From the NCBI GenBank assembly GCA_029547025.1, contig JAKPQA010000221.1, positions 28,697-92,696 on the forward strand: a DNA stretch of 64,000 bases, read 5' to 3'. Source of the stretch: Armatimonadota bacterium (GTDB lineage Bacteria; Armatimonadota; Zipacnadia; UBA1398; JAKPQA01). The notes below the pieces were generated by a model. It saw nothing but the letters and a program-made list of their open reading frames with translations. It was not told the origin of the DNA and searched no databases. The position numbers and the translations under genes are program-made. Positions 1 through 64,000 of the stretch are shown here, piece after piece; within the stretch, counting starts at the first letter, position 1, and every line of letters starts with the position of its first letter.

Positions 1-718
1 CCTCGCCGCAGAGGTCGACCAGGTGCGCGGGCGCGATATCGAGCCCGTTGGCGGCCACTGCGGCTATGGCAGTCGCCACAACCAGAGCCGACGACGAACT
101 CAGGCCCGCCGCCATGGGTATGTCGCCCCACACCGTGAGGTCGAGCCCGTGCAGCGGGTGATCGCTGGCGAAGTGCTGCAGCCGGAGCACGGCCGCCTTC
201 ACGTAGTTCTGCCAGTCCCCTTGGCTCTCTCGCACCTGATCCGCCACGTGGGGGCTCTCGATGAGCGTGACCCAATCGGGCCACGGCCGGGGGCCCAGGG
301 CTTCGGTGATGGAGAACTCGCGCGGGGGGAATGTGTCGGCGCGCATGTTGCGCAGTCTTACCACGTCATCGGCTCGAGGCGTAGCGACCATCAGTGTCTC
401 GCGCCGGTGGGTCATATAGTTGACCTCGCCCTTGCGGTGGTCGATGTGGACGCCCATGACGTTCACGCGCGACGGAGACCGGGCCAGCAGGGCTGGCGCC
501 CCAGTCCCACCGTCACGGGCGTGGCGCCGCAAGACCGCCAGCCACGCCTGCCGACGGTCCTCCAGCAGGGTCTCGTCGCTGCCGTATATCCCGCGCAGCA
601 CTCGCCTCCACGCACGGGGGTCCTCAAAACGCCGGATCCACTCCCCCACCGGCCAGACGCATGACATGCCCGGTCGCGGGTATCCTGGCAGATTCGTCGG
701 CCGGAGGCCTCGGGCCAT
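1..718 (-). CDS. Galactokinase-like GHMP kinase, 3' end cut by window edge
   Basis: This gene is absent from the ORF track because its stop lies outside the window; I translated it from the reverse strand. About 239 residues are present. A GHMP substrate/ATP motif SRVNVMGVHIDHRKG lies near residue 83, replacing the usual galactokinase GRxNxIGEHxD. The glycine-rich ATP loop PMAAGLSSSSAL lies near residue 201, with a galactokinase-like NYVKAAVLRLQ helix before it. The family phosphorylates a sugar (often C1) using ATP in the cytoplasm. The Glu-to-Val change in the first motif makes galactose itself uncertain; another sugar is possible. The ATG at 718 is chosen because GGGGAGGA sits just upstream; an internal ATG at 667 is less likely. 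It is the downstream member of the run with the MocA-like dehydrogenase, 36 bases away. Confidence 0.82.
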   Translation of the reverse strand, partial: MARGLRPTNLPGYPRPGMSCVWPVGEWIRRFEDPRAWRRVLRGIYGSDETLLEDRRQAWLAVLRRHARDGGTGAPALLARSPSRVNVMGVHIDHRKGEVNYMTHRRETLMVATPRADDVVRLRNMRADTFPPREFSITEALGPRPWPDWVTLIESPHVADQVRESQGDWQNYVKAAVLRLQHFASDHPLHGLDLTVWGDIPMAAGLSSSSALVVATAIAAVAANGLDIAPAHLVDLCGE

Positions 719-754
719 TGGGTCCTCCCCATCCATCGTAGCCGGGAGCGGCAC

Positions 755-1789
755 TCAGTCGGCGAGCAGGGGCAAGGCGACCGGTTTCCCCGTCTCGGCG
801 GCCTGCGCGGCGCCGAAGCAGATCTCGTGCGTCCGGACCGCGTCATCCAGGTCGGGCAGCGCCCGGTGGTCCAGCCGGATGGCGTCAACCAGAGCAGCGA
901 TCTCCGCCACGAATGGATGATGGGTGACGTCCCGCGTCGTCGGCTGGATGGTCGGTACGGATGCGTAGTCCGTCTGCTGCGGGAACAGCCGGGTTGAGAA
1001 GACCCGTTCGTTGCGGATGGCACCCTCGGAACCCAGCAGGTTGATGTTGAACGAGTATGGGATCAGCGTGTCGAGACATGCCGAGACTTTGCCCACGGCC
1101 CCGTTCGCGAAGCGCACGGTCAACACCATGGTCGGGTCGTACTCCCAGGGCGTGTCGCTGGTGGCCGGCACCGAATACGCCGACACCTCAACGGCCTCGC
1201 TGCCCACAAAGTACCGCAGCGCGTCGACCGCGTGGCATCCGGCGGCGAGCAGGGCGCTCCCGCCCTGCTTGCGCGTGATGATCCACGAATAGCCCGCGTA
1301 CGACGGCGTGATCCCGTTCCAGTAGTCCACCTCGGCGTAGAAGACGCGACCAATGGCCCCTTGGTCCAGCAGGCACCGGATGTTGTGAAACAGCGGGTTC
1401 CAGCGGAGGCAGAAGCTGACCAGGGTCTTCACGCCGGCCGCGCGCACCGCATCGCGCATGGCCCGCATGTCATCGACCGTCGTGCACAACGGCTTCTCGA
1501 TCAGCACATGCTTGCCTGCCCTCGCAGCCTGGATGGTCTCGGACGCGTGGCGATCGTGAGGTGTGCAGATGGAGACCACATCGACGCGATCGTCCGCCAG
1601 TAGGTCGTCCAGTGATGTGTAGATCGCGGCTTCGCCACAGCCGGCGTAGGCGGCGCATTGACGGGCCCCCTCGGCCCTGCGGCTGCTGACCGCCACGACC
1701 TCGCAGTGCGGGTTGGCGCGGTAAGCCTTCAGGTGCTCGCCAGCCACCCAGCCGGCGCCATGAATCGCGCACCCCAGCTTTCTGGGCAT
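755..1789 (-). CDS. Gfo/Idh/MocA-family NAD(P)-dependent oxidoreductase
   Basis: The protein has 344 residues, typical of the family. A Rossmann fold opens with GAGWVAGEHLKAY (about 11-23). The family EKPL motif follows at about 98, with the catalytic/binding lysine, and an alpha/beta C-terminal domain contains AAGCHAVDALRYF (about 182-195), which carries the conserved GxHxxD pattern. Such enzymes oxidise or reduce a sugar, inositol or aminosugar carbon with NAD(P) in the cytoplasm; the substrate cannot be read from sequence. GGAGGATC lies about 7 bases before the ATG. It sits between a sugar kinase and a URO-D-like methyltransferase on the same strand, suggesting a small carbohydrate catabolic unit. 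No signal peptide is seen. Confidence 0.9.
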   Translation of the reverse strand: MPRKLGCAIHGAGWVAGEHLKAYRANPHCEVVAVSSRRAEGARQCAAYAGCGEAAIYTSLDDLLADDRVDVVSICTPHDRHASETIQAARAGKHVLIEKPLCTTVDDMRAMRDAVRAAGVKTLVSFCLRWNPLFHNIRCLLDQGAIGRVFYAEVDYWNGITPSYAGYSWIITRKQGGSALLAAGCHAVDALRYFVGSEAVEVSAYSVPATSDTPWEYDPTMVLTVRFANGAVGKVSACLDTLIPYSFNINLLGSEGAIRNERVFSTRLFPQQTDYASVPTIQPTTRDVTHHPFVAEIAALVDAIRLDHRALPDLDDAVRTHEICFGAAQAAETGKPVALPLLAD

Positions 1790-1909
1790 CGAGATGATCC
1801 TCCGGTGTAGAGACGTCTTGGATCACGGGGTTCGGCAAGTGAGGCCAGGAGGCCTGCGGACAGGCGAGGCCGGCAAACGTGCGCGCATGGTGGGCAACGT
1901 CAGAGATCG

Positions 1910-2905
1910 CTACCGGAACGTTCCCGCCTCGACGAACGCCTCGTAGGCCCAGTGCTGCCACAGGGGATCGACTCCGATGGAGAAGTTGTCCCCGTAGTCC
2001 TTGGCGATGAACCCGCCGCCTCGGCCGAGCTTCTCGACCATCTCCCGTGCTTTAGCCTTGATGGTGCCCTCGTCGCCGCTCTGCAGTGTGGTCTGGATGT
2101 CCACGGGGCACCAGAAGGTTGCCCGGTCGGCGAACTGGGCCAGGAAGTCGATGGTGTGTAGATCGGGCTGGTCGAACTGGAACACGTCCACGCCAATACC
2201 GACGAGGTCGGGGATGATATCGCGCACGTACCCGCACGAGTGCATCCACACGGTGAGGTCCCTCCGGTGGGCGTGGGAGACCAACCTCTCGAAGTAGGGC
2301 CGGAACAGCGACCGCCACATGGCGGGAGAGACCAGCAGGCGCTCCTGCGTCCCCCAGTCCTCGCAGAACACCAGGCCGTCGGCCCCCAGGTCAGCGTAGA
2401 TGTCGACCTGGGCCAGGACGATGTCGCTGACGAGATCGTTGAGGCGCCGGACGAGGCCCGGATCGCCGGCGCAGTCGGCCAGGTAGTTCTCGAGGATGCG
2501 CAGATACCGCGCGCGGTCGAACGCGCATGCCACGATCCCACCGAGGCAGTAGAGGTCCGGGTTTCGGTCGCGCACCTCCGCCGCATGGCGGTACCGCTCG
2601 GGGTTGGCCAGCGTCGGGGGCCGGTAGGTGTCGAGGTCGGCCGCCGACTTGATCGGGGCCTCGATGGTCTCGCCGCCGATGGTCTTGCCGACCAGCCGGC
2701 GCCAGACGCAGCCCCACTCATCGGTCCAGCACTCGCCGCCGTGGTCGTCGTTCCAGCGGCGCTCCGCGAACGCCGGATCGGGTGATGGCCCCAGCCAGCC
2801 CACGTCGTTCATCCGGGGCATGTCCTTGTAGGGGCTGAAGGTCAGGCCGATGCGGGGCGGGTCGTCGTGGGCCAACACGGCCCGGATCACGTCGCGTGAG
2901 GTCAT
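1910..2905 (-). CDS. Uroporphyrinogen decarboxylase-like (URO-D/MtaA superfamily) methyltransferase
   Basis: The protein has 331 residues with the URO-D TIM-barrel layout. It starts MTSRDVIRAVLAHDDPPRIG and has a conserved ADLGADGLVFCEDWG strand (about 171-185) and the HSCG signature at about 222-225. In MtaA/MtbA-type corrinoid methyltransferases the matching HxC motif plus a downstream cysteine bind zinc; here FWCPVD near 270 could supply that cysteine. This is not the haem-pathway HemE: the HemE N-terminal signature is missing and this class is widely duplicated in Armatimonadota-like genomes. Its role is probably methyl transfer or an uncharacterised demethylation. The start has GAGGAGAG upstream. 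It lies 120 bases before the MocA-like gene and 18 bases after the lipoprotein gene. Confidence 0.85.
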   Translation of the reverse strand: MTSRDVIRAVLAHDDPPRIGLTFSPYKDMPRMNDVGWLGPSPDPAFAERRWNDDHGGECWTDEWGCVWRRLVGKTIGGETIEAPIKSAADLDTYRPPTLANPERYRHAAEVRDRNPDLYCLGGIVACAFDRARYLRILENYLADCAGDPGLVRRLNDLVSDIVLAQVDIYADLGADGLVFCEDWGTQERLLVSPAMWRSLFRPYFERLVSHAHRRDLTVWMHSCGYVRDIIPDLVGIGVDVFQFDQPDLHTIDFLAQFADRATFWCPVDIQTTLQSGDEGTIKAKAREMVEKLGRGGGFIAKDYGDNFSIGVDPLWQHWAYEAFVEAGTFR

Positions 2906-2923
2906 GCCACTCTCCTCGTGCCT

Positions 2924-3988
2924 CTACCGATTCGCGACCCTGGCCAGAAGACCGGGCGCCTCTTGGTACCCCGCGATGGCCAACAGTGTCCGGCGGACCT
3001 TCTGCGCAAGTTGCTCTGTGCCGCCACTGATCTCCATTGCCAGGCGCTTCGCGAAAGCCTCGACCTGTCGCGGCCGCTCTTCGTCGGACAGAGCCATGAA
3101 CTCCTCGACGATCGGCTGCGCCGCCTCGATGGCCCAAGGCTCGGCCTCTGGATCCTCGAATGCGAGTGCGCGGATGACCTCGTTGGTGCAGGTGAGGATC
3201 GGGTCGGTGGGCTCCGCCACCTCCATCGCCGTGTGCGGGCCTGCCATCGGCGGGTCATCGGCAGGCAGTTCATCACCGGCGCCTTGCTCGTCCCGCCCTG
3301 CGTCATCGATCACGACTTCATCCGCCGGCATGGCGCCGTGAGCGTACATGGTGAGAACACGCTCCACCCCCTCGGCGATGCCTGCCACAGCCACCCTCTG
3401 CTCGCCATCCATGGTGGCCAGGATCGCTTCGACGGCCGCCGCGTGCTTGTCCAGCACGGGCCCGATGCCCGCACCCTCGCCTTCGGGCGCGAACATGCCG
3501 AAGATGCGCTCAGCAAAGGCGTCGACGGGCTGCGCGCCGGGCGGCCCCTCCGTTGCTCCAGGCAGCGCCCCGGGAGTGGCCATCAGCTCTAGCATGGCAT
3601 TGCCTAGCACATCTTCTGGATCCTCCGCCACCACTACCCTCTCGGCCACGTCGGATAGCTTGGCGGCGGCCTGGTTGGCCTCGGCCAGCGTGGCGTCCAC
3701 GTCAGCACGGATCGCCGGGCCCTCCCGTCCCGCCACCTCGGCCAGGGCTCGCGCCTGAGCCGGTGTGAAGCGGCATTCGGCGATCTTCACCGCCATACCG
3801 AGCTTTATGAAAGCGAGGAATGCCTGCGGATTCCGCAACGCCTGATCCGCTGCCAGCATGCCCGGGGCGTTCTGGTCCTCACCAGTGCAGCCCGGGAGCA
3901 GCAGGAGCACGAGGCCGAGGGCAGGCCAGCGGGTAGCGTGGAACCAGCCGCTCCGCTCGCGTGTAATACTGCGGGGGTGGAGCTGCAT
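2924..3988 (-). CDS. Putative lipoprotein of unknown function
   Basis: I shortened the track ORF. AGGTGAT, complementary to the 16S tail, precedes the ATG at 3988, and from there the protein begins with a basic n-region, the hydrophobic stretch LGLVLLLL and the lipobox LLPGC (Cys at about 34). That predicts a lipid-anchored protein of about 354 residues. The mature part is mostly alpha-helical and acidic, with repeated Ala/Glu-rich segments and no enzyme motif I recognise. Two similar segments, VDATLAEANQAAAKLSDVAERV and EEFMALSDEERPRQVEAFAKR, hint at a helical-bundle scaffold. It is upstream of the URO-D-like gene (18 bases) and divergent from aroK. The start at 3994 is possible but has poorer spacing. 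Confidence 0.7.
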   Translation of the reverse strand: MQLHPRSITRERSGWFHATRWPALGLVLLLLPGCTGEDQNAPGMLAADQALRNPQAFLAFIKLGMAVKIAECRFTPAQARALAEVAGREGPAIRADVDATLAEANQAAAKLSDVAERVVVAEDPEDVLGNAMLELMATPGALPGATEGPPGAQPVDAFAERIFGMFAPEGEGAGIGPVLDKHAAAVEAILATMDGEQRVAVAGIAEGVERVLTMYAHGAMPADEVVIDDAGRDEQGAGDELPADDPPMAGPHTAMEVAEPTDPILTCTNEVIRALAFEDPEAEPWAIEAAQPIVEEFMALSDEERPRQVEAFAKRLAMEISGGTEQLAQKVRRTLLAIAGYQEAPGLLARVANR

Positions 3989-4087
3989 TCCCATCACCTC
4001 GGCGCGGATGTTCTGAGCCTGCAGGAGACAAGTTCGGGCAGCGGCGCCTGGCGCCCTGCCCGCGCCCAGCGGAGGTGCCCGGTCAGC

Positions 4088-4648
4088 GTGAACCACCTGC
4101 TGCTCATTGGCTTCAAGGGGTGCGGCAAATCGACGGTCGGGAGGCTCGTTGCTCGCCGGCTCGGCCGTCGCTTCATCGATCTCGACACCGTGATCGAGCG
4201 CCTCTTCCATGAGCGCGGCCTTCAGCGCATGGGCTTCCGGGACGTGTTCTGCCAGGTGGGGGAGGCCGAGTTCCGCCGGCTGGAGCGTGAGGCCGCACGC
4301 ATCGTCGCGCGATGGGCGCGGGAGGCGCCGGCGCCCATGGTGATCGCCCTCGGCGGCGGAAGCCTGGTCGATGATGAGACCCGATCCCTACTACTGCCGC
4401 TCGGCCGATTCGTCTACCTGCGGGTTCCACGCAACGAGGCTGTCGAGCGGGCACTCTCCGCCGACACACCAGCCTTCCTGCCCGGTCGCAACCCCGTAGA
4501 GGAGCTGTCGGAGGTATACTCGCTGCGCGAGCCGATCTACCGTGCGTGTGCCCACATAACCGTCGACATCGGTGGCCTGGGACGCCGGGCGGCCGCGGAC
4601 CGGGTGGTCGGCGAATTCGACCGGTTGGCGACCTCGGGGGGTGCCTGA
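4088..4648 (+). CDS. aroK: Shikimate kinase
   Basis: The enzyme phosphorylates shikimate with ATP to give shikimate 3-phosphate, the fifth step of the chorismate pathway, in the cytoplasm. A P-loop GFKGCGKST lies at residues 8-16, DLDTVIE (31-37) supplies the shikimate/Mg contact, and GGGS (89-92) matches the family glycine loop. A lid arginine region follows with RNPVEELSEVY. The start is the GTG at 4088 with GGAGGTG upstream; the track start at 3938 adds about 50 residues without homology that overlap the divergent gene. The resulting 186 residues match the usual family length. The stop overlaps the aroC start (TGATG), so the two are probably translated together. Confidence 0.93.
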   Translation: MNHLLLIGFKGCGKSTVGRLVARRLGRRFIDLDTVIERLFHERGLQRMGFRDVFCQVGEAEFRRLEREAARIVARWAREAPAPMVIALGGGSLVDDETRSLLLPLGRFVYLRVPRNEAVERALSADTPAFLPGRNPVEELSEVYSLREPIYRACAHITVDIGGLGRRAAADRVVGEFDRLATSGGA

Positions 4649-5709
4649 TGGGCGGAAGCATCTTCGGCAAGGCGTTCCGCATCACCACCTTCGGTGAGTC
4701 CCATGGCAAGGCCGTCGGGGTAGTTGTGGAGGGCGTCACGCCAGGCCTGCCGCTCACCGAGGCCGACATCCAGATTGAGCTCGACCGCCGCAAGCCTGGG
4801 CAGAGCGAAGTGGCCACGCCCCGCCAGGAGTCCGATACCGTCCACATCCTCTCGGGCGTGTTCGAGGGCCGGGCCACTGGCTGCCCCATCGCCTTGGTCA
4901 TCTGGAATGCGGATGCCAGGCCTGAAGCCTATCGCGATCTGGCCGAGGTGTTTCGTCCCGGCCATGCGGACTACACCTACCACGCCAAGTATGGCATCCG
5001 TGACCACCGCGGATCAGGCCGGGCCTCCGGCCGGGAGACGGCCGCCCGCGTGGCCGCCGGAGCCATCGCCAAGAAGGTGCTTGCCCCAGCCGGGGTCACT
5101 ATCCGAGCCTACACGTTGCAGGTCGGCGCCATCGGCGCGGAGCGGGTCGATCTCGACGAGGTCGACCGCAACCCCGTGCGCTGCCCGGATCCCAGCGCTG
5201 CCGCTCGAATGGTCGAGGCCATCCGCGAGGCGAGGGACCAGAAGGACTCGCTCGGCGGCATCGTCGAGTGCCGGGCCACCGGCGTCCCCGCAGGCCTCGG
5301 CGAACCGGTCTTCGACAAGCTCGACGCTGATCTCGCCAAGGCCATGCTGTCGCTCGGGGCGGTGAAGGGGATCGAGTTCGGCGCTGGTTTCGGTGCGGTG
5401 ACCATGCGAGGCTCGGAGCACAACGACGCGCTCACGGCTGAGGGGTTCGCAACGAACCATGCCGGCGGCGTTTTGGGAGGCATCTCGACCGGGGCTGAGC
5501 TCGTGTTCCGCATCGCCGTCAAGCCGACGTCGTCCATCGGGCGGGAGCAGGTCACGGTGGATCTCGACGGCCGCGAGCGGCGCATCGCCATCGGGGGCCG
5601 GCACGATCCCTGCATCTGCCCTCGAATCGTCCCGGTGGTTGAGGCCATGGCCGCACTGGTGCTGGTGGACCACCTCAAGCGTCAGTCTGCCCTGCGGGGG
5701 GGCGCGTGA
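4648..5709 (+). CDS. aroC: Chorismate synthase
   Basis: The enzyme converts 5-enolpyruvylshikimate 3-phosphate to chorismate with reduced FMN, the last step of the shikimate pathway. The protein has 353 residues, the normal length. Family signatures are present: FGESHG near 15, the RASGRETAARVAAG block near 126, and RGSEHND near 253. The true start is the ATG at 4648, overlapping the aroK stop by one base; the extra 34 residues in the track ORF are read-in from aroK. The pairing aroK-aroC is common in bacteria and supports both calls. No flavin reductase is nearby, so whether the enzyme is mono- or bifunctional cannot be decided. Confidence 0.97.
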   Translation: MGGSIFGKAFRITTFGESHGKAVGVVVEGVTPGLPLTEADIQIELDRRKPGQSEVATPRQESDTVHILSGVFEGRATGCPIALVIWNADARPEAYRDLAEVFRPGHADYTYHAKYGIRDHRGSGRASGRETAARVAAGAIAKKVLAPAGVTIRAYTLQVGAIGAERVDLDEVDRNPVRCPDPSAAARMVEAIREARDQKDSLGGIVECRATGVPAGLGEPVFDKLDADLAKAMLSLGAVKGIEFGAGFGAVTMRGSEHNDALTAEGFATNHAGGVLGGISTGAELVFRIAVKPTSSIGREQVTVDLDGRERRIAIGGRHDPCICPRIVPVVEAMAALVLVDHLKRQSALRGGA

Positions 5710-5786
5710 TCCCGCCCCGAAGGGAGGGCCGCCTGACGGGTCCGAGGAACATGCCCACAACAGACTCGGACCGATTGGAGACCCGG

Positions 5787-5990
5787 ATGGCCTACGATTG
5801 TCCCTCGCTGAAGAAGAACATGGAGAGGTGCAACTGCTCCGCCGACGGCTGCCCGCGCAAGGGCAACTGCTGCGAGTGTCTGCACTACCATCTGTCGAAC
5901 CGCCAACTGCCGGCCTGTGCGTTCACGAATGACATCGAGAAGACCTACGACCGCTCCTTCGAGCGCTTCGCCAAGATGGTGCTGGGGTAG
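5787..5990 (+). CDS. Small Cys-rich protein, DUF6485-like
   Basis: The protein has 67 residues and starts at the ATG at 5787, preceded by TTGGAGACCCGG. The track start at 5706 overlaps aroC and adds unconserved sequence. The pattern CPSLKKNMERCNC, then CPRKGNCCECLHYH, then PACAF gives eight cysteines, consistent with a compact metal-binding knuckle. I recognise this as resembling DUF6485, a family without a known function that occurs as single small genes. There is no signal peptide or membrane segment, so it is likely cytoplasmic. It follows aroC by about 80 bases and could be cotranscribed; nothing ties it to aromatic synthesis. Confidence 0.75.
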   Translation: MAYDCPSLKKNMERCNCSADGCPRKGNCCECLHYHLSNRQLPACAFTNDIEKTYDRSFERFAKMVLG

Positions 5991-6096
5991 GTGTGCGCCG
6001 AGCTCGGCGCCCCAGAACCGGGGACAGGTCTGGGTCTTCGGCACTTGGCGGGAACCCAGGCCTGCCCCCGTTCTCCGGGTTGCCCCGCGTCGGGCT

Positions 6097-7017
6097 CTAC
6101 GCCTCCGCCCCACTCCACTCGCGCCAGGCGTTGAGCATCGCGAGGTAGTTCTCGACCGGGATGTAGTTCGCGATGCTGTTCCCCGAGCCCAGCACATAGC
6201 CGCCCCCCGACGCGCAGGCGTCGAGGATGTCCAGCGTGTACCGCCGTACCCCCTCGGGCGTCAGCCGGCACAGCGCATCGACATCGACGCCGCCGATGAT
6301 GCCGATCCGGCTGCCCCACCGGCTCTTTACCTCGGCGACGGGCATGATGACATCCTCATACGAGTGCTTCGCGTCGATGCGCACGTCGTCGATCAGGTCA
6401 TCCATGATCGACTCGAGATTCCCGCACGAATGGAGCAGCACGGGGATGCCCGCGTCGTGAGCGACCCGTGCCAGGTCGCGCTGCGTCGCCAAAACGTACT
6501 GACGCATGGCGTCAGGCGCCAGGAAGGTCCCGGTCTTGTGCCCCATGTCGTCCGAGATCCAGATGGCGCCCACGCGGTCCATCGTCACCAACTGCCGCCA
6601 GATGGCGACCATCTGGTCCCGGATGCGCCGGACGATCTCCCGCACCAGTTCCGGGTCGTCAGCCAGCAGGTAGCATAGGGGCTCGTAACCCACAATCCAC
6701 ATGAGCCACTCGCACGGACCGCCCGCGCTGGCGAGCAGGCCCATGCCGTCCGGCAGGAGCCGCGCCATGTGCTCGACGGGGCCGTAATCGACTTGTTCCG
6801 GTGTGGGCCAAGCGTAGGCATCGAACGAGGCGCGATCCCAGATGCGGCTGGCGGCAGCCGTCACATAGGCACTCCGCCCGGACGCGAGCGCAGTGCTCTG
6901 AATCGCCGTTGTGTGGTGAGTATGCACGGGGGGCTCGGAGTCAATAGTCATTGTGCAGATTCCGTGCGCTAAGATTCCGGCGCACAGCCACACACCAGTG
7001 TCCGGATGCTTGTTCAT
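6097..7017 (-). CDS. URO-D-like methyltransferase, N-terminally short
   Basis: The C-terminal three quarters match the URO-D superfamily: LLHSCGNLESIMDDL carries the HxCG motif, followed by GIIGGVDVDALCRLTPEG and a GSGNSIANYIPVENY end that is typical of the family. The first 45-65 residues do not look like the usual MTSRERV-type opening seen in the paralogue at 1910-2905, and the region before the conserved barrel is shorter. No convincing ribosome site precedes the ATG at 7017 or the alternative at 6951. The gene may be 5'-truncated or carry a frameshift, or a non-standard start was missed. The substrate is unknown; a demethylase or methyltransferase role is likely if it is active. Confidence 0.7.
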   Translation of the reverse strand: MNKHPDTGVWLCAGILAHGICTMTIDSEPPVHTHHTTAIQSTALASGRSAYVTAAASRIWDRASFDAYAWPTPEQVDYGPVEHMARLLPDGMGLLASAGGPCEWLMWIVGYEPLCYLLADDPELVREIVRRIRDQMVAIWRQLVTMDRVGAIWISDDMGHKTGTFLAPDAMRQYVLATQRDLARVAHDAGIPVLLHSCGNLESIMDDLIDDVRIDAKHSYEDVIMPVAEVKSRWGSRIGIIGGVDVDALCRLTPEGVRRYTLDILDACASGGGYVLGSGNSIANYIPVENYLAMLNAWREWSGAEA

Positions 7018-7175
7018 GTGAGTTGGTCGAGCCCAACGTAGCCGTGCGTGGGGCTCACGCCGTGGCCCGTGGGTTCGCTTCGGGCCCGTGGCCGTACGCC
7101 GCGCGGCGTGCGCAATGGTTCAGCTGCGTCAGCTCGGTCAGGCCTCGGCACACCATGTCCGGGCCCCCCACCGGG

Positions 7176-8441
7176 TCACTTGGCCCGTCGGGCGCGTGCC
7201 ATAACGTCCGCCACCAGGGCGTCCTGCAGCGTGCGCCGTTCCTCGGGCGTGCCCGTGTACCACGGCTCATCCATGCGGTACACGAGCTTCGAGATGTCGG
7301 TGTCGAGCCAGTCCTTGGTCGTGCCCATGTTGCGGCCGCTGCGCTCAAACGCATCCACCACGCTGGTCGGCAGCAGCGCCCTGACATCGGGCAAGATCGC
7401 CACAATCGTGCCCATAGGGAACCACTTCGCCAGCTCCTCGTCGCTGAGCGGCAGCCTGGTCGCCCGCAGGGTCCCCTCCACCAGCGTCGCTGCCTCTGCC
7501 GAATCCAGCTCCGGCAGACCCGACGCCCCGGTCGAGAACGAGGAGCACCGGTACTCGGATGGCACCCAGGTGCCGTCCGGCGCTTCGACGTACCCCTCCC
7601 ACAGGGCGAACACACGGACTACCATCTGGCGGCCGCCTTCTTCCGAGATGCCCGTAACTTCGGCAAGGTACGGCGCATAGCCCCCCAGCCTGACGAACCC
7701 ACACCGGAGCTGACGAACGAAGCCCGGCGCCGTCTCGCCAGTCAGGGTCAGCAGAACGGCCTCGCGGCCGTCGTGCTCGGTCAGCTCGGCCGCCACGTCA
7801 CCCCCGCCTTGGAGCATCGCTTCGAGCTCGCGCCGCAGCGCGCCCACGCGGCGCACGTATAGGCCGAGGTAGGCCGCGCAGGGCGAGGACTCCTGCTGCC
7901 AGTCGACCTCCTGGGCCAGCACTCGGCCGATGGGGAACGACGGCGTGGGGCCGCGGTGGAAGTCGATCCGGTAGGCGGGGCGGTCCAGCCTCTTCATGTG
8001 GAGGTCGCCGACCCGGTCGGGGGCACGACTGACGTCGGCCGGGAACAGCCGGTCGGACCCACCCCAGTGCCGCACTTGGGCCTCGACTTCCCACTCCTGG
8101 GGAGTGAGACGATAGCGCTCGACGAGTCGAGTGCGCGTGGCCCCGTTCTGCCTGCCATCTGCGAAGGTCTCGATGGCCTTGCTGAGCGCAGCGGGGTCTC
8201 CGTCGGTCGCGAGGCCGAGCTTCCACGCCCCGACGAACCGCTCGGCAAGTACCGTGAACTCGACACCCGCACCAGCCTGCTCGCGGGCGCGGCAGCCCTC
8301 GATGACGGCCTCGGCTATCGCCCGCGGGTCGGCTGGGCCCGGTCTTGCGGGCTGGCCCAGCACCGCCGCCGTGGCAAGCCCTGCGATGCACAGCACAGCA
8401 CGGCCGCTGTGCCGACGCAGCACTTGGATCAGTCGCGCCAT
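7176..8441 (-). CDS. Exported protein of unknown function
   Basis: I moved the start to the ATG at 8441, preceded by GAGGAGGGG. It gives 421 residues opening MARLIQVLRRHSGRAVLCIAG, a Sec signal peptide probably cut after AVLGQPA. The mature protein is rich in alternating beta segments in the middle (for example EVTGISEEGGRQMVVRVFALWEG) and ends in an alpha-helical stretch. I recognise no catalytic motif. A mature N-terminus with an AIAEAVIEGCRAREQAG helix followed by beta strands resembles the general layout of LolA-like or carrier folds, but this is only a shape argument. It is transcribed away from the thymidylate-synthase-like gene across a 419-base spacer. Confidence 0.65.
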   Translation of the reverse strand: MARLIQVLRRHSGRAVLCIAGLATAAVLGQPARPGPADPRAIAEAVIEGCRAREQAGAGVEFTVLAERFVGAWKLGLATDGDPAALSKAIETFADGRQNGATRTRLVERYRLTPQEWEVEAQVRHWGGSDRLFPADVSRAPDRVGDLHMKRLDRPAYRIDFHRGPTPSFPIGRVLAQEVDWQQESSPCAAYLGLYVRRVGALRRELEAMLQGGGDVAAELTEHDGREAVLLTLTGETAPGFVRQLRCGFVRLGGYAPYLAEVTGISEEGGRQMVVRVFALWEGYVEAPDGTWVPSEYRCSSFSTGASGLPELDSAEAATLVEGTLRATRLPLSDEELAKWFPMGTIVAILPDVRALLPTSVVDAFERSGRNMGTTKDWLDTDISKLVYRMDEPWYTGTPEERRTLQDALVADVMARARRAK

Positions 8442-8859
8442 CGGTCGCCCCTCCTCGCTTCCGGGAAGCGGGTCAGGCCGGACGACTCGCGTCGCGGTAC
8501 CGGCCCGCATGTACGTGTGGCAGCCACCGGCGCCGGCGTTGTTGGGGTGGCGGCAACCCGGGCCAGGCGGAGGGCCGAGGGGCCACTGGTGCTAGCCCAG
8601 GACGCCGGCTGCCAACTGCGGTCGCCCCACCACACAGCCCGCATCGTTGCCGTGCCCTGCTCTCGCGGAGCAGGCGCTCCGCGCTCCGGGAATGGCCTGT
8701 GCGTACGGCGGGGCGGGGACGGCACCACCGGGCTCTGCTGAGGCGCCCCGCCGAGCCCACGAGCGTCCGTCCCGCGCGGTACCCCCACGACGCCCCAGGT
8801 ATGCTAAGCTGGCTGCCGCCGGAGGCGGCGCCACCCGCCCCGTCCAGAAGGAGGATCTG
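8442..8859 (+). other. 418-base divergent intergenic region with hairpins
   Basis: There is no gene here. The spacer separates the exported protein on the minus strand from the thymidylate-synthase-like gene on the plus strand, so both promoters should lie in it. A perfect 8-bp stem with a 4-base loop (CGCGGAGC/GCTCCGCG) lies at 8664-8683. A smaller GCCGCC-GGA-GGCGGC stem at 8815-8829 lies 20 bases before the AAGGAGG ribosome site of the downstream gene. CAGGTATGCTAAG near 8800 could be a -10 element, but I see no matching -35. Confidence 0.5.
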
Positions 8860-9702
8860 ATGCCCGAACCCCTGACGCTGCCGGTCGTGCACATCGTGGC
8901 CGATACCCTCCCCGCCGCTTGGGAGCAGGCCGTGGTCGAGACCTGGGAGCGCGGCGCGCGCATTCCCACCCAGTATGATCAAGACGGTGATCCCGCCAGC
9001 CGCGATGTCAGCCTCTTCCTCGCCGTTCGCGACCCATTCGCCGAGCCCCGCATCCACCGTGCTTTCCCCGGCGGCATCGAGGACCTGGAGGTCTACCGGC
9101 AGGAGGTCGCCGACGGCATTCACGACCACTGGATCGATCCTGCCGCCGGCAAGTGGGAGTATACGTACCACGAGCGATTGAGGGCCTACGGGGTGCCGGG
9201 TCTCCCCGAGCCGGTCGACCAGATCGCCTACGTCGTCGATGCACTAGCCAAGGCCCCGCACACCCGTCGCGCCCAGGCTGTGCTGTGGAAGTGCTGGGAG
9301 GATGCGGGTATCGCGGACCCCGCCTGTCTCCAGCGCCTCTGGTTTCGCGTCTACGGCGAGGAGCTCGTGCTCGCCGCCCACATGCGCAGCAACGATGCGT
9401 TCAAAGCGGCGTATATGAACATGTACGCTTTCACTGACCTGCAGCGTGCTGTGGCGGAGGCACTCTCGGCGAAACTGGGGCGCCAGATCCGCGTCGGTCA
9501 GTACAATCACGTGGTGGACTCGTTCCACATCTACGGGTCCTACTTCGACGAGTTTGAGGGGTTCCTGCGCACCCTACAGGCCCGGCCGTTCGAGGACCGC
9601 GTCTGGACGACGGAACAGGTGCAGCCCATCATCGACGAGGCGCGCGAGCGCATCGCCAAGTCGATGGACCAGGAGCGGCTGACGGGGCGCAAGGGGCTGT
9701 AG
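8860..9702 (+). CDS. Thymidylate synthase-family protein
   Basis: The start ATG at 8860 follows AGAAGGAGG; the track ORF is longer upstream without homology. The 280-residue protein has the landmarks of the thymidylate synthase / dCMP hydroxymethylase fold: ADPACLQRLWF holds a candidate catalytic cysteine, HMRSNDAF matches the phosphate-binding QRSxD loop, and DSFHIY matches the conserved DxxHxY substrate-contact region. The usual PCH around the cysteine and the LGxPFN segment are both altered (here YMNMYAF). The family adds a one-carbon unit from methylene-tetrahydrofolate to C5 of a pyrimidine nucleotide. It may be the cell's TMP synthase or a variant acting on another nucleotide. No dihydrofolate reductase is adjacent. 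Confidence 0.75.
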   Translation: MPEPLTLPVVHIVADTLPAAWEQAVVETWERGARIPTQYDQDGDPASRDVSLFLAVRDPFAEPRIHRAFPGGIEDLEVYRQEVADGIHDHWIDPAAGKWEYTYHERLRAYGVPGLPEPVDQIAYVVDALAKAPHTRRAQAVLWKCWEDAGIADPACLQRLWFRVYGEELVLAAHMRSNDAFKAAYMNMYAFTDLQRAVAEALSAKLGRQIRVGQYNHVVDSFHIYGSYFDEFEGFLRTLQARPFEDRVWTTEQVQPIIDEARERIAKSMDQERLTGRKGL

Positions 9703-9734
9703 TCCGCCGCCACGGTCGGAGGAGGCATGACGCG

Positions 9735-10289
9735 GTGCTGTTGCTGCTGGGCAAGATCCTGCTGGTCGCGCTGCTCCTCTGCGGGTTCCTGGCGACGCTC
9801 CTCGGTCTCCCGGGGACCATCATCGTGGCGGCTCTGGCTACGGTCTGGGGTCTATGCACGGGCTTCGCGGCGGTGAAGTGGCCCCTCATCGCCGTGCTGT
9901 GGCTGGTGGCGATAGCCTCCGAGGTGCTCGACCAGGTACTGGGGGCCTGGGGCGTTCGGAAGTACCAGGGCTCGGCGCGCGGCATGTGGGGGGCTTGGGG
10001 CGGCGGCGTGGCCGGCGCCATCGGCGGCGGCGCCCTGGCTCCGCTCGCGGGTATCGGTGGGCCCGGGGGGTTCGTCCTCGGTGCCATGATCCTGCCGATG
10101 CTCGGCGGGCTGGTCGGTGGTTTCGCCGGAGCCCTTCTGTTCGAGATGACCCACGCGAGCAAGGGCTTCGGCGAGGCCGCGAGGGCTGGCTACGGCGCCT
10201 TCCTCGGCCGCACCGTGGGCATGGTGGCGAAGATCGGCGTCTGCGCCGGCATGGTCGTCGCGGTGCTCCTGGCCGTCCTCGGGGGGTGA
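9735..10289 (+). CDS. DUF456-family membrane protein
   Basis: The start is a GTG at 9735, preceded by CGGAGGAGG about 10 bases away; an ATG at 9727 is in another frame. The protein has 184 residues with about five or six hydrophobic segments: LLLLGKILLVALLLCGFLA at the N-terminus, a second hairpin around 30-60, two glycine-rich segments (GGGVAGAIGGGALAPLAG and MLGGLVGGFAGALL), and a C-terminal helix. This glycine-zipper pattern, with a central SEVLDQVLGAWGVRKYQGS loop, is that of DUF456, an inner-membrane family of unknown role. It lies 32 bases after the thymidylate-synthase-like gene and may be cotranscribed. Confidence 0.85.
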   Translation: MLLLLGKILLVALLLCGFLATLLGLPGTIIVAALATVWGLCTGFAAVKWPLIAVLWLVAIASEVLDQVLGAWGVRKYQGSARGMWGAWGGGVAGAIGGGALAPLAGIGGPGGFVLGAMILPMLGGLVGGFAGALLFEMTHASKGFGEAARAGYGAFLGRTVGMVAKIGVCAGMVVAVLLAVLGG

Positions 10290-10388
10290 CGGCGGCTAGC
10301 CAGTACACGGAGGGCTGCCTCCCCGGTGCATAGAACCCTGCGAGCCGGGTGTCGAATGCGTGAGTGCGAGTGGAGAGGCGGCCCTCTG

Positions 10389-11897
10389 TTGACCGTGTGT
10401 GATGTCTTGCGCAACACCGCGACCCGGGTCCCTGGCCGAACTGCCGTGATCTTCCGTGACCGGCATCTGACCTACGCCCAGTTGTCGGGGGCCGTCCACC
10501 GGCTCGCTGGCGGGCTATCGACCCTGGGGATCGGACACGGCGACCGCGTGGCCCTCATGGCGCCCAACTGCGATGCCTTTGCCATCTGCTACCACGGCAT
10601 CATGCGTGCTGGGGCCAGCGTGGTGCCCATTAACCCCATGTTCAAGGCACCCGAGATCGCTTTCATCCTCAAAGACAGCGAGGCCAAAGCCGCCCTCGTG
10701 CACGCCGCGTTGGCCCCGACACTGCGCGAGGCCGCCGACCTGGCCGCCGTCGAGCCGGCGCTCCTCTCGATCGGTGGCGAGGTCGAGGATGCCCTGGCGA
10801 TGGAGGCCATCCTCGATGTCGACCACGAAGCATTCGACCCTCCGGCTGTGGCGCCTGGCGACATTGCCGCCGTCCTCTACACCTCGGGGACCACGGGCCG
10901 TCCCAAAGGCGCCATGCTGTCCCACGATAACCTGGTGTTCGACGCTCGGGCCTCGGTCGACCACTTCGGGTTCTCGCCCGATGACCGCATCTTGGTCGTG
11001 CTGCCCATGTTCCACGCCTTCGCGGCCACCGTCGGGCTTGTGATCCCCGCATGCATCGGCGCATCCATCGTGGCTCTGGAGCGCTTCACACCGCAGGGCG
11101 TGTTCGACGCCATCTCCGACCACGCGGTGACCATCTTCCCCGGGGTGCCGACCATGTTTGCTGCCCTCCTGAAGGCGGCCGATGCGCTTCAGTGGGACTT
11201 CGCCAGCCTCCGAGCATGTGTGTCCGGCGGCGCGCCTATGCCCCCAGCCCTCATGGAGCAGTTCGAGGCGAAGTTTGGAGTACCGGTCTGCGAGGGAGAC
11301 GGGCCCACCGAGTGCTCACCCATCACGTCGGTGAACGTCCTCCACAAGCCCCGCAAACCGGGCACGGTGGGCCTGCCGCTCCCCGGTGTCGAGGTCCGTG
11401 CCGTCGATGACCACGATGAGCCCGTCCCGTGTGGGGAGATCGGCGAGCTCGTCGTTCGCGGCCGCAACGTGATGGTGGGGTATCTGAACCAACCCGAGGC
11501 CACGGCCGAGGCGCTTCGGGGTGGATGGTTCCACACCGGTGACCTGGGGACGGTGGATGAGGATGGCTATGTCGCCATTCTCGACCGTAAGAAAGATATG
11601 ATCATCGTCGGCGGGCTGAACGTGTATCCGCGCGAGGTTGAGGACGTTCTCTATGAGCATCCCGCCATCCAGGCGGCCGCTGTCATCGGGGTCCTTGACC
11701 CCCTCCGCGGCGAACGGGTGAAGGCTGTGATCGTCCGCCGTCCCGGCCACGAGCTCTCCGAGAGCGACGTGCTGGCCCACTGCCGCGGTCGACTGGCCAA
11801 CTACAAGCTGCCGAAGCTCATCGAGTTTGCCGAGTCCCTTCCCCTCTCCCCCACCGGCAAAGTGCTGCGCCGCGAGCTCCGCGACCCGCACGGATAG
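10389..11897 (+). CDS. AMP-forming acyl-CoA synthetase/ligase
   Basis: The family activates a carboxylic acid with ATP to an acyl-adenylate and transfers it to coenzyme A. Motifs in order are YTSGTTGRPKG near 165 (ATP-binding P-loop), a CSGGAPMPP loop, the HTGDLGTVDEDGY block near 382, LDRKKDMIIVGGLNVYPREVE (hinge and A8) and the catalytic-lysine end PTGKVLRREL. Homology suggests a TTG start at 10389 giving MTVCDVLRNTATRVPGRTA, the normal N-terminus; GTG at 10326 or ATG at 10356 would add up to 21 residues. The length of about 502 and the sequence are typical of medium/long-chain fatty acid or related acid ligases; the exact acid is unknown. It stands alone, after the DUF456 gene. Confidence 0.9.
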   Translation: MTVCDVLRNTATRVPGRTAVIFRDRHLTYAQLSGAVHRLAGGLSTLGIGHGDRVALMAPNCDAFAICYHGIMRAGASVVPINPMFKAPEIAFILKDSEAKAALVHAALAPTLREAADLAAVEPALLSIGGEVEDALAMEAILDVDHEAFDPPAVAPGDIAAVLYTSGTTGRPKGAMLSHDNLVFDARASVDHFGFSPDDRILVVLPMFHAFAATVGLVIPACIGASIVALERFTPQGVFDAISDHAVTIFPGVPTMFAALLKAADALQWDFASLRACVSGGAPMPPALMEQFEAKFGVPVCEGDGPTECSPITSVNVLHKPRKPGTVGLPLPGVEVRAVDDHDEPVPCGEIGELVVRGRNVMVGYLNQPEATAEALRGGWFHTGDLGTVDEDGYVAILDRKKDMIIVGGLNVYPREVEDVLYEHPAIQAAAVIGVLDPLRGERVKAVIVRRPGHELSESDVLAHCRGRLANYKLPKLIEFAESLPLSPTGKVLRRELRDPHG

Positions 11898-11960
11898 CCG
11901 GCGGGCCATTCGCCATGCGGCGCTGACGCGGAGCCGTGCGGAACATGCGGGAATGTGGCA

Positions 11961-11969
11961 TGCTATAAG
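11961..11969 (+). promoter_or_regulatory. Candidate extended -10 promoter element
   Basis: TGCTATAAG is a good extended -10 (TGn followed by TATAAG) standing out in GC-rich sequence. The -35 position holds only GAACAT, so it would rely on the TG extension. It lies about 70 bases before the small gene at 12038 and could drive that gene and the overlapping protease gene. Confidence 0.45.
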
Positions 11970-12037
11970 GGTAAGGGGGCGGGCGGCTGCCTACTCGTCG
12001 CCTCCGCGTGTCTGTCGTCGATCGAGGGGGGTTGGGT

Positions 12038-12295
12038 ATGGCCGAGATCCGACCTCAACCGGTGGGGCTGACCCGTTCGCGAATGGATCGTCAGATCTCG
12101 CACGAGCCGACTCCGGCGGAGATCGCGCGGGAGAGAGCGACGGACAAGGCCCGGCTGGAAGCGCGTCGGGCCAGCCTGGAGGAGAACCGCCGGATCCAGG
12201 CCAAGGACCGCGAGGAGGCCCGAGCGGCCTCCCGGGCCGAGCGAACGGCGAATCGGCGAGGAGAAGTTGGCGCGAACCTTGACGTCTTCGCCTAG
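12038..12295 (+). CDS. Small, highly charged helical protein of unknown function
   Basis: The protein has 85 residues from the ATG at 12038, with GAGGGGGG about 8 bases upstream. It has a short N-terminal arm (MAEIRPQPVGLTRSRMDRQ) and then one long Arg/Glu/Ala-rich helix with AREEA- and RERA-like repeats, likely a coiled coil. No metal or catalytic motif is present. Its end overlaps the TTG start of the next gene by 29 bases in another frame, which suggests translational coupling. I do not recognise the family. The signal-less, charged nature suggests a cytoplasmic or nucleic-acid-associated partner. Confidence 0.6.
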   Translation: MAEIRPQPVGLTRSRMDRQISHEPTPAEIARERATDKARLEARRASLEENRRIQAKDREEARAASRAERTANRRGEVGANLDVFA

Positions 12296-13505
12296 ACGCG
12301 CGCCGCTTGCGGCGCGCCGAGCCCTACCTCCGTGGGCCGCTGTGCTGGTCGTGCTCGCAGGCCTGTCGGTGTCGGCAAGCCTGGGCGAGCCCCCCGCTAC
12401 GCCCGCCAGCCTGGTCGCTCAGGCCCAACGTGCTCTGCGCACCTATGATGACACCGAGGGCGAGCGGCTGCTGCGGCTCGCCCTCGAGCGTGATTCCGGT
12501 CTCGCCTCGGCCCACCGCGAGTTGGGACTGCTGCTGGCGAGGCAGTACCGGTACGAGGACGCCGAGCGGCACCTCTCTCTGTTCCTCGATGGGCGGCGCG
12601 AGCCGGATCCTCTGGCTCTGGCGGCGCGAGCCCGCATGAGGTTCGCGCTCCTGCAATGGGATGGGGCGCTGTCCGACGCGCTGGACGTGCTCGCAGTGCC
12701 GCCCAGCGAGGTCGACGCGTCGCTCGTTGCCGAGATGCGCGGACTCTCGGTCGCCCTCGGGGATGCCACGCCCCGGTACACCATCGAGGTCCGCGACTCG
12801 GCCGGACGGCTTCAGTGCGTGCTGCGGGCGCCCGGGGATACTGACCAAGTACGCTGGTACGCCCGATCGGCCGCCACCGCCTTGGCTCAGGTGGAGTCGC
12901 TGGCGGGACAGGAACTCCCGCCGGTGGGGCTCATCCTCCTGCGTGACGGCAAGGCGATGAACCGGTGGAGCCGAGCGTTCACCGGCCGGAAGGCACCCGG
13001 CTGCGCGTTCTGTGATCACCGAGTCATCGTGCTCGAACTGGAGGCCAACCGCTACCGGCGCGGTGACCGGGCCGCCGAGGAGCGCGCGCGCATGACCGTC
13101 CTGCGGCATGAGCTGATTCACCACATGGTCGACGCCCTTGCGGGCGCGCGGGCGACTCCCAAGTGGCTGAACGAGGGGATTGCCGAGTGGTTCTGCCGCC
13201 AGTTCGAGCCGGCGGAACCAGCCCCGGAAGCCCAGCGTAACTTCGAATGGGCCTCGCGCGTCAGTCCCGAATGGTACTTTGTGGCCAGCCAGCCGGAGCA
13301 GATGGACGAGCGCTACTATGCATTCGCGGCTCTGTTCGTCCGTCTCGCGTCTGAAAGGGCTCCCGCCGGTGACGGATGGGTGCGCGCGTTCCTTGCTGAC
13401 CGCGGCGCCGGTCTGCCAACCGACGAAGCGTTCTCGCGTTCGGTGGGTGCGGCCAAGGAGGACGTCTTTGGGGCCCTCGTCGAGGCCGCCCGGGCCGTGC
13501 GGTGA
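12267..13505 (+). CDS. Exported TPR and MA-clan (gluzincin) metalloprotease-like protein
   Basis: The start is a TTG at 12267 with GGCGAGGAG a few bases before; no better start exists. A signal sequence is visible (ALPPWAAVLVVLAGLSVSASLGE). Residues about 45-120 form TPR-like helices (AQRALRTYDDTEGERLLRLALE, then HRELGLLLARQYRYEDAERHL). The C-terminal half has HELIHHMV (about 281) and WLNEGIAEWF (about 305), the HExxH...E pattern of zinc peptidases of the MA clan: two His plus the downstream Glu bind zinc and the first Glu is catalytic. It probably acts outside the inner membrane. Its substrate is unknown. It overlaps the small charged protein gene by 29 bases. Confidence 0.82.
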   Translation: MARTLTSSPRRAPLAARRALPPWAAVLVVLAGLSVSASLGEPPATPASLVAQAQRALRTYDDTEGERLLRLALERDSGLASAHRELGLLLARQYRYEDAERHLSLFLDGRREPDPLALAARARMRFALLQWDGALSDALDVLAVPPSEVDASLVAEMRGLSVALGDATPRYTIEVRDSAGRLQCVLRAPGDTDQVRWYARSAATALAQVESLAGQELPPVGLILLRDGKAMNRWSRAFTGRKAPGCAFCDHRVIVLELEANRYRRGDRAAEERARMTVLRHELIHHMVDALAGARATPKWLNEGIAEWFCRQFEPAEPAPEAQRNFEWASRVSPEWYFVASQPEQMDERYYAFAALFVRLASERAPAGDGWVRAFLADRGAGLPTDEAFSRSVGAAKEDVFGALVEAARAVR

Positions 13506-13611
13506 TGGCGCACGCTTCGGGCAGGCCGACTCCTGTGGGCTCCCGAATACCGTGCTGGCCTGGTCCTCCAGAGCCCCTGCGGGACAGAGCCTGCGCGAGA
13601 GGGTGGCTGTC

Positions 13612-14826
13612 GTGTCGCGGAACACCACACGCATGTTCACCGAGCGTGCCGAGGCCGCGTTGAGGGCCGCCCGACAGGAGGCGGCTCGCGGGGAGACAGG
13701 TGTCGTCACCACAGGCGACGCCCTGATTGGCCTCGCCGGCTCGGGGGCCGGGACCGGGTACGAGCTAGTGCGGGCGGCACGGATCACGCCGGACGGGGCG
13801 CGCCAGAGGATGCGTGGGGCGCCTCCGGCCATGGATGCCGCGCCGGGCAGCGGCGGTTTCTCCCGTGGCCTCGAGCTCGCCATCGAGCGGGCGCATCGGG
13901 AGGCTCGCATGGAGGGGTGCTCGCGCATAGGTAGTGAGCACTTGCTCCTGGGCCTCATTGATACTGCCGATACCCAGGCCTCGGCACTGCTCAACCAGTG
14001 CGGGCTTACCCTTATGTACTTCCGGCAGTACCTGGATCAGGCTCGCGAGCTCTCCCAGGCGACCTCCGCGCCGGGCGCGGTCCGTCGAGGAGGCGTGCTC
14101 GTCCCTGGCTCGGCCGGCGACGCAGTCTCGGCGGCCCAGTCTGTTTGTGGGACGGCAGCGGAGTCGCCGCGCGCCCCGTCCCTTCTGGAGCCGTCGGTTC
14201 CCGAGACGCCCCCCCCGGTCACTGGGCCGGCCGCGGAGCCGCCGGTGTCCCCACAGCCTCCGGAATCCCCCGACCCCCTGGCCGACGGGGCGGGCTCGCC
14301 GCTGTTGACCAGGATCCTTGCCAGCAACAAGGACTTCCTTCGCGTCGCACGAAGGGATGAGCCGTTGGCGCGACACCCTGCATTGGGCCTTGCGGTGGTT
14401 ACGTGCATGGACTGCCGACTCACCGACTGGTTCATGCGGGCCATGGGTCTTAGGCGAGGCGACGCCGCGGTGATCCGAAACGCTGGCGCCTGGCCCGCCG
14501 GTCGCGATGATGTCATCCGGTCGCTGGCGGTGGCCGTGTACCTGCAGGGCGTGCGCGAGGTGATCGTGCTCGGGCATACCGACTGTGGGATGTGCAGCTT
14601 CTCTGCCGCTGAGTTTGCCGATGCTCTGAGCCGCGCAGGGGTCGGACGGTCGGCGATCGAGAGCCCGGACCTGCGAGGTTGGGTTGGGGCCGCGGCGCCG
14701 GATGTCGAGGTACACGTGCGGCGGTCGGTGCAGGACTTGAGAGCCGCCGCGGTGTTGCCGCCGGGGCTGTTGGTTCATGGTCTCTGCCTGGATACGAACA
14801 CCGGAGAGATCCGCCGCGTTACCTAG
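13612..14826 (+). CDS. Fusion of Clp N-terminal repeats with a beta-carbonic anhydrase
   Basis: Residues about 8-60 and 80-140 are two Clp N-type repeats: MFTERAEAALRAARQEAARG, then FSRGLELAIERAHREARMEG with the hallmark GSEHLLLGLI. A proline-rich linker of about 70 residues follows, and then a beta-carbonic anhydrase with CMDCR near 265 (zinc Cys plus the Asp-Arg dyad), IRNAG, and GHTDCGMC near 320 (zinc His and Cys). CO2 hydration to bicarbonate is the expected reaction; the Clp-like part normally binds substrates or adaptors of ClpC/ClpB chaperones. No ATPase domain is present. The GTG at 13612 is chosen with GAGAGGG upstream; the track start at 13180 runs inside the previous gene. No signal peptide is seen, so it is cytoplasmic. 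Confidence 0.88.
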   Translation: MSRNTTRMFTERAEAALRAARQEAARGETGVVTTGDALIGLAGSGAGTGYELVRAARITPDGARQRMRGAPPAMDAAPGSGGFSRGLELAIERAHREARMEGCSRIGSEHLLLGLIDTADTQASALLNQCGLTLMYFRQYLDQARELSQATSAPGAVRRGGVLVPGSAGDAVSAAQSVCGTAAESPRAPSLLEPSVPETPPPVTGPAAEPPVSPQPPESPDPLADGAGSPLLTRILASNKDFLRVARRDEPLARHPALGLAVVTCMDCRLTDWFMRAMGLRRGDAAVIRNAGAWPAGRDDVIRSLAVAVYLQGVREVIVLGHTDCGMCSFSAAEFADALSRAGVGRSAIESPDLRGWVGAAAPDVEVHVRRSVQDLRAAAVLPPGLLVHGLCLDTNTGEIRRVT

Positions 14827-14855
14827 CCAGGACTAGCCGGCAGTGACCGCTGATG

Positions 14856-14864
14856 TGATATGAT
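14856..14864 (+). promoter_or_regulatory. Candidate extended -10 promoter of the polysaccharide export genes
   Basis: TGATATGAT forms an extended -10 (TG, one base, TATGAT), about 160 bases before the Wza-like gene. I see no clear -35. It would yield a long, structured 5' leader, described separately. Confidence 0.45.
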
Positions 14865-15023
14865 GCGCTCGGATGCCGTGTGTCGGCGTGTGGTTGGTGG
14901 TGTGGCCCTTGGTGACGGGGCCTGCACCATTTTGGTGTGTACACGTGCCAGAATGGGGACTCGGGGGTTCAGACTAGGTCCTGGGACCTAGCCCCTCAGC
15001 TCCTGATCGCCAAGGACAAGGGC
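14865..15023 (+). promoter_or_regulatory. Structured 5' leader upstream of the export operon
   Basis: The leader contains several inverted repeats: GGCCC...GGGCC, GCACC-ATTTT-GGTGT, and a perfect 8-bp stem CTAGGTCC/GGACCTAG at 14974-14991, itself flanked by GGGG and CCCC. This could be a cis-acting RNA or an attenuator for exopolysaccharide production. I could not match it to a known riboswitch such as the c-di-GMP class. Confidence 0.35.
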
Positions 15024-16997
15024 ATGTTGCGCTTGGGACGGTCTCTTATGCAGCGGTGGGTTGTGGCGCTCGGTCTATCGGTGCTGTGCTGGGGGGCCGC
15101 GATGGCCCAGGATGGGGGAGTCCCCGGTACGCCGGCGGTCCCGCCCACCCCACCCGTGACGCCGGCCGTGCCCTCGGCGGCCCGTGACACCGAGATGCCC
15201 ATTCTGCCGGGTGACGTGTTGGCCGTTCGTGTCCTGGGCGAGCCCGAACTCACTGGTAGCTATCCGGTCTGGCCCGATGGCACGATCGAGATGCCATGGG
15301 TGGACCCCATCACCGTTCAGAACCTCCTGCCCCGGCAGATCCGCGACAAGATCGTGGAGGCCTATAAGCCGGATCTGCTGCTCGATCCCAAGGTTATCGT
15401 TGACATCGCCACATATGGGCCTCGGCCCGTTTGGGTCTATGGCGCCGTCGCCAAACCCGGCCCTATCGAGTGGCACCTGGCAAGAACCATCACCAAGGCA
15501 CTCGTGCAGGCGGGGCAGTTCCTCCCCAATGCCGACATGGGCCGAGTAGTCCTCCGCCGCGAGGGCGAGACGGTGGCCGTTCTCGATCTCGAAGGCTGGT
15601 TCCGCCACGGCGAGCCGATCAACAATGTGGATCTGCTGCCCCACGATGAGATCCTCGTGCCCGAGAAGGGCATGGTCTACCTGGTGGGCCGCGTCTCCCG
15701 GCCGGGCCCGCTGTCGCGGGCCCTGGCCCCCACCCTTCGCGAGGCCATCATCGCTGGAGGCGGGGTGTCGGAGGCCGCCGGTCTCAATCGGACCGTGATC
15801 ATCCGCGGTGAAGAGACCATCACCACGGACCTCGGGGCTCTACTCGATGGACGCGACCTCACCGGCAACATCGCGCTGGTCGATGGGGATGTCATCGTGG
15901 TGCCGCCCAACCGCGTCACCGTCGTGGGCGACGTTCAGAAGCAGGGAATCATGGAGCTCCCTCCCGGCTCGTGCCTGCGGGACGCCGTTATGGGGGCGGG
16001 CGGCGTGCAGCCTTCGGCCGTGCTGTCGAGGGTCCGCCTGGTTCGCGGCGACCAAGAGATTGCCGTCGATGCCCGCGGGCTGTTCGGCGAGGAGTCCGGT
16101 CCGGCACAGAACCCGGAGCTCCAGCCCCAGGACATCATCATCGTGCCCCGCGGCGTGGTCTATGTCGCCGGGGAGGTCCAGTCCCAGGGAATCGTGCCCG
16201 CCAGCCAGGCCACCTCGCTTCTTCGCTTGGTCGAGATGGCCCGGCCGCTGGAGACGGCCGACAAGGAGAGCGTCGTCATCCTCCGTGGCGGGCAGGAGAC
16301 GGTGGTGTCCGTCGCTGACCTACTGCAACCGGGCGGAAAGGGGCTCGACGTTCCGCTTCTTCCTGATGACCATGTGATCTTCCCGCGCCGCGAACGCGAA
16401 GTCGTCTACCTCGTCGGCGCTTGGCGCCGCCCGGGCCCGGTCGAATACGAGCAGGCCAAGACGCTCCTCCAGGCGTTGGCCTATGTGGGAGAGGACCTCG
16501 AATGGCAGTCGGTTGACCTGACAGCCGTGACGTTGGTCCGCGATGGAACCCCCACCACGCTCAACCTGGAGCCCCTGATCTACAAGGCGGACTTGAGCAA
16601 GGACATCGATCTCCTGCCCAATGACATCCTCGTGGCGCCCGCCAATCGCGACAACTTCGTCTACGTCGTAGGCGAGGTCAACAAGCCGGGGCCCGTGCCC
16701 TACGAGATGGACATGACGCTGAGCGACGCGCTCATGAAGGCCGGTGGCTACCGGGAGTACGCCGACATCGAGTCGATCCGCGTGACCCGGGCTCGGGCCG
16801 AGAAGCCCGAGGGCTTCCACGTGAACTTCCGCCAGTGGGTGGCGCACGGCGATGCGGCCAACAACCCGGTGCTCCAGCCGGGCGACATCGTTCGTGTGGT
16901 GCGCAAGGACTCGATCCGAGCGCGTGAGTGGCTGGGGAGCTTGGGCATTTTCCTGAGCGGAATCGATGTCGTCAGCCGGATCGGAAACCTGTTCTAG
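15024..16997 (+). CDS. Polysaccharide export protein, Wza-like with SLBB repeats
   Basis: The start is the ATG at 15024 (AAGGACAAGGG upstream), giving 657 residues with a signal peptide (VVALGLSVLCWGAAMAQ). A Poly_export domain begins ILPGDVLAVRVLGEPEL. About five or six SLBB domains follow, each recognisable by V-x-V-x-G-x-V-x-x-x-G: VYLVGRVSRPGPL, VTVVGDVQKQGIM, VYVAGEVQSQGIV, VYLVGAWRRPGPV and VYVVGEVNKPGPV. This family forms the outer-membrane or periplasmic channel for capsule and exopolysaccharide. It is longer than Wza (about 380) because of the extra SLBB copies. Lipobox Cys is absent. It heads a three-gene export operon with the Wzz-like and kinase genes; no glycosyltransferases are adjacent. 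Confidence 0.93.
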   Translation: MLRLGRSLMQRWVVALGLSVLCWGAAMAQDGGVPGTPAVPPTPPVTPAVPSAARDTEMPILPGDVLAVRVLGEPELTGSYPVWPDGTIEMPWVDPITVQNLLPRQIRDKIVEAYKPDLLLDPKVIVDIATYGPRPVWVYGAVAKPGPIEWHLARTITKALVQAGQFLPNADMGRVVLRREGETVAVLDLEGWFRHGEPINNVDLLPHDEILVPEKGMVYLVGRVSRPGPLSRALAPTLREAIIAGGGVSEAAGLNRTVIIRGEETITTDLGALLDGRDLTGNIALVDGDVIVVPPNRVTVVGDVQKQGIMELPPGSCLRDAVMGAGGVQPSAVLSRVRLVRGDQEIAVDARGLFGEESGPAQNPELQPQDIIIVPRGVVYVAGEVQSQGIVPASQATSLLRLVEMARPLETADKESVVILRGGQETVVSVADLLQPGGKGLDVPLLPDDHVIFPRREREVVYLVGAWRRPGPVEYEQAKTLLQALAYVGEDLEWQSVDLTAVTLVRDGTPTTLNLEPLIYKADLSKDIDLLPNDILVAPANRDNFVYVVGEVNKPGPVPYEMDMTLSDALMKAGGYREYADIESIRVTRARAEKPEGFHVNFRQWVAHGDAANNPVLQPGDIVRVVRKDSIRAREWLGSLGIFLSGIDVVSRIGNLF

Positions 16998-17090
16998 TGT
17001 CGTCGGGGCACGCCGGCTGTGTGGCGTGTGAACTCGTCCTGTGGTGCCGGGTGCGCCAAATGAACCGGCGGAGGGGCGGAGGTCTGTAGG

Positions 17091-18542
17091 TTGGAGTTCT
17101 GGCGGCTCTATCGGTTGCTGCGCCAGCGGGCATGGTTGCTGGCACTGGTGTTGGTGGCTTCGGCCAGCGGCGTGGTGATCCGCCACCTGACCCAGCGCGG
17201 CACCTATCAGGCCTCGGCCATCCTCTACCCGTCTCCCAATGCCATCTCCTTCGGAGCCGGTCAGGGCACGACGACGGGCGGCGTGGTCGGCGCGCCCCGG
17301 CCGCGGACGACCGCCGAGATTCTGGGGGACATGGCGGCCATCATCATGTCCCGCACGGTCCTCGACTATGTGAACGAGAGCCGAGGCCTCCGTCTCACCC
17401 CGCGCATGTACTCCCAGCTCGTCAACGTGCGGCAGAAGCGCGACACGGATCTACTCGAAATCACGGCGTTGGGGACGACGCCCCAAGCGGCCGCCGACTT
17501 GGCCAACGCTGTTGCCGAGCAGTTCCAGGCTCACTACAAAGTGCTGTGCTCCACCGCTGCCACCAACACCCGTGAGGTGCTCGAGGGTGAGGTGGAGTCG
17601 GCTCGGCGCCGTCTCGACCAGGCACAGCGCGCTCTGGTCACTTTTCTTAAAGATACCGGCTTTGAGTCCGTCGACCTGATCCAGGCGGCCTCCGCCGTCA
17701 ACACGGGACAAGGCACACCCGACGTGCTACTCCGGGACGCCGAGCGACGCGTTCGGTCGGCGGCCGCGCAGCTCGCCGAGATCGAGCGCCAGCTCGCCGC
17801 AACGCCGGAGGAGATCGACACCGGCCAGTCTCAGGAGCGTAACCCCGTCAAGGACACGCTCAAGCAACAGCTGACCGATGCACAGGCCAAGCTCGATCAG
17901 GAGCTCCAGCTCCGCGGCGCCCGTCACCCGAGCGTTCAGAAGCTGCAGGCGCAGGTCGAGCAACTGCGCCAGCAGTACGAACAGGAACCCGAGTTCGTCG
18001 GCTCCGTCAAAGAGCGGGAGCGTTCCACCGAACGCCAGAACCTTCTCCTGGAACGTACTCGGGTGTCCGCCGAGTTGCGTGGCGCTCAGGCTGAACTGCC
18101 CTACTTGCGTGAGCAGGCCTCCAAGTACGCCAGCTCCTCCAGAGTGCTCCCCGAGCAGGTCGAGGCCTATAAGCGCCTCCAGCGCGATATCGACCTGGCC
18201 CAGGCCGAGTATGATCGGGGCTTCCAGGCGCTCTACGAAGCGCGCCGTGCGGAGACCATCGCCCGCAACCAGGGCACGGTCGAGATCCTGGAGCGCGCGG
18301 TGGCCAGCGATGACGCCGTGCGCGCCTCCTTGGGTCGGAGCATGGCGCTGGGTCTCATGGGTGGGCTGGTGATGACCATCATCCTGGTTCAGCTCATCGA
18401 GTACCTGGATAACCGTGTCAAGACGCCTGAGGATGTCGAACGCCTTGTGGGGCTTCCGGTCATCGCGACGATTCCCCTGACCGCCGCAGAGACCCGTGAA
18501 TCCAGCCGGCGAGGCCAGGAACCCGGTACGGCCGGCAACTAG
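17091..18542 (+). CDS. Wzz/GNVR chain-length determinant (polysaccharide co-polymerase)
   Basis: The start is a TTG at 17091 after GCGGAGG. A cytoplasmic N-terminus (LEFWRLYRLLRQR) is followed by TM1, WLLALVLVASASGVVI. A long periplasmic region with coiled coils runs from about residue 140 to 400 (for example ESARRRLDQAQRALVTFLKD). TM2, MALGLMGGLVMTIILVQLI, lies near the C-terminus, followed by the PEDVERLVGLPVIATIP segment that links to a kinase in Wzc-type proteins. It would regulate polymer length and interact with the Wza-like channel. The kinase is encoded separately downstream, as in the two-protein CapA/CapB or CpsC/CpsD arrangement. Confidence 0.92.
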   Translation: MEFWRLYRLLRQRAWLLALVLVASASGVVIRHLTQRGTYQASAILYPSPNAISFGAGQGTTTGGVVGAPRPRTTAEILGDMAAIIMSRTVLDYVNESRGLRLTPRMYSQLVNVRQKRDTDLLEITALGTTPQAAADLANAVAEQFQAHYKVLCSTAATNTREVLEGEVESARRRLDQAQRALVTFLKDTGFESVDLIQAASAVNTGQGTPDVLLRDAERRVRSAAAQLAEIERQLAATPEEIDTGQSQERNPVKDTLKQQLTDAQAKLDQELQLRGARHPSVQKLQAQVEQLRQQYEQEPEFVGSVKERERSTERQNLLLERTRVSAELRGAQAELPYLREQASKYASSSRVLPEQVEAYKRLQRDIDLAQAEYDRGFQALYEARRAETIARNQGTVEILERAVASDDAVRASLGRSMALGLMGGLVMTIILVQLIEYLDNRVKTPEDVERLVGLPVIATIPLTAAETRESSRRGQEPGTAGN

Positions 18543-18566
18543 ATTTGGCCGTGGATTGGACGACCC

Positions 18567-19262
18567 GTGGATCAACGAATGCGACAGCAGCGCCGGTCCG
18601 AAGCCGCCTTCGATGAGGCATTCCGCTCCTTGCGGACACGGATCCTACTGGGGGCCCGGGAGAGTCAGCTTCGCACCATCCTGATCACGGGCGCCACCGG
18701 CGGATCGGGCAAGACTACGGTCGCACTCCACCTGGCTGAATCCCTCGCTCAGAGCGGACGGCGCGTGATCCTGGTCGACAGCGACATGCGCCGCCCGAGC
18801 CTGCACACCTTCTACAACGCGCCCAACGACATCGGCCTCTCGTCGATCCTGGCCGAAGGCGTCTCCGACGACGATGCCCTACACCAGACCGAGATCGAGG
18901 GCCTGTTCCTCCTCTTCGCCGGCCCCTCGGTCGGCGATGTGCCGAGGTTCCTCCAGTCTGAGGCGATGCTCGCGCTCGTGCAGCGGCTGCGGGAGAGAGT
19001 TGACTTCGTTATCTTCGACTCGCCGCCCGTGGCGGCGTGTGCTGATGGCGTCATCCTGGGCGAGCTCGTCGACGGGGTCGTGTTGGTCGTCAGCGCTGGG
19101 CGCATCCCCCGCGGCACTGAGAAGGCCACCGTCCGACAGCTACAGGCGGCCGGCGCCAACATCCTCGGCGTCTGCCTGAACCGCGTTCAGCCCGAGCACT
19201 CGGACGAGATCTACCACTATTCGCGGTACTACTCGGAGACAGAGGTCACCCCTGCCGGTTAG
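18567..19262 (+). CDS. BY-kinase-type tyrosine autokinase (CpsD/CapB-like)
   Basis: The protein has 231 residues from a GTG at 18567. Walker A GATGGSGKTT lies near 41-50, Walker A' LVDSDMRRP near 70-78 and Walker B VIFDSPP near 151. The C-terminus ends in a tyrosine cluster (HYSRYYSE), the usual site of autophosphorylation that cycles the complex. It should bind the cytoplasmic end of the Wzz-like protein 24 bases upstream and control polymerisation and export. MinD-like ATPases share the Walker motifs but lack the deviant A' form and the Tyr tail, so the kinase call is favoured. Confidence 0.93.
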   Translation: MDQRMRQQRRSEAAFDEAFRSLRTRILLGARESQLRTILITGATGGSGKTTVALHLAESLAQSGRRVILVDSDMRRPSLHTFYNAPNDIGLSSILAEGVSDDDALHQTEIEGLFLLFAGPSVGDVPRFLQSEAMLALVQRLRERVDFVIFDSPPVAACADGVILGELVDGVVLVVSAGRIPRGTEKATVRQLQAAGANILGVCLNRVQPEHSDEIYHYSRYYSETEVTPAG

Positions 19263-19591
19263 CCGTGACCTCCGGTGCCCATTGGCGGTGACTTGGGGCT
19301 CCAGCGGCTTGCGGGCATGGTTGCGGAGCGACGCCATGGGGCGAACCACGCGGGCTGGGTCCCCAACGCGCCCATTCCGGGGCCCCGAATGCGGCGCGAA
19401 GCCGGGTTCGGACGCGATCCATCACCCATCTGGCCCCCCCAACACGGTTGGACAGTGCGGTGTACGGGCCTTCCGCATGCCGCTTGAGCCTGGGTTGCCG
19501 CCAATGCCTCCGGTGCCCCCGGTGGCCTCATCCTGATGCCCATGGCCCAGAGCGCCTCCTCAGCTCCGGGTCGCTTGTCGGGGCGGTTCCC
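19263..19591 (+). other. 329-base convergent intergenic region
   Basis: This lies between the plus-strand kinase gene and the minus-strand DUF362 gene. Short ORFs overlap here in several frames but none has a ribosome site and a convincing sequence. A bulged palindrome CATTC-C-GGGGCCCC-GAATG lies at about 19373-19391. No T-run follows it, so a terminator is possible but not shown. It is not an obvious promoter zone. Confidence 0.5.
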
Positions 19592-20650
19592 CTACCCCAC
19601 GTTGAGGCGTTCCACCGTGATCCGCGCCGGATCATCGACACCCAGGCCACGCTGCGCCGCCGTGGCGATGTGCTTCGCCGGCCTACCCGCCTCGGCGAGA
19701 GTCGGTAGCCCGACTTCCTTCCGCCGCGCCTCGATGACCTGAGTGCCGATGGTGTCGTGTGCGACCGGGTCGAGTGCCGCCATGAGCATGTTCGGGTGCC
19801 AGAGGTAATCGGCGTTGAACCCGGGTCCGTCCTGGCACACAGCCCGGGTCGCGTCGCAGAGGATCAGCCGCTGCTTGTCCCGGATCGACGGGATCGTGTT
19901 CAGGTCGGCAATGTAGGGGTCGCAGTTGTTGTCATGGTGGTCCCACGGGTTCTCATGGGTTCCATAGTGCTGCTTCAGAGCGAGGGTCACCCCAGATAGC
20001 CCGTGGTCTTTCATGATCGGCAGGTTCACGAAGCAGTCCACGCGCTTCGTGACGATGGTGGTGATCCGCCCCCGGAACTTGCCGGCCTCCACTGGGGCGT
20101 CCGTCCACTCGATGTTGACGGGCACGATGTTCGTGCCCCACTCCTTCGAGTCGACAATGAGGCCGCAATTCCTCAGGAACTCGGGGTTCTGGTCCCAGAT
20201 GGTGATCCGCTCCGCCTTCACCCCCACCTGGAGCAGGCGAGAGACCACTGCCGCAGTCAAGTGCCGGCTCGTCGAGATGAACGGTCCGCCCAGGCCGTTA
20301 ACCTTCACCCCGACGGACTCATCCGAGCTGAACAGCTTGTTCCAGGCCGCCTGGGCAGTCTTCTCACCAGTCAGAGCGACCACGGCGGCGTCCACGAGCT
20401 TCTCGACGGCCTCCGGCTGCACCTCACCCTCGAGGGTCGCCCTGCTGTGCGTGGCCATGACGACCTTGGGCCCGGGCCCGCCCGGGGCAGCGCTGGCTAC
20501 TGGAGTTGGGGCCGCCCGCGTCGCGCCGTCAGCCTCTTCCCTGGAGCCCGCCGGGCACCCCGCGGTGACGCCTGCCGCAATGCCCGCAGCTCCGGCCGCG
20601 ACTCTCTTCAGGAACTCCCGACGGGGGTACACGCATCTGTCTCCCATCAT
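19592..20650 (-). CDS. Tat-exported DUF362-domain protein
   Basis: The protein has 352 residues with a twin-arginine signal near the start: RREFLKRVAAGAAGIAAGV, followed by AGC, so it may be cleaved or lipidated. The rest matches DUF362: VGVKVNGLGG, RITIWDQNPEFLRNCG, TTIVTKRVDCFVNLPIMKDHGLSGVTLALK and LILCDATRAVCQDGPGFN. DUF362 proteins are often predicted to carry iron-sulfur clusters, but I see no CxxCxxC motif in this copy. Two ATGs (20650 and 20647) follow GGGAGGT; the second has better spacing. It is upstream of the sugar isomerase-like gene's convergent end, on the minus strand, and divergent from nothing close. Function is unknown. Confidence 0.85.
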   Translation of the reverse strand: MMGDRCVYPRREFLKRVAAGAAGIAAGVTAGCPAGSREEADGATRAAPTPVASAAPGGPGPKVVMATHSRATLEGEVQPEAVEKLVDAAVVALTGEKTAQAAWNKLFSSDESVGVKVNGLGGPFISTSRHLTAAVVSRLLQVGVKAERITIWDQNPEFLRNCGLIVDSKEWGTNIVPVNIEWTDAPVEAGKFRGRITTIVTKRVDCFVNLPIMKDHGLSGVTLALKQHYGTHENPWDHHDNNCDPYIADLNTIPSIRDKQRLILCDATRAVCQDGPGFNADYLWHPNMLMAALDPVAHDTIGTQVIEARRKEVGLPTLAEAGRPAKHIATAAQRGLGVDDPARITVERLNVG

Positions 20651-20685
20651 CTACCTCCCGGGGCGGCGTGTGCCGCTTTCCGATC

Positions 20686-21540
20686 TCAGGCACTCCACAG
20701 CTCGCGTACATAGGCCATGTTGGCCCGCGTGTCCGCGACTAGGCTATTGGGGGCGGAGGTCTCCAGCACGATCCACCCGTCGTATCCGACATCCTTCAAC
20801 GCCTGGACAACCGCGGCGAAATCCACGTCTCGCCTCTGAGATAGCAGAAGGTCTCCGTTCTTGAGGTGCACCTGGCACAGCCGCCCGCGGCCCAGTTGGC
20901 GGATCTCCGTAACAGGGTCGTGTCGCCGGTGCGCCGCGTTCTTGCAGTCATAGTAGACCTGCACCGAGTCATGCCCGACGCGATCGAGAAGCACCAGGTG
21001 TTCCTCGGCGGTGAGGTAGCTCTCGAGCCCCAGCACCACCCCGGCTTTGCGTGCGTCCGGTGCCATGTCCTTGAGCACGCCCACCACGCGGTCAACGCCC
21101 GCCGCATCCTCCATCGAGAGTTCACCGCGTCCAAAGAACGCCAGTAGGATGACCTTGGCACCCAGTGCCTGGGCCGCCGGGATCGCGTCGGCCACCCACC
21201 GCGCCGCGCGCTCCTCTGACTTGAGCGGCACTTCATTCAGCACACCCAGGGCAATGGAGGGGATGCGAATACCCTTCTCTCCAGCAGAGGCCAGGTACTG
21301 CTCTCGCACCTCCGCGCGCTGGAGCCACTCCGGCATCGCTGGTGTGCACAGGCTCACCTCGGCGCCATCCAGCCCGATCTCCGCCGCCAGGTTGATGGCG
21401 CCGACGGACGCCATTTGACCCAGGCTCCAGTCGCACATCCCGATGGGCGGCGAGCCCGGCTCGGCTCCGGCAGGGCCAAGCGTGATGGCACCCAGAGCTC
21501 CCACCGCCCTCCCGATGAACTCACGTCGGCCCACGCGCAT
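20686..21540 (-). CDS. Tat-exported xylose-isomerase-like TIM-barrel protein
   Basis: The protein has 284 residues. A twin-arginine signal RREFIGRAVGALGAITLGP lies at the N-terminus, so it is exported folded. The body is a sugar phosphate isomerase/epimerase-type barrel (AP endonuclease 2 superfamily): GLDGAEVSLCTP, KVILLAFFGRGEL, VLGLESYL (Glu metal ligand), VQVYYDCKNAAHR, CQVHLKNGD (His metal ligand) and WIVLETSAPN (Glu). These acidic and His positions match the divalent-metal site of the family. The substrate is unknown; such exported copies are frequent in saprophytes. GAGGTG precedes the ATG. It lies 36 bases upstream of the DUF362 gene on the same strand. Confidence 0.87.
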   Translation of the reverse strand: MRVGRREFIGRAVGALGAITLGPAGAEPGSPPIGMCDWSLGQMASVGAINLAAEIGLDGAEVSLCTPAMPEWLQRAEVREQYLASAGEKGIRIPSIALGVLNEVPLKSEERAARWVADAIPAAQALGAKVILLAFFGRGELSMEDAAGVDRVVGVLKDMAPDARKAGVVLGLESYLTAEEHLVLLDRVGHDSVQVYYDCKNAAHRRHDPVTEIRQLGRGRLCQVHLKNGDLLLSQRRDVDFAAVVQALKDVGYDGWIVLETSAPNSLVADTRANMAYVRELWSA

Positions 21541-21691
21541 GCCACACCTCGCATTCCGGGAGTTCCCACTGGTCCTCCCCTATTCGCCGTCATGTGCCGG
21601 TACGCCTTGCTTGTGCCGCCGGGCAGGCCAGCGCTTCCCCATCGCGAACATGGCCCCTGACTGCTAGTGTCCGTATCGTGTGGAGGGTGCG

Positions 21692-23575
21692 ATGAACTTC
21701 GGGTTGGGTTCGCGAGTCCGCCTGGCATCACTACCGTGTCTCGTCGCCGTACTGGTCACGGGCTTGCAGGTCGCTGGCCATGCCGAGAGCTTCGGTGATT
21801 CAGCGCGTGCGGTCACTCGGCTCTGTGAGCGTTTCAGCCACTGGGATGAGAACCGGGATGGGACGGTCGAAGTCGACCGTCTCTCGCCGCTCGGCGTGCC
21901 CCGCGCTGCCACGACCGCGCTGCGGGGCACCGTGCTGGTCTTGGTCGAGGACCGCCTCCTCTCAAGCGGTCCCGAGCTCCCGGATTTGCGTGAGGAGCTC
22001 GACGGGTACGCCGTGCAGCTCGCGGCCGACGGCTGGAACGTCCTGTGCGTGGCCGCTCGCGTCTACGCCGGGCCGAGGCACCAGGATGGGCGGACCCTAC
22101 TGGCGCTCCGGCGTTTCTTCACAGCGGTGAAGCACCGCGTGCCCAGCTTCTCTGGAGCCGTGCTGGTGGGCAGCTTCCCGGAAGCCTACCTCGTTCGGCA
22201 GTACAACTGGCGGCAGCACAACCCCTTCACCATTAACGCGGGTACGTCCCGCGAGAAGGTCTTCTCGGAGCCCGTCCACCTCATCCGATCGCGAGCGGAA
22301 CCGGTGGCGACGCGCTGCGAGCTGGTGCTCGCCGACCTGGACGGCCGTTGGGATCGAGCCTACTTCGAGAAGCCCACTGCTCTTCCATCGGCCATCGCCG
22401 TCTACGGCACCGAGGAACGCCCCGCGGGAGGCCCCACAGGGGACTATGAGTTGGGGAGCGACACATTCGAGGATTTCTTCTTCGTCAACGACGGCCGCTA
22501 CTCGCTGACGATGAGGCAGGACGGGCAGATCGACTTCCGTGCCCTACCCACCGAGAACCGCGAGTGCTCGCCGCGGGACCTCAGACTGCCTAACCCCATG
22601 GCGCGCCCGGACATTTGTGTGTCGCGGATCAACCCGAGGGGTGTCGCCCTGCGCCCGAAGACCGATGTCCGCGGGACCGCCGGCGAGGGTCTCCTCGGCG
22701 CCGACGGGCTGCCTCAGAGCGTCACCTTCGCCTCCAAGGAGGAGAGACCCAGGTGGACCGCCGTCTGGGAGCCCGACCCGGCTCTCGAACGACGGCTCAT
22801 CATCGAGTTCCTTCGGCGGGACCGACGCTATCGCAGGGGCGAGTTCGCGGCTGCGTGCAAACCCGCGTCGATCTCGACCGAGTTCGGCTCATCGCTCGAG
22901 GAGTTCAGAACCGCCTTTCCGGCATGGCGTGATTTCAGCGAGGAGGGCTACGACATCGATGGCCGCGAGGCCACGGTCGTGGCTGCCATCGAGTGGCTCA
23001 GACGCCCGGCCCTTCTGCGGGCATTCAAGGCCCATAGCAGCCCGTGGGGCAGTGACTTCTTCCCCACCGAGGATGTCACCCAGATCGAGCGGGCTGTTGG
23101 CGGCCGGGCTTGGAGTTGGCAGGAGGGCGAGGCGGTGCTGACCCCGGGGCTGAAGCACTCCACCAGCCGGCTCGACTTCGCCGTCTACCGCAGCCTCTAT
23201 GAGAACCACGCCCTACCCGACGCGGCCAACCTCTTCATCCACACCGGGTGTGAGTCCATCGCTCCACCGGGAGCCCACAACCGACCCTACTCGGCACCTG
23301 AGTACGGCAGTTGGCAGGGGGCTGAGGCCCTGATGTTCTACTGCAACGGTCTGGCGCTCATCGGCCGCGCGAAGGTGTTCTACGACGAGCCCAGGGAGTT
23401 CGCGGCCCAGCTCGGCAAGGGACGAACCTGGGGTGAAGCATGGCGTCACTACTTCGAGATAGAAGCCCGAGCCGCTTCCGAGGACGAGGTCGGGGGCGGC
23501 ATTGGCCGCAAACGCGCCTATTTCTGGAGCCCGCTGGGCGACTGGACCATCTGCCTCCCGGGTGCCGCAATGTAG
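21692..23575 (+). CDS. Exported protein with EF-hand-like loop; possible clan-CD cysteine peptidase
   Basis: The ATG at 21692 with GGAGGGTGCG is preferred over the track start 12 bases earlier. It gives 627 residues with a signal peptide (LPCLVAVLVTGLQVAGHAE). An EF-hand-type calcium loop DENRDGTVEVD lies near 55. A beta/alpha domain follows (GTVLVLVEDRLL, ADGWNVLCVAARVYAG, SGAVLVGSFPEAYLVRQ) that resembles the gingipain-like C25 fold. KAHSSPWG near 445 and IHTGCES near 515 could be the clan-CD catalytic His and Cys. This assignment rests on motif spacing only. The gene starts a long plus-strand run of exported proteins. Confidence 0.6.
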   Translation: MNFGLGSRVRLASLPCLVAVLVTGLQVAGHAESFGDSARAVTRLCERFSHWDENRDGTVEVDRLSPLGVPRAATTALRGTVLVLVEDRLLSSGPELPDLREELDGYAVQLAADGWNVLCVAARVYAGPRHQDGRTLLALRRFFTAVKHRVPSFSGAVLVGSFPEAYLVRQYNWRQHNPFTINAGTSREKVFSEPVHLIRSRAEPVATRCELVLADLDGRWDRAYFEKPTALPSAIAVYGTEERPAGGPTGDYELGSDTFEDFFFVNDGRYSLTMRQDGQIDFRALPTENRECSPRDLRLPNPMARPDICVSRINPRGVALRPKTDVRGTAGEGLLGADGLPQSVTFASKEERPRWTAVWEPDPALERRLIIEFLRRDRRYRRGEFAAACKPASISTEFGSSLEEFRTAFPAWRDFSEEGYDIDGREATVVAAIEWLRRPALLRAFKAHSSPWGSDFFPTEDVTQIERAVGGRAWSWQEGEAVLTPGLKHSTSRLDFAVYRSLYENHALPDAANLFIHTGCESIAPPGAHNRPYSAPEYGSWQGAEALMFYCNGLALIGRAKVFYDEPREFAAQLGKGRTWGEAWRHYFEIEARAASEDEVGGGIGRKRAYFWSPLGDWTICLPGAAM

Positions 23576-23647
23576 GCGAGGCAGACCCGCTTCTCGCTCC
23601 GTGGAACGAGGCGTGCCCTGAAGTATCCGTTCCCATGGGGGTGAAAC

Positions 23648-23944
23648 ATGGCAGAGGATGAGCACGATCTCCGGAGGATCTACTGCCCATCGTTGGGCAT
23701 GATGGTCGAGTTCGCGTACTGCCGCGCTGCCGGCAGGCAACTCGAGACCGGCACGTCAGGCAGCAGGCGCCTGCCCTGCCAGCGCCTCCTCGGTTGCTGG
23801 AGCGCCCGGCTGGACGTCGGTGCTTTCCTGGCCCGCACCTATTCGCCCGAGGAGTTGGCTGAGTTCGCCAGCCCAACTACGACACGACTCGAGCGCCTCT
23901 ACGCGGCCGCCTCGCGTGCGTCCGAGGGCGGTGAGACCGGGTGA
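23648..23944 (+). CDS. Small Cys-containing protein translationally coupled to the SGNH hydrolase
   Basis: The protein has 98 residues, with GGGGGTGAAAC before the ATG. It contains IYCPSLG, FAYCRAAG and LPCQRLLGCW, that is, four cysteines in two pairs that could bind a metal or form a disulfide knuckle. The CPSLG start recalls the DUF6485-like protein at 5787, but similarity is limited to that short motif. No signal peptide is visible. Its stop overlaps the next start (GTGA at 23941-23944), so the two genes are likely cotranslated. I do not recognise a family. Confidence 0.65.
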   Translation: MAEDEHDLRRIYCPSLGMMVEFAYCRAAGRQLETGTSGSRRLPCQRLLGCWSARLDVGAFLARTYSPEELAEFASPTTTRLERLYAAASRASEGGETG

Positions 23945-25605
23945 GGCGCGTCCGAGTGGCGGCGGTGGGGTGGATCCTTGGGTGCGTCGTCATGATCGGG
24001 CCCGTGGCTGCCCAGCATGACTGGTCGGGCGGCCAGATCGAGCGAGCGCGCGAGCTCATGCGCAAGTTCAGCGAGGGCGCCGTCGTCCGGGTGGCTTTCC
24101 TTGGCGACTCGCTGACGGCCGGATGGTCGGCCTGGAGCGACACCGAAACCTATGCGCGAGTCTTCTGCGACGCCGTTGCCCTCCAGTTTCCCGCTGCACG
24201 CATCGAGCCCGTCGTGGCCGGCGTGCCGGGGTGCACGTCTGCCCAGGCACTCTCGCGCATGCACAACGACGTCATACAGCGCGAGCCCGATCTGCTCATC
24301 GTCCAGTTGGGCGGAAATGACAAGGGCACAGGCCGCACCGGCGCAGACCTCCACAGCGATCTCGTCGCCATACTGCAGACCGCTCGCGAGAAGACCCACG
24401 CCCCCGTGATTGTCTGCACGCCCCCCATCGTTAGCGACGCGAGAGGCGAGCCCTTCCTGCATGCCGTCCGATCCGCGGCCCAGGAGCAGCGTGTCGCCCT
24501 GGCTGACTTCGATGCGGCTCTGAGGGCATGGGACCATGATTACCGGGGCATCTACCCCTGGGAACGTCATCCTGGGAGCGACGTGCACCTGGTCATGGCG
24601 AAAGAGCTCCACAGCGCGTTCTGCACCATGTTGGCCGTGCCCCAGACCCTTCGGGTCACCATCGAGCCCCTGTGTGAGGCCGTGGCTCCCGGAGAGCAGT
24701 TCGGCACTCGAATCCGGGTCATGAACGAGGGACTCGAGCGGTTCCGGGGAACGGCCACCATCGCCTACGGTACGGCAGTCACGTGCACGACCGTCGAACT
24801 GCCTCCCGGAGACGAGACCGAGTTGCCCGTCGATCTCACGGCCCCCGTGAGGCTGCCCGGCAACCGGACTGCCCGCACAAGGCTGTCGGCTGTGGTGGCG
24901 GGCGATGGTATGGCTGCCTTCGATGCTCGCTGGCTGGCGCTGGCGCCGCTGGCTCTGGTCCACTCCGCGCCCCAGGCTCTGCCGGTTGCTCCTCCTGAGA
25001 TGCCCACAGGGTGGCGGCAGACGATCGGCGGCGATGGCGTGGTGCTCGGCTACGCGAGCTGGGGCGGGCCCTGGGACCTCTCCGCCCGTTTTGGGCTCGC
25101 CTGCAGCGCCTCCGAGCTTGTTGTTCGTGTTGAGGTCCGAGACGATGAAGTCCAAGCGAATGGCTTCTACGCGCCCACGTTGGCGGATCTGGTTGAGGTA
25201 TGGTTCGATGGCCGGCCGCCGATGACTCAGGGCCGCGCCCCCCATTCCCCCGCCGTCTTCGCGGCGTTGCTGGCCCCTCCTGATCGCCGGAAAGGGTCTC
25301 CAACCTCTTGGCGCACCCTCGATGCTCCTCCGGCCGGCGCCGGCACGACCGCGGCCTCGGCCGCGTACATGGAGGGTGGCTACAGCGTTCTGGCACACAT
25401 ACCTCTCGAAGTGTTGGGGTGCCAGGCTCGCGGAGACCTCGAGCTCAAGGGCATCGAGATCGCGCTCGATGATGCCGATAGCGGGACCCGCGAGACTCAG
25501 GCCATGTGGGCCGGTGGACCCGATGCCTTTGTGGATGCCTCGATGTTCGGAGCCATGACCCTGCGCCCCGAGCGAGTGGGTTGGTACCGCGCGATCCTGC
25601 GCTGA
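23941..25605 (+). CDS. Exported SGNH/GDSL hydrolase with a C-terminal CBM9-like domain
   Basis: The start is a GTG at 23941 overlapping the previous stop. A signal peptide (VGWILGCVVMIGPVAAQ) is followed by an SGNH hydrolase: block I FLGDSLTAGW near 52 (Ser nucleophile), GGNDKGTG near 123 (block III) and SDVHLVMAK near 213 (Asp-x-x-His). These usually deacetylate sugars or hydrolyse lipids and esters. Residues about 230-320 form a CARDB/Ig-like beta domain, and the last 200 resemble a CBM9/DOMON-type carbohydrate-binding module (SASELVVRVEVRDDEVQANG, DLVEVWFDGRPP). It probably removes acyl groups from a glycan outside the cell. Confidence 0.87.
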   Translation: MRRVRVAAVGWILGCVVMIGPVAAQHDWSGGQIERARELMRKFSEGAVVRVAFLGDSLTAGWSAWSDTETYARVFCDAVALQFPAARIEPVVAGVPGCTSAQALSRMHNDVIQREPDLLIVQLGGNDKGTGRTGADLHSDLVAILQTAREKTHAPVIVCTPPIVSDARGEPFLHAVRSAAQEQRVALADFDAALRAWDHDYRGIYPWERHPGSDVHLVMAKELHSAFCTMLAVPQTLRVTIEPLCEAVAPGEQFGTRIRVMNEGLERFRGTATIAYGTAVTCTTVELPPGDETELPVDLTAPVRLPGNRTARTRLSAVVAGDGMAAFDARWLALAPLALVHSAPQALPVAPPEMPTGWRQTIGGDGVVLGYASWGGPWDLSARFGLACSASELVVRVEVRDDEVQANGFYAPTLADLVEVWFDGRPPMTQGRAPHSPAVFAALLAPPDRRKGSPTSWRTLDAPPAGAGTTAASAAYMEGGYSVLAHIPLEVLGCQARGDLELKGIEIALDDADSGTRETQAMWAGGPDAFVDASMFGAMTLRPERVGWYRAILR

Positions 25606-25627
25606 GCGCCGACTGGAGGGATCTCAG

Positions 25628-27274
25628 ATGGATCTCACGCGACGAGGGTTCCTCGCCGCGGCGGGTCTCGCCGCCGTGGCTCCGATGGCTGCAGACGGCG
25701 TCGCCGGTCTCGAGGGTGACCCCACACCTCCCGAGGTCCCGCCCTTCACCGGCGAGCCGTATGTCCTGGCAGGGCGCCGCCTCGTCTTCACCAACTGGCA
25801 CTTCATCCGCCCGGGCAGCTTCGGCTGGTATGACGCCGCCGGCAACAACGTGACCGTCGGCGGCTCCGAGGGCCCCATGGGCGCCCAACTGCGAACCCAC
25901 GATATGCCCGTCGGAATCCGCCTGATGGCGAAGCCCGCCCAGCGCCGCGGGCCGCTCATCGAACCCGGGAAGCCATGGGAGACCGTAGGGATCTCCCTCT
26001 CGACCATCATTCGCGACGGTGCCGTCTTCCGCGCTTGGGGCACCTGTCAGGGGGAGAAGGGCCGCTTCCAGTGTGTCTTCGAGTCCGATGACGGCCTCGA
26101 CTGGCGGCGTCCGGAGGCCGGCGTCGTCGAGGTCGACGGCAGCACGGCCAACAACCTCATCGGCCCCCCCTGGTGGGGCGGCACCGTCTTCATCGATCCC
26201 TCGGCTCCGGAGAACGAGCGGTACAAGGCCGTCACCGAGGGCAGGATCTCGGCCAACGACTTCGAGGCCTATCGCGAGCGGAGGCCCGGCGCCTGGGAGC
26301 GTCGTGCCCAGCGGGCCGACGTGGGTCAGATCTTCGCTGTCCTCGGCTCGATCTCGCCCGATGGCCTGCACTGGACCAACCAGCCCGAGCCCCTCGTCGT
26401 CGAGCACAGCGACACCCAGATTGTCGCCCACTACGACACTCGCCTTCGGCAGTACGTTATCTACACTCGCAACTGGTCGGTGGGCGAGCGGGACCCCTCC
26501 GCGCCCGATGACCGGGGGCTCAGCTGGCTCAGCGTGGGTCGCCGCTCCATCGGCCGGACCGCGGCCGCCCAGTTCGCCGACTTCCCCCTGTCTCAGATCC
26601 TGCTCGAACCCGGGCCAGAGATGGCGCCTTCGGATGTGCTCTACACCAACTGCCGGACCGAGATCCCCGGAGCGCCCGACCATCACCTCATGTTTCCGAC
26701 CGTCTGGCATACGGGCAGCGATTCGACCAGCGTGGTCCTGGCATCGAGCCGGAACGGCCTCCACTGGCACTACCTGCCCGGCGGGCCCGTTCTGACGACG
26801 GCCGCCTTCGGCGAGTTCGATGGCGGATGCGTCTTCGCTCACCCCAACCTGCTCGAGCTGCCCAACGGCGATTTCGCCCTTCCCTACACGGGTTATCTCT
26901 TTCCCCACAAGTACCCGCGCGGACAGTGGCGATTCTCACCCGGCTACGCCGTCTGGCCCAAGGGCCGGCTCGTGGCCCTCGAGGCCCTTGAGCATGGCGA
27001 GTTCGCCACCGTCGCGCTGCGGGTAAAAGGGACCAAGCTCCGCCTCAACGTCTCCACCAAGCGTGGTGGTAGGGTCCTGGTCGAGGCCGCCCGCGGCAAC
27101 GGCGAGCCGCTGCCCGGCCGGGACTTCGCTCACGCAGTGCCCATCATCGGTGACCACCAGGCCGCCCCCGTGGTGTGGGACGGCCAGGAGGAGCTGGGTG
27201 CCGGCGCCGAAGAGGCTATCATCCTGCGCTTCCGACTTCACATGGCGGCGCTCTACGCCATCGACTTCGTCTGA
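25628..27274 (+). CDS. Tat-exported beta-propeller glycosidase-like protein (GH43/GH32-like)
   Basis: The protein has 548 residues; GGAGGGATCTCAG precedes the ATG. A Tat signal (TRRGFLAAAGLAAVAPMAA) is followed by repeated beta-blade motifs: ESDDGLDWRRPEAG, SISPDGLHWTN and SSRNGLHWHYLP, the S-x-DG-x-x-W type of five-bladed propellers seen in GH43, GH32 and sialidase-like folds. The C-terminus (FATVALRVKGTKLRLNVSTKRGGRVLVEA) is a beta-sandwich common in such proteins. I cannot place the catalytic Asp/Glu with confidence, so a non-catalytic sugar-binding propeller is possible. It is in the same run as the SGNH hydrolase. Confidence 0.75.
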   Translation: MDLTRRGFLAAAGLAAVAPMAADGVAGLEGDPTPPEVPPFTGEPYVLAGRRLVFTNWHFIRPGSFGWYDAAGNNVTVGGSEGPMGAQLRTHDMPVGIRLMAKPAQRRGPLIEPGKPWETVGISLSTIIRDGAVFRAWGTCQGEKGRFQCVFESDDGLDWRRPEAGVVEVDGSTANNLIGPPWWGGTVFIDPSAPENERYKAVTEGRISANDFEAYRERRPGAWERRAQRADVGQIFAVLGSISPDGLHWTNQPEPLVVEHSDTQIVAHYDTRLRQYVIYTRNWSVGERDPSAPDDRGLSWLSVGRRSIGRTAAAQFADFPLSQILLEPGPEMAPSDVLYTNCRTEIPGAPDHHLMFPTVWHTGSDSTSVVLASSRNGLHWHYLPGGPVLTTAAFGEFDGGCVFAHPNLLELPNGDFALPYTGYLFPHKYPRGQWRFSPGYAVWPKGRLVALEALEHGEFATVALRVKGTKLRLNVSTKRGGRVLVEAARGNGEPLPGRDFAHAVPIIGDHQAAPVVWDGQEELGAGAEEAIILRFRLHMAALYAIDFV

Positions 27275-27316
27275 CACCGGCCGGGCCGGCGCCCGACGTC
27301 ATTGGGAGTGATCCGC

Positions 27317-30300
27317 ATGACCCACAGCCGATGGTGCGCTCTGGCGGCACTGAGCGTCTCGGCGGCCGGTGCCCAGGTCACGCCGGTGGCGCACTACCCC
27401 TTCGACGACCCGGCCGCGCTGGGGCGGGATGCCTCCGGCATGGGCCTCGAAGCCCGCGTCAACGGGCACAGCGGTGAGGGCAAGATTGGTCGAGGTCTCA
27501 TCCTCGATGGCACCGGTGGCGTCGAGATCCCCAGCTTGCCCGAGCTGCAGGCCGGTCATGCTCTCAGCTTCGAGCTCTGGCTGCGGTTCGACGACCTGGC
27601 ACACAGCTACGGCGTCGTCGCCAAGGAGGACGAGTACCTACTGCGCCTCGATCCGCCGGGCGAGGGCAGCACACTCTCGCTCTTCGTGCGCGCCGATGAC
27701 ACTTGGGAACCGCGCGTGCGAAGCATCGTCCCGCGCCCGAACACCTGGTACCATGTCGTCGCCTCCTGGGATCAGGCCATCCTCCGCCTCATCATCGACG
27801 GGCAGGAGTACAGCGCCGCCCGCTCCGGCACCGTGGCCACAACCGGCAACCCCGTGCTTGTGGGGGGAGCGTCGACCTTCGGGCCCTCGCCGCTCAGGGG
27901 AGCGATCGACGAGGTCCGCTTCTACCGCGGCGTCGTGCGCGGCGCCGACGTGGCCGCGGCGCTGTACGGCATCGAGGAACGTCTCGGCACCCCAGCCGTC
28001 GAACGGACACGCTTCCGCTTCACCGATGGGCTGGCCGGTTGGACCACGACACTGGGGGGAACCGCCACTGCCGAAGCCGGCGCGTTGCACTTGACCACGG
28101 CCGGACCGCACTCGACCCTGCTGAGCCCGCCATTGCGGGTCCCGGAGGGCGACCGCTGCTTCGTGTCGGTGCTGTTGTCTGCATCGGCAGGCACCAAGGG
28201 GCACGTCTGGCTCTTCGGGAACGGCACGGCTGAGCGTCTTTCCTTCGCGCTGCGGGCCGACGGCAGGCCACATCACTACGCGCTGGACGTCAGGAACAGC
28301 CCCGTCTGGGGCCGGGGGGCAGTGGTCCTCGGCCTACTGCCCTCAGACGCCGAGACCCAGGTGGAGGTGTACGAGGTGTCTATCGCCGGCGAGCCCCTCG
28401 GCCACGCCGAGATCGAAGTCCGGAGCATCGAGCCGAACAAGCCCATCTGTCGCGCCGGCCGACCCGCTGAAGTGGTCGCCACGCTCCGGAACATCGGTGG
28501 CCAACAAGCGGGCCTCACAGCCACACTCACGGTGCCCGAGGGCGTGCGGGTCCACGCCGAAGCCACGCAGCCCGTGCCGGCCCTCGACCACGGCCAGCAA
28601 GTCGCTCTGCGATGGCCCATCGAGGCTTCCCAGGCGCTTGGTGGCGATGTCACACTCACCGTGAACGGCGAGGGACTCGCACCCGTGACCGCTACGCTGC
28701 GCATGGACTTCCTGCCCCCCGTGCCCATCACCACCGGCGGCTACATCCCGGAGCCCGAGCCCGTCAAGACGCCCATCCTCATCGGAGCACACCACTGCCC
28801 GCTGTGGGAACACGACAAGCCGGGCATGTGGACCCAGATCATCAAGCATCCCGAGCGAACTCCCGCCCTCGGTTTCTACGCCCAGGAGAACCCCGAGGTC
28901 GCCGATTGGGAGACCAAGTGGGCCACGGAGCACGGCGTGGGCTTCTTCGTCTACTGCTGGTACCGCACCAGCCAGGGCGGTCCGGTCACCACCCAGTTCG
29001 CCACGGCCATCGAGGACGCGCTCTTCAAGTCCCGCTTCCAGGACAAGATGCGCTTCACCATCATGTGGGAGAACCAGTCGCGCGGCCGTGCGGGCGTCTC
29101 GGACGAGAACGACCTGATGACCAACCTCATGCCCTACTGGATCGACAACTACTTCAAGCACCCAAGCTACCTCAAGCTTGACAACAAGCCCCTGCTGTTC
29201 GTCTACCGCCCCGAGTTCCTGGTCGACGATCTGGGCAGTGTCGAGAACGTCCGCAAAGCCTTCGACAAGATGCGCCAGGCGTGCATCGAGGCCGGTTTCG
29301 ATGGCCTGTACATCCTCGGCGAGTACCGCGGGCTCGATACGAAGCACCTGCAGCTCATGAAGGACCTCGGCCTCGACTATACCTTCGCCTACTGCTGGTA
29401 TGTGGCCGATAGCCCCGAGCCCGACCGCGCGATCAGCACTCAACTCGAGTACATCAACAGAACCAGGGAACTCGGCATCCTGCCCCAGGTCGTCACCGTC
29501 TCGCAGGGCTGGAGCGGCTGGCAGGACGAAGGCAGCATCTGGCACCTGCCGCCCGCCGACTACAGGCGGCTGCTCGAGGAGGCCAAGCGCATCGTCGAGT
29601 CCTACCCGGCGTCGGAGCTGGGCGGCCGGTTGCTCTTGCTCGACAACTGGAACGAGTGGGGCGAGGGCCACTACATCGCGCCCTACCGCGAGTACGGTTT
29701 CGGCTACCTCGACGCCGTGCGAGAGGTCTTTGCCCCACATGCTGGGCCGCATGTCGACCTCATTCCGGAGGACCTCGGCCTCGGCCCTTACGATACAGCC
29801 ATCCGATCCTACTATGAGACGCGCGAACGCCTCGCAACCCGGGCCGCTGAGCGCGTCACCAAGCGTGAAGTACGCGATCCGTCGCTCATCGCCTGGTGGT
29901 CCTTCGATGAGGAGCCCGATGACCCGGTGGCGCTAGACGTCTCCGGCAGTGGCTTGGGCGGCCTTCTTGAGAACGCGAAGCGCACCGATGGGATGGACGG
30001 CCGCGCCCTGGTCTGTGACGGCGGCTGCAGCCTCGTCGGGCCCGACCGCCGCCTCGCCCCGGCGCAGGCGATGACCCTCGAGGGCTGGATCCGCACCGAT
30101 GTCCCCGGCCAGACCGATCGCTGGTTCGCCAACTGCATCTATGGCAGCAACCCCGCCGCCGGCTATCGCATGGGTCTATCGGGCGGGAGGTTGTGCTTCG
30201 CGATCCCACTGACTCCATGGAGCCACCACCTGCTGGCCGACGCCCCTCTGCCCACCGGACGGTGGGTGCATGTGGCGGCGACTTACGATGGTGAGGTAAT

Positions 30301-30502
30301 CCGCATCTACATGGACGGCCGCGAATGCGGCAGCCTGGCGCGATCCGGCGATGTAGGCTGCCCCTCGGAAGCGCTGTGTATCGGCAACTATGCCGCCGGC
30401 CATCAGGCGCACTTCGAGGGCGCTCTCGACGAGCTCAAGCTCTATCGCCGCGCCCTCTCGGCCGACGAGATCCGGGCGATCAGCGAGCAGGGCCACGACT
30501 GA
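27317..30502 (+). CDS. Giant exported LamG-GH99/WbsX-LamG protein
   Basis: The start is the ATG at 27317 with GGGAGTGATC upstream; the track's earlier start lacks support. It has 1061 residues. The signal peptide (CALAALSVSAAGAQ) is followed by a LamG/concanavalin-like domain (about 15-220; HYPFDDPAALGRDASG, LSFELWLRF), a jelly-roll plus Ig-like region (about 230-480), a GH99/WbsX-type domain from about 490 (HHCPLWEHDKPGMWTQIIKH, FFVYCWYR, LLLLDNWNEWGEGHYIAPY) and a second LamG (WSFDEEPDDPVALDVSGSG to the end). WNEWGEG is the signature of the GH99-like WbsX family, whose members act on mannan-type or O-antigen-type glycans. It likely binds and cleaves a polysaccharide at the surface. Confidence 0.87.
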   Translation: MTHSRWCALAALSVSAAGAQVTPVAHYPFDDPAALGRDASGMGLEARVNGHSGEGKIGRGLILDGTGGVEIPSLPELQAGHALSFELWLRFDDLAHSYGVVAKEDEYLLRLDPPGEGSTLSLFVRADDTWEPRVRSIVPRPNTWYHVVASWDQAILRLIIDGQEYSAARSGTVATTGNPVLVGGASTFGPSPLRGAIDEVRFYRGVVRGADVAAALYGIEERLGTPAVERTRFRFTDGLAGWTTTLGGTATAEAGALHLTTAGPHSTLLSPPLRVPEGDRCFVSVLLSASAGTKGHVWLFGNGTAERLSFALRADGRPHHYALDVRNSPVWGRGAVVLGLLPSDAETQVEVYEVSIAGEPLGHAEIEVRSIEPNKPICRAGRPAEVVATLRNIGGQQAGLTATLTVPEGVRVHAEATQPVPALDHGQQVALRWPIEASQALGGDVTLTVNGEGLAPVTATLRMDFLPPVPITTGGYIPEPEPVKTPILIGAHHCPLWEHDKPGMWTQIIKHPERTPALGFYAQENPEVADWETKWATEHGVGFFVYCWYRTSQGGPVTTQFATAIEDALFKSRFQDKMRFTIMWENQSRGRAGVSDENDLMTNLMPYWIDNYFKHPSYLKLDNKPLLFVYRPEFLVDDLGSVENVRKAFDKMRQACIEAGFDGLYILGEYRGLDTKHLQLMKDLGLDYTFAYCWYVADSPEPDRAISTQLEYINRTRELGILPQVVTVSQGWSGWQDEGSIWHLPPADYRRLLEEAKRIVESYPASELGGRLLLLDNWNEWGEGHYIAPYREYGFGYLDAVREVFAPHAGPHVDLIPEDLGLGPYDTAIRSYYETRERLATRAAERVTKREVRDPSLIAWWSFDEEPDDPVALDVSGSGLGGLLENAKRTDGMDGRALVCDGGCSLVGPDRRLAPAQAMTLEGWIRTDVPGQTDRWFANCIYGSNPAAGYRMGLSGGRLCFAIPLTPWSHHLLADAPLPTGRWVHVAATYDGEVIRIYMDGRECGSLARSGDVGCPSEALCIGNYAAGHQAHFEGALDELKLYRRALSADEIRAISEQGHD

Positions 30503-30666
30503 CGTCTGAGCGCGAACTTGGTATACCTGTCATATGCGCTGACCGCTGGAATGGGCATTCGTTGCCGCTGACACCCTCAAAGACTCCCAGAGTCCGGTCT
30601 CTTCCGCCGCAGGGGTGAGCATTCTCTCTGGCGAATCACACGCAAATCCACTATGGAGGTCCTCCG

Positions 30667-32088
30667 ATGAGCCGAGCACGCGCTTTGGTTGCCATGGCCT
30701 TCCTTCCCGCGTGCGTCGTCGCCAGCCCTGTTTCCGCCCAAGAGGCCGGCGGCCTCGGGGCGGCCATCGCTCACGAGGCCACGGCGAAGGTGCTCTGGCA
30801 GAACCCCAGCCAGATCCTGTTCGCCATCGAAGCCCTGATGGATCGGGGCATGATCGCGTCGACGCGCTCCCTCGGCGTCCCCGGCCAGGCCACCGCCCTC
30901 GACCTCATGGCTCTCAAAGATGGCAAGGTGCTCTGGACCGCCCAACTCCCCTCGGGCGTCGACGCCATGAACGTGTGCGCCGACACACTGGTGGTCGCCA
31001 TATCCGGTGCCGTGCAGGGCCTCTCCCTCAAGGACGGCAGTCTTCTGTGGGAGCAACCGCTGCAAGGCCGCCTGGAGACCGGCTGGGAGCCCAGCCCCGC
31101 CTTCGCGCAGGCGTCCTGGTTCGCCGAGAAGGCCATGAAGGCACAGGGCATCGGCGGGGCGTTCTTCGACGGCGGTGGGAAGCTATATACCTGTGTGTCG
31201 GGTATCGCCTACCGGCTCGATCCCGCAACGGGCGATGTGGTCTGGGAACGCCCCATCGGCTTCTCGATCCACTCGCCGCTGATCACCTACAAGGACATGC
31301 TGATCGTCCCCTCCGACAAGGGCCTCCTCGCACTCGACCAGGAGACGGGACAGCCCAGGTGGGGGAATCCGCTCGGCTGGATCGGCCAGGTGCGCGTGGT
31401 CGATGACTGCATCTACGGCGTGCCCCATATGCAGGGCCTGTGCCGCTTCGACCCCGAGACCGGCGACGTGCTCTGGCAACTCGAGAAGCTGGCACCGTCA
31501 CCCGGTGACACGCTCTTCCACTGCGGCGACCGGACTGTTGTGATCAGCAACCGGACGCCCATGATCATCCACACCGAGACCGGCGAGTTGCTGTGGTCGG
31601 TGGACGCCGGCGGCCGCTGGGCCGACACGGATGGCCAGAACATCTACTACTCACCGAACGGCACCAAGCAGATCCACGCCATGTCCATCGCCGACCTCAA
31701 GGAGAAGTGGGTGGCCGAGTTTACCGGCTTCTTCTTCTCCCGCATATCGAGCGTGAAGCCCGCAGTGATGGGGCTCGGCTGGGGCGAGGTCGAGGCCTTC
31801 AACGCCGACACCGGGGCCGCCATCTGGAGCTGGAAGGCGCCCATGATCGGTGGCACCATCAATGACGTGACCATGACCGCCGACGACCGGGCCTACTACA
31901 TCCAGACCAAAGACGGCATCATCGGCTTCGATGTCGCCACGGGCATGCCAGTCCTCGAGTACCCCGGAGAGTTCTTCTTCTGTCACTGGATGAGCCAGCG
32001 GAACGGGACGCTCTACTTCCACGTCTCGCCACCGACCAACGGCTACGTGGCCGCCATACCGCTGACGGGGGCCCAGGCCGCTCAGTAG
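30667..32088 (+). CDS. Exported PQQ-like beta-propeller repeat protein
   Basis: The protein has 473 residues after a TATGGAGGTCCTCC ribosome site. A signal peptide (ALVAMAFLPACVVASPVSAQ) is followed by at least five propeller blades ending in a T/D-G-x-x-x-W pattern: LKDGKVLWTAQL, PATGDVVWERPI, ETGDVLWQLEKL, ETGELLWSVDAG and DTGAAIWSWKAP. This is the WD-like PQQ fold. There is no lone-Cys or calcium/PQQ-ligand set that would prove a dehydrogenase, so a scaffold or beta-barrel assembly-type role is possible. It lies between the GH99-like and PHP genes, within the exported-protein run. Confidence 0.85.
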   Translation: MSRARALVAMAFLPACVVASPVSAQEAGGLGAAIAHEATAKVLWQNPSQILFAIEALMDRGMIASTRSLGVPGQATALDLMALKDGKVLWTAQLPSGVDAMNVCADTLVVAISGAVQGLSLKDGSLLWEQPLQGRLETGWEPSPAFAQASWFAEKAMKAQGIGGAFFDGGGKLYTCVSGIAYRLDPATGDVVWERPIGFSIHSPLITYKDMLIVPSDKGLLALDQETGQPRWGNPLGWIGQVRVVDDCIYGVPHMQGLCRFDPETGDVLWQLEKLAPSPGDTLFHCGDRTVVISNRTPMIIHTETGELLWSVDAGGRWADTDGQNIYYSPNGTKQIHAMSIADLKEKWVAEFTGFFFSRISSVKPAVMGLGWGEVEAFNADTGAAIWSWKAPMIGGTINDVTMTADDRAYYIQTKDGIIGFDVATGMPVLEYPGEFFFCHWMSQRNGTLYFHVSPPTNGYVAAIPLTGAQAAQ

Positions 32089-32165
32089 GCCCTGCGGCCC
32101 ACACAGGAGAACGGCAGGCGGCTGACGCATATCTCCTCGTGACCTTGCCGGAGGAGTGTGTTTCA

Positions 32166-33464
32166 ATGTGCCGTGTTGCCTGTGCCGTTGTGTGCTGCCT
32201 CGTTCTGTGCGCGCCGGCCAGCCTTCTCGCGCCGGCTAGCGCCGCCGACGCAGTCTCCGAGTGGTCTGTGCAGATCGTCCAACCCACAGCGGGGACCACA
32301 CTCTCGGCCGTGGCCCGGGTCAGCGTCTGCGCTCGTCCGTCGGAACAAGCGCCCGATCGGCTCTTCGTGGGCCTGGAGGGCGGCCCGTGGGTCGACATGA
32401 AACCCGGCCTCGGCCGCGGCCAGTGGGTGGCCGACCTCGACACCACCCTCGTACCCAACGGCAAGGTGAGGCTCTCGTGCGTCGGGCTCGCGAGCTGGTC
32501 GAAGAAGCCCAAAGCCAAAGCGGACCTGATCGTCGGGGTCAACAACCCCCTGCACCACTATTTCGGCGACATCCATGCCCACAGCTCCTACTCCGACGGC
32601 GTGCTGCTGCCGCACGACGCCTACGCGTACGCGCGCGACGTGTCGAAACTGGACTTCTTCTGCCTGACCGACCACATGGAGCTGGTCACCGAGGCCGAGT
32701 GGGCTGACATGCGCAAGGAGGCGTGGGCGGCGAACCAGGAAGGGCGATTCGTGACGCTGGAAGGGCTGGAGTGGACGAAGAAGGAGGGCCACGCGTGCGT
32801 CTACGAGGGCGCCGGGCGTCTCCTGCCGCCCGACATCGCTGGCTTCTACGACACCGTGTCGCGCCAGGGCGCCCTGGGTATGTTCAACCATCCGGGCCAG
32901 GGAGACACGGTGTGGAACGGTCTGGCCTTCGACCTGTTCGCCGACCAGGTCATGCAGCTGATGGAAGTACGGACTGATGACGAACTGACGGCCTACGTCC
33001 GCGCGCTCAAGGCAGGCTGGCACCTGGCGGCCGCAGGCACCGACGACACGCATGGTCCCGACTGGGGCGCCGGATTCGCCTGGACCGGCATCGTGGCCCC
33101 CTCGCTCACCCGGACGAATGTGATGTGGGCGCTGCGCGAGCGCCACTGCTACATGACCCGCGACCGCAACTGCCGACTGCTGTTCACGGCCAACGGCACC
33201 CCGATGGGCACCATCATCGCCGAGCCGGTTGAGCATCTATCGCTCACCGTGAGCGTCGAGGATCCCGACGCGACCGATGGGATTGCCTCGATCGAGCTGT
33301 ACGAGGACGGCATGGTCGTGGCCTCCACCACCCCGGAGGGCCCCAAGTGCGAGTGGACCAGCCGGCCGACGCCCAGCAGGGGAAGCCACTTCTACTTCGT
33401 CCGCGTGAAGCAGAAGGACGACGACGCCCTCGTCTCAGCGCCCGTGTGGGTGACGGTGAGGTAG
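32166..33464 (+). CDS. Exported CehA/McbA-type PHP-domain metallohydrolase
   Basis: The start is the ATG at 32166 with GGAGGAG upstream; an earlier GTG is less supported. The protein has 432 residues with a signal peptide (ACAVVCCLVLCAPASLLAPASA). A short beta domain leads into a PHP domain: DIHAHSSYSDG near 136 (metal His pair), FCLTDHMEL (second metal pair), FNHPGQG and GTDDTHG (late ligands). These are the metal-binding motifs of the PHP fold, which hydrolyses phosphoesters. The CehA class is often exported and found near sugar-acting genes. A C-terminal Ig-like sandwich may bind ligands. Substrate unknown. Confidence 0.88.
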   Translation: MCRVACAVVCCLVLCAPASLLAPASAADAVSEWSVQIVQPTAGTTLSAVARVSVCARPSEQAPDRLFVGLEGGPWVDMKPGLGRGQWVADLDTTLVPNGKVRLSCVGLASWSKKPKAKADLIVGVNNPLHHYFGDIHAHSSYSDGVLLPHDAYAYARDVSKLDFFCLTDHMELVTEAEWADMRKEAWAANQEGRFVTLEGLEWTKKEGHACVYEGAGRLLPPDIAGFYDTVSRQGALGMFNHPGQGDTVWNGLAFDLFADQVMQLMEVRTDDELTAYVRALKAGWHLAAAGTDDTHGPDWGAGFAWTGIVAPSLTRTNVMWALRERHCYMTRDRNCRLLFTANGTPMGTIIAEPVEHLSLTVSVEDPDATDGIASIELYEDGMVVASTTPEGPKCEWTSRPTPSRGSHFYFVRVKQKDDDALVSAPVWVTVR

Positions 33465-33897
33465 GACGGGAGCGCCAGCGGTGGCCTCGGCCGCGCCGGA
33501 ACTCGGCAGCCGGAATGGACGGGATCACGCCGCCACCCGGAGGCGGATGTCTGCGTCGCCCGATGGCTCCGGCCGAGCACCGGCTCGTGGCTGAGTGTGA
33601 ATCCGGTGCCCGGTGGCACCGGGCCGGTCCGCGGGAATAGCCTCCTCAGGTCAGACGAGATGCCGCCGGGCTACGACTGGATCCAGCCTCCGCAGCCCCC
33701 GCCGCCTCCGGGGCCTGGTCCGATCCAGCGGATCATCGACCTGATCGCGAGGACGTGGTACGACCAGATATCGCGGGCATCGACAGCAGTGCTCGTGGGG
33801 CCAAGGAGCACCAGAGGAGGCACAGATGCGGCCCGGACTGATGACATTCCCGTCTTGGGAATGACGGCACGGAGTGGGCCTGTCTGGTGCATGTGTG
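33465..33897 (+). other. Intergenic stretch with a hairpin and a doubtful short ORF
   Basis: A perfect 8-bp hairpin with a 4-base loop (CCGGTGCC/GGCACCGG) lies at 33603-33622, about 140 bases after the PHP gene. A proline-rich ORF begins at the ATG at 33660 (MPPGYDWIQPPQPPPPPG), but its ribosome site is weak and the frame runs on into the transposase remnant and into antisense of wecB. I treat it as unproven; it may be the 5' part of a gene disrupted by decay. Confidence 0.4.
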
Positions 33898-34256
33898 CAT
33901 GGCCAAGCTACCGAAAGACCCACGGAAGACGGCGGTGGCGCTGGAAGCCCGTCGCATGGAAGCAGTGCGGCTGCTCGAGGCCGGCTGTCCAGTGGCGAGG
34001 TGGCTCGGAGACTGGGCGTGAGTGCCCAAGCCGCGTGAGTGTGACGGAAGAAGTGGCCGGAGGGCCGGGTCGGGGCACTGCGGAGCGTTGGATCGCGGGG
34101 CTCCCGGCCCGCTCCGGGTCCCGATGGGCTGCGCAGACCGCAGCACATGGGTCTCCGTTGCCAGAAGCCCGCGCGGCGAGCCAAGCATGGCCTGAGCTCT
34201 GTAAAGTACTGTGGACTCCTGGGTCTCAAGGCCATCAGCGTAAAGGGAAAAGGTCA
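33898..34256 (+). pseudogene. Decayed helix-turn-helix transposase (IS630-like N-terminal part)
   Basis: The ATG at 33898 opens MAKLPKDPRKTAVALEARRM and continues as a helix-turn-helix of the type RMEAVRLLEAGCPVA...VARRLGVS. A one-base loss breaks the frame after CPVA. In the restored frame two stop codons interrupt AQAA, V and RKKWPEG, and the sequence continues LRSVGSRGSRPAPGPDGLRRP before stopping at a TAG at 34258, just past wecB's stop. The DDE catalytic half is missing. It is therefore a remnant of an IS630/HTH-type transposase or a stand-alone HTH protein. I see no terminal repeats. Confidence 0.75.
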
Positions 34257-35456
34257 TTAGTGGGTGGGCACGTAGTCTTTGGGCCGCGGCCCCAGACCCA
34301 GGTGATGAAGCGTCGCGTCAAGCACGCGGTCGGCGCAGGCACCGTCCCCGTAGGGGCTTTCGTGGCTCTGCATCTCGGCGTAGGCCACGGGGTCGTCCAG
34401 GAGCTGCGTCGCTGCACGAACGATGTCCTCGGTCCGGGTCCCGACAAGCCGCGCCACGCCGGCGGCCACACCCTCGGGGCGCTCGGTGGTCTCGCGGACC
34501 ACGAGCACCGGACGGCGCAATGCCGGCGCTTCCTCCTGAACGCCTCCCGAGTCGGTGATCAGGAATGTGCACCCGGCCATGAGGCCGGCGAATGTGAGGT
34601 AGTCGGGTGGCTCGATGAGGACCACCGACGGCACCAGGCCCAGCATCGGCTGCACGATCTCCCGCACCGCCGGGTTCGGGTGGACGGCGAACACAATGCC
34701 AATCGACGGTCGCCCGGCAAGTTCTGCCAAGGCCGCGCAGATCCGCGTCAGCCGGTCGGGGATGTTCTCTCTCCGGTGGGCCGTGACGACCACGTACCGG
34801 TCTGGCAGGCCTAACGACGCGAAAGCCACTGGCTCGCCCGAACCCAGCGGAGTGATCCGCAGCGCTCCAGGCTCGCGCACACGTTCGGCAGCCCACTGGA
34901 TCGCATCGGTCACGGTGTTCCCGGTGATGTAGATCGCCTCGGGGGGAATGCCCTCCCGCAGCAGGTGCTCGCGTGACCGCGGTGTCGGCGCGCAGTGGAC
35001 CGAGCAGAGCTGCCCCGCCAGCCGACGGTTCATCTCCTCAGGAAACGGGTCGTGGATGTTCCCAGTCCTCAGTCCGGCCTCGACATGCACCGCGGGGACC
35101 TGTTGGAAAAAGGCGGCGAGCGCCCCCGCGGCCACCGCCAGCGTATCGCCCTGAACGAGCACGGCATCAGGCCGATGCTCGCGGATCACGCCGTCCAGCC
35201 CCGCGAGCGAGCGGCATGTGACATCGGCCAACGATTGCCGTTCCTGCATGATGTCCAGGTCGATGTCCGGCACCAGGCCGAAGACGCCGAGGGCCTGCCG
35301 CGTCATCTCGCGGTGCTGCCCGGTGGCGACCAGGGAGACCCGGATCGCCGATGGCCGACGGCGCGCGGCCAGAACGATGGGAGCCAGCTTGGTTGCCTCG
35401 GGCCGGGTGCCCGCCACGATCATGAGGTGCGCCTGTCTTGGCGCGCGGCCACTCAC
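34257..35456 (-). CDS. wecB: UDP-N-acetylglucosamine 2-epimerase (non-hydrolysing)
   Basis: The enzyme interconverts UDP-GlcNAc and UDP-ManNAc, the entry to ManNAc-containing surface polymers. The protein has 399 residues, slightly longer than usual at the N-terminus. Signatures include GTRPEATKLAP near 16-26, VQGDTLAVAAGALAAF, VHVEAGLRTGNIHDPFPEE, TAHRRENI and LITDSGGVQEEAPAL. All are diagnostic of the family. The GTG at 35456 overlaps the previous gene's stop (GTGA), giving translational coupling; an internal ATG at 35423 is possible. It is the last gene of the coaD-region run, and may feed the export machinery encoded at 15-19 kb. Confidence 0.93.
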   Translation of the reverse strand: MSGRAPRQAHLMIVAGTRPEATKLAPIVLAARRRPSAIRVSLVATGQHREMTRQALGVFGLVPDIDLDIMQERQSLADVTCRSLAGLDGVIREHRPDAVLVQGDTLAVAAGALAAFFQQVPAVHVEAGLRTGNIHDPFPEEMNRRLAGQLCSVHCAPTPRSREHLLREGIPPEAIYITGNTVTDAIQWAAERVREPGALRITPLGSGEPVAFASLGLPDRYVVVTAHRRENIPDRLTRICAALAELAGRPSIGIVFAVHPNPAVREIVQPMLGLVPSVVLIEPPDYLTFAGLMAGCTFLITDSGGVQEEAPALRRPVLVVRETTERPEGVAAGVARLVGTRTEDIVRAATQLLDDPVAYAEMQSHESPYGDGACADRVLDATLHHLGLGPRPKDYVPTH

Positions 35457-35971
35457 CGGTCGAGCGCTCCCATGCTCGAGGGCGCTTCAGCAGGAACGAC
35501 CGCCCCGAAGGACTCCTTGCCCTCGGCGATGCTCTGCTGCACGCGCTGAACGAACGCGTCGAGCCGGTTGAGAAGGGCCAGGGCGTACTCGTCGGCCCCT
35601 GCGCGGATCTGAGCGGCCTGGCTCTCGGCTTCGGCCAGGATCTCCCTGGCACGCTCTTCGGCCGCAAGCGCCACCGCATCCTGGCTCACCATTTCGGCCA
35701 CCTGCCGATCCACGGCCTCCAGGCGGATCTGCGCCTCGCGCTGGGCCTGTTCGACGATCTCCTGTGCCTGCCGGGTGGCGCCCGCCAGGACCTCATCGCG
35801 CGTGGTCATGATCGCCGTGGCCTGGGCCAGCTCCTGGGGCAGTAGACGCCGAATCTCTTCGGTCAACCGGTAGAACTCCTCATAGGCAACCGCGCGGCGT
35901 CCAGGCCACGGGAACACCGAGGAGTGTTCCACCAGGTCCTGAAGCTGCTCGATGAGTCGGTGTACTTCCAT
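35453..35971 (-). CDS. Coiled-coil protein (F0-B/DivIVA-like) downstream of coaD
   Basis: The start is the ATG at 35971, preceded by GTGTGAT; the track ORF extends into coaD. The protein has 172 residues. After a short N-terminal segment (MEVHRLIEQLQDLVEHSS) it forms a long coiled coil (AQATAIMTTRDEVLAGATRQAQEIVEQAQREAQ) rich in Ala, Gln and Glu, like the soluble stalk of F0 subunit b. Proteins like this follow coaD in many Actinobacteria-type and related genomes and are annotated as ATPase- or DivIVA-like; a role in envelope organisation is an inference. It overlaps wecB by four bases. Confidence 0.75.
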   Translation of the reverse strand: MEVHRLIEQLQDLVEHSSVFPWPGRRAVAYEEFYRLTEEIRRLLPQELAQATAIMTTRDEVLAGATRQAQEIVEQAQREAQIRLEAVDRQVAEMVSQDAVALAAEERAREILAEAESQAAQIRAGADEYALALLNRLDAFVQRVQQSIAEGKESFGAVVPAEAPSSMGALDR

Positions 35972-36009
35972 ATCACACGCCACCGGCCGCTGGCCGTGGG
36001 CACTGCGCC

Positions 36010-36489
36010 CTACTGCCGCAACTTGGCGATCAGCCGGTCCTCCACCCCCGGGGGGACCAGCCCGGCGACGCTCCCCCCCAGCATTACCACTTCGCGAACG
36101 AGGCTCGAACTCAGATACGCGTAGCACGCCTCCGTCGCCAGGAACACCGTGTCGACGCGCGAGTCGAGCCGCCGGTTGATATGGGCCTGCTGTAGCTCAC
36201 ACTCGAAGTCCGACACCGCCCGAAGACCCTTGATCAGGATATGAGCGCCCCGCTGGCACGCGTAGTCGACCAAGAGCCCCTCGAAGCTGTCCACCTCCAC
36301 GTTGGGCATGTCCCGGCACACTTCCTCGAGCATCTCCACCCGTTCGCCGATGGTGAACAGTGGGTTCTTAGACGGATTCCGAAGGACCGCCACGATCAAG
36401 CGGTCACACATGGTGGCCGCCCGGCGCGCGATGTCCAGGTGCCCCATGGTCACCGGGTCGAAGCTACCCGGGTAGACGGCAGTCCGCAC
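36010..36489 (-). CDS. coaD: Pantetheine-phosphate adenylyltransferase
   Basis: The enzyme transfers AMP to 4'-phosphopantetheine to make dephospho-coenzyme A, the fourth step of CoA synthesis. The protein has 159 residues, typical length. YPGSFDPVTMGHLDI near 6 carries the nucleotidyltransferase HxGH-like motif (GHLDI), and the C-terminal half holds YAYLSSSLVREVVMLGG, matching the SSSxxR ATP-binding motif. KGLRAVSDFECELQQAHINR is conserved. It lies between rsmD and the coiled-coil gene, with 2 bases to rsmD's end, a frequent order (rsmD-coaD). Confidence 0.97.
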   Translation of the reverse strand: MRTAVYPGSFDPVTMGHLDIARRAATMCDRLIVAVLRNPSKNPLFTIGERVEMLEEVCRDMPNVEVDSFEGLLVDYACQRGAHILIKGLRAVSDFECELQQAHINRRLDSRVDTVFLATEACYAYLSSSLVREVVMLGGSVAGLVPPGVEDRLIAKLRQ

Positions 36490-36491
36490 GG

Positions 36492-37106
36492 CTAGCTCGG
36501 CCTCCGCAGGATCGTGATCATCTTGTCCCCATAGCGCCGCTCAGTGACCAACTCCAGCGTATTCAGGAGCGCAGCGTCTTGGTCCTCCGTCCCGCACTTC
36601 CACCCGCCCGGTCCCGTCGCCCATCGTCCGTCGTGTTCGAGCGCGACCAACCCTTCCTCTCCCAGCACGTTCGAGTGGGTGGCAACCTCGCGGACGATCC
36701 GCGGAGGCAAGTCCGACGCGTACGGTGGGTCCGCAAAGATGATGTCGAACGGCTCGCCCTCTGACCGAAGCCGGATCTCGCGGATGGCATCGGCGACGCG
36801 TATTTCCGCCCGCTGCTCGAGGCCCAAGGCGTGCAGGTTCGTCGCAATGGCTCGCGCGCACGGAACTGACACCTCGACGAATACGGCGTGGACCGCACCC
36901 CGGCTCAGCGCCTCAATGCCGATCGTTCCGATGCCCGCACACAGGTCCAGAAAGCGGGCGCCGGCCACGTATGGAGTCAACATCGAGAACAGCGATTCCT
37001 TGACCCGGTCGCTCGTCGGGCGCAGACGCAGCCCCTTGGGTATCGTGATCCGCCGCCCCCGGTACTCGCCCCCGACGACGCGACACGAGGGCCCTGCCGC
37101 CCTCAT
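36492..37106 (-). CDS. rsmD: 16S rRNA (guanine966-N2)-methyltransferase
   Basis: The enzyme methylates N2 of G966 in 16S rRNA using SAM. The protein has 204 residues. GARFLDLCAGIGTIGIEALSRGA (about 49-71) is the SAM-binding motif I, IIFADPPYASDLPP has the catalytic DPPY, and RVVGGEYRGRRITIPKG is the N-terminal RNA-binding signature of the RsmD family. The ATG at 37106 lies 12 bases downstream of the recG stop. Together with coaD directly after, this is a conserved housekeeping unit. Confidence 0.95.
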   Translation of the reverse strand: MRAAGPSCRVVGGEYRGRRITIPKGLRLRPTSDRVKESLFSMLTPYVAGARFLDLCAGIGTIGIEALSRGAVHAVFVEVSVPCARAIATNLHALGLEQRAEIRVADAIREIRLRSEGEPFDIIFADPPYASDLPPRIVREVATHSNVLGEEGLVALEHDGRWATGPGGWKCGTEDQDAALLNTLELVTERRYGDKMITILRRPS

Positions 37107-37118
37107 CGCCCATCCCCC

Positions 37119-39554
37119 CTACCCCACCAGCGCCGCGTGGGCCCGGCCACGCATCCGGAGCTCGACCTCCCACGCCAATGCCCGGTGCTCCGGCGCCATG
37201 AGGCCAGGATCGGCCTCGACCAGCGCGAAGGCGTCCTCGCGAGCTGCAGCAACGAGTTCGGCATCGCGAATCACATCGGCGACCTGGAGGTCCGGCAGCC
37301 CGCTCTGTCTCGTGCCAAAGTACTCGCCGGGACCGCGAAGCCGGAGGTCTTCCTCCGCAATGGCGAAACCATCATTGGTTCGGCACAGCGCAGCCACCCG
37401 TTGATGCGCCGCCGCCGTACGCGCGGCGCAGACCAAGGCGCAGTACGACGCGTGCTGCCCCCGCCCGATGCGCCCGCGCAACTGATGGAGCTGCGCCAGC
37501 CCGAACCGCTCAGCGTTCTCCACGACCATCACGGTGGCGTTGGGCACGTCCACACCCACCTCAATCACGGTGGTGCTCACCAGAACCGACAGGCGACCGG
37601 CTACGAACTCCCCCATCACATGGTCCTTCTCGTCCGGGGACAGCCGGCCATGAAGCAAGCCCAGCGGGATACCCGCCAACTCGCCGTGCCGTAGGCGTTC
37701 GGCCAGGGCGACCGCCGCCTCGGCGTCGAGGGTCTCCGACTCCTCGATCAGCGGGCAGACCACATAGGCCTGACGGCCTCGGGACACCTCCCGCCGAACG
37801 AGGGCATATGCCTGTCGGGGCCCCATGGTCCTTGTCGACACCGGCTGCCGCCCCGGCGGCATCTCGTCGAGGACCGAGACGTCAAGGTCGCCATAGAGGG
37901 TCATCGCCAGTGTGCGAGGGATGGGCGTGGCCGTCATCACGAGCGTATGAGGGTGCACCCCCTTGGTCATCAGCCGCGCCCGCTGCATGACGCCGAACCG
38001 GTGTTGTTCGTCGATCACAGCCAGACCCAACCGGCTGAAATCGACCCCCTCTTGGATCAGCGCATGAGTCCCCACCACGACCTGCGCCTGGTGCCGCGCG
38101 ATCTCGTGCTGGGTCCGCCGCTTCGCGACGGACCTCTGGGCGCCGGTCAGCAGAACCACACTCACTCCGAGGGGGCCCAGCGTCTCCGTCAGGGTTCGTA
38201 GATGCTGCTCAGCGAGGATCTCGGTGGGCGCCATCAGTGCGGCCTGATAGCCCGATCGCACCGCCATCAGAATGGCGGCCATCGCTACTGCCGTTTTCCC
38301 CGATCCCACGTCGCCATGCAGCAACCTCTGCATGGGGCTGGGCCGAGTCACCTCGTTCGCGATCCGCATGATCACCCGCTTCTGGGCGCCAGTGAGCTCA
38401 TAGGGCAGGGCCCGGGCCAGCTCCCGGACCGCTTCGGCCGCGTGCTCCAGCCGGGGCGCCTGGCGACGTGTCATACCAAAACGGCGCGAGGCCAACTCCG
38501 TCTCCAGCACCAACAGCTCCTCATAGGCCAGCCTATGATGCGAGGCCTCCAGGTCCTCGGGAGCCGTGGGGTAGTGCGCCGCGTGGAGGGCCTCAGCGTA
38601 GCTCAGAAGGCGCCGACGCGAGCGGATCGCCGCTGGGAGGGGGTCGAAATCACTGGTGATGAACTGGTCCAGCGCCCGGCGGACCGCGCGGCGAAGGTTG
38701 TTCTGATACAGGCCACTGGTGAGGCCGTAGATGGGGACGATGCGCCCGGACCCCAGCGAGTCACCCTCCGGCGGTTCGACCTCATACTCCGTCACGGCGA
38801 TCTCGGAGCTGCCCAGGCGCGTGGACACCCGTCCGCTGACGATCAGCACGTCGCCATCACGCAAGCGCTCGGCGACCCAGTGCTGGTTGAACCACACGAG
38901 CGTTGTCATGCCCGTATCGTCACGCGCCAGGGCCTTCACAACCGGCATACGCCGAGTCTGCCGCGCGGCAGGCGGCCCCAGCAAACGCACACGCACGCCG
39001 GCGACCTCGCCATCGACCAGCTCCCTGACTCGTGGCGGAGAGCGCCGGTCCTCATGCGCCCGCGGGAGGTAGTGCAGCAGGTCGTACACCGTGCGGATGC
39101 CCAGCGCTGCCAGCTTCTCTGCCACCGCCGGGCCCACGCCCTTCAGCCACTGCACGTCTGTCTGCGCCGCATCCTTGAGGGTGAGGCCTCGATGGGGCGA
39201 GTCCGTCCGAAGCGTCCCCTGAGGTTCCGGAATCGCGTCAGGCGCACGGATGATCTCCTCGGTCTGGCGCACCAACGACTCCGCCAGCGACACCGCCGCC
39301 TCGCGGCCCGCCGCATCGAGGCTTGAGTAGCCGGCGAGTGCCTCGCGCACCTCCCCGACGGCGGCGGACACGTTCGGCCGTCCCATGCGGAGCGAGACCT
39401 CGCCCGCCCACCGCGCCACGTAGGCCGCCAGCCCACCCTCAGCCACGGAATCGCGGTACCCGGCCCGACGCTCCCACTCCAGCGGCTTGGCAAGCCGTCT
39501 CAGTGCATCGAGTGCCGCTTCAACGGTCTGTGCCTCGTCACGACCGCTCGCCAT
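37119..39554 (-). CDS. recG: ATP-dependent DNA helicase RecG
   Basis: The start is the ATG at 39554 with GGGGGCGAAC before it; the track ORF adds 24 doubtful residues. The 811-residue protein has the RecG layout. An N-terminal helical region leads into the wedge with KGVGPAVAEKLAALGI and an OB fold (VRVRLLGPPAARQ). Helicase motifs follow: GDVGSGKTAVA (Walker A), DEQHRFG (Walker B variant), TATPIPRTLAMT, and motif VI LHQLRGRIGRGQ. RecG remodels stalled forks and branch-migrates Holliday junctions. It is about 100 residues longer than E. coli RecG because of the N-terminal region, a common variant. Confidence 0.96.
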   Translation of the reverse strand: MASGRDEAQTVEAALDALRRLAKPLEWERRAGYRDSVAEGGLAAYVARWAGEVSLRMGRPNVSAAVGEVREALAGYSSLDAAGREAAVSLAESLVRQTEEIIRAPDAIPEPQGTLRTDSPHRGLTLKDAAQTDVQWLKGVGPAVAEKLAALGIRTVYDLLHYLPRAHEDRRSPPRVRELVDGEVAGVRVRLLGPPAARQTRRMPVVKALARDDTGMTTLVWFNQHWVAERLRDGDVLIVSGRVSTRLGSSEIAVTEYEVEPPEGDSLGSGRIVPIYGLTSGLYQNNLRRAVRRALDQFITSDFDPLPAAIRSRRRLLSYAEALHAAHYPTAPEDLEASHHRLAYEELLVLETELASRRFGMTRRQAPRLEHAAEAVRELARALPYELTGAQKRVIMRIANEVTRPSPMQRLLHGDVGSGKTAVAMAAILMAVRSGYQAALMAPTEILAEQHLRTLTETLGPLGVSVVLLTGAQRSVAKRRTQHEIARHQAQVVVGTHALIQEGVDFSRLGLAVIDEQHRFGVMQRARLMTKGVHPHTLVMTATPIPRTLAMTLYGDLDVSVLDEMPPGRQPVSTRTMGPRQAYALVRREVSRGRQAYVVCPLIEESETLDAEAAVALAERLRHGELAGIPLGLLHGRLSPDEKDHVMGEFVAGRLSVLVSTTVIEVGVDVPNATVMVVENAERFGLAQLHQLRGRIGRGQHASYCALVCAARTAAAHQRVAALCRTNDGFAIAEEDLRLRGPGEYFGTRQSGLPDLQVADVIRDAELVAAAREDAFALVEADPGLMAPEHRALAWEVELRMRGRAHAALVG

Positions 39555-39589
39555 GTTCGCCCCCGGGCGCCCGGTTCCGCCGGGCACCT

Positions 39590-40327
39590 CTAGACAAAGG
39601 TGTCCTCCTCCCGCCTGAGCGCGCACAAGCCCGCGTCAAGGATCGCCCACGCATAGAGGCCCATGTCGAGCCCCCCGAGCACCCCGATCTGCCACAGGCG
39701 CCCCTGGCGCTTCAGCTCCTGAACCGCCGTGCTCAGACCGCCCGTCATGGTCGGCTGCCGCTGATAGGGCGACCTCGGCGCCGAGCGGATCTCCACGCGA
39801 TGCTCCGCCTGTCCCTGGCGGACGGCGTCCATCACCACATGGAATCCCAAGAGAATCAGGCACAGATGTGCCGCGGCCATGCACAGAGCCTTCCAATAGT
39901 GGCGATTGAGCAGCTGGCCGAAGCCCGGGAAAAGAATGGACAGTGAGGTGGCGATCTGCGAGGCCTTCTTCAGGTCAGCCTGAGCCCCGCGATCCAGCAG
40001 GCGCTGGCCGTAGTCCATCTGGCGTTGGAACCCGAGCTGACTCAGACTCGCCCGTGCCAGCTTCTCTTCGACGCCCGGCCGGCTTGGATCTCGCTGGAGC
40101 ACCTTGCGGTAGGACTCCATGGCCGCACTGAAGTGCCCGGCCCCCACGTGTATGTCGCCGAGGGTCTCCAGCACCTCCAGCGAGTCGGGGGCCAACTCGA
40201 GCGCCTCCTGGCACTTCGCTACCGCGCCCCGGTACCGACCTTGCGCTCTCTCGGTCTTGGCTTCCTTGAGGAGCACCTGCACGCGAAGCCACGTGCGCGC
40301 CTCCGGGCCGCCCTCCTGAGTGCTCAT
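39590..40327 (-). CDS. TPR protein with C-terminal membrane segments
   Basis: The protein has 245 residues. Residues about 10-95 contain two to three TPR repeats (AKTERAQGRYRGAVAKCQEALELAPDS, then ETLGDIHVGAGHFSAAMESYRKVLQRDPS). A loop leads to hydrophobic segments (ASQIATSLSILFPGFGQLL, KALCMAAAHLCLILLGFHVVM, and GLDMGLYAWAILDAGLCAL), predicting three membrane passes. The FPGFGQLLNRHYWKAL stretch resembles small membrane proteins of the DUF5683 type. The N-terminal TPR faces the cytoplasm if the topology is N-in. It sits upstream of recG (35 bases), so is probably cotranscribed. Function is unknown. Confidence 0.75.
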   Translation of the reverse strand: MSTQEGGPEARTWLRVQVLLKEAKTERAQGRYRGAVAKCQEALELAPDSLEVLETLGDIHVGAGHFSAAMESYRKVLQRDPSRPGVEEKLARASLSQLGFQRQMDYGQRLLDRGAQADLKKASQIATSLSILFPGFGQLLNRHYWKALCMAAAHLCLILLGFHVVMDAVRQGQAEHRVEIRSAPRSPYQRQPTMTGGLSTAVQELKRQGRLWQIGVLGGLDMGLYAWAILDAGLCALRREEDTFV

Positions 40328-40435
40328 CGTCCCGGGCCTCCTGTTGCGTCACACGCATGCGGGCACAGGCCCGCAGTCATTCGGATGCAGGAGAGTGCCG
40401 ATGGGCCGGGTCGGTGACCCCGATCACCAAACAGC

Positions 40436-40882
40436 TCACGCCGAGGTCTCAGGAGCCTCCTGGCGGCGCACGATGGGAGCTTTGGCCCACAGGTCCTCCA
40501 GCCGATAGAAGGCGCGGGCTTCCTCCGAGAACACGTGGACCACGACTGAGCCGTAGTCCAGCACCACCCACCGGGCATCTTGCTCGCGGTCCTTGTGATG
40601 CGGCGTGTGGCCCTGTTCCCCCAGCTTGTCCTCGATCTCCTCCGCGATGGCCTGCACATGGGTGAGGGAGAGCCCGTGAACAATCACAAAGTAATCGCAG
40701 ACTATGGTCAGCAGACGCACGTCCAGGACAACGACATCCTGGCCCTTGGTCTCATCACATACGTGGAAGATCAGGTCCGCGAGTCGGGCGGAGTCCGTGG
40801 GTCGACCGGGCACGCGCCCGGGGCCGCCGGGGTGTTCGGGGACATCCATGCAGTCCGCGTCAACTCGATGGGGGCTGTCCAT
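40436..40882 (-). CDS. rsfS: Ribosomal silencing factor
   Basis: RsfS binds ribosomal protein uL14 on the 50S subunit and blocks joining of the 30S during slow growth. The protein has 148 residues with the family core: ETKGQDVVVLDVRLLTIVCDYFVIVHGLS, then HHKDREQDARWVVLDYGSVVVHVFSEEARAFYRLEDLW, a near-perfect match to the RsfS consensus. An N-terminal extension of about 30 residues looks dispensable. The start at 40882 is used; the ATG at 40849 is an alternative with no clear ribosome site. It lies 5 bases after the LCP gene, the usual nadD-LCP-rsfS order. Confidence 0.94.
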   Translation of the reverse strand: MDSPHRVDADCMDVPEHPGGPGRVPGRPTDSARLADLIFHVCDETKGQDVVVLDVRLLTIVCDYFVIVHGLSLTHVQAIAEEIEDKLGEQGHTPHHKDREQDARWVVLDYGSVVVHVFSEEARAFYRLEDLWAKAPIVRRQEAPETSA

Positions 40883-40887
40883 CGGCC

Positions 40888-42252
40888 CTAGTGGGTAGAT
40901 ACCCCAACGGAGGAACTCGGACCCCGGGCCACAAGCATGATATCGCGCCCGAGGACGACCTGCACGCGCGCCTCCGGGTCAACCAGCTCCTGCGTCTCCA
41001 ACAGGGCGTCCTCGCCCACCGAGAGCGCCGCCGCCACACGGCTCGCGGCATCCCGGCACTCCGGCGAGTACTGAACGACCGTCTTGACGTAGCGAAAGCT
41101 GTCGGCATTACCGACTTTGGTGACCTCGAATCCTTTGGCCGTCAGTTTGTCAGCCGCTTCCCGAGCGAGTCCGTTGGTCGCGCACCCATTGAGCACGGCC
41201 ACCTTGGCCACAGCGGCAATGGTCGGCGACTGAGCTACCTGGGTCTGGAGTTCCAGGATGTCCTGCTGCACTCTGGGCAGGTCGAGCACATAATACGACG
41301 CCCCGCCGATCATCCGCGCCGTACCGGAGGCCATTCTCGTCTCGACGCCACCCGTGTCGACGTCTTTGACGATCTTCGCCAACGCCTGTAGCTCCGGGAG
41401 GCTCAGATCCGTATCGGCATACTTGCGCATCTTCGCCGCCGCGCCGAGCAGCGGAATCACGTCGCCGCGCCCCAGCGAACCAAGACGCGCACTGACGGCC
41501 TTCAGAAACTTCTGTTGCCGCTCCACACGCCCCAAATCGCCCCGTTCGTCGTTCCTGAAGCGCACATACTGCATGGCTTTCTTGCCATCCAGCTTCTGCA
41601 ACCCTGGTTTGAGGTCGATGTAGAGGCCCTGGGACCGGTCCCGGTAATGCATCTTCTTCTCGACGTCCAGCTCCACGCCGCCCAAGCAGTCCACCAGCGA
41701 CACGAAACCCTCGATGTCCACCCGTGCATACCGGTCAATCGGGATGCCAAGCGACTCCTCGATGACATTGCTGACCGCCGCAACGCCATCCTCGATGCGA
41801 TCGCTCTTCATCATGGCGTTGGGAAACACCTCAGTCAGCTTGCAGTACCCATGCCCCTTGGTGCGGACGCGGCTGTCCCGAGGGACCGAGAGCAAGCCGA
41901 CGCGATTGGTCTCGAGGTTCACAAAGGCCACGATCACCGTGTCGCAGAGATTGTTCGTCTGGTCGGTGCCCAGAAGAAGCACCGTCAGGCCCTTGCGTCC
42001 CGCCAGCGGATCGTCCATACCCAATACCCGATTGAGCATCGGTGTCTCGGTGATCAGGTTGACGATCCCGCGGCGGGCAACCGACGTGCACACCGCGTGG
42101 CTCACGACTACCAAAGTCGTGAAACAGGCGACCCAGATCAGCAGCTCGAGCGCCCGTATTCCATTCAGCCGACCCCAGACCCCACTCCGGCCTCTCGGCG
42201 GATGAACCGCTCCGAAACACTCATAGGGGTTCTCTCGTCGGACCTGCGCCAT
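40888..42252 (-). CDS. LytR-CpsA-Psr (LCP) family cell-wall glycopolymer ligase
   Basis: The start is the ATG at 42252, supported by a strong promoter at 42406-42434 whose start site lies before it; the longer track ORF would begin upstream of that promoter. The 454-residue protein has one N-terminal TM (ALELLIWVACFTTLVVVSHAV). The LCP domain follows with VLLLGTDQ, SVPRDSRVR (catalytic Arg/Asp pair) and YVRFRNDERGDLGRVERQQ. A C-terminal LytR_C domain (AVLNGCATNGLAREAADKLTAKGF) ends it. LCP enzymes attach polyprenyl-linked glycopolymers to peptidoglycan or protein. Its presence in a probably diderm organism means the acceptor is unknown. Located between nadD and rsfS. Confidence 0.93.
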   Translation of the reverse strand: MAQVRRENPYECFGAVHPPRGRSGVWGRLNGIRALELLIWVACFTTLVVVSHAVCTSVARRGIVNLITETPMLNRVLGMDDPLAGRKGLTVLLLGTDQTNNLCDTVIVAFVNLETNRVGLLSVPRDSRVRTKGHGYCKLTEVFPNAMMKSDRIEDGVAAVSNVIEESLGIPIDRYARVDIEGFVSLVDCLGGVELDVEKKMHYRDRSQGLYIDLKPGLQKLDGKKAMQYVRFRNDERGDLGRVERQQKFLKAVSARLGSLGRGDVIPLLGAAAKMRKYADTDLSLPELQALAKIVKDVDTGGVETRMASGTARMIGGASYYVLDLPRVQQDILELQTQVAQSPTIAAVAKVAVLNGCATNGLAREAADKLTAKGFEVTKVGNADSFRYVKTVVQYSPECRDAASRVAAALSVGEDALLETQELVDPEARVQVVLGRDIMLVARGPSSSVGVSTH

Positions 42253-42405
42253 AGATACCACCGTACTCCTTGAGTCGCGCTCGGCAGCAAACTCCGGCCC
42301 AGGGGCCATCCGCCCGAGCGCAGTCGAGTGCCGATGCTCCCAGCCTCCCGCACACGCCTCAAGTCGATCGGCAGGCGGACAGAGTCTCGACACCCGGGAC
42401 GCCGA

Positions 42406-42434
42406 ATCATAGGACGCAATCCGGGCAGTGTCAA
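42406..42434 (-). promoter_or_regulatory. Near-consensus sigma-70 promoter of the LCP-rsfS unit
   Basis: On the reverse strand the sequence reads TTGACA, a 17-base spacer, then TATGAT. This matches the -35 exactly and the -10 at five of six bases. Transcription would start near 42399, about 147 bases upstream of the LCP ATG at 42252. It also falls in the 284-base gap between nadD and the LCP gene, which has no coding signal, and it argues against the longer LCP ORF. Confidence 0.75.
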
Positions 42435-42536
42435 ACCGTAACGAACGACCTATACACAAAACGAGTCGCCGGCAGCCAACCGCTGAGCGCTCCTCATGAG
42501 CTCAAGCGCACAGCGCGCGGGTCAAGTTCACCCCAT

Positions 42537-43133
42537 CTACCGGTACAACCCCTGGTCCCGAATGTACCGTTCCACACCAGCGGGCACCAAGGACTGGACG
42601 CTCTCCCCGCGCCGAATTCTTGTTCGGACGTCCGACGCGGACACCTCCACCCCCGGGATGTCCAGATAGTGGACCCGGCTCCCCTCCACGGCGGCCGCCG
42701 GACCGCCTCCCGGCGCCGCCCCCGGCCGCCGGACCACCACGAAACTGCAGAGGCGCAGTAGCTCTGCGTACCGGTGCCACGTCCCGATGAGCGAGAACGA
42801 ATCGGTCCCCGTAATGTAGTAGAGGTCCGGAAGCCCATACTGTTGCAGCAACCCCACCACGGTGTCATACGCGTACGACGGTCCCGGTCGATCCACCTCG
42901 ATCCGCGACGCAGCCAGGCGAGGGTCTGACTCGGCCGCCAGAACGCACATCGCATACCGGTGCTCCGCCGGCGTGATCCCGTAGGGGTCCTTGTGGGGCG
43001 GCTCACCACAGGGCACCAACAGCACCCGGTCCAGCGAGAACGCGTCGGCTGCCGCCGCGGCAGCGAGCACATGCCCGTTGTGTATCGGGTCGAATGTCCC
43101 GCCCAGGACACCCAGCCGCCGGGGACTCGCCAT
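42537..43133 (-). CDS. nadD: Nicotinate-nucleotide adenylyltransferase
   Basis: The enzyme adenylates nicotinate mononucleotide to deamido-NAD in NAD synthesis. The start is the ATG at 43133 with GGGGG upstream, giving 198 residues; the track ORF is longer at the N-terminus. LGVLGGTFDPIHNGH near 7-21 has the nucleotidyltransferase GxFDPxHxGH signature, LLVPCGEPPHKDP the substrate loop, GTDSFSLIGTWHRYAELL the NMN site and VSASDVRTRIRRGESV the ISSTxIR-type motif. It lies 13 bases after proA and precedes the LCP-rsfS pair. Confidence 0.95.
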   Translation of the reverse strand: MASPRRLGVLGGTFDPIHNGHVLAAAAAADAFSLDRVLLVPCGEPPHKDPYGITPAEHRYAMCVLAAESDPRLAASRIEVDRPGPSYAYDTVVGLLQQYGLPDLYYITGTDSFSLIGTWHRYAELLRLCSFVVVRRPGAAPGGGPAAAVEGSRVHYLDIPGVEVSASDVRTRIRRGESVQSLVPAGVERYIRDQGLYR

Positions 43134-43146
43134 CGCGACGCGCCCC

Positions 43147-44424
43147 CTAGCCTCGAACCTGGCCCTGACCACGCACCACAAACTTGGTCGAAACCAGCTC
43201 GTCGATCCCGAAAGGTCCTCGGGCATGGAGCTTCTGTGTGCTGATCCCCACCTCGGCGCCCATACCGAACTCTCCGCCGTCCGTGAAACGTGTCGATGCG
43301 TTCACATAGACCGCGGCAGCGTCCACCGAGCGCAGGAACCGCTCGGCATTGCCAAAGTCCTCGGTGACGATAGCCTCCGAGTGGCGCGTACCGTACTGCG
43401 TGATGTGGTCAATGGCCTCGTCCAATGAGTCCACCACGCGCACGGCGAGGATGAGGTCCAGGTACTCGGTGGCCCAGTCCTCCTCGGTGGCCGGCAGCAC
43501 CGCCTCGCCGGCGATGGCGCGGGTACGCCCGCAGCCACGGACCTCGCACTGCCGCAACGTCATCTCACGCACCACTCGCGGCAGGAACGCCTCGGCGATG
43601 GCCGAGTGCACCAGTAGGGTCTCCATGGCGTTGCAGACACCGGGCCGCTGTGTCTTCGCGTTCACTGCGATGCGCACAGCCATGTCGACATCGGCCGACG
43701 CATCCACGAACGTGTGGCAGTTGCCGACCCCGGTCTCGATGACCGGAACCGTCGACTGCTCGACCACGGTCTGGATCAGCCCCGCCCCGCCCCGAGGAAC
43801 CAGCAGATCCAGGTACCGATTGCAGCGCATCAGCGCCGTGGCGGAGGCCCGATCGGTGCTGCGTACGATCTGGGCCACATCGGCGGGCAGTCCCGTGCTC
43901 TCGATGGCAGGACGCAGAGCGTCGACCAGGGCCGTGCACGAACGTATGGCATCGCTTCCCGACCGCAAGATCACTGCATTTCCGGACTTCAGGCACAACC
44001 CGATCGCGTCCACCGTCACGTTCGGGCGCGACTCATAGATCATTCCAATGACACCGATGGGTACCGTGACTTGTTGCAGGTCCAGACCATTGGGCAAGCG
44101 GCGGCCCGCCCGCACCACGCCCACGGGGTCCCGCAGCGTGGTGATGTCAACCAGTGCCTGCGCCATGGCGCGGATCCGCTCAGGGCTCAGCGCCAGCCGG
44201 TCGATCAGCGACTCGCGCAGGCTTCGCTCACGCGCGCTGGTCACATCAGCCGCATTGGCTTCCAGTACCACATCGGTGCTCCGCACCAACGCCTCGGCGG
44301 CGGCCCGCAGTGCTTCGTCCTTCTGGCCCGAAGGCGCCAGCGCCAGCCAACGCGCCGCGGCCTTCGCCCGCTGCCCCAACTGCTCGATCTCCCGCTCTGC
44401 CCGGGTGGGATCGCCCTCGGACAC
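43147..44424 (-). CDS. proA: Gamma-glutamyl phosphate reductase
   Basis: The enzyme reduces gamma-glutamyl phosphate to glutamate semialdehyde with NADPH, the second step of proline synthesis. I place the start at the GTG at 44424, because GGGGAGG spaces better to it than to the GTG at 44436. This gives 425 residues. Motifs include VIGMIYESRPNVTVDAIGLCLKSGNAVILRSGSDA, NAKTQRPGVCNAMETLLVH with the catalytic cysteine, and YVNASTRFTDGGEFGMGAEVGISTQKLHARGPF near the end. All match ProA. No proB is in the window. It lies between tyrS and nadD. Confidence 0.97.
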   Translation of the reverse strand: MSEGDPTRAEREIEQLGQRAKAAARWLALAPSGQKDEALRAAAEALVRSTDVVLEANAADVTSARERSLRESLIDRLALSPERIRAMAQALVDITTLRDPVGVVRAGRRLPNGLDLQQVTVPIGVIGMIYESRPNVTVDAIGLCLKSGNAVILRSGSDAIRSCTALVDALRPAIESTGLPADVAQIVRSTDRASATALMRCNRYLDLLVPRGGAGLIQTVVEQSTVPVIETGVGNCHTFVDASADVDMAVRIAVNAKTQRPGVCNAMETLLVHSAIAEAFLPRVVREMTLRQCEVRGCGRTRAIAGEAVLPATEEDWATEYLDLILAVRVVDSLDEAIDHITQYGTRHSEAIVTEDFGNAERFLRSVDAAAVYVNASTRFTDGGEFGMGAEVGISTQKLHARGPFGIDELVSTKFVVRGQGQVRG

Positions 44425-44443
44425 TGCCGCTTCCACCTCCCCG

Positions 44444-45664
44444 CTATGCCTCGCGCACGATGCGCGCCACGCGTCGCTTTCCGACGGCGACGATCAGGCC
44501 CTCGCGGACCAAAACTTCGGCGGCTTCATCCTCCACGCGCTCGCCATCGATGCGTACCGCGCCCTGCTGCACCATCCGCCGCGCCTCGCTGTTCGTCTTC
44601 ACCAGGCCGCAGGCGGACAGGAGCCCCACGATCCACATCGGCTCGGCGAACACCCGTGCAGGTAGCCGAACCTCCTCGGCCACCCGCTCCAGAGCCGAGA
44701 CGTCTGTGCCCGGCTTGTGGCGGATATCGAACTCGCGCTCCGCCTCGCGAGCCTCCTCGGCCGAGTCATACAGCGTGATGATCTCTCGGGCCAATCGGCG
44801 CTTCAGTTGCCCGGGGTGCACCGTGCCATCCGCCAGCCCCCGCCCGAGCTCCTCGATCTCGACCTCCGGCGTGTCGGTGCACAACAACAGGTACTTGGTG
44901 AGCAGCGTGTCCGGCAAGGACATCACCTTGCCGAACTTCTCGGCCGGGGTGTCGAGTAGGTCGATGGTGTTCCCCAGCGACTTGCCCATCTTCTCGTGCC
45001 CGTCGGTTCCCTCGAGCAGGGGCATGGTGATGAAACATTGGGGCTCCAGGCCATAGGACCTCATCAGCGTCCGGGCCTGGTAGAAGTTGAACGTCTGGTC
45101 GGTGCCCCCGGTCTCGATGTAGGCCTCAAGCGCCACCGAGTCATAGCCCTGCACCAGGGGATAGAGCAGCTCGAGTACGCTGATGGGGCGGTTCTCCGCG
45201 AACCGAATCGCGAAATCGTCCCGCTCCAGCATCCGCGCGACCGTCGCGCGGGATGCCAGGTTGATGACATCCGCGAACGTCATCTGCCCGAGCCACCGCG
45301 AGTTGAACTCCACGCGCGCCCGATCCATGTCGAGGATCTTGGCAGCCTGGGCCGCAAAACGGGCTGCGTTGGCCTCAACCTGCTCCGCCGAAAGCAGGGG
45401 CCTCGTCTGCGACTTGCCACTCGGGTCGCCAATCCGGGCGGTGAAGTCGCCGACAAGGAAGATGACCTCATGACCCATCTCCTGAAGCTGTCGGAGCTTC
45501 CGTAGCTGCACCGCGTGCCCCAGGTGAAGGCGCGGGCTCGATGCGTCGGCGCCGTGCTTGATGCGAAGCGGACGGCCCAATGCAAGCTTGGCCCGCAGCT
45601 CCTCCTCGTTCTCGACCAGCACGGCGCCCCGTCTGATCAGCTCGAGCTGGTCCTCGACTGACAT
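44444..45664 (-). CDS. tyrS: Tyrosyl-tRNA synthetase
   Basis: The enzyme charges tRNA-Tyr with tyrosine. The start is the ATG at 45664 with GGGAGG 6 bases before it; the track ORF begins inside the PAP2 gene. The 406-residue protein has the class-I HxGH signature HLGHAVQLRKL, the ETGGTDQTFNFYQARTL binding region, the KMGKS form of the KMSKS loop, and a C-terminal S4 RNA-binding domain (VKTNSEARRMVQQGAVRIDGERV). This is the TyrS type with the S4 domain. It is 20 bases upstream of proA. Confidence 0.97.
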   Translation of the reverse strand: MSVEDQLELIRRGAVLVENEEELRAKLALGRPLRIKHGADASSPRLHLGHAVQLRKLRQLQEMGHEVIFLVGDFTARIGDPSGKSQTRPLLSAEQVEANAARFAAQAAKILDMDRARVEFNSRWLGQMTFADVINLASRATVARMLERDDFAIRFAENRPISVLELLYPLVQGYDSVALEAYIETGGTDQTFNFYQARTLMRSYGLEPQCFITMPLLEGTDGHEKMGKSLGNTIDLLDTPAEKFGKVMSLPDTLLTKYLLLCTDTPEVEIEELGRGLADGTVHPGQLKRRLAREIITLYDSAEEAREAEREFDIRHKPGTDVSALERVAEEVRLPARVFAEPMWIVGLLSACGLVKTNSEARRMVQQGAVRIDGERVEDEAAEVLVREGLIVAVGKRRVARIVREA

Positions 45665-45701
45665 GCATGGCCTCCCAGTCGGCCCCTCATCGCGGGGGCA
45701 G

Positions 45702-46586
45702 TCAGAACTTGATGGAGATGCGCGCGATCCATCCCTTGTTGCGCATGACGAAATTGCCGATGCCCACGCCGAGGATCGCTCCGGCGAGCGCGTCCGATGG
45801 ATGGTGTTCATCCAGAAGTACCCGGCTGATGGCCGTACCCGCCGCCAACCCGTAGGCCCACCACTTCCACTTGCGGTACTGCTTGCCCACCACGGTCGCG
45901 GTCGAGAACATCATCGCCGTGTGGCCGGATGGGAACGCGCCGTCGGCCCACCGGGGTCCGTGGAAGCCCCCCACATGGCCTTGGCCATCGGGACGGTCCC
46001 GCCCCGTCAGCGCCTTGATAGACTTCACGGCCCCGTAGCTCAGGATCAGGCCGGCGCCCGCGAGTTTGCCGGTGTCGTGCAGGTCGCCGTGTCCCAAGAG
46101 CGTAGCGCCCGCCACGGCGGCGGGCAAGAGGTCAACCAGACGAGTGAAGGCCTGAACCGGCGGCGAGTGCCGCGTCTGTCGCGGAACCGACCCCGCCATC
46201 GCGGCGATGATGCCCGGGTCGCCGGCCACCAGCATTCCGGTGGCCAGGATCGCCCCAAGAGCACGCTCCGGATGCGGCTTCCCCAGGTGGAACCCCGTGT
46301 CCCGCTCCGGCGCCCCGTCGCTCGGGGCGCGGACGGCCGGCCGCGTTCGCGGTGTCCAGTCCGAAAGCGCCTCGCGGTCCGACACCGAGAGCAGCGGGGC
46401 ACGAGGCGCCACCGCGAGCACCTCACCCGGGCTCGCAACGAGGCACATCCCCGAGAGCGTGGCATGAGCGGAAGTCGGCGGGGCCGGGGCCAACGCCGAT
46501 TCGCCTGTCTGTGCAGGTGCCGCGGGAGCCAGAGCCAGCCCCATGGCAAGCCAGGCCCCCACAGCCCGGAGGGCTTGGATGCCCAT
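45702..46586 (-). CDS. Exported PAP2-family phosphatase
   Basis: The protein has 294 residues. A signal peptide (AWLAMGLALAPAAPAQTG) is followed by a low-complexity segment and then the PAP2 catalytic triplet: KALTGRDRPD (KxxxxxxRP), FPSGHTAMMFSTA (PSGH) and SRVLLDEHHPSDALAGAILG (SRxxxxxHxxxD). These form the active site of non-specific acid phosphatases and lipid phosphatases. It may dephosphorylate undecaprenyl pyrophosphate or sugar phosphates in the periplasm. Membrane segments are weak, unlike integral PAP2 enzymes, so a soluble exported form is likely. It lies 38 bases upstream of tyrS, and AGGTGAA precedes the ATG. Confidence 0.92.
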   Translation of the reverse strand: MGIQALRAVGAWLAMGLALAPAAPAQTGESALAPAPPTSAHATLSGMCLVASPGEVLAVAPRAPLLSVSDREALSDWTPRTRPAVRAPSDGAPERDTGFHLGKPHPERALGAILATGMLVAGDPGIIAAMAGSVPRQTRHSPPVQAFTRLVDLLPAAVAGATLLGHGDLHDTGKLAGAGLILSYGAVKSIKALTGRDRPDGQGHVGGFHGPRWADGAFPSGHTAMMFSTATVVGKQYRKWKWWAYGLAAGTAISRVLLDEHHPSDALAGAILGVGIGNFVMRNKGWIARISIKF

Positions 46587-46663
46587 GAGGCGTTCACCTG
46601 TGGGAGGGCGGTCGATAGAGCCTACCTAGATTCGAACGCTCGGGCGGCGAACCCTCCGAAAGC

Positions 46664-47326
46664 CTAATCCCCCACCCACTTCACCTGCTCGGGTGCCTTC
46701 GGTAGCGGCTTCACATGTCCGTCGCCAAAGCCGAAGCTGCACGTGCCCGTGTGGCGGCGCCGGATCCGGCAGGAGCTGTTGGTGCCACCATCGTCAGGAT
46801 GTGCCGGGCTGACGTGGGTCGGCCACACTGAGGGCAGCACGATCCCCTGGTTGCCGTGGTGGTCGGCATAGATCGGGATGTCGGTCGGCTGGTCGAACTC
46901 GTCCAACCGGCGACTGCGATACGGGTTGGGCGATGGGAACCACGCACCGCCAAAGAAGCATGCATTGGCCACATACCCGTTCGGGACCCGGATCGACGGC
47001 AGATGACGACCCGTGATGTGATCGCCGCATACCTCGTAGTAGCCGGAATCCGAGGGGCAGCGGAACACGTCCTGGTTCTTGAGGTACGGCTGGATCAGAA
47101 TCAGGTCGGCGCGGAAATTGGCGCTGGGCGTCTGATCGTCGTAGTCCGACGCGTACATCAGCACCGCCGTGGTCATCTGCCTCAGGTTGCTCTGGCAGTG
47201 CGCCTGCCGGGCCTTCTCTCGCGCTCGGGCGAACACGGGAAGCAGAATGGCGGCCAGCACGGCAAGGATCGTGACCGCGACCAGCAACTCGAGGAGGGTG
47301 AAGCCATGGTGCGTCCGCTGCGCCAT
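46664..47326 (-). CDS. Type IV pilin-like/DUF1559 pseudopilin
   Basis: The protein has 220 residues. A class III leader G-FTLLELLVAVTILAVLA with the conserved Glu5 is cut before Phe by a prepilin peptidase. The helix continues as LLPVFARAREKARQAHCQSNLRQMTTAVLMYASDYDDQT, a signature abundant in Armatimonadota genomes. The globular part contains VFRCPSDSG and ends FGFGDGHVKPLPKAPEQVKWVGD, the DUF1559 H-X9-DG-type tail. It likely forms a surface pseudopilus or is exported by a type II-like system. Such proteins occur in large numbers in these lineages and have no known individual roles. GCAGAGGG precedes the ATG. Confidence 0.9.
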   Translation of the reverse strand: MAQRTHHGFTLLELLVAVTILAVLAAILLPVFARAREKARQAHCQSNLRQMTTAVLMYASDYDDQTPSANFRADLILIQPYLKNQDVFRCPSDSGYYEVCGDHITGRHLPSIRVPNGYVANACFFGGAWFPSPNPYRSRRLDEFDQPTDIPIYADHHGNQGIVLPSVWPTHVSPAHPDDGGTNSSCRIRRRHTGTCSFGFGDGHVKPLPKAPEQVKWVGD

Positions 47327-47443
47327 ACCAGGCCCTCTGCGGCACTCCTATCGTTGTAGTCACTGAGACACTTCGGCGCCCCGCCCCAGCCAACCTTCGC
47401 CACGATACGCCGGCCCATCAGCCCCACCCGGGCGCCGAGACGG

Positions 47444-49471
47444 CTACGGCGGGAGAATGAAGTAACGTTGGTCGGGGTTTCTCAGCCACCAGCCGACGAC
47501 GATCCACACCAGGGCCGCCAGCGCGTCGCCGACCACCATACCATACACATACGGCCGCGCTGTGCGCATGGCACGGTACCCGCCCAGCCGCTGAAGTATC
47601 GACTTGAGAGCCCACGCAATCAGCATCGAGAACCAGATCCGGTCCCCCGGGTACGTGGCCGCCAGTAGGAAGCCGGCCGGATGCAGGGCCACCCGTAGGG
47701 CGCAGGACCGGATGGCCGAGATGCCCAGCACCAACCCGCCGCCGATCAGCAGGTTTCGCAGGTTTGCATGGTCTTCGAAAGTAATACCATCCTTGATGGC
47801 TCGCTTCGCGTAGTCGTACGGATACGTCGTGCAGTGGGCATAGGCCCAGCTGTCGGGTAGGACACCCGCGCCCCACGTGTAGCCGATCCGAACCCCGAGA
47901 ACATAGGCCAACACCGTGACGGCGGCCACCGCCATCATGCACGCGCCGAGCACCTGCCGCCGCCGAACATAGGGCGCTGACGCGCGCGACATGTTCAGCA
48001 GGCTCGGTAGCATGATCTCCCGCAGGTCGCGGTGAAAGATCGTCTCGAACAGGGGCATGACGGTCAGTGTCCGAGGGGTAAGGATCCTCTCCGCGAACCG
48101 TCCCCTCGTGCCGAGAAGCCCCACGAGCAGGTCGGACGGCGAGAACCGGTTCTGCACCATGATGGTCCCACCGTTGGTGATGAGCCAGCTCATAACGACG
48201 CACGAGCCCATCAGCCCCACGATGGCCACCACCGCCGCCGTCACAGTCGCACCCGCTACTTTCAGCCACGCAATGCAGCCCAGCATGCCCACCAGCAGAC
48301 CGGCAAACGCGAGTCGGTATGGGAGCATCTCGCCGCCATCGTCGACACCATCGCCCCGCCAGACCTTGCGGACCACGACCCGGATGTGCCCTCGCGCGAT
48401 CCACACACACCAGCACAGCAGGCCGATGTAGCCGCCCATCTGCTGATAGAGCAAGTAGTTCGGCCCCCAGCCGAACACGGCGGTTCCCGGTGGGATGCCC
48501 AGGAAACTCGCGACCGCCTCCTGCACACGCCGCAGCAAGTAGAAGAACCAGATCGAGAACGTCACCTCGTTGCGCGCGAAAAAGGCAATACCGACCATCA
48601 TGGGGTACGTGTCCAGAACCACCCAGCCGAAGTACCTCCACGGCGGCTCCGTGAGGTAGGGCCCCAACTCGAAGTGGAACGGAAACTGGGGTAGGCTCGG
48701 GCGAAAACGCTGCAGGCCGTTGAGCGAGTGCAGCGCGATCAGCACCACCACCGTAGCCCAGAAGCCCCCGTGCCGCAGGAAGTCGTGGCCGGCAACTGGC
48801 CCCTCGGCGCTCGCCGCCAGCTCGAGCGGCATCTCACACAAGGGAAAGGTGAACCGTTCGTTCGTCTCCCACTGCCGACGGATCAGCGCCGCCGCCGACA
48901 CCGTGGCCAGGTAGAACAGCAGCACAAACACACCGTACGCCATCGTCGGAGCACGCCACGCCCGCCACGGGATCCCCGCCCCCATCGGGGCGCCCTCGAA
49001 GAACCACTCCGACGCGTCGCCCGCCTCGATGACCAACCAGGGCGGCATATGCGGCGCCACATACTGGGCCCACTCGTTGTCGGGTGTGGCGAAGTAATGG
49101 AAACCCGCCGGGACGGGGACCAGCAGCCGCATCAGACCGGACGAGGGAATGCCCGACGAAACGACGATCATGCTCCAGACCGTGATCAGCTCGCCCGCAC
49201 AGAGCGGCGCCGGCTTTCCCGCACGCCGGAGAAGAAGGTTCACCGGCACCGCCAGCGCAAATAGAACGATGAACGCGCCCAGTGGGAAGTGATTCCCGGC
49301 AATGAACGTGTTGCCGAGAGCCAGGTCATTCGTCGGGGTCACCGCACCCAGCGCCAAAGCACTGACGAGACCGATGATCACTGAGCGTAACGTGACGGGG
49401 CGAGGTCCGGGAGCTCCGCGGCGGCCCTGAGTCGCCGGCGGATCGTCACCTGGAGCTCGTGTACCGCGCAT
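47444..49471 (-). CDS. Large multi-pass membrane protein, OPT-like (DUF6785-type)
   Basis: The start is placed at the ATG at 49471; the longer track ORF starts with a TTG. The protein has 675 residues with about 12-14 hydrophobic helices. The N-terminal part is SVIIGLVSALALGAVTPTNDLALGNTFIAGNHFP. A long loop VPAGFHYFATPDNEWAQYVAPHMPPWL is followed by further helices. The architecture and motifs resemble oligopeptide-transporter-like (OPT) proteins known as DUF6784/DUF6785, seen in Armatimonadota- and Lentisphaerae-type genomes, where the substrate is unknown. It is divergent from the M42 peptidase gene across 124 bases, which raises a peptide-uptake hypothesis but does not prove it. Confidence 0.8.
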   Translation of the reverse strand: MRGTRAPGDDPPATQGRRGAPGPRPVTLRSVIIGLVSALALGAVTPTNDLALGNTFIAGNHFPLGAFIVLFALAVPVNLLLRRAGKPAPLCAGELITVWSMIVVSSGIPSSGLMRLLVPVPAGFHYFATPDNEWAQYVAPHMPPWLVIEAGDASEWFFEGAPMGAGIPWRAWRAPTMAYGVFVLLFYLATVSAAALIRRQWETNERFTFPLCEMPLELAASAEGPVAGHDFLRHGGFWATVVVLIALHSLNGLQRFRPSLPQFPFHFELGPYLTEPPWRYFGWVVLDTYPMMVGIAFFARNEVTFSIWFFYLLRRVQEAVASFLGIPPGTAVFGWGPNYLLYQQMGGYIGLLCWCVWIARGHIRVVVRKVWRGDGVDDGGEMLPYRLAFAGLLVGMLGCIAWLKVAGATVTAAVVAIVGLMGSCVVMSWLITNGGTIMVQNRFSPSDLLVGLLGTRGRFAERILTPRTLTVMPLFETIFHRDLREIMLPSLLNMSRASAPYVRRRQVLGACMMAVAAVTVLAYVLGVRIGYTWGAGVLPDSWAYAHCTTYPYDYAKRAIKDGITFEDHANLRNLLIGGGLVLGISAIRSCALRVALHPAGFLLAATYPGDRIWFSMLIAWALKSILQRLGGYRAMRTARPYVYGMVVGDALAALVWIVVGWWLRNPDQRYFILPP

Positions 49472-49594
49472 CGCAGACAAGGGCAGTCTCCGCCGGCGTG
49501 ATCTCCCGGGCAACGCATCCAGCCCGGATGCTTCCCCGCCTCCGGCGCCGGCACCTGCCTGACGCGGCCCCGAGGGGCCACCCGGAGGGAGCTA

Positions 49595-50677
49595 GTGGTG
49601 GTGCAGCAGTCACGCGACTTCATGAAGCAGCTCATCGAAACCCCATCGGTCAGCGGATTCGAGGAACCCGCCCAACGCGTCGTGGCCCGCTACGCGCATG
49701 AGTTTGGCGCCAGCGTCCAAGCCGATGTCAGCGGCAACGTGCTGGCCTCGATCCCGGGGGGCAACCAGCCGCGGGTTATGCTCACCGGGCACGTCGATCA
49801 GGTCGGGCTAATGGTACGCCACATCAACGATGAGGGCTTCATCTTCACTACCACGGTGGGCGGCGCCATCGTCCAGTACGCTCAGCGCGTGGCCATCCAC
49901 ACCAGGAATGGGCCGGTCCTGGGTGTCGTCGGGAAGAAACCTCGGCAGCACATGAAGCCCGACGAGTACGACAAGCCGACCCCCGTCCACGAATACTGGA
50001 TCGACATCGGCGCCACGTCGGCCGCCCAAGCCCGCGAGACAGTGAGCATTGGCGACCCCGTCACCTGGCACGGCCCGGTGGAGTGGCTCTCGGATGACCT
50101 CGTCTGCGGGTGCGGCATCGACGACAAGATCGGCGTGTTCATCGCCATCGAAGCCCTGCGCCGACTCAAAGCAGACGGTTTCGGCGGTCCCGCGGCGGTG
50201 TCGGCTCTCTCTGCCGTGCAAGAGGAAGTCGGGTGCCGCGGCGCCGGTCCGGCCGCGTTCTGGGCCGAGCCCGACGCTGCCATTGCCGTCGATGTCTGGC
50301 CCATGGTTACCGATGTACCGGATACCGACAAACGCCTCTATGGTGAGATGAAGCTCGGGGCCGGGCCCATCCTCATCCGCGGGGCGAACATCAGTACCGT
50401 GCTCTTCGACCTCCTGGTGGCCACAGCCGAGGAGGAATCGATTCCGATCCAGTTCTGCGGCTGGCCCGGTCCGACACCGACCGACGCGTCCTCCATCTAT
50501 ACCGCACGCGGCGGCATCGCCACCGCCCTGATTGGCCTGCCCCAGCGCTATCTGCACACCCCGAGCGAGGTCGTGCACATGCGGGATGTCGAGCAGATCA
50601 TCGAGCTCCTCGTGGGCGTCTGCCGGCGCATGACGCCCGAGGTCGACTTCACCCGACGCACCCGCTTGGTGGGATGA
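49595..50677 (+). CDS. M42-family aminopeptidase/glucanase-like metalloprotein
   Basis: The start is the GTG at 49595 with GGAGGGAGCTA upstream. The 360-residue protein carries the M42 di-metal pattern: MLTGHVDQVGLMV (first His and Asp), CGIDDKIGVFIAIEAL (bridging Asp), VQEEVGCRGAGPAAF (catalytic Glu and Glu ligand), VDVWPMVTDVPD (Asp) and RYLHTPSEVV (last His). The family removes N-terminal residues from peptides; some members were once called endoglucanases. No signal is present, so it is cytoplasmic. It may work with the OPT-like transporter encoded divergently, degrading imported peptides, which is an inference from position. Confidence 0.93.
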   Translation: MVVQQSRDFMKQLIETPSVSGFEEPAQRVVARYAHEFGASVQADVSGNVLASIPGGNQPRVMLTGHVDQVGLMVRHINDEGFIFTTTVGGAIVQYAQRVAIHTRNGPVLGVVGKKPRQHMKPDEYDKPTPVHEYWIDIGATSAAQARETVSIGDPVTWHGPVEWLSDDLVCGCGIDDKIGVFIAIEALRRLKADGFGGPAAVSALSAVQEEVGCRGAGPAAFWAEPDAAIAVDVWPMVTDVPDTDKRLYGEMKLGAGPILIRGANISTVLFDLLVATAEEESIPIQFCGWPGPTPTDASSIYTARGGIATALIGLPQRYLHTPSEVVHMRDVEQIIELLVGVCRRMTPEVDFTRRTRLVG

Positions 50678-50748
50678 TCGGGTGCGCGAGACAGGCGCGG
50701 GGTTACCCCGTGCTGCGTCTGCAGTCCCGGAAGGGATGGGAGCACTCG

Positions 50749-51969
50749 ATGGATCGCCCCGCGCCCCTGCTGCTCGCCACACTGGTGGCTCTGGTCGCCC
50801 TGCCCGCCGCCGCCCAGACGCTAGCATTCGAGCACCACTTCGTGAACGTCGGTCTGCCCATCACCGACGGCTGGATCGGTGACTACGGCCTCTCGGTGCT
50901 GATGGACGTCGACGGCAACGGGAAGCTCGACTACGTGGTCGGGCGTCGCGCCCTCAGAGATCGTGGCGTCCGGAGCATCATCTACTGGTTCGAGTACCGG
51001 GAGACGGACGAGTGGCCCAAGCACATCCTCGGCTACGATGCCCCCTCGGGCGTCGGCTCGGCAGCCCTCGACATCGATGGCGACGGGCGCACGGACTTGG
51101 TCACCAACGGTGCCTGGTACCGCTGTCCCGTCAACCCGCTCCAGCAGCCGTTCGAGCGGCACGTCTACGACGAGAGCTATACCGAGGGGCACGACCTCGT
51201 GATCGCCGACCTGGACGGCAACGGCAGGCTCGATGTCGTCTCACTCCGCGAGGGTGAGGACGGCCTCCGTTGGTATGACATCCCGGCCGATCCGACCGAG
51301 CCCTGGCACCGCCATATCGTTGGCGACGGCATCCACGGCGCCATCTCCCCGGGTGGCATCGCCGACATGGATGGCGACAAAGACCTCGACATCGCCCGTG
51401 GCGACACGTGGTTTGAGAACGTCGATGGCGCCGCTCTGGCCTGGGCACCGCACCCCAACATCCCCTTCGGCCGCCTGGGACCCTACGGCATGTGTGTCCG
51501 TTCAGCCTTCTGCGACGTCGAAGGGGACGGCCGGCAGGAGCTCGTCATGCTGGATGCCGACATCGTCGACTCGAAAGCCACTATCCTCCGCAACGTCGAC
51601 CGCAAAGGCGGCGCCTGGGAGCGCGTCGACCTGCCGCAGAGCTTCACCTACGGCTCCCTCCACTCTCTGGGGGTTGCCGACATGGATGGCGATGGCCGAC
51701 TGGACATCGTGAGCAGCGAACAGGAGGAGCTTCTGCCCGAGAACCGCGCGAACCCGCGGTTTGTGGTGTGGCGGAACCTGGGAGATGGCCGCTTCGAGGA
51801 GTGCATCATCCTTGACAAAGCCCTGGGAGGGCACGAGCTCCAGGTGGGCGATGTCGACGGCGATGGACGCACGGACATCTGCTCCAAGGCCTGGGGTCCC
51901 GTGGGGTGGAATGGCGCCCGGGGCCAGATGCACGTGGACTACCTGAGAAACGTGACGGCGGGACCTTGA
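50749..51969 (+). CDS. Exported FG-GAP/VCBS repeat protein
   Basis: The start is the ATG at 50749 with GGGAGCACTCG upstream; the track ORF overlaps the M42 gene. It has 406 residues with a signal peptide (LLLATLVALVALPAAAQ). At least seven calcium-binding DxDGDGxxD-type motifs are visible (VDGNGKLDYV, IDGDGRTDLV, LDGNGRLDVV, MDGDKDLDIA, VEGDGRQELV, MDGDGRLDIV, VDGDGRTDIC), evenly spaced, forming a beta-propeller of seven blades as in integrin-like VCBS domains. Function is unknown; these often bind carbohydrates or lyse polysaccharides when fused to enzymes, but no catalytic domain is fused here. Confidence 0.9.
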   Translation: MDRPAPLLLATLVALVALPAAAQTLAFEHHFVNVGLPITDGWIGDYGLSVLMDVDGNGKLDYVVGRRALRDRGVRSIIYWFEYRETDEWPKHILGYDAPSGVGSAALDIDGDGRTDLVTNGAWYRCPVNPLQQPFERHVYDESYTEGHDLVIADLDGNGRLDVVSLREGEDGLRWYDIPADPTEPWHRHIVGDGIHGAISPGGIADMDGDKDLDIARGDTWFENVDGAALAWAPHPNIPFGRLGPYGMCVRSAFCDVEGDGRQELVMLDADIVDSKATILRNVDRKGGAWERVDLPQSFTYGSLHSLGVADMDGDGRLDIVSSEQEELLPENRANPRFVVWRNLGDGRFEECIILDKALGGHELQVGDVDGDGRTDICSKAWGPVGWNGARGQMHVDYLRNVTAGP

Positions 51970-52091
51970 ACGCCCGCCGCGACGAAACAGGGCGCCCGCA
52001 GGCCAGCGCCGGCGGGCGCACGTGTGGCGGAGGGTGCCCGCCCCAATCGGGCCCGCGCCCCGCTCCAAGCGTGCGAGGGGGATGACCACCG

Positions 52092-54185
52092 ATGGCATGG
52101 CGCATGTTGGCAAGTGTATCGATCGCCGCGTGTCTCGGCGCCGGGCTCGCGGAGGCGACGCCGGCGCGGCTTTATGTGGCGACCAACGGCAACGATGCCT
52201 GGTCGGGCAAGCTCGCCCGGCCGAACCGGGCGAGGACGGACGGTCCGTTCGCCACCCTCCAGCGAGCGCGCGATGAAGCGCGCAAGCTGAAGGCCGCCCG
52301 CGCCAAGGGCGTCGTCGTACAGATGGCGTCCGGGGTGTACCAGCTCACCGAGCCCGTCCAGTTCGGCCCCGAGGACTCCGGCACGGCCTCGTGCCCCATC
52401 GAGTACCGGGCCGAGGCCAAGGGCGCGGCCCGCATCGTGTGCGGGCGCATCGTGCCAAAGTGGAAGCCGGTCACCGATGAGGCCGCGCTCGAACGTCTGC
52501 CCGCTGAGGCGCACGGGAAGGTGTTCGTTGCCGACCTGGCTTCCCTGGGCGTCACCGACCTTCAGGGCATCAACAACGCGGAGACGTATGTCTCCGACCC
52601 GGGCCTCGAGGTCTTCTTCCAGGACGAGCCCATGACGCTGGCGCGGTACCCCAACACGGGGTACATGCACATTGCCGCGGCGCTGGATGCGGAGGGCAAC
52701 CCGGCGGCGCCCGGCGCCATCGTGCAGACGCCGGACGCCAAGTTCCGCTGCGATGATCCCCGTCCCGCCAACTGGGCCGGCGAGAAGGATGTCTGGCTGC
52801 ACGGCTTCTGGGTGTGGGACTGGGCCGACCTCCGCCTGCCAATGCTCAGTATGGACGCCGCGACGAACACCATCGGCCTCGGCGAAGGCGCATCGAAGGG
52901 CTACGGCCTCCGCACCGGTCAGTGGTTCTATGCCCAGAACGTCATGCCCGAGCTCGACAGCCCGGGCGAGTGGTATCTCGATCGCGAGACGTCGAAGCTC
53001 TACTTCTGGCCCCCCGCCCCGCTCTCCCAGGGCAAGGTGATGATCTCGACGGTGCGCGACCCGATCCGGCTCGACGGCGCGTCGAACGTCGTCTTTCACG
53101 GCCTGGTGGTCGAGGCCGGGCGCGGCACGGCGTTCGTCATCAAGGGCGGCGACAACGTCCGCGTGGTGGCCTGCACCATCCGCAACATGGGCAACTGGGC
53201 CGTCCGCGTCAACGGCGGCACGAAGCACGGCGTCGTCGGGTGCGACATCTACCAGACCGGCCAGGGCGGCATCTACCTGGAGGGCGGCGACCGGAAGACG
53301 CTCACGCCTGCCGGGCACTACGCCGACAACAACCACATCCACCACACGTCACGGTGGGATCCGGTCTACCAGCAGGCCATCGCCCTGCGCGGTGTGGGCA
53401 ACGGCGCCACGCACAACCTGATCGACAACGTCCCGCACATCGCCATCGGCTTCGCCGACAACGAGATGACCATCGAGTTCAACGAGATCCACAGCGCGGT
53501 GTTCCAGTCCAACGATGCCGGAGCCATCTACACCTCGCCGCCCAATGAGACGTGGTCGATGCGCGGCCACAAGATCCGTCAGAACTACCTACATAACATC
53601 CACGGGTTCGAAGGCCGGGGCTGCATGGGGGTGTATCTCGATGACTGCTTCTCGTCGGCCGACATCTCGCGGAACGTCTTCTACGATGTCGCCACGGCCA
53701 TCCTCATCGGCGGCGGCCGCGACAACCTGATGAGCAACAACCTGTTCGTCAACTGCGGCCGGGCGCTCAGCATCGACGCCCGTGGACTCGGTTGGGCCGC
53801 CGGCGTCGGCACCTTCGCCACCCAGGAGTTGCACGACCTGAACTATCAGCAGCCACCGTGGTCGACGAAGTACCCCGAGCTGGTCGGCATCCTTGAGGAC
53901 GACCCCTTGGCGCCCAAAGGCAACGTCGTGGCCCGGAACATCTGCTGGGGCGGCGAGTGGGGCTGGTTCGAGCCCAGTGCCCAGGCGCTGCTCACGTTCG
54001 AGGACAACCTGATCGGAGAGGACCCCAAGTTCCTCGGTAAGCCCGAAGACGGCTTCCGGTTGGCGCCCGACTCGCCGGCGCGTGGCATCCGATTCCAACC
54101 GGCCCACTTCGACCGCATCGGCGTCTACGAGAGCCCCGACCGGGCGTCGTGGCCCGTGCTATCGGAGCTGCGGACGGAGCGGTAG
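52092..54185 (+). CDS. Exported right-handed parallel beta-helix protein
   Basis: The protein has 697 residues; a GGGGGATGACC site precedes the ATG. After the signal peptide (MLASVSIAACLGAGLAEA) it begins ARLYVATNGNDAWSG, the standard opening of DUF1565/pectate-lyase-like beta helices. The body shows repeated beta-helix strands, for example NVVFHGLVVEAGRG, NVRVVACTIRNMGNWAVRVNGG and GVVGCDIYQTGQGGIYLEGG. This fold is used by polysaccharide lyases and glycosidases; I do not see a clear catalytic triad, so the activity (lyase, hydrolase or binding) is open. It ends in convergent terminators before a minus-strand gene. Confidence 0.85.
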   Translation: MAWRMLASVSIAACLGAGLAEATPARLYVATNGNDAWSGKLARPNRARTDGPFATLQRARDEARKLKAARAKGVVVQMASGVYQLTEPVQFGPEDSGTASCPIEYRAEAKGAARIVCGRIVPKWKPVTDEAALERLPAEAHGKVFVADLASLGVTDLQGINNAETYVSDPGLEVFFQDEPMTLARYPNTGYMHIAAALDAEGNPAAPGAIVQTPDAKFRCDDPRPANWAGEKDVWLHGFWVWDWADLRLPMLSMDAATNTIGLGEGASKGYGLRTGQWFYAQNVMPELDSPGEWYLDRETSKLYFWPPAPLSQGKVMISTVRDPIRLDGASNVVFHGLVVEAGRGTAFVIKGGDNVRVVACTIRNMGNWAVRVNGGTKHGVVGCDIYQTGQGGIYLEGGDRKTLTPAGHYADNNHIHHTSRWDPVYQQAIALRGVGNGATHNLIDNVPHIAIGFADNEMTIEFNEIHSAVFQSNDAGAIYTSPPNETWSMRGHKIRQNYLHNIHGFEGRGCMGVYLDDCFSSADISRNVFYDVATAILIGGGRDNLMSNNLFVNCGRALSIDARGLGWAAGVGTFATQELHDLNYQQPPWSTKYPELVGILEDDPLAPKGNVVARNICWGGEWGWFEPSAQALLTFEDNLIGEDPKFLGKPEDGFRLAPDSPARGIRFQPAHFDRIGVYESPDRASWPVLSELRTER

Positions 54186-54216
54186 CCGCGGTCTTCGTGC
54201 CGCCGTGGCCGCTCCG
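54175..54216 (+). terminator. Hairpin overlapping the stop of the beta-helix gene
   Basis: CGGAGCGG and CCGCTCCG pair perfectly over 8 bp, with further pairing inside. It straddles the TAG stop. There is no U-run, as often in GC-rich genomes, so termination strength is uncertain. Confidence 0.45.
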
Positions 54217-54240
54217 CCCCCCAACCCGCCGGCCCTGAGC

Positions 54241-54258
54241 CGCCGCGCCCACGCGGCG
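54241..54258. terminator. Small hairpin in the convergent region
   Basis: CGCCGCG-CCCA-CGCGGCG is a perfect 7-bp stem. It is one of three stems between convergent genes at 54185 and 54396, and reads the same in both directions. Confidence 0.4.
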
Positions 54259-54329
54259 TGACGAAGGGCGGCGGGAGCACCTGAAGTGCGCACCCAGATG
54301 GGGGAGTCGCGCGACAGCCGTAAGGGAGC

Positions 54330-54351
54330 CACGAGGGGCTGGCCCCTCGTG
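54330..54351. terminator. Perfect 10-bp hairpin, likely bidirectional terminator
   Basis: CACGAGGGGC and GCCCCTCGTG form a perfect 10-bp stem with two unpaired bases. It lies 45 bases before the stop of the minus-strand gene at 54396 and 145 after the plus-strand stop, so it could terminate both. Confidence 0.5.
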
Positions 54352-54395
54352 CAGGGTTCAAGGCGAAGCCCCGCAGTCTCCGCCGTCGGCCGCCC

Positions 54396-55613
54396 CTACC
54401 TCAGCATGCTGAGGCCCTCCGGCTCCATGCACCGCGCGCCTGGGTCGAGCCAGGCGCGACCGATACGGCGGATCTCGGCCCAGTTCCCCGCCGCGCCCAG
54501 GAGCACGGCGAACACGCGCCTCTCGGTCCAGCGATTCAGCTCCATGTCCTTGCATAGCTCGAAGTAGTCCGGGGAGAACGACCGGATGCGCTGGCCCGGT
54601 GGGACGAAGAACTGGCCGACCGACCCAAAGCTGTACGGATAGGGTGACCCGGGTTTCCAGACGTTGGTCTGTGAGTTGAGCCAGCCGATGGGCCAATGGT
54701 CCCACAGGCCGGTGCCCCACCCGCACCCGCCCTCGGCGCCGGGAGTGCAGTGATCGACGAGCTGATTGCGGTCGGGCGGGAACCCGCTGGCCTCACCCAG
54801 AATGGCGAACAGCAGCTTCTCCCGGAACGGCATCACCAGTGCACAGCCGCGCGAGCGCGAGATGGCGGCGAGCGTGGCGTCATCGCCCCGCCGGCGGACG
54901 CCCCCGTTCTCACACCAGTAGATGTCGTACCTCTCGTTGCTGAAGAGATCCAGCACCGTGTGGGTCTGGTAGTCGCCGTGCGCCGGGTCGCGCGGGAACA
55001 GGTCGCTGATGGTGGCGCCCACCGGCGCCACGCCGAACAGCTCGACCGGGTCAGTGCTGTAGCCGACCACCTCGCCGGGCATGAGGCTCTCATAGCTCAT
55101 CCGCCGCAGCACCAGGCCGTTCGGCGCGGCGAAGTAGTCCTCGGTGCCGCGCAGGCGCGGGCGCGTATCGTCGTTCATGTTCACGCAGAAGTAGGTCCAG
55201 CGGACCCACACGCGCTCCGGGCCGGCCTTGATAACATCGACGAAGCTGTTCCGCTCGCGCCGGCCGGGGTTGTTGAACAGCTCGGCATCGCCCAGATTGC
55301 CCTCGAAGAACTGGTTGCACATGGCGGCGCCACTCGGCAGCTCGAGGAGTGGGCAGTAGCTGGCCTCGTGGCTGAAGATGAGCCGCTCCGCCCGGTCGCG
55401 CCAGTAGACGACCACGGCCCTGCGCGCGTTACCATCGGCATGCGGAGGGCTGGGCTCCATGGGTCCGGTGTAGTGGCCGGGTGCGTAGTCGGTGACCTCG
55501 GCAACAGAGACGCCCGGCGTCGACCGCTCTGCCAGCTCGGCCAGAGTGATCGGCCCGGGCTGGGCATCGCCGGCACCCATGGAAGCCAGCACGCACGCGC
55601 AGATGAGTGCCAT
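54396..55613 (-). CDS. Exported protein of unknown function
   Basis: The protein has 405 residues with a short signal peptide (MALICACVLASMGAGDAQ). The ATG at 55613 follows GGAGG. Mature-protein segments such as DGNARRAVVVYWRDRAERLIFSHEASYCPLLELP and RVWVRWTYFCVNMNDDTRPRLRG look mostly beta, and several cysteines (YCPLLELP, AMCNQFFEG, YFCVNM, YWCENGG, HCTPGAEGGCGWG) may pair as disulfides. I recognise no family. It is the last gene of the minus-strand run 54396-61719, 72 bases after the TIM-barrel gene. Confidence 0.65.
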   Translation of the reverse strand: MALICACVLASMGAGDAQPGPITLAELAERSTPGVSVAEVTDYAPGHYTGPMEPSPPHADGNARRAVVVYWRDRAERLIFSHEASYCPLLELPSGAAMCNQFFEGNLGDAELFNNPGRRERNSFVDVIKAGPERVWVRWTYFCVNMNDDTRPRLRGTEDYFAAPNGLVLRRMSYESLMPGEVVGYSTDPVELFGVAPVGATISDLFPRDPAHGDYQTHTVLDLFSNERYDIYWCENGGVRRRGDDATLAAISRSRGCALVMPFREKLLFAILGEASGFPPDRNQLVDHCTPGAEGGCGWGTGLWDHWPIGWLNSQTNVWKPGSPYPYSFGSVGQFFVPPGQRIRSFSPDYFELCKDMELNRWTERRVFAVLLGAAGNWAEIRRIGRAWLDPGARCMEPEGLSMLR

Positions 55614-55685
55614 GGGGGAACGCCTCCATCATACTCCGTCTCACTCAGGGGCATTGTAGTGCAGTGGAGGCCCCTGGAGGTATGC

Positions 55686-56870
55686 TCACCCGGGTGGCCA
55701 TGTGTAGGGAGCGAAGGTGCGAAGGAGCTCGAGGGCGTCGGCAAGGCGCTGCGTCTGCTTGACCACGACCCCCAAAGCGGGGACCGGTCCCTGGGCCTCC
55801 AGTCTGAGGAGTTGGGCGACCAGATCGACATCGGCACCGGCATCGTCGGTCGGAATGGTCGGAACCACCTGCGGTGCCGGAGCGATGCGCGCCACGAGGT
55901 CTCGAACCATGCGGTAGAGCTCCACCGGCGGGCCGGCCGCGCCGCCAGGCCCCTGCCAGGGCCCTTCGAGGAACACGCCGTCGACCGCGCCGTCGGCGAG
56001 CCAGCCCAACCAGTCCTCACAGGCCTGAGCCCGCTCGAGGGGGTCCATCAGGTAGGTCTCCGGCCGGCCCCACGCCCAGATCTCGGCACCGGGCTTGACG
56101 GCGCGGTACGCACCAACAAACGCGCGCAGGGCCGCGTCCACCGCGCTTTGTCGCCATGCAGCCACGCGCATGAGAGGGATACGCAGCTTCGGATCGGTAC
56201 TGGCGCCGCCCAGTCGAACCAAGTCGAGCGGGTCCTGCCGGAGCTCGCGCACACACGCTGCCCGGGTCGATTCTGAGAAGCCGACCCACTCCGTGTGGCT
56301 GTAGCAGTGGCGGAGCACGAGCCCGTCGAGGTCGGGCACCGCGGTCCACAGGTCACTGGCCAGACTGCGCATGACCAAAGCCGTGGCCGGGTGCCACACG
56401 GACAGGTACCTGCCCGCGTCACCCGGCTCGTCAGGGGAGCCTGGCGGCCTCGTCTCGAACCAGTCCGGGTGCGCGGCTTGCACCCCCGCAGGGAGTGCCA
56501 CATCGCCCCAGCGGAGTGTGTCGACGCTCCCCAGCACGCGCGCTCCATGCGCGTGGGCGCTCGCCAGAGTGACGCGCCACTGATCGACTGCCGCTGCCTC
56601 AGCGGCGGGAACGAGCTCCCGAGGCGCGGGCGCCACATACGACTGCCCCGAGATAGACAGCGGGACGACTATGGCGCAGCCGTCGCCGAGGGGCGCAGCT
56701 CGGCCGACGTCAGCCATTGAGCAGAACACGACGCGGACAGGCGGCGCGCCCGCTGCGGTACAGGTCGGCGCGCCGCCCGTCAGCATCAGCACCAGGGATG
56801 CAGAAGCGGCCAAGCTGCCTACTCGGTGTCCCCGCAGTGCGCGCCAGCCTTCGTCGCCAGGCCCGGGCAC
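55686..56870 (-). CDS. Exported TIM-barrel glycosidase-like protein (GHL10-type)
   Basis: The GTG at 56870 follows GGAGGGG and lies directly at the upstream gene's stop; the track ORF starts earlier without support. The 394-residue protein has an N-terminal signal (SLAASASLVLMLTGGAPTCTAAG). The body contains alternating strands and helices: VRVVFCSMADVGRAAPLG, AHGARVLGSVDTLRWG, LSVWHPATALVMRSLASDLWTAVPDLDGLVLRHCYSHTEWVG and AVDGVFLEGPWQG. This pattern, with HPATALVMRSLA and the DLDGLVL strand, resembles the GH10-like GHL10/DUF187 family of exported proteins. A catalytic Asp/Glu cannot be assigned with confidence. Confidence 0.7.
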   Translation of the reverse strand: MPGPGDEGWRALRGHRVGSLAASASLVLMLTGGAPTCTAAGAPPVRVVFCSMADVGRAAPLGDGCAIVVPLSISGQSYVAPAPRELVPAAEAAAVDQWRVTLASAHAHGARVLGSVDTLRWGDVALPAGVQAAHPDWFETRPPGSPDEPGDAGRYLSVWHPATALVMRSLASDLWTAVPDLDGLVLRHCYSHTEWVGFSESTRAACVRELRQDPLDLVRLGGASTDPKLRIPLMRVAAWRQSAVDAALRAFVGAYRAVKPGAEIWAWGRPETYLMDPLERAQACEDWLGWLADGAVDGVFLEGPWQGPGGAAGPPVELYRMVRDLVARIAPAPQVVPTIPTDDAGADVDLVAQLLRLEAQGPVPALGVVVKQTQRLADALELLRTFAPYTWPPG

Positions 56871-56871
56871 G

Positions 56872-58359
56872 CTACCCCTCCAGGTCGAGCACGTACGGAT
56901 CGACCGAGACGCACGGGCAGTCGCGCCCGACCAAGGAGAGGGTGGCGTCGCGGCGGTGGCTGACGTCGAGAACAACAGGCTCGCCCTCGGCTGCCGCCGT
57001 GCTGTCGTCGCGAGTTAGGCGCAGTGGCTCCAGCCCGAACTCGAGGTTCAGCCCAAGCCGCACCGGCGTGGCGTCGACAACGGCCGGGGGATGCTCTTGG
57101 GCCGCCAGGCAGGCACGGAGCAGGTCCCGCGGCTCGGCCTCAAGCTCACCGAATGGCTTCGCCGGCCGGTCCTCCAGGGCGAGGCAGACCAACTTCAGGT
57201 CCTCCCGATGGGGCAGTTGCGCGCTCGCCCACCGAGCCGCGAGCTTCAGCGGCTCTGGCACCGCGCGCCCCTGTGGCTCGGCCAGTCGAAGCCCTTCGCC
57301 CTCAGGCTGGATCCACGCCCCGATCGCGAAAGCCAGCCCCTCCAGGGCCGACCCGCCCGGAGCCTTGCCGGAACTCGCCCACACGTGGTTCTCGACGAAC
57401 GGGCCCGGATCGACCCGGCATGCCGTGAAGCGCTGGCACACGTCGCCGACCCTCATGGTGCCACCGAGGTCGACCGGTAGCTCCTGGAGCGCCTGGAGCC
57501 GCTCTCGGGCGAGCAACCAGTCTGTCTGATAGACCCTGACACTGTCGGCGATCTCCTCGGGGGGCTCGCCCAGGAAGTCGGCCCGGAACCGGTCCGGCCC
57601 CCAGTCGGCGACGGCCGCCTGCCCCGACGCTGCGTCCAGCCTGATGCGCTTGGGCACGCCCAACGCGCGGCCCACCAGAGGGTTCCGCTCGCGAAGCACC
57701 GCGCCGAGTTCGATGGTCCGGCCGGTGCCGTCCGGCAGGAGGATCTCGACGGTGGGCGTGAGGCCCACCGAGATCCCGAGGGGTCCCTCGAGGGAGTGCT
57801 GGAGGCCCCGGCCGCGCGGGTTGAGGACGCACGTGCGCTCCAGCGCGGCCTGGGCCTCTTCGGTCAGTTGCTGGGCCAACACTCGCGACCCGGAGAGCAG
57901 CCGTGTGGCGACCTCGAGGGGTGCTGTCGCACATGCCAGCGCCATCACGCTGGCGCCAACACCGTCGCGCCCTCGGGTGCTCGTGAGCCCCCACGGCCGG
58001 GGCCCTTCGGGGACGACCACCACAAAGTGGCGTGTGGTGATCCCGTAATAGCCATGAGGGCGCACCCAGCCCACGATGCCCCGGAGCGTATCGCACGGGA
58101 GACGGAGATCCGCGGGCTGGCTCAGCCACTCAGGCCGCTCGCCGCCCTCGTCACCCACCACAGGCACCAGGCACGGCACGCCCGACCAGCCCGACACCCA
58201 CTCGAGAGCCGCAGCCACGTCCCCGCCACATGCGGCAAGCTCGACCTCTTTCTGGGCCCAGTCGGGCCAGTACGGGCCCCAGCCATCTGGCGGCGCAGCC
58301 CCAGTGCTTACGAGCGCGCAGTACACGAATGCCACCACGCTAGCGGCCGTAGCTCGCAC
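56872..58359 (-). CDS. Exported protein of unknown function
   Basis: The protein has 495 residues. A signal peptide (AASVVAFVYCALVSTGAAP) starts it. An early module, DTLRGIVGWVRPHGYYGITTRHFVVVVPEG (about 90-120), is shaped like the short alpha/beta STN/secretin-type domain, and a similar one may occur in the neighbour at 58926 (LERALDAIAEPLNLIWFCHPSGLVLMYERP). Later segments include a region of mixed helices (LTEEAQAALERTCVLNPRGRG) and a C-terminal beta part ending LSLVGRDCPCVSVDPYVLDLEG. No catalytic motif is seen. Its stop abuts the TIM-barrel start. Function unknown. Confidence 0.6.
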   Translation of the reverse strand: MRATAASVVAFVYCALVSTGAAPPDGWGPYWPDWAQKEVELAACGGDVAAALEWVSGWSGVPCLVPVVGDEGGERPEWLSQPADLRLPCDTLRGIVGWVRPHGYYGITTRHFVVVVPEGPRPWGLTSTRGRDGVGASVMALACATAPLEVATRLLSGSRVLAQQLTEEAQAALERTCVLNPRGRGLQHSLEGPLGISVGLTPTVEILLPDGTGRTIELGAVLRERNPLVGRALGVPKRIRLDAASGQAAVADWGPDRFRADFLGEPPEEIADSVRVYQTDWLLARERLQALQELPVDLGGTMRVGDVCQRFTACRVDPGPFVENHVWASSGKAPGGSALEGLAFAIGAWIQPEGEGLRLAEPQGRAVPEPLKLAARWASAQLPHREDLKLVCLALEDRPAKPFGELEAEPRDLLRACLAAQEHPPAVVDATPVRLGLNLEFGLEPLRLTRDDSTAAAEGEPVVLDVSHRRDATLSLVGRDCPCVSVDPYVLDLEG

Positions 58360-58392
58360 AGGGCCACCTCCCGTCGCGTGTGCCGACCCGAA

Positions 58393-58887
58393 CTACGGGC
58401 AGGGCTCACTCACAATGGCCCACGACCAGGCCCTGTCGTGGTTGTCGTACGCGTTGCAGACGCCAACGGGCGTAGGCGGCGTGCCGGGACGCCACATGTG
58501 GTGCGCCTGCGCGTCGTATGAGCCGACCGTCTCGGTGTGCTTGCCAAACCACTGCTGGCGAACCGTTTCCTCCCACGTCTGCGACTGCGGAGGAGCAAAG
58601 ACGCCGAACCAGTTCGTGGGTACCTGTGCGTAGCGGCACATCCATAGGTGGAATACGCAGTCCACTTGCTCGGGATACTGCTCCACCTCGTGTCCGCCGC
58701 ACTCGATGGTTATCCAGCATGGCATACTCAGGTAAGGGTTACAGGTAGTCATGTCGTGGTCGCAGACAACCGTTGTAGATACGGGGTCGGTCGACCATGG
58801 GGGATCAGAGACGATGTAACATGGGTTGCCTTGTGCGCTCACTACACCAGCGCAGCAGAGAACCAGAACAGCGCATCTCAGGCCCAT
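58393..58887 (-). CDS. Small exported Cys-rich protein
   Basis: I chose the ATG at 58887, with AAGGGAAGAGG upstream and a clean signal peptide (MGLRCAVLVLCCAGVVSAQG); an ATG at 58929 overlaps the previous stop (ATGA) and is possible. The mature protein of about 145 residues is rich in cysteines (NPCYIVSD, VVCDHDMTTCNPYLSMPCWITIECGG, VDCVFHLWMCRY), likely forming several disulfides in an exported beta-rich fold. No recognised family. It is the fourth member of the exported run between 58926 and 56872. Confidence 0.6.
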   Translation of the reverse strand: MGLRCAVLVLCCAGVVSAQGNPCYIVSDPPWSTDPVSTTVVCDHDMTTCNPYLSMPCWITIECGGHEVEQYPEQVDCVFHLWMCRYAQVPTNWFGVFAPPQSQTWEETVRQQWFGKHTETVGSYDAQAHHMWRPGTPPTPVGVCNAYDNHDRAWSWAIVSEPCP

Positions 58888-58925
58888 TCGGCCTCTTCCC
58901 TTCAGGAACTCGCGAACTGCTGCCC

Positions 58926-60383
58926 TCATCGAGTCGTCTGACCGATCGAAGGCTCGAACGGCCCGATCCTCGCCAACATGACGTAGTCCCATGAGCTCAC
59001 GCTGTACCCGTTCACTGGTCCCGTCAGATCCCAATCCTCCTGTGGCCTCGCCACGCGCAGGTCACAATCGACCCGGGCGCTCACCTCCGACACGCTCACG
59101 ACGTCTCCACCAGGAGCCTCACCGATCGCCTCCATCGCCAGGGCGCGTCCGAGCGCAGACTGCCGGCCCGGCTCGAGGCCGTCCCATGGTTGCCACACCA
59201 ACGATCGCCAGGTCTCGTCCGCCCACGAAGGGTCGCCACCGGTGCCCACCAACAACGAGCGTGCCGACGGCCGTAAGATATCGTGCAAGACCTGGTTGGC
59301 GGTGGCCGTTACCCAGGCGTCGGTCATGACGTCGGCCGGAGCGACGACGACGGTTCCATCCAGACCGCGCATCTCCGCGCCGAGCACGGTCATCAATGCC
59401 CCCAGGACGGTCTGGGCCGGCTGCTCCCGCAGTGAGATGAGCACCCGATAACGGTCAAACAGCGCGGAGACGGCTGACCGGCTGCCAGGAGTCGTGCAGG
59501 CGCGGACCACCGTCTCGGCACCGGTTGGAGCCACCTCGGCTCCCCGCACTGGTTGCCCGTGGACGATCCGATCGGCGCTCACACCCTCGGGAGCGAAAGC
59601 GCTGAGGTCCCACGGCTCGTAAGGCACCGCCTGGACCCTTGCGAGGGCCGCTATGCGGTCACGCCAAGCCGCAGTGCAGAAGGACCGCGGTCCCCCCGCG
59701 AGCGGAGAGCCAGTGGCCTCGAGCCGATCTCTCGGCGGGATCACGTCCTCCTTGCCCAGCACGGGACGCTGCACGGCGATGGGGTCACTGGGACCGGCCC
59801 GCCGCATCGCCACCGCGAGACAGCACAACCACACGGCCGGTGGGCGCCCCGGGTCCAGCGGCGCGACCTTGCCGCCACCGAAGTTGCGGACCGCGCGCGC
59901 GGTGACCCGGGCGAAAGGGTCGTCTCCCGACAGCGGCTGGACCCACTCCCCGGCCAGGAACCGCGCCCGATCCTCGTCGCTCGGGAGGGCCTCCACGAGC
60001 TCCCAGAGCGTGCAGAGCGTCGCAAGCATGTCCCGATGAACGCCAGCCCAGGCAACGGGCGTCAGTTGCGTGGGCCTTTCGTACATCAATACGAGGCCCG
60101 AGGGGTGACAGAACCAGATCAGGTTGAGCGGCTCGGCGATGGCATCCAGGGCCCGCTCCAGCGATATCTCGGCAGGATGATCCCCCGGCAGAGCCGCCTG
60201 CTCGTCAAACCGCTCGGGATTGGGCAGGCCAGCCACGACCTGCGCCTCTGCATGCACGATGCCTTCCCAGACCTCGCGGACTGTCACTTCACCAGCCGGG
60301 ACCGGTACCACGATGTCATAGGGTGGCGCGGTGGCCGCGGGCATTGCGAGCGCGATGACGGCACCGATAGTGGCGTACACCAT
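58926..60383 (-). CDS. Exported protein of unknown function
   Basis: The protein has 485 residues; the ATG at 60383 lies just after the cytochrome stop. It has a signal-like start (MVYATIGAVIALAMPAATAPP). A module ISLERALDAIAEPLNLIWFCHPSGLVLMYERP (about 70-105) resembles the STN-like segment of the neighbour at 56872. The long middle part is helical, and the C-terminus is beta. I see no metal or catalytic signature. It is four bases from the cytochrome gene, so cotranscription is nearly certain. A structural or sensory role at the envelope is an inference. Confidence 0.6.
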   Translation of the reverse strand: MVYATIGAVIALAMPAATAPPYDIVVPVPAGEVTVREVWEGIVHAEAQVVAGLPNPERFDEQAALPGDHPAEISLERALDAIAEPLNLIWFCHPSGLVLMYERPTQLTPVAWAGVHRDMLATLCTLWELVEALPSDEDRARFLAGEWVQPLSGDDPFARVTARAVRNFGGGKVAPLDPGRPPAVWLCCLAVAMRRAGPSDPIAVQRPVLGKEDVIPPRDRLEATGSPLAGGPRSFCTAAWRDRIAALARVQAVPYEPWDLSAFAPEGVSADRIVHGQPVRGAEVAPTGAETVVRACTTPGSRSAVSALFDRYRVLISLREQPAQTVLGALMTVLGAEMRGLDGTVVVAPADVMTDAWVTATANQVLHDILRPSARSLLVGTGGDPSWADETWRSLVWQPWDGLEPGRQSALGRALAMEAIGEAPGGDVVSVSEVSARVDCDLRVARPQEDWDLTGPVNGYSVSSWDYVMLARIGPFEPSIGQTTR

Positions 60384-60387
60384 CTCT

Positions 60388-61719
60388 CTAGCCCTCCCCG
60401 TCTTTCCCGGCCGAGCAGCTCAGCCGGTCGAAGTAGGATCCGCCAAACGCCGGGCTGTCCTGCGGCGTGTGGCACTCCATGCAGCGTTCCGCTGGCGCAC
60501 AGCGCGTGACGAAGCGCGGCCGGCGCGTGAGCGCGTGCACCACGCCGTCTCCGTGGCAGGCTGCGCACTCTACGCCGTCGCCCGCACCATACGGCGGCGG
60601 AGGCAACTCACCTGTCAGGGCGTATGGGGTCGAGTGGCACCGCAGGCACTCCGGCAGAACGCGATCTCCCGCGGCCAGGGTCTGGAGCGCGCGGGCGTGG
60701 CGCGATCCGCGCCAGCGCTCATACGAACGCGGGTGGCAGGAGCCGCACGCCTCCGCCGGCGCGTATGCCACACGAGGATCCAGCCACGGCTTGCTGGGTG
60801 TCGGGCTTGGGCCGCCCGGTGAGACGGCGGCCGTCCGGTCGCCTCGCGCCGACGCTCTGCGGCGCGCGTCGTAGTACTCCGTGGCGATCCGCTGCACCTC
60901 TGCATCGGGGGCCAGCGCGGCCGAGACGGGCTCGCGCCGTACCGAGATGCGAAAGCCGGCCGCGTCACTCGCGGGCCAGCAATCAATCAGCACAAGCGCA
61001 CGGCCCCTGTCGGGGAGCTCAGGCACCAGGCAGTGGCCCCGGGCCTGGAGCCACTGGGCCGCCCGGGGAGATGCGCTCGCCAGGAGCACACTGGTGAACC
61101 CCTGGTCGCCGAGAGCGCGTGCGAGGCGGTCGCGCGCGGCTGCCGGCATTGGCTCGGCCACGACCAATAGCAGGTCACAGGCTTCTGCCGCAAACCCGCT
61201 GCAGAGCGTTGGTTCGTCGGGCCCGATGGGCCCGACCGCGAGCAACTGGATGCGCAGGCCACCTAGCTGGATCTGATGCGGTTCGACCTGGGCTCCGGGG
61301 CGACTGCGAGGGACCGCGGGCAGGCCAAGTCGGGCGGCCTCATCCAGAGCGGTCGGGAGGATCCCGAGGTCCGCGCTGTTGGGGATGACGTAGTCATAGC
61401 GCATCCGCGAGAGGGCGCTGAGCATGGACGAGACAGCCTCGGCGACCCCGCCGAAATTGCCGCCCGATATCACGACCGACGGCACCTCGGCGCGGAGCCG
61501 CTCCACCAGCGTGGCTCGCCGCGCGATGCCGCCCTCGTTCACGCCACCGCAACCACAAGGCTCGAGGTAACCCTCGATGTCGGACGAGTAAATGATGCGT
61601 GCAAATGGGACGTCAGGCGCCGACGGCGCCTGACCCGCGCGAGCCGCGCTCGATCCGGAAAGCAACGCGAGCCATAGTAGCCAACTGCGCACCGGCAACG
61701 CCCCCGTCCGGGAACCCAT
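60388..61719 (-). CDS. Exported tetraheme cytochrome c fused to a metallophosphoesterase-like domain
   Basis: The protein has 443 residues with a signal peptide (SWLLWLALLSGSSAARAG). The first half resembles the 5'-nucleotidase/metallophosphoesterase-like module often fused to cytochromes: IIYSSDIEGYLEPCGCGG, then GGIARRATLVERLR and VVISGGNFGG; its usual metal residues are not all present (GNFGG in place of GDxxD). The C-terminal part has four CxxCH haem sites: CGSCH, CLRCH, CAACH and CMECH, plus HxxxxR-type axial candidates (SRHARALQTL). It looks like a cytochrome c554-type electron carrier in the periplasm or at the surface. It heads the minus-strand run of exported proteins. Confidence 0.85.
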   Translation of the reverse strand: MGSRTGALPVRSWLLWLALLSGSSAARAGQAPSAPDVPFARIIYSSDIEGYLEPCGCGGVNEGGIARRATLVERLRAEVPSVVISGGNFGGVAEAVSSMLSALSRMRYDYVIPNSADLGILPTALDEAARLGLPAVPRSRPGAQVEPHQIQLGGLRIQLLAVGPIGPDEPTLCSGFAAEACDLLLVVAEPMPAAARDRLARALGDQGFTSVLLASASPRAAQWLQARGHCLVPELPDRGRALVLIDCWPASDAAGFRISVRREPVSAALAPDAEVQRIATEYYDARRRASARGDRTAAVSPGGPSPTPSKPWLDPRVAYAPAEACGSCHPRSYERWRGSRHARALQTLAAGDRVLPECLRCHSTPYALTGELPPPPYGAGDGVECAACHGDGVVHALTRRPRFVTRCAPAERCMECHTPQDSPAFGGSYFDRLSCSAGKDGEG

Positions 61720-62010
61720 GCCATCCGCGCGACCCGGCCGCCCGCACCCATCCGCTTCAGCCAGCTCGTTCCACCGTTCCGGTCCTCACACACCCCTCTG
61801 CCCTGCCAGACCCCGAATACCCAAGCCAGAAACTAAGAAAACATTGCATCATTAGTGTATTCGATGTGGTCTCCCCCCCCCTCTTGGTGTGCGAGTTTTT
61901 TTTCTGCAACCGGGCCAAGCAGCGTCGGTGCCCTCAGCGCAGGTCCTCGCGTCCCATGCCCGGAACCCGCCCTCTCTGCCCCTGGGGGGCACAGGGAAGA
62001 GGGTGCAGCA
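61720..62010 (+). promoter_or_regulatory. Divergent promoter region with homopolymer tracts and an inverted repeat
   Basis: This separates the cytochrome gene (minus) from the DUF2961 gene (plus). An AT-rich patch (about 61838-61865) stands out, flanked by a perfect 7-base inverted repeat CGAATAC / GTATTCG (61814-61820 and 61857-61863), an operator-like arrangement. A run of nine C (61873-61881) and one of eight T (61896-61903) follow. I could not fit a consensus -35/-10 pair with correct spacing, so the exact promoter is unknown. Confidence 0.45.
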
Positions 62011-63696
62011 TTGCCATTCAACGACATGCTCGGCCGCCTCGCCCAGCCCATGCAGGGCCGCGCCGGCCGCATCTCCAGCAACGAGCAGCCCGAGTGGAAC
62101 AACGCCAACTTCGACATGACGTACATCGCGCCCGGCGAGACGTTCGAGCTGCCGGTCATCGAGGGCCCAGCGGTCATCAACCACATCTGGTTCACCTCGC
62201 ACGCCGGTCACGCCGACACCCTCGACATGCTCGTGCTCCGCATCTACTGGGACGGTTCCCACGAGCCGGCCGTCGAAGTGCCCATGGACAGCTTCTTCGC
62301 TTGCGGGCATGGCAAGAAGCTCGTCGTCGATTCCCTGCCCGTTCAGGTCTCCGAGTCCGGTTCCCTGACCTGCTACTGGCGCATGCCCTTCCGCCAGTCG
62401 GCTCGAATCACGGTGACGAACGAGCACCCGTCGACCACCACCGGCCTCTACTGGCAGGTCGACTACCTCCAACTCCCGGTCGCGGACGACCAGCCCTACT
62501 TCTACGCCCGGTACCGGCAGGAGTACCCTTGCGTCACGGGGCGCGACTACCTCATCTGCCAGGCCCAAGGCAAGGGGCACTACGTCGGCTCCGTGATGAG
62601 CATCACCATGTGTCAAGATGGCTGGTTCGGCGAGGGCGACGACTTCTTCTACATCGACGGTGAAGAGATCCCCTCACTTCAGGGAACCGGTTCCGAGGAC
62701 TACTTCAACGATGCCTGGGGCTTCCGCCCGCGCACGACGCACTCGTTCGGCCAGCCGCTGTGGGAGGGCTACGCCGCCGGCGACCGGGGCGTCGCCTACC
62801 GCTGGCACGTGCTCGACCCCATACCATTCGACAAGTCACTCAAGCTCACCATCGAGCACAAGGGCAACATGGAGCCGCCCTGCGAGGGCTGGTACGTCGA
62901 ACGGCCCGACTACTTTGCCTCAGTCGCCTTCTGGTACCAGACCGGCACACCCGGACCGTGGGAGCCCCTTCGCTCCTACGCCGAGCGCCAGCTCCCATGG
63001 ACGACCATCGCGCTCACCGACTCGCTGCCCGACGCCAAGGCCAGCGGCGGCGATGTCACCGTGCAGTGGCTCTCCGACCGGCCCATTGTCTTCTGGCAGA
63101 ACCAGGACCCGGGAGGTTCCATACAGATCCCCTTCACCGTCCCGAAAGCGCTGCGCTGCGCCGCGAAGCTCGGTGTTATCACCTCCTACGACTACGGCGT
63201 CTTCGACGTGTACCTCGATGGCGAGAGGATCATCGCCGATGCCGACCTGTACCGGGCCGATACCAGCTTCCACGAGTTGAGCTTCGGCACGCGCGAGATG
63301 GCTGCCGGACCGCACACGCTGACGCTGAAGTGCCGCGGAGCCAACGAGCGATCGGTCCGGGCCGGCGGCGCGGGGCACTACCTCGGCCTCGACGCGATCA
63401 AGCTCCTCGCCCTGCCCGAATACGTCATGCGGCCCATGGGGAAGCGTGGCCGCGAGGAGCGCCACTGGATCTGGCGGGCCATCTCCGACGGCGTCCGCGC
63501 TTTCCGGGCCATTCACCGTCGTACGCCTGAGTCGCTCCAGGCCCTGGTGGACTCAGGTCTTCTGGGCGAGCGCTACCTCAACGACGAGAACCACCAGCCG
63601 CTCGAGTCACGGCTCGAGGGCGACAAGCTCGTTGTCGAGAGCGTCGGCATGGATGGCGTCCGGGGCACCGACGATGACTGGCGCAAGGAGTGGTAG
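62011..63696 (+). CDS. DUF2961-family protein
   Basis: The start is the TTG at 62011 (AAGAGGG upstream), giving MPFNDMLGRLAQPM; the track ORF runs upstream through the homopolymer tracts, and an ATG at 62026 is possible. The 561-residue protein matches DUF2961: RISSNEQPEWNNANFDMTYIAPGETFELPVIEGPAVINHIWFT, then VEVPMDSFFACGHG, GEEIPSLQGTGSEDYFNDAWG and HRLDPIPF-type strands (YRWHVLDPIPF). DUF2961 forms a double jelly roll, and members act on glycans (some are alpha- or beta-D-fructofuranosidase- or arabinanase-like). No signal peptide is visible in this start. A C-terminal helical tail RTPESLQALVDSGLLGERYLNDE ends in a pseudopilin-like VGMDGVRGTDDDW. Confidence 0.88.
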   Translation: MPFNDMLGRLAQPMQGRAGRISSNEQPEWNNANFDMTYIAPGETFELPVIEGPAVINHIWFTSHAGHADTLDMLVLRIYWDGSHEPAVEVPMDSFFACGHGKKLVVDSLPVQVSESGSLTCYWRMPFRQSARITVTNEHPSTTTGLYWQVDYLQLPVADDQPYFYARYRQEYPCVTGRDYLICQAQGKGHYVGSVMSITMCQDGWFGEGDDFFYIDGEEIPSLQGTGSEDYFNDAWGFRPRTTHSFGQPLWEGYAAGDRGVAYRWHVLDPIPFDKSLKLTIEHKGNMEPPCEGWYVERPDYFASVAFWYQTGTPGPWEPLRSYAERQLPWTTIALTDSLPDAKASGGDVTVQWLSDRPIVFWQNQDPGGSIQIPFTVPKALRCAAKLGVITSYDYGVFDVYLDGERIIADADLYRADTSFHELSFGTREMAAGPHTLTLKCRGANERSVRAGGAGHYLGLDAIKLLALPEYVMRPMGKRGREERHWIWRAISDGVRAFRAIHRRTPESLQALVDSGLLGERYLNDENHQPLESRLEGDKLVVESVGMDGVRGTDDDWRKEW

Positions 63697-64000
63697 CAGG
63701 TTCCCGTCACTGGGCGATCGGGACAGTGTTCGGAGGGGCCGAACAGGGAGAACCCGCCGAAGGCTGATGGGACCCTCTCCGGCCATTGGCGGTAACACAG
63801 GGCTATTGGCCGGGCGGCTGGGTCTCGGGAAGGTCGCGCGGAACGCCCGCCTGGTCTTGCGGAGGGGCCGCACAGGGGTGCGCCCAGAGGGCGCGGGGCC
63901 CCTGACCGGCCCAGTCGGCCGGACGACGACAGAGCGGCCCGGGATGCGGCTTCCTGCCGCATCCCGGCCTCCAGATCCGGCGCGTTGGGGGCCCACCACG
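63697..64000 (+). other. Terminal intergenic stretch with two strong hairpins
   Basis: No gene is evident to the window end. A perfect 6-bp hairpin GCGCCC-AGA-GGGCGC lies at 63880-63894. A perfect 12-bp stem CCGGGATGCGGC / GCCGCATCCCGG with a 5-base loop lies at 63939-63967. The second is the strongest inverted repeat in the window and is a candidate terminator for the DUF2961 gene or for a gene beyond the edge. Confidence 0.5.

Follow-up and report, generated by a model that had tools for sequence, protein, structure and literature searches.

A recurrent gene module with an UshA-like tetrahaem cytochrome in Armatimonadota and its possible role in the handling of cysteine-rich exported proteins

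The gene run and its cytochrome

Armatimonadota is a phylum known mainly through metagenomes. In the stretch of DNA from this phylum analysed here (64,000 nucleotides, hereafter the window), six open reading frames follow one another on the minus strand from position 61719 to position 54396, and they raise the question of whether their products form one envelope apparatus and, if so, what that apparatus handles. A preliminary description had reported six packed genes with gaps of 1–72 bases; the reading frames were found where it had placed them, and their coordinates gave gaps of 4, 38, 33, 1 and 72 bases in order from P1 to P6. The GTG start of P5 lies 1 base past the stop of P4, and GGAGG is present upstream of P5. 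The run is flanked by a DUF2961 gene (from 61855 or 62011) above and a beta-helix gene (52092/52104-54185) below; both are on the plus strand, so that the six-gene run is bounded. A scan for consensus promoters and terminators revealed none inside the run, which is a weak test in a G+C-rich organism. The N-termini of all six proteins resemble export signals, as judged by eye. The source genome (6.3 Mb, 369 contigs, 96% complete) is fragmented and most likely metagenome-assembled.

P1 (60388..61719, minus strand) is an exported protein in which Pfam and NCBIfam searches identified an UshA-like domain (PCG, CxC) and a tetrahaem Cyt_C554 domain. It contains exactly four haem-binding CXXCH motifs (residues 325, 358, 385 and 413; 60469..60747, minus strand) and matches Pfam Cytochrome_C554 at 3.6e-11, which confirmed that a tetrahaem cytochrome leads the run. 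Comparison with the NCBIfam family UshA_like_PCGU (NF041198) gave 114.9 bits (E=3.7e-33), below the equivalog cut-off of 275 bits. P1 shares with this family the UshA-like domain with the PCG-C/U motif followed by a c-type cytochrome domain, but differs from it in the score and in having Cys where the family has Sec. The CxC is kept in P1 as CGC (residues 55-57; 61549..61557, minus strand), and the alignment with relatives suggests that it likely occupies the position of CxU in the selenoprotein relatives. Several relatives of P1 read through one in-frame TGA, consistent with the CxU selenoprotein family as which NF041198 is catalogued in PMC13188914; no function is given for the family in the available parts of PMC13188914 and PMC9312934.

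The metallophosphoesterase-like module that had been proposed for P1 was retained only as an UshA-like domain. The dimetal ligands of the UshA/5'-nucleotidase enzymes (DxH, GD, GNH) are not intact in P1: in the alignment with 5'-nucleotidases the first metal-binding His is replaced, GNH has become NSA, and most of the metal ligands are gone. Phosphoesterase activity of P1 is therefore unlikely, judging from the aligned residues.

Recurrence of P1 and P5 in the phylum

P5 (55686..56870, minus strand) scored 12.9 bits against Pfam GHL10 (PF02638), which does not reach the gathering cut-off of 27.9. An AlphaFold2 model built from five sequences (pTM 0.75) was compared with known structures by Foldseek, which returned the PgaB C-terminal domain (TM 0.63/0.67) and Cwp19 (TM 0.58/0.59). 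The predicted fold is thus that of the GHL10, PgaB C-terminal (GH153) and Cwp19 TIM barrels, although P5 is only 11-12% identical to these proteins, with TM scores of 0.56-0.67. The modelled fold agrees with the earlier view of P5 as an exported GHL10-like TIM barrel despite the subthreshold Pfam score.

The P5 family gave 23 strong matches in 291 genomes of the phylum. A P1-type cytochrome lies within about 5.4 kb of 14 of them, found in the source genome and seven others, and the remaining nine are at a contig end or on contigs of at most 5.3 kb. Partner genes at these loci were called with a simple codon-based caller. Recurrent partners of P1 and P5 are STN-type proteins, some of which end in a C39-like C-terminal domain, small exported Cys-rich proteins, LolA-like proteins and exported C39 peptidases; short Tat-signal peptides, all with RR.F and with a Cys close to their end, occur at 12 loci. 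Conserved gene order in relatives, proposed earlier as a check on the system, was upheld for the core: the UshA-like tetrahaem cytochrome and the GHL10 protein recur across the phylum, usually with STN-type proteins, although their order differs among loci and P6 does not take part.

P6 (54396..55613, minus strand), an exported protein of a family without assignment, is co-directional with the other genes and lies outside the recurrent module. A profile search of the PDB with P6 gave no convincing match. Its relatives in G018 and G055, genomes from two other families of the phylum, are 76% and 74% identical and sit in unrelated contexts, and P6 is not among the genes of the P1/P5 loci elsewhere in Armatimonadota. 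Therefore, P6 was rejected as a member of the module, and the view of all six genes as one unit is wrong; a functional unit outside the inner membrane is supported for P1–P5.

The preliminary description had also suggested that the unit might couple extracellular electron transfer to a substrate. On a reading of this kind, an acceptor outside the cell or in the periplasm would receive electrons from P1, and the donor would be bound or degraded by the remaining proteins. The tetrahaem Cyt_C554 fold speaks for such a respiratory role, as does a weak similarity of this part of P1 to MtrC/DmsE-type families. However, the run encodes no porin-cytochrome partner or large multihaem partner: Pfam and NCBIfam searches found among the six genes no outer-membrane porin, by which Mtr/Pio-type conduits are recognised. 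The stable neighbours of the cytochrome are of another kind, namely Cys-rich exported proteins, STN-type proteins, C39 proteins and the GHL10 barrel. This explanation thus appears very unlikely, and that part of the description was not upheld.

Cassettes of P2, P3 and P4

P2 (58926..60383, minus strand) and P4 (56872..58359, minus strand) matched no Pfam or NCBIfam family. Neither did P3 (58393..58887, minus strand), a small exported Cys-rich protein of 164 residues with 12 Cys and no CXXCH haem motif, which is the candidate substrate of the system. These results agree with the earlier listing of P2, P3, P4 and P6 as exported proteins that could not be confidently placed in a family. The three paralogues of P3 share 30-34% identity with it, and many of its Cys positions are conserved in them. 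Paralogues of P2 were confined to the source genome in a search of 61 genomes, and a P4 profile detected four copies in the source genome and had no match in the other 290 phylum genomes; a separate scan of genome contigs with the P4 profile gave no match. As far as searched, relatives of P2, P3 and P4 appear to occur in their own genome only.

Other contigs of the source genome carry further copies. Contigs C129 and C130 each encode P2 (from residue 138), P3, P4 and the start of another P2 in this order; the two contigs match exactly over their 141-base ends and diverge further in. C47 carries P2-P3-P4 followed by a convergent gene. On C358, a P1 paralogue, split near L022:1030 where the frame changes, precedes the beginning of P2. 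Wherever cassettes can be compared, this beginning of P2 shows 93-100% DNA identity, and the proteins of the cassettes are otherwise 31-54% identical. The simplest reading of these four contigs is a P1 gene followed by at least three P2-P3-P4 cassettes, so that the source genome contains at least three tandem cassettes, probably behind another P1; since the genome is fragmented, this order was reconstructed from contig ends.

Tandem cassettes with a near-identical P2 start and a strongly diverged remainder resemble recombining cassettes, as would be expected of a polymorphic surface-display or interbacterial system. P3 would then be an effector or surface protein that diversifies, and recombination would exchange P2 and P4, its dedicated carriers or partners. 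Such a system is nevertheless unlikely, given that Pfam and NCBIfam searches of P3 gave no toxin domain and that a core of cytochrome and GHL10 protein is atypical of these systems. The cassettes also bear on whether there is any unit at all. P1 and P5 could merely be common families and the genes chance co-directional neighbours, as P6 indeed is unrelated to the rest, but a cytochrome accompanies all 14 strong GHL10 matches with enough surrounding contig, P2-P3-P4 recurs in tandem, and P2 follows the P1 paralogue on C358. A purely accidental arrangement is, in our judgement, extremely improbable.

P2 and P4 had been thought to share an STN-like module. We detected no homology of the two proteins to each other, and what was left of the claim is a weak likeness through intermediates, together with STN modules in the wider family. 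When a P2 profile was run against a small local set, it matched an STN-type protein of G002 (4.9e-05). A P4 paralogue matched a protein of contig C271 in BLAST at 1e-5, and this protein in turn resembles STN-type proteins. A profile search of the PDB with P4 gave no match, and AlphaFold2 of P4 alone gave an unusable model (pLDDT 34.5). Against the PDB, a profile of four STN-C39 proteins gave PilQ (E=0.013) and a C39 protease (0.16), and one of STN-like pieces (A10) reached GspD only at 0.87; the strongest PDB matches of the latter, designed toroids, were set aside as chance matches of helix repeats. The STN-C39 proteins thus resemble the N-domains (STN) of secretins and PilQ, but no secretin barrel is present in the proteins of these loci. 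For P2 and P4 themselves, an STN-like character is plausible, but the likeness is indirect and weak.

The N-terminal (STN) part of the STN-C39 profile matches long open reading frames throughout the phylum; their interpretation as secretins was dropped after Pfam gave no match, and hence no secretin, in the four that were fetched. A 977-residue protein, L183, contains an STN module (3.7e-11) followed by a GHL10-like domain (4.9e-8, Z=1000), and in two further fetched STN reading frames the GHL10 profile reached only 0.02-0.03. L183 provides a modest fusion link between P2/P4-type proteins and P5. The source genome encodes seven secretins.

A possible apparatus for cysteine-rich exoproteins

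Exported C39 proteins of the sister loci scored 33 to 38 bits against Pfam C39 (cut-off 22; E=6e-8 to 1.6e-9), and their C39 domains are fused to STN or DUF1573 domains. An exported C39 peptidase with Cys and His is thus present in sister loci; Pfam found no C39 peptidase in the run of the window. At 10 of 11 loci with C39, the Cys-rich protein carries a double-glycine-type leader (of the kind DEELARVVGG) after its Sec signal, as compared with none of nine loci without an intact C39, some of which sit on contigs short enough for a C39 gene to lie beyond the end. The difference (Fisher p=1.2e-4; shuffled expectation 1.7 of 11 and 0.5 of 9) should be taken only as a guide, since the motif was framed after the sequences had been seen and loci of the same genome are not independent. 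Some C39/leader pairs occur without a cytochrome, and G256 has no cytochrome at the threshold used, which indicates that the parts are separable.

A comparable arrangement is the Fap functional amyloid system of Pseudomonas, in which the periplasmic C39 peptidase FapD is exported by Sec and, according to its authors, has an unclear target (PMC5557850). Like that system, the sister loci encode a Sec-exported C39 peptidase together with exported substrate candidates. They differ from it in that these candidates are Cys-rich and carry a leader and that C39 is fused to STN or DUF1573, while the copy in the window has no C39; the match to the FapD model reached only E=0.037.

The leader correlation also bears on a role in peptidoglycan or exopolysaccharide remodelling, in which the GHL10/GH153-like barrel would be the core enzyme, the STN-type proteins would act as anchors and the cytochrome would be accessory. 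The resemblance of the P5 model to the PgaB C-terminal hydrolase and Cwp19 favours this role, as does the occurrence of STN and GHL10 modules in one chain elsewhere in the phylum. It would, however, leave the Cys-rich proteins, the Tat peptides and the C39/leader correlation unexplained, and we consider it quite unlikely.

The best reading of the data is a diversified apparatus that matures or secretes Cys-rich exoproteins, of which the window holds a C39-less derivative. We estimate at roughly 45% the probability that P1–P5 are one copy of such a modular Armatimonadota envelope apparatus, built around the Cys-rich P3 and working as follows. P3 would exit by Sec and fold outside the inner membrane through disulfides. 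The UshA-like domain of P1, with its CxC and no metal site, may accept thiol electrons from P3 or from a partner, and the four haems may hand them to the respiratory chain. VKOR, the one oxidant sought, was not found in the genome; its absence is compatible with another oxidant and is not evidence for P1. P2 and P4 could serve as an STN/secretin-N-domain-like scaffold or adaptor that takes charge of P3 or brings it to a secretin for secretion, and P5 might trim or bind wall or surface polysaccharide. At the sister loci, an exported C39-type cysteine peptidase would cut the double-glycine-type leader off the Cys-rich protein after Sec export; the copy in the window would work without this step, its kind having multiplied P2-P3-P4 instead.

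A farther-reaching proposal is that these loci represent a new class of envelope maturation/secretion machine, in which Sec precursors with a double-glycine-type leader are cut by C39 outside the inner membrane, a CxC/CxU tetrahaem protein links oxidation to respiration, and the whole has diversified into several loci, including tandem cassettes. We regard this as doubtful.

Among the papers searched, none combines DUF1573, C39 and a cytochrome, and the one that names Armatimonadota and multiheme cytochromes does not, judging by title and abstract, deal with such a cluster. The cluster is real and recurrent, no description of it was found, and it arranges parts of familiar kinds in a new way. 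The suggestion of an undescribed envelope system is supported, with the P1/P5 core recurring in the phylum. If the proposed reading is true, exported C39 peptidases, among which FapD has a target described as unclear (PMC5557850), would gain a natural class of substrates. The UshA-like (seleno)protein cytochromes, for which no function was found, would be placed in a biological context. It would also mean that a family of exported Cys-rich proteins has expanded within one lineage of Armatimonadota.

P1-related and other ORFs in the source genome

The search with P1, the exported UshA-like and tetrahaem Cyt_C554 protein, gave two matches within one ORF of ~1290 aa in the source genome (L030, G000:C311, 8386-12252). 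This ORF combines a pair of UshA-like modules with a thioredoxin-like stretch and with haem motifs of the Cyt_C554 type. A P1 paralogue (L022, G000:C358, 215-1593) is split over two frames near 1030-1069, so that either the assembly is wrong at this point or the gene is broken. The window itself contains an ORF of 67 aa with 8 Cys at 5787-5990 (+).

Neighbours of P1-type cytochromes and Tat-signal peptides

At L150 (G255:C210, 2669-9096), a single run encodes a P1-type cytochrome, a C39-like domain without the His, DUF1573-like and thioredoxin-like proteins, and one prepilin-like protein. At L096 (G059:C46, 12395-13999), a small PqqD-like ORF and a radical-SAM-like ORF, assigned by sequence appearance only, lie ~6 kb downstream of the cytochrome. 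The Tat-signal peptides of UBA1398 (L089, 8606-8791; L090, 9247-9435; L103, 1212-1406) end in short CC-rich tails, whereas those of the other genomes do not.

In-frame TGA in P1-type genes

P1-type genes in G027:C60, G031:C300, G005:C438, G060:C65, G066:C45 and others read through one in-frame TGA, which suggests that selenoprotein forms occur within the phylum.
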